34,179 bases of DNA, taken from contig CAIMUS010000180.1 in NCBI GenBank assembly GCA_903844665.1, forward strand, positions 1 through 34,179. The letters are read 5' to 3'. A program made the position numbers and the translations under genes. Under the pieces are notes generated by a model that was given only the letters and a program-made list of their open reading frames with translations, searched no databases and was not told where the DNA came from. This document shows, in pieces, positions 1 to 34,179 of this stretch (position 1 is its first letter; every line of letters begins with the position of its first letter). The stretch is from an uncultured Pseudomonadota bacterium (lineage in GTDB: Bacteria > Pseudomonadota > Gammaproteobacteria > Competibacterales > Competibacteraceae).

Positions 1-317
1 CCTCAAATTCTTCATACTCACCGCTATTTAACCGCTTCCGCACCTCCTCGAACAGTGATGGCTGGTCGCTCGACTTCACCACAATGATGTAATGATACTT
101 TAGCTTTTTCAATAACTTAATATGGGGACCGTCGGCCGACAGGCTGTCTTCCACCACGATCATGGGTAACTGCGGAAACGCTTCGCGCAGCGCCGGTAAC
201 AGCCGTTTACTGGCATTGCTTTCACAATCATTCTTGCTCGCTCCATCCTGGTGCGTGATCGGCTCAGGAAATAAGGGCAGCACCTGACTTTTGTCAGGAT
301 AGCAAATTCTGTCCAAC
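1..317 (-). mobile_element. DDE transposase fragment (insertion sequence remnant)
   Basis: Reading the minus strand, an open frame of about 100 codons runs off the left window edge. It contains the segments LPLFPEPITHQDG, KNDCESNASKRLLPAL and MIVVEDSLSADGPHIKLLKK, which are typical of a DDE insertion-sequence transposase core (the acidic EDSLSADGPH stretch and a following VVKSSDQPSLFEE). An in-frame stop lies just upstream of position 317 and no start codon is visible, so only an internal piece is present here. It cuts into the end of the integron cassette row and overlaps the 3' end of the neighbouring small gene. The IS family was not resolved. The match is from memory of the family, not from a search. 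Confidence 0.6.
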
Positions 318-515
318 AGTCATAGGCAATTCGATCACGTGGAAACGATTGGCTGTAAAAGCATAATCCTCCCCGCTTTCATCCACAACGCGAATATACC
401 CATGCACCGCAGCCTCGCCATCGGGGATCATCCGATACAATTTTCCCACCTCCAACGAAGCCGGGTATCCTTCATTATTGAGGCATATAGCAAATTTTAC
501 AGTCTGGTGTTGCAT
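294..515 (-). CDS. Small conserved hypothetical protein (integron cassette gene)
   Basis: 73 codons. The protein has a compact beta-rich look: KFAICLNNEGYPASLEVGK, then KLYRMIPDG and YIRVVDESGEDYAF. It resembles a widespread family of unnamed small proteins often found beside toxin-antitoxin-like genes. Its start lies 2 bp after the stop of the next gene upstream (518-754), so the two are probably co-translated. The last residues (about MTVGQNLLS) overlap the transposase fragment, so the native C-terminus may have been replaced by insertion-sequence DNA. The attC expected beyond its 3' end is missing, which fits truncation of the cassette there. Function unknown. Confidence 0.6.
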   Translation of the reverse strand: MQHQTVKFAICLNNEGYPASLEVGKLYRMIPDGEAAVHGYIRVVDESGEDYAFTANRFHVIELPMTVGQNLLS

Positions 516-517
516 GG

Positions 518-754
518 TTAATCAAGAAATGGAAGCTTGAGTTTGAATTCTCTCTTGCCTATACCGTGAGCTTCATACCAATGAATTTCAGCCAGCCGTA
601 TCGCACCATCAACCAAACGGACACGTGCTACTCCTTTAAGTTTTCGCCATCTACCTTGCCCATACTGCTTCTGCAACCGTAGGCGGTTATGAACACCGCT
701 GCCGCTCGCAATCGTTTCGGTACGGGTGATTTCTCCGATAATCTCAAAGTCCAT
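518..754 (-). CDS. Small conserved hypothetical protein, partner of 294-515
   Basis: 78 codons. Opens MDFEIIGEITRTETIA and ends with a basic block (WYEAHGIGKREFKLK). The LQKQYGQGRWRKLKG and RLAEIHWYEAHGIGKREFK segments are typical of a conserved unnamed family in cyanobacteria and proteobacteria, remembered as usually adjacent to a gene like 294-515. The high basic content suggests nucleic-acid binding, but no known domain is recognised. It is the first gene of the cassette, 46 bp from the preceding attC at 800-860, and forms a two-gene unit with the next gene. A toxin-antitoxin role is only a guess from the pairing and cassette setting. Confidence 0.6.
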   Translation of the reverse strand: MDFEIIGEITRTETIASGSGVHNRLRLQKQYGQGRWRKLKGVARVRLVDGAIRLAEIHWYEAHGIGKREFKLKLPFLD

Positions 755-799
755 GTTGGCTCATACTACTGAACTACCAACAATGATGCAATTGAGTAG

Positions 800-860
800 C
801 CTAACGCCTCAAGCTCAGCCAGCCGGCGTAGCACGGTCGGCTGGAGCGTTCAGTTAGGGC
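800..860 (-). repeat. attC recombination site a (integron)
   Basis: A 61-bp imperfect palindrome. On the minus strand it starts GCCCTAAC and ends GTTAGGC, matching the R''/R' simple sites of attC (RYYYAAC and GTTRRRY). Between these, CTCCAGCCG pairs with CGGCTGGCTGAG to give the L''/L' arms. Its arms closely match those of attC b at 1021-1080. Orientation agrees with the minus-strand cassette genes. Confidence 0.75.
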
Positions 861-901
861 AGATGCGGCTTCCAGAAACCCGCCGTTTCCGAACCGCCGC
901 C

Positions 902-1018
902 CTACCCAAAACTATAGCACAACTTTTTCAACTTGCCACCCGCCGGGTGCTTCCTTAAGCAAAGACGGGATGGCGCTGAGCAGTCCAGACAGTCGGTCGG
1001 GGTGGAGAGAAATTCCAT
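902..1018 (-). CDS. Possible 38-residue ORF in a near-empty cassette
   Basis: The cassette between attC a and attC b is only about 160 bp. The one reading frame in cassette orientation starts 3 bp inside the cassette and encodes 38 residues with four cysteines (MEFLSTPTDCLDCSAPSR at the N-terminus). No ribosome-binding site precedes it and no homolog is recognised. The cassette may instead be non-coding or carry a promoter. Low confidence as a gene. Confidence 0.2.
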   Translation of the reverse strand: MEFLSTPTDCLDCSAPSRLCLRKHPAGGKLKKLCYSFG

Positions 1019-1020
1019 TC

Positions 1021-1080
1021 GCCCTAACCTTAAGCTCAGCCGCCGGCGTCAGCCGGTCGGCTGGAGCACTTGATTAGGCG
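1021..1080 (-). repeat. attC recombination site b (integron)
   Basis: A 60-bp imperfect palindrome. The minus strand reads GCCTAAT at the gene-proximal end and GTTAGGG at the far end, with paired arms CTCCAGCCGACCGGC and GCCGGCGGCTGAG. The TAA stop of the adjacent gene (1074) lies inside the GCCTAAT box, the usual compact arrangement of cassette genes and their attC. Confidence 0.75.
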
Positions 1081-1289
1081 CCAGGCTTTCCAGTGTCCTG
1101 GTGCTTGGCTATCAATTCCCGCACTATCGGTACTAACTCCGTGGGTATTTCCATGACCGTTTGGGTTTGATCCTCAAAGGCTGCCTCGTCCTCTGTAACG
1201 GCTTCCTCTTCAGTCTGTGCCTCATAGTGCGCAATAACTTTTTGAACCCGCTTATCGTCCCAGCCAGGGGGAAATTGGCTTTGCTTCAT
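1074..1289 (-). CDS. Antitoxin-like acidic small protein
   Basis: 71 residues from the ATG at 1289 (a GTG at 1301 would overlap the upstream stop as GTGA and is an alternative). The protein is strongly acidic in the middle (EEEAVTEDEAAFEDQ) and begins QFPPGWDDKRVQKVIAHYE, a segment shared by antitoxin-like proteins that follow DUF4258-type genes. It lies directly after 1298-1576 on the same strand, and its stop codon sits inside attC b. The acidic composition next to a basic, arginine-ended partner fits a toxin-antitoxin pair, but no DNA-binding fold is recognised. This function is inferred from context. Confidence 0.6.
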   Translation of the reverse strand: MKQSQFPPGWDDKRVQKVIAHYEAQTEEEAVTEDEAAFEDQTQTVMEIPTELVPIVRELIAKHQDTGKPGA

Positions 1290-1297
1290 CTTCTGTC

Positions 1298-1576
1298 TCA
1301 CTTGCGTCTACGCCGCCGCCGATATGCCGTTAAGGGTTTGCCTTGCAACTCATAAGCTGTGATAACAAATACACTGTCGGGTTCTGGATCAGGGACGTAG
1401 ATAACTCGTAAATAGCGACCGCTTCGGGTTTGACCAAGGGCTACTCGTGAGCCTTCACGGCCTGGCCGGTCTTCACCAGGATTTCGTAAAACGTCCTCGA
1501 CTTCATCCTCGCCAACACGATGATTATAGATATGAGGCGCGCCTGTTTGAGGATCAATGTAAAAGCGGGCTTTCAT
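1298..1576 (-). CDS. DUF4258-like putative toxin
   Basis: 92 codons. The protein opens MKARFYIDPQTGAPHIYNH and continues through VEDVLRNPGEDRPGREGSR, then LRVIYVPDPEPDSVFVITAYE and a C-terminal run of arginines. The fold pattern (YxxHxV, then beta strands with RVIYV and VITAYE) is that of the DUF4258/BrnT-like, RelE-superfamily small proteins, from family memory. It precedes the acidic gene at 1074-1289, which starts at or next to its stop, so the two should be translationally coupled. It is the lead gene of the cassette bounded by attC c and attC b. Ribonuclease activity is possible but not shown by the sequence. Confidence 0.6.
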   Translation of the reverse strand: MKARFYIDPQTGAPHIYNHRVGEDEVEDVLRNPGEDRPGREGSRVALGQTRSGRYLRVIYVPDPEPDSVFVITAYELQGKPLTAYRRRRRRK

Positions 1577-1613
1577 TATCGTGCTGCGATTACACGGTCA
1601 CCGCTACCATGGT

Positions 1614-1673
1614 GCCTAACGCTCAGCATGCAGCCGACGCGCTACGCGCGCGGCTGCATGCTGAGCGTTAGGG
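1614..1673 (-). repeat. attC recombination site c (integron), near-perfect palindrome
   Basis: 60 bp. On the minus strand CCCTAAC at one end and GTTAGGC at the other bracket arms that are perfectly complementary over about 22 bp, with a GC-rich loop (ACGCGCTACGCGCG on the + strand). The loop and arm sequence match attC d at 2511-2570. The lack of an extrahelical base is unusual for attC. It follows the DUF2442 gene at 1759-2001. Confidence 0.65.
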
Positions 1674-1758
1674 TTATCGGAATAAATCGAGCCTGGCCCA
1701 TTTTTTCTTTTTCTGCCTTTTTCACCTTCCTCGCTTTCTTTCTGACCCTGAGGCATCC

Positions 1759-2001
1759 TCACGCGGCCCGCTTGTCTTCCGCAGCACGGACATATCGGTA
1801 GAGCGTCTTAGGTTCTATATCCACTTGGCCATTCAAGAATTCCAAACATCCCCATTCTGGATCTATGTGTGCAGTAAGCAACGAATCTACTGCGACGTGC
1901 TGGCCGATCAAATCCTGTAGATCAGCCTCCTTAACTTCCCCGTTCTCGAAGGTCAGCACAAACCGGTAAGCTTCTTGATGTTCAAAATGCGTAAGCTTCA
2001 T
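1759..2001 (-). CDS. DUF2442 family protein
   Basis: 80 codons. Opens MKLTHFEHQEAYRFVLTFENGE, with EADLQDLIG and a C-terminal LYRYVRAAE. This is the DUF2442 pattern: a short beta-rich protein usually encoded next to DUF4160. It lies 3 bp after the stop of the DUF4160 gene at 2005-2259, so the pair is co-translated. Members have been proposed as antitoxins of type II-like modules. That role is family-level suggestion only. About 85 bp of non-coding DNA separates its stop from attC c. Confidence 0.75.
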   Translation of the reverse strand: MKLTHFEHQEAYRFVLTFENGEVKEADLQDLIGQHVAVDSLLTAHIDPEWGCLEFLNGQVDIEPKTLYRYVRAAEDKRAA

Positions 2002-2004
2002 CTG

Positions 2005-2259
2005 TCACTCCAAAGGCTGAATGGGATGGAAGTTTTGCGTCTCCCACATTTCGATTAACTCATCTTGATGAATTTCTGCCCATTTGTGAACTAGCTGGCG
2101 ACACTTCTTTGGCATATTACCTTCGATGATATTAAGATTCAGTAATTCCATGACCGCTTCGTGCTCACCATACTTGACATGAATATGTTTCGGCGGATGC
2201 TCCCGATCAATCAAGTACATTCTGATAACTATTCCATAGAATCGACAGATCTCAGGCAT
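2005..2259 (-). CDS. DUF4160 family protein
   Basis: 84 codons. Contains the diagnostic DUF4160 block: FYGIVIRMY, then EHPPKHIHVKYGEHEAVM, with paired histidines in HPPKHIHV, followed by MPKKCRQLVHKWAEIHQDEL. DUF4160 genes commonly precede DUF2442 genes, exactly as here (next gene 1759-2001, 3 bp spacing). The conserved histidines suggest a catalytic or metal site, but the activity is not established. The pair belongs to the cassette bounded by attC d and attC c, shared with the small lipoprotein gene upstream. Confidence 0.75.
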   Translation of the reverse strand: MPEICRFYGIVIRMYLIDREHPPKHIHVKYGEHEAVMELLNLNIIEGNMPKKCRQLVHKWAEIHQDELIEMWETQNFHPIQPLE

Positions 2260-2287
2260 TGCATATCTCCTGTTACTGCTAGACCGC

Positions 2288-2500
2288 CTATCCTAATATT
2301 ATGAGCCTCCAGATTAACAAGCCCGATGCTAACTTTGAAAGGTTGGTCTTAGTGGCAAAAAACCAACCAATTAAAAGAACAATTCCACCAATTATATATC
2401 CACCGTATTTAGCTTCAGGTGCGGTCCCACCACCAGCAGTGCAACCGCCCAGAAAGATCACTAACGACATAACCACGATCACCATTTTTAACTTGGACAT
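2288..2500 (-). CDS. Small putative lipoprotein with a membrane segment
   Basis: 70 codons. The N-terminus (KLKMVIVVMSLVIFLGGC) is a lipoprotein signal peptide with lipobox LGGC and lipidation site Cys20. After a short Gly/Ala/Thr linker there is a hydrophobic stretch (GGYIIGGIVLLIGWFFA), so the mature protein may also span the membrane once. No family recognised. It starts just inside attC d and no attC separates it from the DUF4160/DUF2442 genes, so it shares their cassette or its own attC has been lost. Such small membrane proteins are common integron cassette cargo. Confidence 0.5.
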   Translation of the reverse strand: MSKLKMVIVVMSLVIFLGGCTAGGGTAPEAKYGGYIIGGIVLLIGWFFATKTNLSKLASGLLIWRLIILG

Positions 2501-2510
2501 ATATTTTGCT

Positions 2511-2570
2511 CTCGTTAACGTTCAGCATCAGCCGCGCGCGTAGCGCGTCGGCTGCATGCTTTTGTTAGGC
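2511..2570 (-). repeat. attC recombination site d (integron)
   Basis: On the minus strand it begins GCCTAAC and ends GTTAACG, both matching attC simple-site consensus. Inner arms GCATGCAGCCG and CGGCTGATGCTGAAC pair with an unpaired base, the classical asymmetry of attC. The loop sequence matches attC c. The TAA stop of the antitoxin-like gene at 2565 lies inside GCCTAAC. Confidence 0.75.
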
Positions 2571-2747
2571 AACATCTTGCTCACCCTGGGATTTGGCTTT
2601 TGCTTGCTTGGCCAGCAAAGCTTCTGTACGTCGCTGCCAATAATCCAACTGTTCCTGAAGCGACTTTCCAGCCAACTGTTTTGCGACATACTCAGCCCCA
2701 CGCCGCTTTAAGGCGACACATTCCGGTTCACGAGTCGTCATAGTCAT
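2565..2747 (-). CDS. Antitoxin-like protein paired with PIN toxin
   Basis: 60 codons. The protein reads REPECVALKRRGAEYVAKQL and then LQEQLDYWQRRTEALLAKQ, a mostly helical pattern seen in short antitoxin-like proteins encoded after PIN-domain genes. Its start overlaps the end of the PIN gene (2728-3189) by 20 bp, so translation should be coupled. Its stop codon is embedded in attC d. An alternative start two codons downstream (ATG of MTTREP) is equally plausible. Role as the antitoxin is inferred from arrangement. Confidence 0.65.
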   Translation of the reverse strand: MTMTTREPECVALKRRGAEYVAKQLAGKSLQEQLDYWQRRTEALLAKQAKAKSQGEQDVA

Positions 2748-3189
2748 AGTTAATGACCTCTAGAGGTGAATAGATACCTATTTGACCATAGCCGCTTAGC
2801 GTATTCACTGCGTTGTACTTGGGAATTTTGTCGAAGTGAACGATGTGCTTAAAATTCCAACTGACAATCAGGTTGCATTGTGACACCGTTGCAACAGCCA
2901 CATGCAGTGCATCCTCTGTGGATTTTTCCGTGACAATGCCAGAACTGACGTATTGCTGTTGAAGTTGGATCGCTTCCTGGCTTAAGTGAACCACTTCAGC
3001 GACTTTGACATAACGAGCGAAAAACTCACGGATGTGTTCTGGAGCAGGCTCAATTTCTGCCTCAACTATCGCGGACGTTACCAAGGTAAATCGACCGGCA
3101 TCAACTTCAGCGAAGAACCGCCTGCTTGGACTTGCGAACTCTGCATCGAAGACGCCACCAAACACGGATGTATCTGCATAAATTCTCAT
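2728..3189 (-). CDS. PIN-domain ribonuclease (VapC-like toxin)
   Basis: 153 residues. PIN hallmarks are visible: the first acidic residue in MRIYADTSVFGG (Asp6), acidic residues in SAIVEAEIEP (Glu43/Glu45), and Asp93 in TEDALHVAVAT followed by LIVSWNFKHIV. These form the Mg2+-dependent nuclease site of VapC-type toxins, which cleave RNA. It is the first gene of its cassette, overlapping the antitoxin-like gene 2565-2747. The toxin-first order is less common than antitoxin-first in vapBC. Region 3190-3253 upstream holds no gene. Confidence 0.8.
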   Translation of the reverse strand: MRIYADTSVFGGVFDAEFASPSRRFFAEVDAGRFTLVTSAIVEAEIEPAPEHIREFFARYVKVAEVVHLSQEAIQLQQQYVSSGIVTEKSTEDALHVAVATVSQCNLIVSWNFKHIVHFDKIPKYNAVNTLSGYGQIGIYSPLEVINYDYDDS

Positions 3190-3235
3190 GGGTCAAGGAT
3201 ACCGGAAAAGTGTATCAATGTAGTACCTTAATATC

Positions 3236-3353
3236 GTGTCTGACCCCTTTTCGCTACCTTACCCTGGTTCTATGTAAAATATAGCAAAGCAGGTTCACTT
3301 TGCCACTGTCAGAGCCTAAAAAGGTGTCTGACCCCTTTTCCCCTGGTTCTATG
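3236..3353. repeat. Short direct repeat inserted in a cassette gene
   Basis: GTGTCTGACCCCTTTTC occurs at 3236-3252 and 3324-3340, and CCCTGGTTCTATG at 3262-3274 and 3341-3353, so a segment of about 80-90 bp is partly duplicated. The GTGTCTGACCCC word resembles termini of repetitive extragenic elements of many proteobacteria. The duplication falls within the TPR gene and explains its abnormal C-terminus. Confidence 0.5.
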
Positions 3354-3454
3354 GCAAGAGCTTGTTGAAATTCTATAATTGCGTTTTTGAAATCATTTTT
3401 CTCAAAATGAGATTTCGCTTTGCTTAAGTGATATTGAGCATCTTCATTTTTCAT
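3254..3454 (-). pseudogene. Truncated TPR-repeat protein
   Basis: The first 37 codons encode one tetratricopeptide repeat (AQYHLSKAKSHFEKNDFKNA and EFQQALAIEP: the small-large residue spacing and terminal Pro are typical). After that the frame runs into the repeat at 3236-3353, giving the non-TPR tail GEKGSDTFLGSDSGKVNLL. TPR proteins usually carry several repeats, so this is a 5' remnant cut by repeat DNA. It lies between the zinc-ribbon gene and the PIN cassette with no recognisable attC on either side. Confidence 0.55.
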
Positions 3455-3500
3455 AGATTACTTCCTTCTTGCAGAGCCTAGCGAGGCTGTAGGGGTAAGT

Positions 3501-3803
3501 TCATTTCATGAAATGGCCTAAGGCGATAATAATGAGCACTATGAAAATAACGATTAAGTAATACATCAACGAAGAATTACCTGGAAGTGGTTCATCCATT
3601 GAAAGGACGCCCATTACTGTCCATTTTCCATTTCTTACAATAAACCTGCGACGGCATTGATTGCAAACATACCCGTCACCCATGTCCCCCATCATTGGAT
3701 GACCGACCCGTTTTTCTATATCTTCTCGAACCCATGGGTCCATGGTTAGTTTCCCTTCATGTAACCAAGTGCCACTGTCGCATATTGGACATTTCGTTTT
3801 CAT
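3501..3803 (-). CDS. Zinc-ribbon protein with C-terminal membrane anchor
   Basis: 100 codons. Two CxxC pairs, CPIC near residue 5 and CNQC near residue 48, form a zinc-ribbon. Between them lie VREDIEKRVGHPMMGDMGDG and afterwards RRRFIVRNGKW. The C-terminus (SSLMYYLIVIFIVLIIIALGHFM) is a single transmembrane helix, so this is a tail-anchored zinc-ribbon protein facing the cytoplasm. No specific family recognised. It is the cassette gene nearest to the integrase: its start is about 20 bp from the GCCTAAC box at 3824-3830, as expected for the first cassette at attI. Confidence 0.6.
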   Translation of the reverse strand: MKTKCPICDSGTWLHEGKLTMDPWVREDIEKRVGHPMMGDMGDGYVCNQCRRRFIVRNGKWTVMGVLSMDEPLPGNSSLMYYLIVIFIVLIIIALGHFMK

Positions 3804-4088
3804 TCTACCCCCTCAAATGTGTTGCCTAACCAGTGATTGAACAGTTCCGTTTATCTCTACCATCATCCCCCATCCCCCGTCAAGCAAAAATTCTCAGTTA
3901 ACCGTAGCGGGTTGCCTTCAAAAGTTGTTTTTATGCAACAAGCCGATGAGATTGTTTTAAATTTTATTCTATATCAATGCCTTAAGAAATTTTACTCAAA
4001 AGTCACGATTTGGCAAGAACGCCTGCTTCACTACCGCTGGCTGTCTGTTTATCATTACCTACCGCAAGATAAACAGTTTCTGGATATC
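3804..4088. other. Probable attI region and intI leader
   Basis: A GTTAGGC core (minus strand 3830-3824) marks where the first cassette joins. The 258 bp between it and the intI start at 4089 has no gene and is AT-rich around 3950-3990. This is where attI and the divergent Pint/Pc promoters would lie. No LexA box was recognised by eye. The attI assignment rests on position between intI and the first cassette, not on a consensus. Confidence 0.5.
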
Positions 4089-4420
4089 ATGACAGGCTTA
4101 CCATCCCCCTGAGCTTGGTCGTCGGTACGACACGTTGCTGGAGCGCAAGGGCGTTGCCGTTGAGCAGCGTCCTCACTACAGGAAGTGGCTGCGCTTTTAC
4201 TGGGACTTCTGCCGTAAGTATGCCTTTGAGCCGACGGAGCGACAGAGCTTTCCGGCTTTTCACGAGAAGTTGCGGGCCAAAAATCAGTCTGAAGCATCGT
4301 GCAAACAGGCTTATCAGGCGGTATCTCTTTATTATGAAATGGTTTATTCCGATAGTACCGGAGGGCGGGGGCTGGTCGGTGTCGATATTCATTGGAGTTA
4401 CCGTGGTGGTCGAGCCGCCA
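4089..4420 (+). pseudogene. intI: Integron integrase, truncated and frameshifted (tyrosine recombinase)
   Basis: The codons RRYDTLLERKGV, HYRKWLRFYWDFCRKYAF and LRAKNQSEASCKQAYQAVSLYY form the N-terminal SAM-like core-binding domain of the integron integrases that carry an extra N-terminal domain. The likely start is the ATG at 4089 (MTGLPSP). A one-base excess in the C-run at 4105-4109 throws this frame into a TGA at 4110, and removing one C restores MTGLPSPELGRRY. After SLYYEMVYS the similarity fades and the frame enters a hairpin repeat at 4422. The catalytic domain with the R-H-R-Y residues is absent, so the protein cannot recombine DNA. Orientation is divergent from the cassettes, the canonical integron layout. 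Confidence 0.75.
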
Positions 4421-4421
4421 T

Positions 4422-4493
4422 GTCGGGTTACGACGCGCCCTTAGCGTCCGTGCTATTGGCTGGCTCGGTAGAGGCGCGTCTAACCCGACCTAC
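4422..4493. repeat. Hairpin repeat (GTCGGGTTACG family)
   Basis: Inverted repeat with outer arms GTCGGGTTACGACGCGCC and GGCGCGTCTAACCCGAC. The same stem type is the core of the longer repeats at 27521-27666 and 32429-32576. It lies where intI is truncated and just downstream of kdpC, where it could also terminate transcription. Confidence 0.65.
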
Positions 4494-4507
4494 TAAAGAG
4501 ACACGAG

Positions 4508-5080
4508 CTACCGTATTTGATCGAGCACCAGATTGAGCTTAAGCACATTCACTCTCGGTTCGCCCAGAAATCCCAACAGAGGCATTTCGGTCTGCGCCTC
4601 AACCAGTTGCCTAATCCGGTCGGCGGAAAGACTGCGGGCGCGGGCCACCCGTTCGACCTGATAATAGGCCGCCGCCGGACTGATATGTGGATCGAGGCCG
4701 CTGCCCGAAGCCGTGACCAGATCGACCGGAATGAGGGAGTCAGGCTGCGAACCGGCCGCCTGAAGCGCTGCAATTCTCGCTTTCACCGCTTCCAGCAGAG
4801 CCGGATTCAGGGGACCGAAATTGGAACCCCCCGAGGCCATGCCATTATAAGGATTCGGTGCGGTCGCCGACAGGCGCCCCCAGAAGTAGCGGGGAGCGCT
4901 GAAGTTCTGACCGATCAGTTCCGATCCCGCGATCTTGTCGTCCTTGACGATAAGACTGCCCGCCGCCTGCTGAGGAAACAGCAGCCGACCGATACCGGTC
5001 ACCAGGGCCGGATACAGCAGGCCGGTGATAATCGTCAGTATGATGAATAAAACCAATCCAGGACGCAGTAAGGACCACAT
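4508..5080 (-). CDS. kdpC: K+-transporting ATPase subunit C
   Basis: 190 residues, the normal KdpC length. One N-terminal transmembrane helix ([20 protein letters not shown]) precedes a soluble domain containing the conserved [35 protein letters not shown] and [12 protein letters not shown] blocks. KdpC stabilises the KdpFABC P-type ATPase complex in the inner membrane and aids ATP binding by KdpB. It is the last gene of the operon, 13 bp after kdpB. No kdpD or kdpE follows. The next DNA is the hairpin repeat and the integron. Confidence 0.95.
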
Positions 5081-5093
5081 GGAATTTCTCCCT

Positions 5094-7160
5094 TCAAATC
5101 CAGCCCAACAATTCGAGGGCCAGGTCGATCAGTTTAATCCCGAGAAAGGGCACCGCCAGACCACCCAGGCCGTAAATCAGCAGGTTGCGCCGCAACAGGG
5201 CGGCGGCGCCCAGGGGCCGGTATTTGACACCTTTCAGGGCCAGAGGAATTAACAAGACGATGATCAGCGCATTGAAAATCACCGCCGACAGAATGGCCGA
5301 AGCCGGACTCGCCAGCTTCATCACATTCAGAGCGATCAATTGCGGATAAGTCGTCGCGAAAGCCGCCGGGATAATGGCGAAGTACTTGGCGACATCGTTG
5401 GCGACGCTGAAGGTGGTGAGGGCGCCGCGGGTGATCAGCATCTGCTTGCCGATCTCGACGATTTCGACGAGCTTGGTGGGATTGGAATCGAGATCCACCA
5501 TATTGCCGGCTTCCTTGGCCGCCTGCGTTCCCGTGTTCATGGCCACCGCCACGTCCGCCTGGGCCAGCGCCGGGGCGTCGTTGGTGCCGTCGCCGGTCAT
5601 GGCTACCAGCCGACCTTCGGCCTGCTGTTGCCGGATCAGGGCCAGCTTCATCTCCGGGGTGGCCTCGGCGAGGAAATCGTCGACGCCCGCCTCGGCGGCG
5701 ATGGCCGCCGCCGTGAGCCGGTTATCGCCGGTGATCATCACGGTCTTGATGCCCATCCGCCGCAACTCGGCGAACCGTTCCTTGATGCCGCCCTTGACGA
5801 TATCCTTAAGCTCGATCACGCCGAGCGCGCGCGGACCGTCGGCGACCACCAGGGGGGTGCTGCCGTGCCGGGCGACTTCATCGACCAGGCGGTTGATCTC
5901 CGCGGGAAACGGCTGACCGAAGGACTCGACATGCTTGCGGATGGCGTCCACCGCGCCCTTGCGGATCTGGCGCTCGCCCAGGTTGACGCCGCTCATCCGG
6001 GTCTGGGCGGAGAACGGTACGAAAGTCGCATCCAGGGTATGCAGTTCGCGTCCCCGCAGTTCGAAGCGTTGCTTGGCGAGCACCATGATGCTACGGCCTT
6101 CCGGGGTCTCGTCCGCCAGGGAGGCCAGTTGCGCCGCATCCGCCAACTCCCGTTCGCCGACGCCGGTGGCGGGCAGGAACTCGGCAGCCTGGCGGTTGCC
6201 CAGTGTGATCGTGCCGGTCTTGTCCAGCAGCAGCACATCGACATCGCCGGAGGCCTCGACGGCCCGCCCGGAAGTGGCGATCACATTCGCTTGCAGCATC
6301 CGGCTCATGCCGGCGACGCCGATGGCGGACAACAGCCCGCCGATGGTGGTGGGAATCAAGCACACCAGCAGCGCCGCCAGCACCGTGATCGTGATGGGAT
6401 TGCCCGCCTGCATGACATCCACGCTGAACAGGGAGTAAGGCAGCAGGGTGGCGGTCGCCAGCAGAAAGATGATCGTCAGCGCCACCAGCAGGATGGTGAG
6501 GGCGATTTCATTGGGCGTCTTCTTGCGCTTGGCGCCTTCGACCATGGCGATCATGCGGTCGAGGAAGGTTTCGCCCGGATTGACCGTAATCCGCACCACG
6601 ATCCAGTCCGACAGCACCCGGGTGCCGCCGGTCACGCCGGAAAAGTCGCCGCCCGCTTCCCGGATCACCGGCGCGGATTCGCCGGTGATGGCGCTTTCGT
6701 CCACCGATGCCACCCCCTCGATGACTTCGCCATCGCCGGGGATGGTGTCGCCCGCTTCCACCAGGACCACGTCGCCCTTGCGCAAAGTATCGGCCTGAAC
6801 CGTTTGCGTGGGGGCGCCGTAACGAGGTTCATTCTGTTTCTTCGCCCAGACGGTCTGTTGCAAGCCGCGCAGAGAGGCCGCCTGCGCCTTGCTGCGGCCT
6901 TCGGCCAGGGCTTCGGCGAAGTTTGCGAACAGCACCGTGAACCAGAGCCAGAGCGCAATCGCCAGGATAAAGCCGGGAGACGCCTCACCCCGGCCCAACA
7001 ATGCCTGAATATACAACGCCGTGGTCAGCAGGCTGCCGATGTACACGACGAACATCACCGGGTTGCGCCACTGCACCCGTGGGTCGAGCTTTTTGAACGC
7101 ATCCAGCAAGGCGGTGCGCGTCAAAGTGGGATCAAATAAGGAGAGTCGCTTGCGTGTCAT
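5094..7160 (-). CDS. kdpB: K+-transporting ATPase ATP-binding subunit B
   Basis: 688 residues, full length. P-type ATPase motifs are intact: TGES (159-162, actuator), DKTGTIT with phosphorylated Asp313, TPEGRS, the KGA nucleotide site near 401, and GDGTNDAP (523-530). Transmembrane helices lie at about 33-85, 218-285 and 590-680. KdpB hydrolyses ATP to drive high-affinity K+ uptake through KdpA. A good Shine-Dalgarno (AAGGAG) precedes the ATG at 7160, 17 bp after kdpA. A C-terminal, inverted paralogous fragment is present at 11287-12396. It shares most residues from about Glu327 onward. Confidence 0.97.
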
Positions 7161-7177
7161 TTATTGAAACTCCTTTA

Positions 7178-8971
7178 TCAGTGGGCTGGCCACAGCATGA
7201 AGTGTTCGACCACCGGCCCCAGCGCCAGGCCGGGAATATAGGTGAGAGCGCCGACGATCAGCACGGTGCCGACCAGCAGGGCGACGAACAAGGGGCCGTG
7301 GGTCGGCATGGTGCCGGCGGTCACGGCGATACGCTTTTTCATTGCCAGGGAACCGGCGATGGCCAGCACCGGGACTTTCACGGTGAAGCGGCCGAACCAC
7401 ATAGCGATGGCCAGCAGAGTGTTATAGAAAGGGGTGTTGGCCGACAGTCCCGCAAAGGCGCTGCCGTTGTTGTTGGCGGCGGAGGAAAAAGCGTACAGCA
7501 CTTCCGAAAAGCCATGTGGACCGGGATTGAAGATGCCGGCCTTGCCGGCCGCCGTAGCCACCGCCACCGCCGTGCCGACCAGCACCAGCAGGGGCGTGAT
7601 CAGAATCGCCACCGAGGTCATTTTCACGTCGTAGGCTTCGATCTTCTTGCCGAGGTACTCCGGAGTGCGGCCGATCATCAGCCCGGCGATGAACACGGCC
7701 AGGATGGCGAACAGCAGCATCCCGTACAGGCCGGAGCCAACCCCACCGAATACGACCTCGCCGAGTTGCATCAACCACATCGGGACGAAGCCCCCCATCG
7801 GGGTGAATGAATCGTGCATGGCGTTGACCGCGCCGCAGGAGGCGGCGGTGGTAATGGCGGCGAACAGCCCGGAAGCGGCGATGCCGAACCGGGTCTCTTT
7901 GCCTTCCATATTGCCGCCGGCTTGCAGGTCCGAGGCTTGCATATCGACACCGAGAGGGGCCAGCAGCGGATTGCCCTGTTGCTCGAACACGGTTACTGCG
8001 ATGACGGCGGCCACGAAGATCGACGCCATGGCCCCGAATACGGCCCACCCCTGGCGGGTATCGCCGACCCGGTAGCCGAAGGTGTAAGTGAGGGCGGCCG
8101 GAATCAGAAAAATAGCCAGCATTTGCAGAAAATTCGCCAGGGCGGTCGGATTCTCATAGGGATGGGCCGAGTTGGCGTTGAAAAAGCCGCCGCCGTTGGT
8201 GCCCAGCATTTTGATGGCTTCCTGCGAGGCGACCGGACCCATGGGTAAAGTCTGGGTCTGGGTGGTCTTCGGTTCGACCACCGGCTGCCCCTGGGCGTCC
8301 TTAAGGGGCTGGCCGTCCGGTCCGAGCACCGGTTCCTCGTAAGTCGTGGTGTCGAGCGTCGTGGCCTCCTGGTAGGAGGCGAAGTTCTGGATCACGCCCT
8401 GGCCCATCAACACTACAGCGATGATGAGAGACAGGGGCAACAGGATATAAAGGGTGGAGCGTGTCAGATCGACCCAGAAGTTGCCGATAGTGGTCGCGGA
8501 ATGACGGGCGAAGCCCCGGATCAGAGCTATTGCCACGGCGATGCCGCTGGCGGCGGAGAGAAAATTCTGTACCGCCAGAGCCAGCATCTGGGTCAGATAC
8601 GCCATGGTGGATTCGCCGGAGTACCCTTGCCAGTTGGTGTTGGTCACGAAACTGACGGCGGTATTGAAAGCGGAATCCGGGGTGACGTTGCCGAATTGCT
8701 GCGGGTTCAGCGGCAGGAAAGCCTGCCAGCGCTGGAGCGCATAGACGAAGAGTGCGCCCAGGGTGTTGAAGATGAGCACGGCCAAGGCATACTGCTTCCA
8801 GTTCATTTCCGCGTCGGCCCGGATGCCGCAGAGGCGGTACAGTCCGGTCTCCAGCGCATTGCCGCGTCTCTGCTCATCCATCACCCAGGCGATATAGAGC
8901 CCCAACGGCTTGGTGCAGGCCAGGAGGATAGCGAGGAAAACGACCAGCAACACGATCGCTTGAGTCGTCAT
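7178..8971 (-). CDS. kdpA: K+-transporting ATPase channel subunit A
   Basis: 597 residues. The four selectivity-filter loops keep the family sequence: [11 protein letters not shown] (P1, about 110-120), [15 protein letters not shown] (P2, 257-271), [18 protein letters not shown] (P3) and [13 protein letters not shown] (P4). About ten hydrophobic helices surround them. KdpA selects and conducts K+ in the KdpFABC complex. Its ATG overlaps the kdpF stop (ATGA), the usual coupling. A loop at about 205-240 rich in Thr/Gln is somewhat longer than in E. coli. Compare the altered paralog at 12421-14217. Confidence 0.97.
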
Positions 8972-9051
8972 CAGAAATCCTCCGGTCTAAGCAGCACGGC
9001 GAACAGGTATGCCAGCAGCAAGACCACGATGACGGCGCCGAGGATGTACAT
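8971..9051 (-). CDS. kdpF: K+-transporting ATPase small subunit F
   Basis: 26 codons: a single hydrophobic helix ([18 protein letters not shown]) ending RPEDF, typical for KdpF, the lipid-like stabilising subunit of KdpFABC. Its stop overlaps the kdpA start. The ATG is preceded by AGGAAAGGGGG, a strong ribosome-binding site that lies within the end of the upstream microprotein gene. The second copy is at 14214-14294. Confidence 0.85.
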
Positions 9052-9053
9052 GA

Positions 9054-9149
9054 TTACCCCCTTTCCTTGAGCTTGGCGCAGCCGCTGACCAGCGCGACCA
9101 TGAGCAGGAAAAAGACGATGATAGCGAGTACAAAGAGAACATCCCACAT
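9054..9149 (-). CDS. 31-residue membrane microprotein preceding kdpF
   Basis: The reading frame [20 protein letters not shown], continuing [11 protein letters not shown], encodes one transmembrane helix followed by a short tail with a single Cys and basic residues. It ends 2 bp before the kdpF ATG, whose Shine-Dalgarno lies inside this gene, so it is the true first gene of the kdp operon. A nearly identical protein (two substitutions) precedes the second kdpF at 14297-14392, showing selection or recent duplication. Small proteins of this pattern occur upstream of kdpF in other genomes (from memory). Role unknown: a further Kdp small subunit is a reasonable guess. Confidence 0.7.
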   Translation of the reverse strand: MWDVLFVLAIIVFFLLMVALVSGCAKLKERG

Positions 9150-9233
9150 GTTCCGGTCCTCCGGTAATAAGAATGATCAATCTTATCAGTCTAACGCTGG
9201 CAAGATAAAGACTGGATAAAAAAACGGAAGTGA

Positions 9234-9255
9234 GGTGTAAAAAAGATATAAAAAT
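9234..9255 (-). promoter_or_regulatory. KdpE-like operator upstream of kdp locus 1
   Basis: The minus strand reads TTTTTATATCTTTTTTACAC, closely matching the E. coli kdp operator (TTTATACTTTTTTTACACC) recognised by the response regulator KdpE. It lies about 85 bp upstream of the first operon gene. The same word is conserved at 14479-14500 upstream of locus 2. kdpDE themselves are not in this window. Confidence 0.7.
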
Positions 9256-9732
9256 CGCGCTCTATCAAGTCATTATAGTGAACGCTGCTTCAGCCTGTTG
9301 CGGTAGGGGTGGTGTTTCAGAAGTGTTGGTGCAATAGATTTTAGTCAGTTAAATCAACTGCTTGTTACAACTAAGCAGGCTACCCACTTAAAGCGGGACA
9401 ATTTGACCCTGGGAGCGCCGGCGTCCCCGCCGGCTTGAGGGCATCGGCGCCAGTCAACAGCCGGCAAGATGCCAGCGCTCCCAGGTGAACCCCTCTGGGG
9501 TCAGCATGCAAAGCGTCCCGGCTTAAGTGGATACCCACTAAGCAACACTTTTAGAACACCATCGGTTTTCGTAACTTTGGGAACTTCAAACAGAGAATAC
9601 TGGTCAGTTTCGCATAAGTCCACAAAACTCCTTGAAGAACCGAAAAAGCAAAAAGCGTGAAAAAGCATCCGCCAAACTTTCTGCCGTCAACGCATCCTTC
9701 AAGGACGCCATCGCATAACAATAGGTCGCATC
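9256..9732. other. Intergenic stretch between kdp locus 1 and the antiporter
   Basis: 477 bp without a gene. It holds the MITE-like element at 9378-9536 with its 8-bp target duplication. A motif CGCTCTATCAA at 9257-9267 is shared with the region upstream of kdp locus 2. The 190 bp before the antiporter start show nothing recognisable. Confidence 0.5.
9378..9536 (-). mobile_element. MITE-like element, copy 1, with 8-bp target duplication
   Basis: A 159-bp element with terminal inverted repeats (GGCTACCCACTTAAAGCGGG at the left, GGGTATCCACTTAAGCCGGG as reverse complement of the right). The 8 bp ACTAAGCA flank both ends (9370-9377 and 9537-9544), a target-site duplication. No coding capacity. 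The interior (CCCTGGGAGCGCCGGC, GTTGACTGGCG) is shared with copies 2 and 4 in the opposite orientation. Confidence 0.8.
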
Positions 9733-10968
9733 ATGACCGCATTTCAGATTATCGCCGCTATCCTGACCTTGACCGCCGTTGGTAGTTATCTGAACCAGAG
9801 ATATGTGAAATTTCCCACGACTATAGGCCTGATGGCCTTCGCGTTCCTGATATCGTTGACAGCCATTATTCTGGATGAGTGGGGGTGGACGGATTTGCGC
9901 ATGGCCGTCGCCTTCGTTGGTCAGATCGATTTCTCCGAAGTCCTTTTGCACGGCATGTTGTCTTTTTTGCTTTTTGCAGGGGCTTTGCATATCAATCTGA
10001 AGGATCTGAAGAGCGTCAAATGGCTGGTGGCCATACTGGCAACCGTTGGCGTTATCATGGCCACCTTTATAACAGGAACCTTGGTGTGGCTGGGGTCCGA
10101 TCTTATTGGCTTGAAACTGCCCTACCTCTACGCCCTATTGTTTGGCGCTCTGATTTCACCGACCGATCCGATCGCCGTTCTCTCCATTCTGAAGGAGGCC
10201 GGGATCTCGAAAAATCTGTATGTCAAAATTGGCGGAGAAAGCCTGTTCAATGACGGTATCGGTGTCGTCGTGTTTCTTACAATCCTTGGCCTTGCAACCG
10301 GAACTCAACGGCCAGAATTGTCCGGTATATCAATGCTTCTGACTCAGGAAGCCCTGGGGGGCGCAATTCTTGGCCTGTTGCTCGGCTGGATTACCTACCG
10401 GTTGCTGCATTCAATTGACGCCTACAAGGTCGAAGTTTTGTTGACGCTTGCCTTGGTTACCGGAGGTTACGTTCTCGCTGAGTTGCTGCATGTGGCGGCA
10501 CCTATTTACATGGTTACTGCCGGTCTTGTGGTTGGCAATCATGGACGAAACTTCGGCATGTCGGAACAGACGCGCAATCGACTGGACGGTTTCTGGGAAT
10601 TGCTGGACGAAATTCTTAATGCCGTTTTGTTCATGCTGATTGGCCTTGAAATCATCGTCATCACGATCACAGGCCAGCATATTCTTTTGGGCATTCTGGC
10701 AATTGCTGCCGTTCTTATCGGGCGAATAGTCAGTGTAGGGATACCGGTTGGTCTCATGGGGCTGCGCAAACCATTCGAGTGGAGAACGGTCGGGCTTTTG
10801 ACGTGGGGTGGGCTACGCGGCGGGCTTTCCATCGCAATGGTCTTGTCGCTTCCATCCGGCCCGGAAAAAGCCATCATCCTGCCGGTCACCTATATCGTTG
10901 TTCTGTTTTCGATCCTTATTCAGGGGCTCACCTTTAAGCCTGCTCTGAAGTTCTTGATCAAACGGTAG
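9733..10968 (+). CDS. CPA1-family Na+(K+)/H+ antiporter (NhaP-like)
   Basis: 411 residues with about 12 hydrophobic segments. The CPA1 ion-binding motifs are present: SPTDPIAV (142-149, Asp of the ND/TD motif) and GESLFNDGIG (168-177). FLLFAGALHINL and LTWGGLRGGLSIAMVL (near 356-371) are also characteristic. It exchanges cytoplasmic Na+ or K+ for H+ at the inner membrane. It is transcribed away from kdp locus 1, single-gene, between the two kdp loci. Its placement suggests a cation-homeostasis island, but co-regulation is not shown. The substrate ion cannot be decided from the sequence. Confidence 0.9.
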   Translation: MTAFQIIAAILTLTAVGSYLNQRYVKFPTTIGLMAFAFLISLTAIILDEWGWTDLRMAVAFVGQIDFSEVLLHGMLSFLLFAGALHINLKDLKSVKWLVAILATVGVIMATFITGTLVWLGSDLIGLKLPYLYALLFGALISPTDPIAVLSILKEAGISKNLYVKIGGESLFNDGIGVVVFLTILGLATGTQRPELSGISMLLTQEALGGAILGLLLGWITYRLLHSIDAYKVEVLLTLALVTGGYVLAELLHVAAPIYMVTAGLVVGNHGRNFGMSEQTRNRLDGFWELLDEILNAVLFMLIGLEIIVITITGQHILLGILAIAAVLIGRIVSVGIPVGLMGLRKPFEWRTVGLLTWGGLRGGLSIAMVLSLPSGPEKAIILPVTYIVVLFSILIQGLTFKPALKFLIKR

Positions 10969-11286
10969 AAGCGGAAATTACAAATTCCTCCTCGCCCGAT
11001 TGATTCCTCGCGCGGCCTCGGCGGCAACACTGCGCTTTCTGTTTCGGCGCCGCGAGTTTTTCCGCATCGGTCTTTTTTCTCTTGGTGTCGGTCATATCGC
11101 GCCCCTTGTTTTTCTCAAGCCAGAGAACATCATTTTGGCAGGAAATATCCTAGCGGGTGAATTGCCGGAGCGGAGCGGAGGCATGAGGGCAGGCAATGAG
11201 GCCCTTGCAAAAAAGCCGTGAGCATAACGAACACCATTTTGTGGCAAACGGCTGAGAATCCGGCTAGAGTTTAATAGGCTTCGATT
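10969..11286. other. Intergenic stretch with at most one doubtful small ORF
   Basis: 318 bp between the antiporter and the kdpB fragment. The minus strand 11095-10958 has a 45-codon frame (starting MTDTKRKKTDAEKLAAPKQ) that is very basic and overlaps the antiporter 3' end by 11 bp. No ribosome-binding site or homolog recognised. Nothing else seen. Confidence 0.25.
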
Positions 11287-12396
11287 ATGGTTAACGGAGG
11301 TAGCAAGTTGGGCGCGGGCAGCCCCACAGAGTTCATCCCGGTCGCCGGGGTCAGCGCCATGGAACTGGCCGATGCCGCCCAACTGGCCTCCCTCGCCGAT
11401 GAGACCCCGGAGGGACGTTCCATCGTGGTGCTCGCCAAGAAGCAGTATGAGCTGCGGGGCCGTAACCTGCATGAACTGGACGCTACCTTTATGCCCTTTA
11501 CCGCCCAGACCCGGATGAGCGGTGTCAACCTGGGCGACCGCCAGATCCGCAAGGGCGCGGCGGATGCTATCGCTGCCTGGGTGCAGGAAAGCGGCGGCGA
11601 CTTTCCGCCGCCAGTGCGCGCTGCCGTCGCGGCGGTCGCCCGCCAGGGCGGCACCCCGCTGGTGGTGGCGGAACAGCGGCGGGTGCTCGGGGTGATCCAG
11701 CTCAAGGATATCGTTAAAGGCGGCATCCGCGAGCGGTTCGAGGAACTGCGCCGAATGGGGATCAAGACCATTATGGTGACCGGTGACAACCCGTTGACTG
11801 CCGCCGCCATCGCCGCCGAGGCCGGAGTGGACGATTTCCTGGCTGAAGCCACACCCGAGGACAAACTCAAGCTGATCCGCGAACTGCAAAGCGGCGGGCG
11901 GCTGGTAGCGATGGCCGGCGACGGCGCCAACGACGCTCCGGCCCTCGCCCAGGCCGATGTGGCGGTGGCCATGAACAGCGGCACCCAGGCCGCCAAGGAA
12001 GCCGGCAATCTGGTGGATCTCGATTCCAATCCCACCAAATTGATTGAAATCGTCGCGATCGGCAAACAACTCCTGATGACCCGGGGGGCGTTAACCACAT
12101 TCAGTATCGCCAGCGACGTCGCCAAATATTTCGCCATTATTCCGGCGGCGTTCGCCACCACCTATCCGCTGCTGCAAACGCTCAACATCATGGCGCTCCA
12201 TTCGCCACGGAGCGCGATTCTGTCCGCCTTGATTTTCAATGCTTTGATCATCGTCGCGCTGATTCCCCTGACTTTACAGGGAGTGGCTTACAGCAAAGTC
12301 AGCGCCGTCCAACTGCTGCGCCGCAACGTGCTGATCTACGGGCTGGGCGGCCTGGTGGCGCCGTTCCTCGGCATCACTATGCTTCGCCCATCCTAA
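11287..12396 (+). pseudogene. kdpB: Truncated, inverted kdpB copy (C-terminal part)
   Basis: Homology to KdpB begins at about 11329 (EFIPVAG, equivalent to Glu327 of the intact KdpB) and continues through [25 protein letters not shown] and the membrane helices to GITMLRPS. The first 326 residues are missing, including the TGES actuator loop and the DKTGTIT phosphorylation site, and so are the last 13. GDGTNDAP has become GDGANDAP. The protein cannot be phosphorylated, so it is a pseudogene. It lies on the + strand, tail to tail with kdpA copy 2 (25 bp apart), whereas kdpB normally follows kdpA on the same strand. A local inversion and deletion therefore occurred, removing kdpC as well. Confidence 0.9.
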
Positions 12397-12420
12397 TCTT
12401 GCGTCAGTCCTGTTCTTTTA

Positions 12421-14217
12421 TCAGTGAGCCGGCCACAGCATAAGGTGTTCGGCCACCGGCCCCAGCGCCAGGCCGGGAATGTAGGTGAGGGCGCCGACGA
12501 TCAGCACGGTGCCGACCAGCAGGGCGACGAACAAGGGACCGTGGGTCGGCATGGTGCCGGCGGTCACGGGGTGATGTTTCTTCAGCGCCAGCGAGCCGGC
12601 GATAGCCAGTACCGGGACAATCACAGTGAAGCGGCCGAACCACATGGCGATAGCCAGCAAAATATTGTAGAAGGGGGTGTTGGCCGACAATCCTGCGAAG
12701 GCGCTGCCGTTGGTGTTGGCGGCGGAAGACAAGGCGTACAACACTTCCGAAAAGCCGTGCGGACCGGGGTTGAAAATGCCGGCCTTGCCGGCCGTCGTGG
12801 TTACCGCCACGGCGGTGCCGACCAGCACCAACAAGGGGGTGATCAGAATCGCCAGCGAAATCATCTTCATATCGTAGGCTTCGATCTTCTTGCCCAGGTA
12901 CTCCGGAGTGCGGCCGATCATCAGCCCGGCGATGAACACGGCCAGGATGGCGAACAGCAGCATTCCGTACAGGCCGGAACCGACCCCGCCGAACACGACC
13001 TCGCCAGTTTGCATCAGCCACATTGGCACGAATCCCCCCAAGGGGGTGAACGAATCGTGCATGGCGTTGACCGCGCCGCAGGAGGCGGCCGTGGTGATGG
13101 CGGCGAACAGACCGGAGGCGGCAATGCCGAACCGGGTCTCCTTACCTTCCATATTGCCGCCGGCCTGCAGGTCCGAGGGCTGCTGATCGACGCCGAGAGG
13201 GGTTAGCAGCGGATTGCCCTGTTGCTCGAATGTGATCGCCGCGACGGCGGCAACCACGAAAATCAATGCCATGGCTGCGAAGACAGCCCACCCCTGGCGG
13301 GCATCACCGACCCGGTAGCCGAAGGTATAGGTGAGGGCCGCCGGGATCAGAAAAATGGCCAGCATTTGCAGCAAATTCGCCAGGGCGGTCGGATTTTCAT
13401 AGGAATGGGCGGAGTTGGCGTTGAAGAAACCGCCACAGTCGCCGCTGCTGAGTACTTTGATGGCTTCCTGTGAAGCGACCGGACCCATAGGCAAAGTCTG
13501 GGTCTGCGTGGTCTTCTGCTCGATTACCGGCTGTCCCTGAGCATTCTTAAGGGGTTGGCTGTCCGGCCCAAGTGCGGGTTCCTCATAGGTCGTGGTGTCG
13601 AGTGTGGCGGCCTCCTGGTAGGGCGCGAAGTTCTGGATCACCCCCTGGCCCAGCAGGACGATGGCCAGGACCAGGGAGAGGGGCAACAGGATATAAAGCG
13701 TAGAGCGCGTCAGATCGATCCAGAAGTTGCCGATGGTGGTCGAAGAGCGACGGGCAAAGCCCCGGATCAGCACCAGCGCCACTGCGATGCCGGTGGCGGC
13801 GGAGAGAAAGCTCTGGACTGTCAAACCCAGCATCTGGGTCAAATAAGCCATGGTGGACTCGCCAGCGTAACCCTGCCAGCTCGTGGCGGTCACGAAGCTG
13901 ATAGCCGTGTTGAAGGCGGAATCAGGACTGACGTTGCCAAATTGCTGAGGGTTCAACGGCAGGAAAGCCTGCAAGCGCTGGATGCCATAAAAAAAGAGCG
14001 TCCCCAGGGTGTTGAACACCAGCACCCCCAGCGCATACTGCTTCCAGTTCATTTCCGTCTGGGCGCGGACGCCGCAGAGGCGGTACAGCCCGGTCCCCAG
14101 CCGGTTGCCAGGTCTTTGCTCGTCCATCACCCAGGCAATATAGAGTCCTAACGGCTTGGTGCAGGCCAGGAGGATGGCGAGGAAGGCTATCAGCAACACT
14201 ATAGCTTGAGTCGTCAT
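12421..14217 (-). CDS. kdpA: KdpA paralog with altered selectivity filter
   Basis: 598 residues from the ATG at 14217, which overlaps the kdpF2 stop. A longer upstream frame to 14385 runs through other genes and is rejected. The protein is nearly collinear with KdpA copy 1, but filter loops differ. P1 reads [11 protein letters not shown] instead of [12 protein letters not shown]2 reads [16 protein letters not shown] instead of [15 protein letters not shown], with one extra residue. P4 reads [13 protein letters not shown] instead of [14 protein letters not shown]3 is unchanged. In known KdpA proteins the GTNGGG glycine loop is essential for K+ selectivity. With no functional kdpB or kdpC alongside, this copy is probably decaying, though the reading frame is intact. 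Complementation by KdpB/C of locus 1 cannot be excluded. Confidence 0.9.
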
Positions 14218-14294
14218 GAGAAATCCTCCGGCCCGAGCAGCACGGCGAACAGATACACCAACAGCAAGACCACGGTAAGGGCGAGAATATACAT
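14214..14294 (-). CDS. kdpF: KdpF, second copy
   Basis: 26 codons forming one hydrophobic helix ([17 protein letters not shown]) and the tail GPEDFS. ATGA overlap with kdpA copy 2. A strong GGAAAGGGGGT ribosome-binding site precedes the start, as in copy 1. Membrane-embedded accessory subunit by homology. Whether it is used is uncertain because locus 2 lacks kdpB and kdpC. Confidence 0.8.
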
Positions 14295-14296
14295 GG

Positions 14297-14392
14297 CTAC
14301 CCCCTTTCCTTAAGCTTGGCGCAGCCGCTGACCAGAGCGGCCATGAGCAGGAAGAAGACGATGATAGCAAGCACAAAGAGAACATCCAACAT
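14297..14392 (-). CDS. 31-residue membrane microprotein preceding kdpF copy 2
   Basis: Reads [20 protein letters not shown] then [11 protein letters not shown]: identical to the protein at 9054-9149 except Trp2 to Leu and Val18 to Ala. One transmembrane helix plus a short basic tail with one Cys. It ends 2 bp before kdpF2. A longer upstream frame (to 14503) reads through the operator region and is not the start: the ATG at 14392 is matched by the copy-1 start. Function unknown. Confidence 0.7.
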
Positions 14393-14478
14393 GTTCCGGT
14401 CCTCCGGTAATTTAAGAATAATCGATCTCATCAGTTTAACGCTGGCAGGATAAAGAGCAAATAAAAAAAGGGTATTGA

Positions 14479-14500
14479 GGTGTAAAGAAGGTATAAAAAT
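14479..14500 (-). promoter_or_regulatory. KdpE-like operator upstream of kdp locus 2
   Basis: The minus strand reads ATTTTTATACCTTCTTTACA followed by CC, conserved with the operator of locus 1 and with the E. coli kdp operator. Surrounding bases such as CTGCCAGCG and CGCTCTATCAA are conserved too, so the regulatory region was duplicated with the genes. Confidence 0.65.
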
Positions 14501-14533
14501 CACGCTCTATCAAATAATTACATTTACTGCCTG

Positions 14534-14717
14534 GGGTATCCACTTAAGTCAGGACGCTTTACAGGCTGAGCCGGTAGGGGCGGTTCGCGAACCGCCCCTA
14601 CGGGGATTCCCTAGTAGCGCCGGCATTTTGCCGGCTGTTGACTGGCGTCGATGCCCTGGGGCCGGCGAGGACGCCGGCGCTCCCAGGGTCGGATTGTCCC
14701 GCCTTAAGTTGGTAGCC
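14534..14717 (+). mobile_element. MITE-like element, copy 2
   Basis: 184 bp. Left end GGGTATCCACTTAAG, right end TTAAGTTGGTAGCC (reverse complement GGCTACCAACTTAA). The interior has a strong hairpin (GTAGGGGCGGTTCGC with its complement) and the GGGAGCGCC-type modules of copy 1. No coding capacity. No matching 8-bp target duplication at its ends, so it is older or recombined. Confidence 0.75.
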
Positions 14718-14795
14718 TCTGATTAGTAGAGCGCATTAGCGCAGCGTAATGCACCGCCTGAGGGGTGAGCCGAAACCATTCGGCAGAATACCTGG

Positions 14796-15161
14796 CTACA
14801 ACCCATCAATAGTAACCAAGCCGCCCTCGACAAAGTGGATCACAAGTTCACAGTTCTCCAGCAGTGCCGTCCCAAGTAAGGGACGGCGTCCGAGCGCCAG
14901 GACCGGGACTTGACGCTCTACGCCATTCCACACAATCGTGGCAGCGTGAACATTCAGTTCGATGGTACTGGCATCTGCCAGGTCAGCAGGGATGCGATGC
15001 AGAAACGGCAATTCCATTGCCGTCACTGCCGCTGGCGGCAACGTAAGGAAACCGGTAAACCCCGTATCAACTACGAACTCGATGGTCAGGTTCGGCTGAT
15101 TGGGCAGTCGGAAGACCACAGAAAGCAAGACATGAAGGTTTACGACGTTTCCAGTCATCAT
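14796..15161 (-). CDS. Retropepsin-like (clan AA) aspartic protease-like protein
   Basis: 121 residues. The motif FVVDTGFTGFLTLP carries the DTG active-site triad of clan AA single-domain aspartic proteases, and ALGRRPLLGTALLENCEL is the typical downstream hydrophobic-hydrophobic-Gly strand of that fold. The small size implies action as a homodimer, like bacterial retropepsin-like proteins. It overlaps the preceding gene (15158-15427) by 4 bp, ATGA-style, so the two form a coupled pair. Substrate unknown. Family assignment is from the motifs only. Confidence 0.7.
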   Translation of the reverse strand: MMTGNVVNLHVLLSVVFRLPNQPNLTIEFVVDTGFTGFLTLPPAAVTAMELPFLHRIPADLADASTIELNVHAATIVWNGVERQVPVLALGRRPLLGTALLENCELVIHFVEGGLVTIDGL

Positions 15162-15427
15162 CGAGCGGATCGCTCCAGCACGCCGCCGAAGGACTCGACC
15201 GCCTTGTAACCGATGCGAAGAGCATAGAGGGGCGATCCTGGATGCCGGGCTTGCAAGTGACGTGAGGCTTCGATACCCAGTTTGTCAATCTCGTAGTCAC
15301 CGCTCTCCACGTCCATAACGATGAGCTTGCCGATATTCCCTGGCGTTTCTACTTCTGATCGAAGTCGCTCGTAGAGATCTCGTGCCCGCTGACCCAGTTC
15401 GGTATTGGTCAGGCGCGTGTCGGTCAT
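15158..15427 (-). CDS. Conserved hypothetical partner of the aspartic protease-like gene
   Basis: 89 codons. The protein has an N-terminal helix (NTELGQRARDLYERLRSEVE), then IGKLIVMDVESGDYEID, then an alpha/beta C-terminal part (YALRIGYKAVESFGG). This combination, followed by a small retropepsin-like gene, recurs in cyanobacteria and proteobacteria (from memory) as an unnamed pair. The GKLIVMDVESGDYE pattern is the most characteristic part. Function unknown: toxin-antitoxin-like behaviour has been suggested by context only. Confidence 0.65.
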   Translation of the reverse strand: MTDTRLTNTELGQRARDLYERLRSEVETPGNIGKLIVMDVESGDYEIDKLGIEASRHLQARHPGSPLYALRIGYKAVESFGGVLERSAR

Positions 15428-15844
15428 TGCTGTTTCTCCTACGCTTTGCGTTTTGGGCCACGATCATCGTTTCGGCCATTACCCCATGCGACGGCTCTCA
15501 AGAAAGGGCTACCAACTTAAGGCGGGACAGCTCTGTAGGGTGCGTCCTACGCACCATTGTCGATCCAGCAAGGTGCCGCGGGCGTTGGTGCGTAGGACGC
15601 ACCCTACGCTTTACTAAGGCGTCCCGGCTTAAGTGGATACCCGCATCAACAAGCTCGCCGGCTTCTGGCTCGACCCTCGCGACGAGCGCAGTAATCGTAG
15701 TAGTCGTAGGTCGGGCAAAAGCGTAGCGCCACCTGACCCTGACTTACCTGGACCCTCGCTGGCGCCCTGCCGACTCTGGCGTATTATAAGGGCTGAATCC
15801 ACCGGCAATCCGCCCTCGGGACGCTACCACCCTCGTTCCCAGCG
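15428..15844. other. Intergenic stretch dominated by repeats
   Basis: 417 bp without a gene. It holds the MITE-like element at 15507-15642. A GTAGGTCGGGCAAAAGCGTA segment begins around 15706, a relative of the GTCGGGTTACG hairpin family. The rest shows nothing recognisable. Confidence 0.45.
15507..15642 (-). mobile_element. MITE-like element, copy 3 with different interior
   Basis: 136 bp with the same ends (GGCTACCAACTTAAGGCGGG, and GGGTATCCACTTAAG as reverse complement of the right end). The interior is not that of copies 1, 2 and 4. It carries a long hairpin whose arms are GTAGGGTGCGTCCTACGCAC and its complement. Ends conserved with a variable middle fits mobilisation in trans by a transposase that recognises only the termini. 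No target duplication seen. Confidence 0.7.
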
Positions 15845-16795
15845 CTACGAAGCCGCTTTTAGTGCAGATGAGGCGGCCTGCACCAGGCGTGCACCCTGTG
15901 GCCAGACATTCGCCGCCTCCCTCAGTACAAAGTCCTTGAACGCGAGGGCGATGGGTGAGAGCCGCTTGCCGCTGCGGTGCACGACATACCAGTGGCGCAC
16001 AATGGGAAAGGACTCCACGCTCAGCAGCACCAGGGCGCCGGTGCTTAATTCCAGATCCAGGGTGTGAATGGATACGATACCCAGCCCCAGGCCGGCCGCC
16101 ACCGCCTGCTTGATGGCTTCGTCGCGGGTCAGCTCGATACTGGTGGAGAGCGCCAACTGGTGTTCGGCGAGAAACCGCTCCACCGCTATCCGGGTGCCCG
16201 AGCCCGGCTCGCGCATTACGAAGTCTTCCGCGACCAGTTCTTGCAGGGGAATATTCCGCCGTCGCGCCAACGGGTGCTCCGGCGCGGCGATCACGACCAG
16301 GGGATTTTCCATAAAGGATTCACTGATCAGATCCATTTCCTCGGGTGGCTGGCCCATGATCGCCAGATCTCTCTCATTATTCTCCAACTGCCGCAGCAGG
16401 CGCTCCCGGTTGGTGACATCCAGATTGAAGGTGATATTCTGATATTGCTTGCAGAAAGCCGCCAGCAGCCGGGCGGCGAAATAATTCGCCGTGCTGACCA
16501 CCGAAATGGCCAGCCTGCCCCGCTTGACACCCTTGAGTTCGGCGAAGACTTCATCGACTTCCTGCAATTGTTGGGCGATGGCCCGGCTATAGCGGTACAT
16601 TTCGCGCCCGGCTTCGGTAAGATAGATTTTCTTCCCCAGTTGTTCGAATAAAGGCAAACCGAGATTGGCCTCCAACTGCCTGATCTGCATGGAAACCGCC
16701 GGTTGCGTCAAGTGCAGTTCCGTCGCCGCCTGGGTATAGCTCAGGTGACGTGCCACTGCCTCGAAGATACTAAGTTGGCGCAGAGTAAAGTGCAT
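15845..16795 (-). CDS. LysR-type regulator, CbbR-like
   Basis: 316 residues from the ATG at 16795. The longer open frame upstream to 17335 is antisense to rfbD and rejected. The N-terminal winged helix-turn-helix (LRQLSIFEAVARHLSYTQAA, LTQPAVSMQIRQLE, LPLFEQLGKKIYLTEAGREM) and the following region (LAISVVSTANYFAARLLAAF, DLAIMGQPPEEMDLI, MENPLVVIAAPEHPLA) closely match CbbR, which activates Calvin-cycle operons. CbbR is normally transcribed divergently from cbbL. Here the divergent neighbour is not RuBisCO and no cbb gene lies in the window, so it is orphaned. The function name is family-level. Confidence 0.8.
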   Translation of the reverse strand: MHFTLRQLSIFEAVARHLSYTQAATELHLTQPAVSMQIRQLEANLGLPLFEQLGKKIYLTEAGREMYRYSRAIAQQLQEVDEVFAELKGVKRGRLAISVVSTANYFAARLLAAFCKQYQNITFNLDVTNRERLLRQLENNERDLAIMGQPPEEMDLISESFMENPLVVIAAPEHPLARRRNIPLQELVAEDFVMREPGSGTRIAVERFLAEHQLALSTSIELTRDEAIKQAVAAGLGLGIVSIHTLDLELSTGALVLLSVESFPIVRHWYVVHRSGKRLSPIALAFKDFVLREAANVWPQGARLVQAASSALKAAS

Positions 16796-16848
16796 GGCGT
16801 GCTGGGTAGTAAGTAGGGCTTTTAGTAGAGGGAGCCGATTCTTTCTGG

Positions 16849-16897
16849 GGAGCGCTGGAAACCAGCGCCGCCGGCTGGAAGCCGGCGCTACCGGCCG
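16849..16897. repeat. Paired REP-like hairpins
   Basis: AGCGCTGGAAACCAGCGC is followed directly by CGCCGGCTGGAAGCCGGCG, two adjacent GC-rich stem-loops between the LysR gene and rfbD. They have the appearance of repetitive extragenic palindromes. They may also affect transcription termination. Confidence 0.5.
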
Positions 16898-17000
16898 GAC
16901 AGCGGCATCATAGCATGAGTCGAATCGGATGCCTGCGGTTAAGTCGGGAACCATGCCATTCGCCGCAGTTCGGCGTGCTTGCCGGAAGTCAGTCCCCCGA

Positions 17001-17894
17001 TTAAGCCGATGTGATTCCGGCCAGGCAAAGCGCCTGCAGGGTGGTTGCCAATCCCTCCCGCCAGGGAGGGGCTGCGATGCCGAAGCGCGCCTTGAGCCGG
17101 TCGCAAGCCAGTACGGAATTGGCTGGCCGCTGGGCGGGCGTGGGATACTCGGCGGTGGTGATCGGTACGATGGTCTGAACCCGCAGCGGCTCATGGGTTC
17201 TTGCCAGGTCGATAATCGCCTGGGCGAAGCCGTGCCAGGTAGTGGCCGGCGAGCCGCAATAGTGATAAGTACCGGCCCATTCATCTTCCTCGCCGCCACC
17301 GATGCGCTCCGCCAGAGCCAGCAGGACGCGGGCAATATCGCCGGCGTAGGTGGGGCGCCCCCGCTGGTCCATTACCACCCGCAATTCGTCCCGTTCTCTG
17401 GCCAGGCGCAGCATGGTCTTGACGAAATTATTGCCGTGCTCGCCGAACACCCAACTCACCCGCAGGATCAGATGGGCCGCATGGGTTTGTCGCACCGCTT
17501 CCTCTCCTTCCCACTTGCTGCGGCCGTACACTCCCAACGGCGCTACCGGATCCGCTTCCCGGTAGGGTTCGCCGTAAGTGCCGTCGAATACATAATCGGT
17601 GGAAAGATGCAGCAGCGGTAGGTCCAACCGTTGGCAGGCGGCGGCCAGAGCGCGTGGACCCTCACGATTGACGGCAAAGGCAAGCTCCGGCTCCTGTTCG
17701 GCGCGGTCCACCGCGGTATAGGCGGCGGCGTTGATCACCACCGCCGGTCTGGTTGCCGCCAGCAGAGCCTGCACGGCCGGGGCGTCGGTGATATCCAGGG
17801 CGGCGCGATCCAGGGCGAGCAGATCATGTTTTCCACCAAGCCGCGCCAGCTCCCAGCCGACCTGGCCGTTGGCGCCGGTGACTACGATTTTCAT
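17001..17894 (-). CDS. rfbD: dTDP-4-dehydrorhamnose reductase
   Basis: 297 residues. Rossmann motif TGANGQVG (6-13), catalytic YxxxK at Tyr123/Lys127 (GVYGRSKWEGE), and family blocks VINAAAYTAVDRAE, HLSTDYVFDG and RVSWVFGEHGNNFVKTML. It reduces dTDP-4-keto-L-rhamnose to dTDP-L-rhamnose, the last step of dTDP-rhamnose synthesis for O-antigen or exopolysaccharide. Its ATG is 1 bp after the rfbC stop. rfbA and rfbB are not in the window. A longer frame upstream to 18407 is a read-through and is rejected. Confidence 0.92.
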   Translation of the reverse strand: MKIVVTGANGQVGWELARLGGKHDLLALDRAALDITDAPAVQALLAATRPAVVINAAAYTAVDRAEQEPELAFAVNREGPRALAAACQRLDLPLLHLSTDYVFDGTYGEPYREADPVAPLGVYGRSKWEGEEAVRQTHAAHLILRVSWVFGEHGNNFVKTMLRLARERDELRVVMDQRGRPTYAGDIARVLLALAERIGGGEEDEWAGTYHYCGSPATTWHGFAQAIIDLARTHEPLRVQTIVPITTAEYPTPAQRPANSVLACDRLKARFGIAAPPWREGLATTLQALCLAGITSA

Positions 17895-17895
17895 T

Positions 17896-18456
17896 CTAAT
17901 CTCCCAGGTACAGCGGCAGCTTTTCCGGGACCTGCTCCGCCAGAAGCGGCAGACGCAGATCCTTGGCGGACAGCAGGGGTTCCTGAATGGGCCAGTCGAT
18001 GCCGATGGCGGGATCATCCCAGAGAATGCCCTGTTCGGATTGCGGATGATAGTAATCGGTGCATTTATAGAAGAAATCCGCTTCCTCCGACAGCACGCAG
18101 AATCCGTGGGCAAAACCAGGCGGGATATAGAACTGGTGGTGGTTGCTATCGTCCAGGACGGCGCCCGCCCAGCGGCCGAAGGTGGGAGAACCGCGCCGAA
18201 TATCCACGGCCACATCGAATACCTGGCCGCGCGCCACCCAGACCAGTTTGCCCTGTGGCTGTACCAGTTGATAGTGCAGGCCACGCAGCACACCCCGGCG
18301 GGAGCGGGAGTGATTATCCTGGACGAAGCGTTGCGGTATGCCGACCTCCTGATAGCGCGCCTGGTGATAGGTTTCCATGAAAAAACCGCGCTGATCGCCG
18401 AAGACATGGGGTTCTATCAGCAACACCCCCGGCAGCTCTGTGGTGATCACTTTCAT
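17896..18456 (-). CDS. rfbC: dTDP-4-dehydrorhamnose 3,5-epimerase
   Basis: 186 residues from the ATG at 18456 (a TTG two codons upstream at 18462 is possible but has no better ribosome-binding site). Cupin-type epimerase blocks are present: DQRGFFMETYH, FVQDNHSRSRRGVLRGLHYQ with the catalytic His of GLHYQ (His61), and FYIPPGFAHGFCVLSEEADF. It epimerises dTDP-4-keto-6-deoxyglucose at C3 and C5, providing the substrate of RfbD. It is the first gene of the rfbC-rfbD pair, preceded by 30 bp downstream of the MaoC-Pta fusion gene, so it may be co-transcribed with it. Confidence 0.93.
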   Translation of the reverse strand: MKVITTELPGVLLIEPHVFGDQRGFFMETYHQARYQEVGIPQRFVQDNHSRSRRGVLRGLHYQLVQPQGKLVWVARGQVFDVAVDIRRGSPTFGRWAGAVLDDSNHHQFYIPPGFAHGFCVLSEEADFFYKCTDYYHPQSEQGILWDDPAIGIDWPIQEPLLSAKDLRLPLLAEQVPEKLPLYLGD

Positions 18457-18486
18457 TGTCAAATCTCTTAGGATAGCCGGTAGACA

Positions 18487-19899
18487 CTACTCCACCGGAG
18501 CGTTTTTAAGCAGATCCCGCTTGCGACAAGCCAGCAGCACCGCCACCGCGCAGGAAGCCAGACGCGCCAGAATGTCATCGGAACGGCTGGTCAGGACGAT
18601 CGGGACGCGGGCGCCCAGCACGATACCGGCCGCCGCCGCGCCGGCCAGGTAGGCCAATTGCTTGGCCAGCATATTGCCGGCTTCCAGATCCGGTACGACC
18701 AGGATGTCGGCTTCACCCGCTACCGCTGAAATGATATTTTTGGTTTCAGCCGCCTGTTTGGAGATGGCGTTATCGAAAGCCAGGGGACCATCGAGAATGC
18801 CGCCGGTGATCTGGCCGCGCTCGGCCATCTTGCACAGCGCCGCCGCGTCCATCGTGGCCTGCAGCTTGGGTGTAACGGTTTCCACCGCCGACAGAATCGC
18901 CACCTTGGGTTGGACGGTTCCCATGACCAGAGCCAGTTCGATGGCATTCTGCACGATATCGCGCTTCTCCAGCAGATCCGGCTCGATGTTGATGGCGGCG
19001 TCGGTGATAATTAAAGGTTTGGGATAGGTGGGCACGTCCATCACGTAGGCATGGCTGATCCGCCGCTCGGTGCGCAGGCCGCTATCCGGCCGCACCACCT
19101 CGCTCATCAGTTCATCGGTATGCAGGCTGCCTTTCATCAGAATCTGGCCGCGGCCGGCCCGGATCAACTCCACGGCTTTGGCGGCGGCGGCATGACTGTG
19201 GGGTACAGCGACGATCTCATAGGCGGTAATATCGATGCCGGCGGACTGGGCGGCGGCCTGAATTCTGGCCGGCGGCCCGACCAGGATCGGTTGGATCAGA
19301 TTGGCCTCGGCGGCCCGCACCGCGCCTTCCAGCGACACCGCATCCGCCGGATGGACCACCACCGTCGCAATCGGCTCCAACTGAGAGGTCATCTCCACCA
19401 GTTTTTTATGCCGGGCGCCGCGTTCAGCCAGATGGAAGACAGGCAGTTCCGCCGGCGGACTGCAGATCCTGACGGTCGGCGCCTGTACCCGGAGGGTGCC
19501 GCTGAATACCCGCCCGCCCTGTCGATCCACGCAGACGCAATCCAGGGTGATGCTGTGATCGGCCCGGTTCTTACCGGTCACCGTCAGGGTCAGTTTGATC
19601 GTATCGCCCGGTTGCATGGCCTTGTGGAAATGCAGATGATGCTCCAGGCAGAGTCCACCCGGCCCCGGCAATTGCGTGCCTATCACCCAGGAAATCAGGG
19701 AGCTGCTCCACAGGCTGGGCGCCGCCACCTGTTGCAGCATGTCGGTGGTGGCGTAGAACTCGCCGCCACGGCCAAGGGCGGTGTCGCCGCCGGCCAGGAC
19801 GATGAACAGTTCCAGGTCCCGTTCGCTCAGGGTGCGCGCCGTGCTGGCGGCATCGCCGACCCGGATGTCATCGAAGGTACGGTTGGGAATGCATTCCAT
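18487..19899 (-). CDS. MaoC-domain/phosphotransacylase fusion (degenerate hydratase motif)
   Basis: 470 residues from the ATG at 19899, which has a good AAGGAG ribosome-binding site. The upstream GTG at 19926 lacks one. Residues 1-140 form a MaoC-type hot-dog domain. Residues about 165-465 are a phosphate acetyl/butyryltransferase domain (ATVVVHPADAVSLEGAVRAA, GRGQILMKGSLHTDEL, DAAINIEPDLLEKRDIVQNA, QAAETKNIISAVAGEADILV). Proteins of this architecture are called bifunctional enoyl-CoA hydratase/phosphate acyltransferases. In them the MaoC motif reads like GDVNPAHLD, but here the corresponding segment (37-46) reads GGDTALGRGG, so the catalytic Asp/His pair is missing. The gene follows phaC closely, suggesting a role around PHA metabolism. 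Confidence 0.85.
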   Translation of the reverse strand: MECIPNRTFDDIRVGDAASTARTLSERDLELFIVLAGGDTALGRGGEFYATTDMLQQVAAPSLWSSSLISWVIGTQLPGPGGLCLEHHLHFHKAMQPGDTIKLTLTVTGKNRADHSITLDCVCVDRQGGRVFSGTLRVQAPTVRICSPPAELPVFHLAERGARHKKLVEMTSQLEPIATVVVHPADAVSLEGAVRAAEANLIQPILVGPPARIQAAAQSAGIDITAYEIVAVPHSHAAAAKAVELIRAGRGQILMKGSLHTDELMSEVVRPDSGLRTERRISHAYVMDVPTYPKPLIITDAAINIEPDLLEKRDIVQNAIELALVMGTVQPKVAILSAVETVTPKLQATMDAAALCKMAERGQITGGILDGPLAFDNAISKQAAETKNIISAVAGEADILVVPDLEAGNMLAKQLAYLAGAAAAGIVLGARVPIVLTSRSDDILARLASCAVAVLLACRKRDLLKNAPVE

Positions 19900-19922
19900 C
19901 GGTTCTATCTCCTTAGTGTCTA

Positions 19923-21662
19923 TCACGGCTGCAATACATAAGTACCGGGCGCGTTTCCCAGCGCGACGTAGCCCTTATCGGGATTGCCCAGGGACGGCGG
20001 CGAGGTCAGGCCGCTGGAGCGTTCTACCAGCCACTGGCGCCATTCCGGCCACCAGGAGCCCGACTTGATGGGGGTGCGCTCGAACCAGGCGTCCGGGTCC
20101 AGGTAAGGCCGGCCTTCGACGTGGGTCGCCATGCGATAGTGGCGGTGTGGATGGCCCGGCTCGCTGACCACGCCGGCATTGTGACCGCCGTTGGTGAGCA
20201 GAAAAGTCAATTCGACATCGGCCTGCAATTGAATCTTATAGACCGAGCGCCAGGGCGCCACGTGATCCTTTTCGGTGGCCACCGTGAAGATCGGCGCCCG
20301 GATGTCGCTGAGGGCGACCGGGCGATCATCCACCAGATACTGGCCGTTGGCCAGGGCGTTATGCAGGAACAGCCGGCGCAGATATTCCTTATGCATCTTG
20401 TAGGGCATCCGGGTGGTGTCGGCGTTCCAGGCCATCAGATCCGTCATCGGGCTGCGCTCGCCCAGCATATAATCGCGCACGATTCGCGACCAGACCATAT
20501 CGTTGGAGCGCAGGAGCTGGAAGGCGCCGGCCATCTGGGTGGTGTCCAGATAGCCCTTATCCCACATGATATCTTCCAGGAAGGTCAACTGGCTCTCGTC
20601 GATGAATAACAGCAATTCCCCGGCCTGGCGGAAATCGGTCTGGGCGGCGAGCAGAGTCATGCCGGCCAGCCGGTCATCGCCGTCCCGGCCCATGGCGGCG
20701 GCGGCGATCGACAGCAGGGTGCCGCCCAGACAATAGCCGACCGCATGAATCTTACGCTCCGGCAAGACAGCCGCCACCGCCTCGAGGGCCGCGCCCACGC
20801 CCAGGCGCAGATATTCGTCCATGCCCAGATCGTGGTCTTCGGCGTGGGGATTCTTCCAGGAGATCATAAACACGGTATGACCCTGTTCCACCAGATACCT
20901 GACCATGGAATTGTGGGGCGACAGGTCCAGAATATAGTATTTCATGATCCAGGCGGGCACGATCAGGATAGGCTCGGCGTAGACTTCCTGGGTCGTGGGC
21001 TCGTACTGGATGACTTCCATCAGCCGGTTACGGTGGATGACCTTGCCGGGGGTAATAGCCACGTTCCTGCCCACCTGATACTTTTCGGCGCCCGCCGGTT
21101 TTTCATTGGCGATGACCCGGCCCGCATCCTCGAGCCAGTTATGCCAGCCGCGCAACAGATTGGCGCCACCCTGTTGCAGCGTGCGCTCCAGGATGATGGG
21201 GTTGCTCCAGGGAAAATTGGACGGCGAGGCCATATCCAGCAACTGCTTGGCGACGAACCAGGTGATGTTTTTATGCTGCTCCGAGGGGCCGCGCAGGGCG
21301 GTGGTGGCGGTATACCACCACTGCTGTCCCAGCAGAAAGGACTGATAGTAAATATTGAAAGGCCACTGCCGCCATTCCGGTTCCTGGAAACGGTGGTCCT
21401 CGGGCAGGGGCTGAACGTAAGGTTCGGTCTCGGGATGCAGGGCCGCGCGCTGGGTGTAGACGGCCAGTTGGGCCAGCTTGCGCACCGTCTTGCTGGCCAG
21501 TTCCAGTTGCATGCCGGGGGACATGGCCAGATGCAACGCCCAGTCCTGATAGGCTTGCGCCAGGGCGACCGGCGAGATACCCATGGTCATCCGCCCGATG
21601 GAGGCGCGAATCATCCGATCGAGCGCGCTGCGGAAGGTCAGTTTCGAATCAAGCGGCTGCAT
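19923..21662 (-). CDS. phaC: Poly(R)-hydroxyalkanoate synthase, class I type
   Basis: 579 residues. The lipase-like box GYCLGG carries nucleophile Cys311. Asp466 (TEKDHVAPW) and His494 (GGHNAG) complete the triad. The N-terminal PhaC domain (WRQWPFNIYYQSFLL, PSNFPWSNPIILERTL, GKVIHRNRLMEVIQYEP) is present. It polymerises (R)-3-hydroxyacyl-CoA into cytoplasmic storage granules. The MaoC-phosphotransacylase fusion follows after 23 bp, so the two form a unit. phaA, phaB and phasin genes are not in the window. A perfect TATAAT -10 (21755-21760) and a hairpin in the leader lie upstream. Confidence 0.93.
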   Translation of the reverse strand: MQPLDSKLTFRSALDRMIRASIGRMTMGISPVALAQAYQDWALHLAMSPGMQLELASKTVRKLAQLAVYTQRAALHPETEPYVQPLPEDHRFQEPEWRQWPFNIYYQSFLLGQQWWYTATTALRGPSEQHKNITWFVAKQLLDMASPSNFPWSNPIILERTLQQGGANLLRGWHNWLEDAGRVIANEKPAGAEKYQVGRNVAITPGKVIHRNRLMEVIQYEPTTQEVYAEPILIVPAWIMKYYILDLSPHNSMVRYLVEQGHTVFMISWKNPHAEDHDLGMDEYLRLGVGAALEAVAAVLPERKIHAVGYCLGGTLLSIAAAAMGRDGDDRLAGMTLLAAQTDFRQAGELLLFIDESQLTFLEDIMWDKGYLDTTQMAGAFQLLRSNDMVWSRIVRDYMLGERSPMTDLMAWNADTTRMPYKMHKEYLRRLFLHNALANGQYLVDDRPVALSDIRAPIFTVATEKDHVAPWRSVYKIQLQADVELTFLLTNGGHNAGVVSEPGHPHRHYRMATHVEGRPYLDPDAWFERTPIKSGSWWPEWRQWLVERSSGLTSPPSLGNPDKGYVALGNAPGTYVLQP

Positions 21663-21689
21663 GGTATTGCCTCCGTGGAAAACGGTCGC

Positions 21690-21722
21690 CGCCCGGGTGG
21701 CCGCAGCGCAGTCACCCGGGCG
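21690..21722. repeat. Hairpin in the phaC leader
   Basis: CGCCCGGGTG and CACCCGGGCG form a perfect 10-bp stem with a 13-nt loop, about 30 bp upstream of the phaC start. It is not followed by a T-tract on the transcribed strand, so it looks like a leader structure rather than a simple terminator. Confidence 0.5.
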
Positions 21723-21754
21723 CGACGTTATGGAGTGATTTTGTGCACCGCATC

Positions 21755-21760
21755 ATTATA
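21755..21760 (-). promoter_or_regulatory. Candidate -10 box of the phaC promoter
   Basis: TATAAT on the minus strand, about 95 bp upstream of phaC. No convincing -35 hexamer at 16-18 bp was found, so the promoter may need an activator or be weak. Confidence 0.4.
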
Positions 21761-21881
21761 CCGCAATAGCGTTGCAGGCATGCTCAAGTTTGCCGGCGGG
21801 AGGGAGATAGCTGGAAAAGGAAGGCGGAAGAGGGTTATGCAAAACCTGCCGGCCCGGTGAACGGGCAGACCGGAAAACCGC

Positions 21882-22790
21882 TTAGTTCGAACTGTGAGTT
21901 TCGCTGAGTTTTGAACCCAAAGATTCGAGATAATCGCGGAAATCGTCGCCCAGCTCTTCATGCTTGAGACCGTACTCGATGTTGGCGATTAGATAGCCCA
22001 GCTTGCTGCCACAATCATAGCGCCGCCCCTCGAACTCATAGGCCAGCACCTGCTCTTCCTGGAGCAATTTGGCAATACCGTCGGTGAGCTGGATTTCGTT
22101 GCCGGCGCCGCGGGGCGTTTTCGCCAGCAAATCGAAAATACGGGGCGTCAGAATGTAGCGGCCTACTACCGCCAAGTTGGAAGGGGCTTCCGCCGGTTTC
22201 GGTTTTTCTACAATACTGTCCACATTGCTCAGTTTTTGGTTTTGGGCAAAGGGCAAGGGGTGGACAATGCCATATTTATAGGTTTCCTCCGGGGGTACAC
22301 GCTCTACCCCCAGGATGGAGCACTGAAACTTTTGAAAATGGGCTATCATCTGCGCCAAGGCGCCGCCTTCCGGAGCATCGATCAGGTCATCGGCAAGCAG
22401 GATGGCGAAAGGTTCGTCACCGACCACCGCGCTGGCGCAAAGCACGGCATGTCCCAAACCCAGCGCTTCAGATTGCCGAATGTATACACAACTAACCCTC
22501 GGGGGTACGATGTCCTGCACCAGTTTCAGCAGATCATGCTTGCTCCTGGCTTCCAATTCCGCTTCCAGCTCATAGGCTTTGTCGAAGTGATCCATGATGG
22601 CATTTTTGGTACGGCCGGTGATGAAAATCAATGTGTCGACCCCTGCTGCCACGGCCTCTTCGACGCCGTACTGGATCAAGGGTTTATCCACAACGGTCAA
22701 CATTTCCTTGGGGTTGGCTTTGGTAGCCGGTAAGAACCGGGTTCCCAGACCGGCCACTGGGAAAACCGCTTTACGAACTCTCCGTTTCAC
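21882..22790 (-). CDS. galU: UTP-glucose-1-phosphate uridylyltransferase
   Basis: 302 residues from a GTG start at 22790 with a GAGG ribosome-binding site 8 bp upstream. An ATG 22 codons further upstream would place the promoter inside the gene. The nucleotidyltransferase signature [18 protein letters not shown] is at the N-terminus, with [31 protein letters not shown] and EKPKP following. It makes UDP-glucose from UTP and glucose-1-phosphate for polysaccharide and lipopolysaccharide precursors. It sits alone with its own promoter, near rfbCD and glgC, which draw on the same sugar phosphates. Confidence 0.93.
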
Positions 22791-22827
22791 GGAATCGACC
22801 TCGCTGTTGAAAATTAAGTGAACTATA

Positions 22828-22856
22828 GTATTAAGTATGGGACAGCAGCGTATCAA
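22828..22856 (-). promoter_or_regulatory. Sigma-70-type promoter of galU
   Basis: The minus strand has TTGATA (22851-22856), a 17-bp spacer and TAATAC (22828-22833), about 38 bp upstream of the galU GTG start. Spacing is optimal and both hexamers are one or two mismatches from consensus. Confidence 0.6.
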
Positions 22857-22936
22857 GGGATCAAGCCATAGGCAAGCTGATCAATCCCTGGCAGGCAGGA
22901 AAGGTTGTCAGATAAACTTTATTTCAAGCAAGCGTA

Positions 22937-23044
22937 ATGTGCTTCTTCAACACCGCCGGTCCGGTCGATTGCCGGGAACATTACTGCATACCCCCACTGG
23001 AGCGGCTGGATTTGGAGGACATGCTGCTGCTGATTCAGCGATGG
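22937..23044 (+). pseudogene. N-terminal remnant of an AAA-like ATPase
   Basis: The codons read MCFFNTAGPVDCREHYCIPP and LERLDLEDMLLLIQR, the conserved start of a family of AAA-like ATPases. In that family the next block (YFVLHAPRQTGKTS, a Walker A) follows at once. Here the frame stops matching at 23044 and another gene fragment begins, so only about 36 codons survive. No function is possible. Family recognised from memory of the N-terminus. Confidence 0.45.
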
Positions 23045-23045
23045 A

Positions 23046-23260
23046 ACCCTGCTGATCGTCGCCCTGACCGGGCCGCTCGACGGCATCGCCCAGGTGCTCG
23101 CCCGAGACTTAGGTATCCACAACGCCATCGTGCTCGATAACGGCGGCAGCGTCGGCTGGCTATACTGGGCGGGGGGTAAGGCCAGACCGACTCTGCTGGT
23201 GGCCGGACCGAATCATCGGCCTAATGGAACGGTTTTTCTGGACCTTCCTACCAGCGGTTT
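23046..23260 (+). pseudogene. C-terminal remnant resembling a phosphodiester glycosidase
   Basis: The frame reads LIVALTGPLDGIAQVLARDL, GIHNAIVLDNGGSVGWLYWA and LLVAGPNHRPNGTVFL. A leucine-rich lead into LDNGGSVGW resembles the C-terminal LDGGGS region of phosphodiester glycosidase (NAGPA/DUF2233-like) proteins. There is no start and the 5' part is missing. It joins the ATPase remnant at 23045 and the next fragment at about 23230. Assignment is tentative. Confidence 0.35.
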
Positions 23261-23712
23261 TCCGCAACCGCAGGCTCACCACGGGCTTTCTGGCCACCTT
23301 GATCGACACGGTCTACGACCTGCAACCGGGCTTGCAGCCGGCGGATTACGCCCAGGCCGCCGCCCTGCTGCTGACGCGCCAGCGCAAGCGGGCGCTGGTG
23401 GTGTTGCTGACCAATCTGCGGGACGAAGACAGCGAGGAGTTGCAAGCAGCTTTACACGGGCTGAGCCGGCGTCATCTGTTCCTGCTCGCCAGCCTGCGGG
23501 AACGCATTCTGGGGGAGATTGTGCGCCAGCCGGTCCAGGATTTCCGTCAGGCCCGTCTGTACGCCGCCACCTGTCATTATCTGGCGGCACGGCGGCGTTG
23601 CCAGGAGAATTTCCGGCGGTTGGGTGGCCTGCTGCTGGAGGTGGAGCCGCAGGAATTACCGGCGGCCCTGGTCAATCGTTATCTGGAGATCAAGCGCGGC
23701 GGCCGGTTGTAA
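23224..23712 (+). pseudogene. C-terminal remnant of a DUF58 protein
   Basis: From about residue 20 the frame reads FLATLIDTVYDLQPGLQPAD, LLTRQRKRALVVLLTNLRDE, LHGLSRRHLFLLASLRERIL and LPAALVNRYLEIKRGGRL. These are the C-terminal blocks of DUF58 proteins, which normally have about 400 residues with a vWA-like domain and lie in MoxR-ATPase operons. Only about 140 residues remain. The ATG at 23224 lies in the preceding fragment and is not a natural start. No moxR-type gene is nearby. Could be a short expressed protein, but a remnant is more likely. Confidence 0.6.
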
Positions 23713-23941
23713 CGGCGGCCCGGAAAAAGCGCAAACATGAGCCGCAGTCCAGTGGTTGAAAACAACCAGTTGGAACGTATAACCCTTTCTTACCTTAACT
23801 GCATTGATCTACAGCAATAAAAGTGGCTGTATATCAATAGTTTTTAGAACCGGTTCGGAATTAAAATAGCACCTGTGAATGCAAACATTCTCCATAAAAT
23901 CCGAATCAATCGCCATAAGCTTATATTGCGAGGCTCTAACT

Positions 23942-25318
23942 ATGAAGCGGCTCACTCTTGCACAGGGAAGGTCATTCCTGGCGTTCAGTTGCTTACTGGT
24001 GCTGCCAGCCATTGCGTTCCTGGCTGCTCCCACCGCCAGGGCAGTACCCAGTTTTGCCCGTCAGATGGGTGTGGATTGTTCACAATGCCATACTCAGGCG
24101 TTCGGACCGGCCCTGACGCCGTTCGGCCAAAAATTTAAAATGTATGGCTACGTCTGGAGCAAACCGGATGCTCCCCTGTTACCTCTCGCCGGGATGATAG
24201 AGGGTCCATCTTACACCTGGACCAAGAAAGGACAGCAGGCGGGTGCCACCAAGAACTTCAGCGCCAACGACAATATCCAATTGGATCAGTTAAGCGGGTT
24301 CTATGGCGGAAAGATCCTGGATAAACTCGGCGCCTTCGGTCAGGTCACCTACGACGGCGTGGCCGAACAAACCCACTGGGACAATCTCGATATGCGCTTC
24401 GCCAGTGACGCCACGCTCGGCGATACCAGACTGGTTTATGGGATTACCGTCAATAACAATCCAACGGTTCAAGACCTCTGGAATTCCACGCCGGCCTGGG
24501 GATTTCCCTACGCCAGTTCTCCCGTGGCGCCCACCCCGGCAGCCTCCCCGTTGATCGCCAACGTAGCGCAACAGGTGTTGGGCGTCACCACCTACGCTAT
24601 GTGGAACGAACTGCTTTATACAGAAGCGGGGGCGTATCGGTCACTGTCGAATTCGACGCTGAACCGGCTGGGCGCCTCCAATCTGGGTGCATTCGAAATC
24701 GACAGTCTGGCTCCCTATTGGCGCCTGGCTCTGCAACACGACTGGTCCGGCCAGCTTTTTTCCATAGGGACTTATGGCCTTTACGCCCGCGGTAATCCCA
24801 GTTGGGACAGCAGCGGCGGCGATGATTATTATACGGACCTCGGCTTCGATGCTACCTACCAGTACATCGGGTCCCAGGATCATATCTTCGGCCTCGATAC
24901 GACTTATATCCACGAGAATCAAAACCTGTCTGCCAGCCATAAGCTGGGAAACGCCGAGCATTCCAACGATAACCTGAATACCTTCAACGCCAATATATAC
25001 TATACTTATCACCAAACCTATAAAGGTACGTTGGGTTATTTCAATACGACCGGCTCCCAGGATACCGGTCTTTATCAGCCCGGTTCTGTTTCCGGCAGCG
25101 CGAATGGCAAGCCGAACAGCAACGGCTGGATTATGGAACTGGATTACACCCCGTTTGGTAAGCCGGGTTCCTGGCTGGCGCCCTGGGCCAATGCCCGTTT
25201 TTCCTTGCAATACGTGATCTATAACAAATTCAACGGCCGCAATTCCAATTACGACGGCTCCGGCAGGAACGCGGACGATAACGATACCCTTTATCTGCTG
25301 GCGTGGTTTTTGTTCTAA
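23942..25318 (+). CDS. Monohaem cytochrome c-outer membrane barrel fusion (Cyc2-like)
   Basis: 458 residues from the ATG at 23942, preceded by GAGG at 8 bp. A signal peptide ends near residue 34 (TARA). Then comes AVPSFARQMGVDCSQCHTQA with one haem motif C46-x2-C49-His50, followed by ALTPFGQKFKMYGY. The rest alternates polar and aromatic residues, ends in LLAWFLF with a terminal Phe, and looks like a beta-barrel. This is the architecture of Cyc2, the fused haem-porin of iron oxidisers, including the PSFARQ-CxxCH-FGxxFK signature. Related unnamed proteins occur in methanotrophs. It should sit in the outer membrane and pass electrons across it. It converges on a HiPIP gene. The electron donor is not evident from the sequence. 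Confidence 0.75.
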   Translation: MKRLTLAQGRSFLAFSCLLVLPAIAFLAAPTARAVPSFARQMGVDCSQCHTQAFGPALTPFGQKFKMYGYVWSKPDAPLLPLAGMIEGPSYTWTKKGQQAGATKNFSANDNIQLDQLSGFYGGKILDKLGAFGQVTYDGVAEQTHWDNLDMRFASDATLGDTRLVYGITVNNNPTVQDLWNSTPAWGFPYASSPVAPTPAASPLIANVAQQVLGVTTYAMWNELLYTEAGAYRSLSNSTLNRLGASNLGAFEIDSLAPYWRLALQHDWSGQLFSIGTYGLYARGNPSWDSSGGDDYYTDLGFDATYQYIGSQDHIFGLDTTYIHENQNLSASHKLGNAEHSNDNLNTFNANIYYTYHQTYKGTLGYFNTTGSQDTGLYQPGSVSGSANGKPNSNGWIMELDYTPFGKPGSWLAPWANARFSLQYVIYNKFNGRNSNYDGSGRNADDNDTLYLLAWFLF

Positions 25319-25340
25319 GGGGCGGAAGGTCGACTCGAAG

Positions 25341-25367
25341 CCCTCTCCCTGTTCACCAGGGAGAGGG
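25341..25367. terminator. Bidirectional hairpin terminator between cytochrome-porin and HiPIP
   Basis: CCCTCTCCCTG pairs perfectly with CAGGGAGAGGG across a short loop, 22 bp after the cytochrome-porin stop, and is followed by GTTT. It lies between two convergent genes. The T-tract is short, so efficiency is uncertain. Confidence 0.6.
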
Positions 25368-25438
25368 GTTTATGAATTGAAGAAGACGGTTATTTATTGC
25401 CAACCGACAGGCTGCCAAAGGCAGCAGCCCGCCTTCGA

Positions 25439-25771
25439 TCAGCCAGCCTTCTTGGTCCAGGCGGTGCACCAGCCATTGGCATTAACCAATTGGCCCTGGA
25501 AGATACTGCAAGGACCCGAGGCGTCACCGGCTTTGCCGCTATAAAGCTGACAACTCTTGCAGAAGCGGTCGGCGCCGCCCCGCTTGCCCTGGTCGGCCTT
25601 GGCGGCATCGCTGACATAACTCAGGCTTTTCGCCATCGGGCTGTTTTCGTCCACTGCATTGGCCGCTTGCGCACCCCGGACCAGAATATTGCTCAACGGG
25701 ATGGCAGCCAATCCCATGGCGCCCAGCTTGATAAAACGTCTACGGCTGTTATCGGAAGTGTTATCGGACAT
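25439..25771 (-). CDS. High-potential iron-sulfur protein (HiPIP), Tat-exported
   Basis: 110 residues. A twin-arginine signal (SRRRFIKLGAMGLAAIPLSN) is cleaved near AQA at residue 36. The mature part carries four cysteines, C71-x2-C74-x13-C88-x13-C102, with the contexts FCKSCQLY, GPCSIF and GWCTAW. These bind the single 4Fe-4S cluster of HiPIPs, which shuttle electrons in the periplasm. It faces the cytochrome-porin gene tail to tail. In Acidithiobacillus a HiPIP-type protein (Iro) has been proposed to act in iron oxidation, so a relay with the neighbouring cytochrome is plausible but inferred. Confidence 0.92.
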   Translation of the reverse strand: MSDNTSDNSRRRFIKLGAMGLAAIPLSNILVRGAQAANAVDENSPMAKSLSYVSDAAKADQGKRGGADRFCKSCQLYSGKAGDASGPCSIFQGQLVNANGWCTAWTKKAG

Positions 25772-26132
25772 AATGGTTACCTGGCTATATGCAAGTTAAG
25801 CGACAGGAAATGGCAGAGGACTCGTTGCAACAGGCCCGGAGTCTGCCGCGATTGCGGAACCGGCCATCTCTCCTCCGCCACGGGACGACTTCCCTGAAAA
25901 CACAGTCATTCCGTAACTAAATGCTTAGGAAAATCTCGAAAACCTCGGATTTTCTTAGACATCTTCACGCCGTCAACGCCGTTGCCAATGGTCTTACACG
26001 ACTCTTGCGTGCGTTTTAGGTCTCCCGGTTACGTGTGGCGACCGTTTGAAACCCATATATTATCAAACATTAGCGTAGATTACACGTCACAGTTTCTACC
26101 CCCTAGTATGATGGCCGGGCCGGCGCTCAGGG
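25772..26132. other. Intergenic stretch upstream of HiPIP
   Basis: 361 bp with no gene. An inverted repeat, CTTAGGAAAATC (25924-25935) against GATTTTCTTAG (25948-25958), lies about 150 bp upstream of the HiPIP start. It could be a regulatory structure or a weak glgC terminator. Nothing else recognised. Confidence 0.4.
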
Positions 26133-27410
26133 TTACTGCCCCGGCGCATAATACTTGGGTCGTTGCTGCAACATATCCCGCGTGACCAGCACCACGCCCT
26201 GGGAAGAGACCCGGAAACGCCTGGCGTCCTCTTCCAGGTTTTCACCGATCACCGTGCCATCGGGAATAATACAATTCTTGTCGATAATCGCCCGGCGGAT
26301 ACGACAATTCCGGCCGATTTCCACCTCCGGCAACAGCACGGATTCCTCCAGCTTGGCATGGGCGTTGACGACCACATTGAAAAAGAGGAGCGAGCGCCAC
26401 AACTGGGCGCCGGCGATCACACAACCGGAGGAGGCCATGGAATCCACCATACTGGGCTGCTCGCCGTCGCTGACGATCAATTTGGCCGGTGGCAACTGCG
26501 GTTGCGCGGTCAGAATCGGCCAGTCCTTGTCATAGAGATCGAGTTCCGGCTCGACGTCCACCAGTTCCATGTGGGCTTTCCAGAAAGCATCCACCGTACC
26601 CACATCCCGCCAGTAGCCCCGCTTGCCGGTCTTGGGATCGCGGAAGGGATAGGCGAAAACCTGATAATCCCGGATGATCGAGGGAATGATATCCATCCCG
26701 AAGTCATGTTTGGAATCTGGATTTTGCGCATCCTTGATCAACTGCTCATACAGGAACCGGGTGCTGAAGACATAGTTACCCATCGAGGCGAGCGTTAAAT
26801 CCGGCTGCCCTGGAATCTGAGAGGGATTTTGGGGCTTCTCGTCGAAGCGGATCACCCGATTGTTTTCATCCACGGTCATCACCCCGAAGGCGCCCCGAGC
26901 CTCGTCGATGGGCACTTCCAGGCAGGACACCGTCATATCGGCCCCCTGCGCCACATGGAAGGCCAGCATATTGCCGTAGTCCATCTTATAGATATGATCC
27001 CCCGACAGGACCAGTACATATTCCGGATCGTGGGCATTGATGATATCCAGGTTCTGATAAATCGCATCGGCGGTGCCTGCATACCATTCCTCCCCGACGC
27101 GCTGCGACGCCGGCAGAATCTCCATGAACTCACCCAATTCGGCCTGAAACGAACTCCAGCCGCGAATCAGATGACGGATCAGGGAATGCGCCTTGTATTG
27201 AGTCACCACGCCGATCCGACGGATGTCGGAATTGACGCAGTTGGACATGGGAAAGTCGATGATGCGAAATTTGCCGCCGAACGGTACGCCTGGCTTGGCG
27301 CGCCAGTCGGTCAGTTCATAAAGCCGCGAACCACGACCACCCGCCAAAATCAGAGCCAGGGTTCGCCGGGTCAGGCGGCTGACAAAACGTGAATCAGTCT
27401 TGATTTCCAT
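26133..27410 (-). CDS. glgC: Glucose-1-phosphate adenylyltransferase
   Basis: 425 residues, normal for bacterial GlgC. Nucleotide-binding block [14 protein letters not shown] (21-34), then [41 protein letters not shown], and the C-terminal left-handed beta-helix ([20 protein letters not shown]). It converts glucose-1-phosphate and ATP to ADP-glucose, the committed step of glycogen synthesis, allosterically controlled in most bacteria. It stands alone, with no other glg gene in the window. It shares the substrate glucose-1-phosphate with galU, so the two compete. Confidence 0.95.
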
Positions 27411-27520
27411 GCTTCCTCCGCAAGCCGTTGGGAGTGTTTTACCTAGGGGAAGGAGACTTTAAGCCGGGTTGCCCGCTTTAAACGACAAGTTTAAGCCGCT
27501 TTTTGCTGCAATGCGATACC

Positions 27521-27666
27521 TAACTGGTCATGCTCGGGGAAAAGAGCAGCCCCGGCGATGAAAATTGGCTCCTGTGTCGGGTTACGGTGCGCCCCCAAGT
27601 TTCTGCTATCTCCAGGCTGAGTGGAAGGGCGCACCTAACCCGACCTACGGGGATTTTCACGGTAAC
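27521..27666 (+). repeat. Long inverted repeat, copy A
   Basis: 146 bp, about 85% identical by eye to the reverse complement of 32429-32576. It begins TAACTGGTCATGCT and ends CACGGTAAC. The core is a large hairpin with arms GTCGGGTTACGGTGCGCCC and the complement. It lies between glgC and the GGDEF-EAL gene and has no coding capacity. Confidence 0.75.
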
Positions 27667-27680
27667 ATGCCCTGAATTAG

Positions 27681-29732
27681 CTAATTTTTCAGGGTTCTGC
27701 CGGAGGCGAGGAGATCCTCGAAAGCGCCGGCCTGCAACGGCCGACTGAAATAATAGCCCTGCATGTCATCGCACTTCTGCCAGCGCAGAAACTTAAGCTG
27801 GTCTTCGTGCTCCACGCCTTCGGCGATCACCTTCAGTCCCAGACCGTGAGCCATGCCGATAATGGCGCGCGTGATTTCCGCATCGTCTTCATTCGAAGTG
27901 ATGTCGCGCACGAACGATTGATCCACTTTCAGCCTGTCGATCGGAAAACGCTTCAGATAACTGAGACTGGAGTAACCGGTACCGAAGTCGTCGATGGACA
28001 GCTTGATCCCCATGGCTTTGAGTTCCCGCAGGATCATTATGGCGTCTTCGGCATTCTGCATCACCGTGCCCTCGGTCAATTCCAGTTCCAGGCGGGAGGG
28101 ATCGAGCCTATTTTCCCGACAAGCCTGCTCGATAGTCTTCAGGATATCCTCTTTGTGAAATTGCACGGCGGACAGATTGATGGCGATGGTCAGCGGCGGC
28201 AACCCGGCTTCCTGCCAAAGACGGCCCTGCCTGCAGGCTTCGTGCATCACCCATTCGCCGATAGGAACGATCAGACCGCACTCTTCGGCGATAGGGATAA
28301 ACTGGCTCGGGGCTATCATGCCCGACTCCGGATGCCGCCAACGGAGCAAGGCTTCGACACCTACAATCGCCCCTTTTCTAAGCTCCACCTGCGGTTGATA
28401 GTTCAACTCGAACTCGCCTCGTTCCAACGCCCGCCGCAGATGGTTTTGCATCATCAGATATTCATAAGCCCGGCTGTTCATCTCCGGGGTGAAGAACTGG
28501 TAGCGGTTGCGGCCGTTCTGTTTGGCAAAATACATCGCCGTATCCGCGTTCCTGAGCAGGGTTTCTGCGTCCTGCCCGTCATCCGGATAGATGCTGATAC
28601 CGATACTGGCGGAAATATGGAGGTCGATCCCATCGATGGTATAGGGCCCGGCCAGCGATTGCAGCAGCTTTTCGGCGACGTGGGCGGCATCCTCGACGTG
28701 TTTGAGGTCGGACAGGATCACCAAGAATTCATCGCCGCCCCGCCGGCTCAAGGTATCGCCTTCCCGCAGACAATGCTTGAGTCGTTGCGCCACTTGCTGG
28801 AGCAATCGATCACCGACCTTATAGCCCAGGGAATCATTGACGATCTTGAAGCAATCCAGGTCGGTGAACAACAAGACTATCTGCTTTTTGCTACGACGGG
28901 CATTGGCCAGCGCCTGCCGCAACCGGTCCTCCAGCAGGGTCTGGTTGGGTAAACCGGTGAGTGGGTCGTACTGTCCGATATAACGCAACTGTTCCTGGAG
29001 CTGTTTCTCGGCGTGAACGTCATGGCAGGCGCCGACATAACCGAGCAAGGTCCCGTCGGTGTCCAGGCAGGGCTTGCCCTGATCGTAAATCCAGCGGTAT
29101 CCCTCGCTATGGTGCTTCAGGCGGTATTCCCTGATCAAGGACCGCCGCTCTCTACCGGCTTCCCGTAAAGCGCGCAGCCAGTCCTCCCGGTCATCCGGGT
29201 GGATGTCGGCGACCCAGCCGTCGCCCAATTCCTGCTCCAGGGTGCGTCCGGTAAATTCCAGCCAGGACTGATTGAAATAGCGGCCCTGGCCGTCGGGATC
29301 GGCCCGCCAGACAGGATTGGGAAAGTGCTCCAGCACGTTCGCATAGAACTCCCACCGGTCAGGCAAGGAGGCTTTCAAGACTTGACGCCGGCCGATATCG
29401 CGGATGCTGCTGTGACGGAATTGGCGGCCATTCGCTTCGATCGGCCGCACGCTCACTTCCGCCGGAAAGGTCGTGTTGTCGCTACGCTGGCATACCGTCG
29501 CAAAGATCGCTCCCTCCGGTTCTCCGGCCCGTTGCCAGTGCCGGGCGAAAGCGGCTCTGGCGGCGGGATCGAGCAATTCCGGCAAGGTGCGTTGCAGCAG
29601 GGCTTCCCGACTCTCGCCGTAGGCTGCAACCGCACGATCATTGGCATCGATAATCCGGTCATCGGCATCGGTGAGCAAGATGATGTCGTTGGCACATTGA
29701 TTCAGTAGGTCAAGAGTTACGTTGTCCTTCAT
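27681..29732 (-). CDS. PAS-PAS-GGDEF-EAL cyclic-di-GMP enzyme
   Basis: 683 residues. Two PAS domains (about 1-115 and 125-245, the second with RWIYDQGKPCLDTDGTLLGY) precede a GGDEF domain (250-415) and an EAL domain (430-675). The GGDEF signature is intact (RRGGDEFLVIL, 332-336). An allosteric I-site REGD lies five residues before it. The EAL domain keeps EALLRW (460-465), ELTEG and DDFGTGYSSLSYLKRFPID. It could both make and break cyclic di-GMP. Which activity dominates cannot be told. There is no transmembrane segment, so it senses cytoplasmic signals, probably through the PAS domains. The PilZ protein at 32611-32991 is a possible effector. Confidence 0.92.
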   Translation of the reverse strand: MKDNVTLDLLNQCANDIILLTDADDRIIDANDRAVAAYGESREALLQRTLPELLDPAARAAFARHWQRAGEPEGAIFATVCQRSDNTTFPAEVSVRPIEANGRQFRHSSIRDIGRRQVLKASLPDRWEFYANVLEHFPNPVWRADPDGQGRYFNQSWLEFTGRTLEQELGDGWVADIHPDDREDWLRALREAGRERRSLIREYRLKHHSEGYRWIYDQGKPCLDTDGTLLGYVGACHDVHAEKQLQEQLRYIGQYDPLTGLPNQTLLEDRLRQALANARRSKKQIVLLFTDLDCFKIVNDSLGYKVGDRLLQQVAQRLKHCLREGDTLSRRGGDEFLVILSDLKHVEDAAHVAEKLLQSLAGPYTIDGIDLHISASIGISIYPDDGQDAETLLRNADTAMYFAKQNGRNRYQFFTPEMNSRAYEYLMMQNHLRRALERGEFELNYQPQVELRKGAIVGVEALLRWRHPESGMIAPSQFIPIAEECGLIVPIGEWVMHEACRQGRLWQEAGLPPLTIAINLSAVQFHKEDILKTIEQACRENRLDPSRLELELTEGTVMQNAEDAIMILRELKAMGIKLSIDDFGTGYSSLSYLKRFPIDRLKVDQSFVRDITSNEDDAEITRAIIGMAHGLGLKVIAEGVEHEDQLKFLRWQKCDDMQGYYFSRPLQAGAFEDLLASGRTLKN

Positions 29733-30152
29733 CGGTAATCCCCATGTTAGTTATCTATTCGGATCGGTGACTCGTGTCGCCAGCACCGTTGCCCTGGCTA
29801 AGCCCGACTGCCAGGCAAAAAATTGAAGAATTGGCAAAATCCATCGGCGCCTCTATTTTCTCATGATTATCTGGTTAAAATTTAGGTTAATTAAAAACTG
29901 CCGATTTAAATTTCCAGCCTTGAATTAAGATTAAAAATTAGTAAGATCATAGCTTTAATGAACAACCTGGACAAATTCCATTATCCAGGAAAATTGTAAA
30001 AAATTGCAAGATGAATGAATAAAGCCGCTTATTGCAAACAAGCGCCGGCGATGAAGGATATAGCGCCTATCCTAATAAGGTCCGGTTCGATCGCCTGCCC
30101 GGTATACCGCAGCCCATACCCTGTCGATATGTCAGGATTCGGGCCTTATCCC
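29733..30152. other. AT-rich intergenic region upstream of the GGDEF-EAL gene
   Basis: 420 bp without a gene. The part 29860-30010 is markedly AT-rich (TTAAAATTTAGGTTAATTAA and similar), unlike the neighbouring coding DNA. This could be promoter DNA of the GGDEF-EAL gene. No specific site recognised. Confidence 0.4.
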
Positions 30153-31535
30153 CTAAATCACCCTGGAGAATCGCCGGGCTGTCTGCCGGCGCAGATAACG
30201 ATCGAAGATCATGCAGATATTACGGATTAACAAACGGCCTCCGGGTTGCACCTGGATGCCGTTATCGCTCAGACGCAGCAAGCCGTCGGCCTGCATCCCG
30301 GCGAGTTCCTTCAGTTCGGTGGCAAAATAATCCGCAAAGCAAATAGCATGGTGCGCCTCTATAGTAACGAAGTCCAGGGCGAAATGGCAAATCAGGCGCA
30401 TGATCACCTCCCGCCGCAGGCAATCGTCGGCGCTCAGGCGCACGCCCCGAAACACGGCCAGTTGTCCGGCATCGAGACAGGCGTCATATTCCTCCAGGGT
30501 CCGCCGGTTCTGGCTGTAACTGTCTCCCACCATGCCGATCGAGGTGGCTCCCAAGCCCACCAGATCGCAGTCGGCATGCGTGCTGTAACCCTGAAAGTTG
30601 CGATAGAGGGTGCCTGCCTGCTGCGCCAGAGCCAGTTCATCGTCGGGCCTGGCGAAGTGGTCCATGCCGATATAGACATAGCCGGCGGCGCCGAGCCGTT
30701 CGATGACGGCCTGGAGGATAGCCAGCTTTTCCGCCGGCGAGGGCAAAGCCGCGGCGTCGATCTGGCGCTGGGTCTTGAACAGCTCCGGCAGATGGGCATA
30801 GTTGAACACGGCGAGCCGGTCCGGCCCGGCGGCGATGACCGCATCCAGCGTACGCTGAAAACGGTCTACCGTCTGCCACGGCAAACCATAGATCAGATCG
30901 ATGCTGATGGATTTGAAATCCTCGCGGCGGGCGGCCTCGAGCGCGGCCAGGGTGATTTCCTGGGACTGAATGCGATTGACCGCCTCCTGGACCAGTGGGT
31001 CGAAGTCCTGTACTCCGATACTCAGCCGGTTAAAGCCCAGTTCCCGCAGCAGGGTGATGGTGGCGGGGTCAGCCTCGCGCGGGTCGATCTCGATGGAGTA
31101 TTCGCCGCTATCGTCGCTTAACAGTTGGAAGTGCCCGGCGGTAACCGCCATCAACTGGCGCATTTCCGCGGCGCTGATGAAGGTGGGGGTGCCGCCGCCC
31201 CAATGCAGTTGGGTCACCGGGCGGGAGCGGTCGAACAAGGCCCCTTGCAGGGCGATTTCGCGGTGCAGGCGTTGCAGATAAGGCGCCGCCCGGGCCCGAT
31301 TCCTGGTGACGACCTTGTTACAGGCGCAGTAGAAACAGACCGTATCGCAAAAGGGAATGTGGAAATACAGCGACAGCGGTTTTCCGCTGGCGTTGCTGGC
31401 CAGCGCCAGCGCCTGGTAATCGGCGGCGCCGAAACTCTCGTGGAATTGGACCGCCGTTGGATAGGAGGTGTAACGGGGGCCGGCCTGGTCGTATTTGCGG
31501 ATCAGTTCACTGTCGAAAACGACTGAAGTATCCAT
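30153..31535 (-). CDS. hemN: Oxygen-independent coproporphyrinogen III oxidase
   Basis: 460 residues from MDTSVVFDSE at 31535. The longer frame to 31610 overlaps fdhD and is rejected. The radical-SAM cluster motif is C63-x3-C67-x2-C70 with Cys72 (FCDTVCFYCACNK), and RYTSYPTAVQF, WGGGTPTF and SIEIDPRE are characteristic. It decarboxylates coproporphyrinogen III to protoporphyrinogen IX without oxygen, serving haem synthesis under anoxia. It starts 10 bp after the fdhD stop on the same strand, so fdhD-hemN is probably one transcript, both with anaerobic roles. Confidence 0.95.
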   Translation of the reverse strand: MDTSVVFDSELIRKYDQAGPRYTSYPTAVQFHESFGAADYQALALASNASGKPLSLYFHIPFCDTVCFYCACNKVVTRNRARAAPYLQRLHREIALQGALFDRSRPVTQLHWGGGTPTFISAAEMRQLMAVTAGHFQLLSDDSGEYSIEIDPREADPATITLLRELGFNRLSIGVQDFDPLVQEAVNRIQSQEITLAALEAARREDFKSISIDLIYGLPWQTVDRFQRTLDAVIAAGPDRLAVFNYAHLPELFKTQRQIDAAALPSPAEKLAILQAVIERLGAAGYVYIGMDHFARPDDELALAQQAGTLYRNFQGYSTHADCDLVGLGATSIGMVGDSYSQNRRTLEEYDACLDAGQLAVFRGVRLSADDCLRREVIMRLICHFALDFVTIEAHHAICFADYFATELKELAGMQADGLLRLSDNGIQVQPGGRLLIRNICMIFDRYLRRQTARRFSRVI

Positions 31536-31545
31536 TAGGATATAG

Positions 31546-32415
31546 CTATAGCAAAGTGTCTGGATCCCGACCGGTTGGAACGGCACGGGAAGATTCCGGC
31601 GGCGCCGCATCCAGTTCCAGCGAATCGGCGCCGCTAAATACCAGAAAGTGTTTTCCCTTGGCCCGTCCGATCAGGGTCACGCCCAGCCGTTGCCCGAGTT
31701 CCAGGCCCATCCGGGTAATGCCCGAGCGGGACAGTAGCAGGGGGATTCCCATCTGCGCCACCTTGATGACCATCTCCGAGGTGAGGCGGCCGGTGGTGTA
31801 GAAGATTTTATCGCCGCCATCCACGCCATCCAGCCACATCAGGCCGGCAATCGCATCCACCGCGTTATGCCGGCCCACATCCTCCACGAAATACAACATT
31901 CGCTCACCCTGGCACAGGGCGCAACCATGCACGGCACCGGCCCGCCGGTAGACCGCATTACCGGCGGTGACATTAGCCAGCAGGGCGTAGATGACGGATT
32001 GCCGAAAGCGCAGGCGCGGCAGTTGAATCCGTTCCAGTCGGTCCATTAGCTCGCCGAATACCGTACCCTGGCCACAGCCGGTGGTTACCGTGCGCTTGTC
32101 CAGTCGGGAGGCTGCTCCGGCGGCGCCCGTATAACTGGTGACGGCGACGGCCTCCGTCTCCCAATCCACCTGCACAGCCTTGATCTGATAGAGGTCTTCG
32201 ATGAAATACTGATTGCGCAGATAGCCGATGGCCAGCGCCTCCGGCTGGCTTCCCAGGGTCATCAGGGTAACGATTTCCCGCCGGTCCAGATACAGCGTCA
32301 ACGGCCGTTCGCCGGCAATCTCGACGGTGCGGTATTGACCGTGCTCGTCCAAGGCGACGACGGGATGCGTGGGCGCCAATCCCGCCTGGGTTAACTGGGG
32401 GCGAATGGTGGTCAT
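31546..32415 (-). CDS. fdhD: FdhD, sulfur-carrier for formate dehydrogenase
   Basis: 289 residues from the ATG at 32415 (a TTG three codons upstream is less likely). Family blocks: GERPLTLYLDRREIVTLMTL, EALAIGYL, GAVHGCALCQGERMLYFVED, VGRHNAVDAIAG and TTGRLTSEMVIK. FdhD transfers sulfur from IscS to the molybdenum cofactor of formate dehydrogenase. The CxxC loop of E. coli (Cys121/Cys124) is here TTGCGQG: Cys114 is kept but the second Cys is Gly117. No formate dehydrogenase gene is in the window. The repeat copy B begins 14 bp upstream, so its promoter may lie within or beyond that repeat. Confidence 0.92.
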   Translation of the reverse strand: MTTIRPQLTQAGLAPTHPVVALDEHGQYRTVEIAGERPLTLYLDRREIVTLMTLGSQPEALAIGYLRNQYFIEDLYQIKAVQVDWETEAVAVTSYTGAAGAASRLDKRTVTTGCGQGTVFGELMDRLERIQLPRLRFRQSVIYALLANVTAGNAVYRRAGAVHGCALCQGERMLYFVEDVGRHNAVDAIAGLMWLDGVDGGDKIFYTTGRLTSEMVIKVAQMGIPLLLSRSGITRMGLELGQRLGVTLIGRAKGKHFLVFSGADSLELDAAPPESSRAVPTGRDPDTLL

Positions 32416-32428
32416 GCCAGGCAACAGG

Positions 32429-32576
32429 GTTACCGTGAAAAATCCCCGTAGGTCGGGTTAGGTGCGCCCTTCCGCCAAGCCTGGAGATAGCAGAAACTTG
32501 GCGGGCGCACCGTAACCCGACGTATGGACCGATTTTCATCGCCGGGGGGCTTCTTTCTGAAAAGCATGACCAGTTA
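32429..32576 (-). repeat. Long inverted repeat, copy B
   Basis: 148 bp, matching copy A (27521-27666) in the opposite direction, with the same ends and central GTCGGGTTACGGTGCGCCC hairpin. It lies directly upstream of fdhD and between it and the PilZ gene. With copy A it brackets a 4.8-kb segment (GGDEF-EAL, hemN, fdhD) that could invert by recombination. Confidence 0.75.
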
Positions 32577-32610
32577 GAGTGGGCGGTCAGGGAGAGGAGG
32601 GTACAGACGC

Positions 32611-32991
32611 TCAATCCGACAGCTTGAACTCACTTTTGAAATCGGCGATGAGCAGCCGCAGTTGCCGCAAGGCATAAGGCGTCAACCGGGTGATTCGAAA
32701 ACCGGTATCGTAGAAATCGGGATTGATATCGTTCTTGCTCCATAGGCTGTGGGCTTCGAATTCGATATGCTGCCGTGGTCCGGTATCCCGGGGCACCTCC
32801 AGGTACAGACGAAACGGCTGGTCGATGGGAAGGGGTTGATCACTGACCAACAACATCCCACCTTCTGAGATATCGACAATGTGACCCAGCAGAGAACCGG
32901 TATCCTGATCGAACACTCGAAGATAGAAAATCAGTTGCCAGCGCCTAAAATTACGCTTCTCGGCGGCATCGTCGTCCTGTGGTGTAGCCAT
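32611..32991 (-). CDS. PilZ-domain protein
   Basis: 126 residues. The two cyclic di-GMP binding signatures are present: RxxxR (Arg13-x3-Arg17, RNFRR) and DxSxxG (DISEGG, 40-45). The rest matches the beta-barrel of PilZ (LSLWSKN-like strands and a C-terminal helix LRQLRLLIADFKSEF). As a single-domain PilZ it should bind cyclic di-GMP and act through a partner, often in motility or polysaccharide control. It lies in a minus-strand row after argF and before fdhD, separated by repeat B. The GGDEF-EAL gene lies 2.9 kb further along. Confidence 0.85.
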   Translation of the reverse strand: MATPQDDDAAEKRNFRRWQLIFYLRVFDQDTGSLLGHIVDISEGGMLLVSDQPLPIDQPFRLYLEVPRDTGPRQHIEFEAHSLWSKNDINPDFYDTGFRITRLTPYALRQLRLLIADFKSEFKLSD

Positions 32992-33061
32992 CGCGCAAGC
33001 TCCTAAGACAAGTGACCGGCCGCGGCCGGGAGTGGGGATCGACGCTGCAACCTTCGGAACA

Positions 33062-33979
33062 TCAGATACCCAGGGCTCCCAGCAACAGAAACTCGATCAA
33101 TGCCTTTTGCGAATGCAGGCGGTTTTCCGCCTCGTCCCATACCCGGCTCCGAGGGCCGTCGATCACGTCCGCGCTGACTTCCTCGCCCCGGTGCGCCGGC
33201 AGGCAGTGCAGAAAAATCGCCTCGGGTTTGGCCTGAGCCATGAGTTGGACGTTGACCTGGTAAGCGGAGAAGGCCTGCCGGCGGCGCTGCTGTTCCTGTT
33301 CCTGGCCCATGCTGGCCCAAACATCGGTGGCCACCAGATCGGCATCCCTGGCGGCGGCCAGGGGATCGCGCAGCAACTCCACCTGCGAGGCACAGGCTTG
33401 CAGCAATCCGCCGTCCGGCTCATAACCCTCGGGCACGGCCAGCCGCAACTGAAAATCGAACTGGCGGGCGGCGCAGATATAACTGTTGCAGACGTTATTG
33501 CCATCGCCTATCCAGGCCACCGTTTTACCCTGAATAGGACCCCGCTGCTCCACGAAAGTTTGCACGCTGGCCAGGAGTTGGCAGGGATGATGGGCGTCGC
33601 TCAGGCCGTTGATGACGGGTACGGTGGAGTAGGCCACGAAGCGCTCCAGCGTAGCGTGGGCGAAGGTGCGCAGCATGACGATATCCACCATGCTGGACAG
33701 CACCCGGGCGGTATCTTCGATGGGTTCGCCACGACCGAGTTGGGTATCGCGGGGCGACAGGAAAATGGCGCTGCCGCCCAACTGCGCCATCCCGGCCTCG
33801 AAGGAAACGCGGGTGCGGGTGGAGGATTTCTCGAAAATCATGCCCATGATTTTATGGGGGAAGGGAGCATAACCCTCACCACGCCGGTGCATGGCCTTGA
33901 ACTCCTGGGCGCGCCGGATCAACCGCTCCAGTTCCTGCGGAGCCAGATCGAACAGGGTAAGAAAGTGGCGTGGTTTCAT
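33062..33979 (-). CDS. argF: Ornithine carbamoyltransferase
   Basis: 305 residues. Carbamoyl-phosphate site [11 protein letters not shown] (51-61), HHPCQLLAS, ornithine-side DVWASMGQE and [11 protein letters not shown] near the C-terminus are all intact. It forms citrulline from ornithine and carbamoyl phosphate in arginine synthesis, in the cytoplasm. The ATG at 33979 begins [12 protein letters not shown], the usual start. A GC-rich palindrome CCGGCCGCGGCCGG at 33016-33029 follows its stop. The C-terminus (LLLGALGI) is typical of short argF products. Confidence 0.96.
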
Positions 33980-34039
33980 TAACTATGCTGATCCACTGGT
34001 TATATCTGAACAAATGACCTTAGGTTAGCAACAGAAGAG

Positions 34040-34179
34040 GGTATCCACTTAAGTCGGGACACTTTGCAGGCTGAGCCCGTAGGGGCGGTTCGCGAACCGC
34101 CCCTACGGGGATTCCCTGGGAGCGCCGGCATTTTGCCGGCTGTTGACTGGCGTCGATGCCCTGAGGCCAGCGAAGATGC
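34040..34179 (+). mobile_element. MITE-like element, copy 4 (cut by window edge)
   Basis: Starts GGGTATCCACTTAAG and continues with the GTAGGGGCGGTTCGC hairpin and GGGAGCGCCGGC modules, almost base for base like copy 2 at 14534. It runs off the right end of the window. It lies about 60 bp upstream of argF. Confidence 0.75.

What the first reader, a model, noticed from the sequence alone, without database searches (positions are those of the whole stretch)
23942..25771. Cyc2-like cytochrome-porin beside a HiPIP: a candidate outer-membrane electron route
The protein joins a single CxxCH haem site after PSFARQ to a beta-barrel, the architecture of Cyc2, the outer-membrane iron oxidase. It converges on a periplasmic HiPIP, a redox partner type used in related pathways. 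Together they could pass electrons from outside the cell to the periplasm. In a storage-polymer organism this would be an unexpected ability.
Basis: partly seen in the sequence, partly recalled or inferred. Interest (0 to 1): 0.7.

Follow-up and report, generated by a model that had tools for sequence, protein, structure and literature searches.

The report
Cyc2-like outer-membrane haem porin
This storage-polymer bacterium carries an outer-membrane pore with one built-in haem, a distant relative of the Acidithiobacillus iron-oxidising protein Cyc2, next to a periplasmic iron-sulfur electron carrier, so it may trade electrons with iron or something else outside the cell, probably when oxygen is low; which way the electrons flow is unknown.

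Summary
The 458-aa protein has a signal peptide, AVPSFARQ, one CxxCH and a confidently predicted 16-strand barrel. It converges on a Tat-exported HiPIP. In a tree with rus-operon Cyc2 of named Acidithiobacillus species it falls inside their full-length family, but in a separate subclade, and it misses two details of the published Cyc2 consensus. I therefore call it a Cyc2-like variant of unproven substrate. Relatives usually sit beside a diheme Cyc1-like or a monoheme cytochrome c; a HiPIP within 1 kb recurs in two other lineages. In this genome the pairing may still be incidental: HiPIP is family-wide at another locus, a hairpin separates the convergent genes, and two c4-type cytochromes exist elsewhere. 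New here: FNR/ANR-type boxes lie upstream of 24 of 114 family members (13 of 480 control ORFs), the window included (one mismatch), so low-oxygen expression is likely. The genome has form-I RuBisCO (3 of 39 family genomes), aa3 and cbb3-type oxidases, no photosynthetic reaction centre and no MtrB/PioB. Electron uptake such as micro-oxic Fe(II) oxidation is my first choice; electron export under anoxia is a serious rival.

The parts
23942..25318 (+). Cyc2-like cytochrome-porin gene (458 aa)
   Evidence: ORF; haem motif; tree with Acidithiobacillus Cyc2; AF2 barrel
23942..24043 (+). signal peptide MKRLTLAQ...PTARA
   Evidence: read from sequence
24077..24091 (+). CSQCH, single c-type haem site
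   Evidence: sequence; C46, C49, H50 invariant in 63 sequences
24185..25315 (+). 16-stranded beta-barrel domain (residues 82-458)
   Evidence: AF2 secondary structure, porin matches Z 20-22
23804..23817 (+). TTGATCTACAGCAA, FNR/ANR-type box with one mismatch, 138 bases before the ATG
   Evidence: family-wide enrichment
25341..25367 (.). 11-bp inverted repeat between the convergent genes, probable bidirectional terminator
   Evidence: sequence and fold
25439..25771 (-). HiPIP, Tat-exported 4Fe-4S electron carrier (110 aa)
   Evidence: PF01355 1.3e-21, TIGR01409

Best explanation
The gene encodes an outer-membrane cytochrome-porin of the Acidithiobacillus-type Cyc2 family: a 16-strand barrel with an N-terminal single-haem domain, expected at the periplasmic mouth (inferred from porin topology; I could not inspect coordinates). 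Most likely it is expressed when oxygen is low, under an FNR/ANR-type regulator. It takes electrons from a soluble donor, most likely Fe(II), and hands them to a small periplasmic carrier: the neighbouring HiPIP or one of the genome's c4-type cytochromes. These feed the cbb3- or aa3-type oxidase. Shown: sequence, family placement, predicted fold, the recurrent carrier-gene neighbourhood, the upstream box. Inferred: localisation, haem loading, partner, regulation in this organism. Least certain: substrate and direction.
For: Fold. Tree with rus-operon Cyc2 of A. ferrianus, A. ferriphilus and A. ferrivorans in one 114-row family, SH-aLRT 98. A Cyc1-like diheme cytochrome lies next to 56 of 118 loci, mostly 0-200 bp downstream on the same strand; a monoheme cytochrome takes that place in the window's sister clade, including two same-family genomes. 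HiPIP within 1 kb in Caballeronia and in L143/L148. FNR-type boxes: 24/114 against 13/480, p=3e-10, with at least 18 state changes on the tree. Form-I RuBisCO in the genome, 3 of 39 in the family. aa3 and cbb3-type oxidases. No reaction centre and no MtrB/PioB.
Against: The window subclade is remote from any biochemically tested Cyc2. The window protein has M where 110 of 114 relatives have T or Y, and two extra residues between CH and PxL (90). The box carries one mismatch and no regulator was tested. RuBisCO could serve another lithotrophy. No carrier gene is co-directional with it in this genome.
Confidence: 0.5

Rival explanations
1. Same protein, opposite direction: under anoxia it exports electrons from the quinone pool through bc1 and HiPIP or c4 to extracellular Fe(III) or another acceptor, as a redox valve during anaerobic use of stored glycogen and polymer.
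For: FNR-type boxes upstream of the family. Literature: in A. ferrooxidans, Cyc2B/Cyc1B and the HiPIP gene hip are tied to anaerobic Fe(III) reduction (PMC8790237; PMC10715153). phaC lies beside the Cyc2-like gene together with an FNR-family regulator in L079 and L072.
Against: Form-I RuBisCO and two terminal oxidases fit a lithotrophic electron donor as well or better; pio iron-oxidation genes are also under FNR-family (FixK) control (PMC3050613), so the box does not settle direction.
Confidence: 0.27
2. HiPIP is an incidental neighbour (compatible with either direction): it is the family's general respiratory carrier moved next to this gene, and the true partner of the cytochrome-porin is a c4-type cytochrome encoded elsewhere.
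For: HiPIP in 27 of 39 family genomes at another conserved locus and not beside a Cyc2-like gene there; convergent genes with a hairpin between; no FNR-type box before HiPIP; two c4-type genes elsewhere.
Against: HiPIP recurs within 1 kb of Cyc2-like genes in two other lineages; by rough arithmetic from the HiPIP frequency about 0.03 such cases are expected in 118 loci.
Confidence: 0.45
3. It serves metal stress rather than energy metabolism, oxidising Cu(I) or another toxic reduced metal at the cell surface.
For: RND pumps of the CusA/CzcA type lie beside 6-8 family loci, among them G121, one of the window's nearest relatives.
Against: No metal-resistance gene lies beside the window copy (20, 41); most loci have cytochrome partners instead.
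Confidence: 0.1

Closest known systems
Cyc2 of Acidithiobacillus (rus operon, 'Cluster 2' of Keffer/McAllister)
   Same: Full-length homology (31-34% identity), N-terminal haem domain plus 16-strand barrel, same 114-row clade; invariant barrel residues such as D147, D178, W180, D299, D303 and E325 are shared
   Different: Separate subclade; no cyc1-cox-rus operon; T/Y changed to M; two residues inserted before PxL; FNR-type box upstream
PAFARQTGM-C-CHFQHFP type cytochrome-porins (probably the Cluster 1 Cyc2 of neutrophilic iron oxidisers; this naming is from memory)
   Same: Haem-domain motif and overall architecture
   Different: Homology detectable only over the haem domain and nearby; deep separate group in the tree; no FNR-type boxes in 20 examined
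Pio system of Rhodopseudomonas palustris (PioA/PioB/PioC)
   Same: Outer-membrane conduit with a HiPIP and FNR-family control
   Different: PioA/PioB is a decahaem-porin pair, not a one-haem fusion; no MtrB/PioB in this genome

Membership tests
Cyc2 cytochrome-porin (Keffer et al. 2021, PMC8406198) | signal peptide and single CXXCH near the N-terminus | tested here: met
   Sequence; haem site invariant in 63 sequences
Cyc2 cytochrome-porin (Keffer et al. 2021, PMC8406198) | 16-strand porin fused to the cytochrome domain, at least 365 aa | tested here: met
   AF2, 16 strands, 458 aa; porin matches
Cyc2 cytochrome-porin (Keffer et al. 2021, PMC8406198) | AXPXFAR[Q/K][T/Y] before the haem site | tested here: not met
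   AVPSFARQM: all but the last position; M occurs once in 114 family members
Cyc2 cytochrome-porin (Keffer et al. 2021, PMC8406198) | PXL with P four residues after the CXXCH histidine | tested here: not met
   PAL is present but P is at +6; the +2 insertion is shared by 12 of 114
Cyc2 cytochrome-porin (Keffer et al. 2021, PMC8406198) | groups with a verified Cyc2 in a tree | tested here: met
   Same SH-aLRT 98 family as rus-operon Cyc2 of named Acidithiobacillus species, not in their subclade
Cyc2 cytochrome-porin (Keffer et al. 2021, PMC8406198) | match to FeGenie Cyc2 HMMs | not testable with these tools
   HMMs not held
Cyc2 cytochrome-porin (Keffer et al. 2021, PMC8406198) | iron oxidation by the protein | not testable with these tools
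   needs biochemistry
HiPIP (PF01355) | four-cysteine 4Fe-4S domain and Tat export | tested here: met
   77 bits against cut-off 22; TIGR01409
HiPIP as photosynthetic donor | photosynthetic reaction centre in the genome | tested here: not met
   No PF00124 match in a 98.9% complete genome

The most novel reading that the evidence does not exclude
Cyc2-family haem porins outside the classic iron oxidisers form an oxygen-limited, FNR/ANR-controlled electron-exchange module with interchangeable periplasmic carriers (c4, monoheme c or HiPIP), and this polymer-storing organism uses the HiPIP version to exchange electrons with its surroundings, perhaps coupled to CO2 fixation.
Probability: 0.22. Interest if true: 0.75.

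Novelty: new variant of a known kind. Interest (0 to 1): 0.5.

Why it matters
Cyc2 is used as a marker gene for iron oxidation, but the function of most of its diversity is untested. A low-oxygen regulatory signature that recurs in one half of the family and was absent from 20 members of the other half gives a testable split between iron-oxidiser Cyc2 and other roles. In storage-polymer bacteria of wastewater type, any outside electron route would change how their anaerobic/aerobic redox budget is modelled.

Tried and rejected
Pfam, NCBIfam and PDB sequence searches gave nothing for the cytochrome-porin. I looked for a published amino-acid motif or a cyc2-FNR report in open papers and found none. 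I rejected 'HiPIP is a photosynthetic donor' and 'no barrel'. An operon of the Cyc2-like gene and HiPIP is rejected, since the genes converge. I considered the lxa low-oxygen locus of Burkholderia as a homologous setting: a paper lists a cytochrome c, a BON protein and USPs there, but I could not show that a Cyc2-like gene lies in it, so this stays a lead. No conclusion was drawn from which folds were absent from the structure hit lists.

Full report
WHAT IS THERE. The reported span holds two convergent genes. The + strand gene (23942-25318) encodes 458 aa: signal peptide, AVPSFARQMGVDCSQCH, then a long domain. The - strand gene (25439-25771) is a Tat-exported HiPIP (PF01355, 1.3e-21). The first has no significant match in Pfam, NCBIfam or PDB sequences. 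Between the stop codons lies an 11-bp hairpin at 25341-25367, and the genes face each other, so they are not an operon.

FOLD. AlphaFold2 on an alignment of 63 window and genome-collection homologues gave pLDDT 86, pTM 0.85, short helices around the haem site and 16 strands from residue 82 to 457. VIA-align matches OmpC/OmpF porins at Z about 22 over 300 residues and OprO (4rjw) at Z 20.8. Keffer et al. describe Cyc2 as a 16-strand porin with N-terminal cytochrome, similar to OprO/OprP (PMC8406198). I did not see coordinates, so 'haem at the barrel mouth' is inference.

KINSHIP. A profile search of 370 genomes of the class gave about 33 full-length matches and about 50 matches confined to the haem region. 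Their tree splits into two deep groups. The one genome-collection scan returned 80 full-length relatives with record titles. Among them are Acidithiobacillus ferrianus, ferriphilus and ferrivorans; in ferrianus and ferrivorans I checked that the gene is followed by a diheme Cyc1-like gene and then what read as cytochrome oxidase genes, i.e. the rus-operon cyc2. In the 124-row tree the window protein and these Cyc2 proteins lie in one 114-row family (SH-aLRT 98). The window protein is in a four-row subclade (98; 100/96 in the smaller careful tree) with G121, G337 and G266, far from Acidithiobacillus. Its sister clade carries the two other Cyc2-like genes of its own taxonomic family (G006, G013). 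It breaks the published consensus at two points: M for T/Y (1 of 114) and P of PxL at +6, an insertion shared by 12 of 114. A screen by the published motif would have dropped it.

NEIGHBOURHOOD ACROSS THE FAMILY. Of 118 rows (three are duplicates), 56 have a c4/Cyc1-like diheme cytochrome close by, mostly 0-200 bp downstream on the same strand, five a monoheme cytochrome at that spot by the same HMM scan, and four a HiPIP within 1 kb: the window, Caballeronia SBC1 (which also has the diheme), and sister lineages L143 and L148 (both also with a diheme). G121 has a HiPIP about 7 kb away. A published study already notes that cyc2 often adjoins mono- or diheme cytochrome genes (PMC10715153). So 'conduit plus periplasmic carrier' is the common pattern and HiPIP an occasional carrier. 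The 80 named loci were picked by similarity to an Acidithiobacillus-side sequence, so these frequencies are not unbiased.

HIPIP IN THE OWN FAMILY. 27 of 39 genomes of the taxonomic family have HiPIP; in those examined the orthologue of the window HiPIP (49-63% identical) sits at other loci, mostly one conserved locus, and no Cyc2-like gene is near. G006 and G013, the other two Cyc2-like carriers, have no HiPIP and a monoheme cytochrome instead. Thus HiPIP has a general role, and its position here is either recruitment or accident. Solved relatives of the HiPIP are listed, but the genome has no reaction-centre gene, so a photosynthetic role is excluded.

REGULATION. TTGATNNNNATCAA with at most one mismatch occurs within 250 bp upstream of 24 of 114 family genes, against 1.1% of dinucleotide shuffles and 13 of 480 other ORFs in the same loci (Fisher p = 3e-10). 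Its presence changes at least 18 times on the tree, so it is not one inherited event, though gain and loss are not separated. None of 20 members of the other deep group has it. The window copy is TTGATCTACAGCAA at 23804-23817, one mismatch; in the window as a whole about one such match is expected by chance, but few would fall in this spot. HiPIP has no such box. FNR-family control of iron-oxidation genes has a precedent in pioABC (PMC3050613). In A. ferrooxidans a second Cyc2/Cyc1 pair and HiPIP are linked to anaerobic Fe(III) reduction (PMC8790237), so low-oxygen control does not fix direction.

THE ORGANISM. The window carries phaC, a phosphate acetyltransferase and glgC, supporting the storage-polymer view. 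The genome has form-I RuBisCO (cbbL frame with a cbbS-like ORF beside it, read by eye), seen in 3 of 39 family genomes and in neither of the other two Cyc2-like carriers. It has an aa3- and a cbb3-type oxidase, two unlinked c4-type cytochromes and no MtrB/PioB conduit. The taxonomic name was not available; Competibacteraceae is my guess from the gene content.

VERDICT. Electron exchange across the outer membrane is likely; Fe(II) as donor is the best guess; HiPIP as partner is about an even bet; direction is open. Under the strict rule the protein is a Cyc2-like variant, not a certified Cyc2. The least expected result is the low-oxygen signature of this half of the family.

Noticed in passing
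L087:8364-13304: Beside a Cyc2-like gene and a diheme cytochrome lies an open frame of at least 1,647 aa with 55 CxxCH motifs, a very large multihaem cytochrome running off the locus end.
   Followed up: no
L079:4003-7341 and L072:4022-7392: A phaC-type polymer synthase lies directly upstream of a Cyc2-like gene, with an FNR-family regulator nearby; the window also has phaC about 2.3 kb from its Cyc2-like gene.
   Followed up: partly
L064, L065, L081, L082, L085, L130: CusA/CzcA-type RND pumps neighbour Cyc2-like genes in several lineages, hinting at a metal link.
   Followed up: partly
window 11287-14385: A second potassium-pump set next to the complete kdp genes looks rearranged: a kdpB C-terminal piece on + faces a kdpA on -. 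Degraded duplicate or assembly join.
   Followed up: no
window 15848-16951: LysR-type regulator that resembles CbbR by eye; form-I RuBisCO lies on another contig.
   Followed up: partly
window 23224-23709: Short DUF58-like piece just upstream of the Cyc2-like gene, probably a gene remnant.
   Followed up: no
CP084173.1 49686-51053 (L056): An Acidithiobacillus ferrooxidans plasmid carries a Cyc2-like gene (38.5% identical to the window protein) followed by a c-type cytochrome; Acidiphilium plasmids give the same match scores, so the gene appears mobile between acidophiles.
   Followed up: partly
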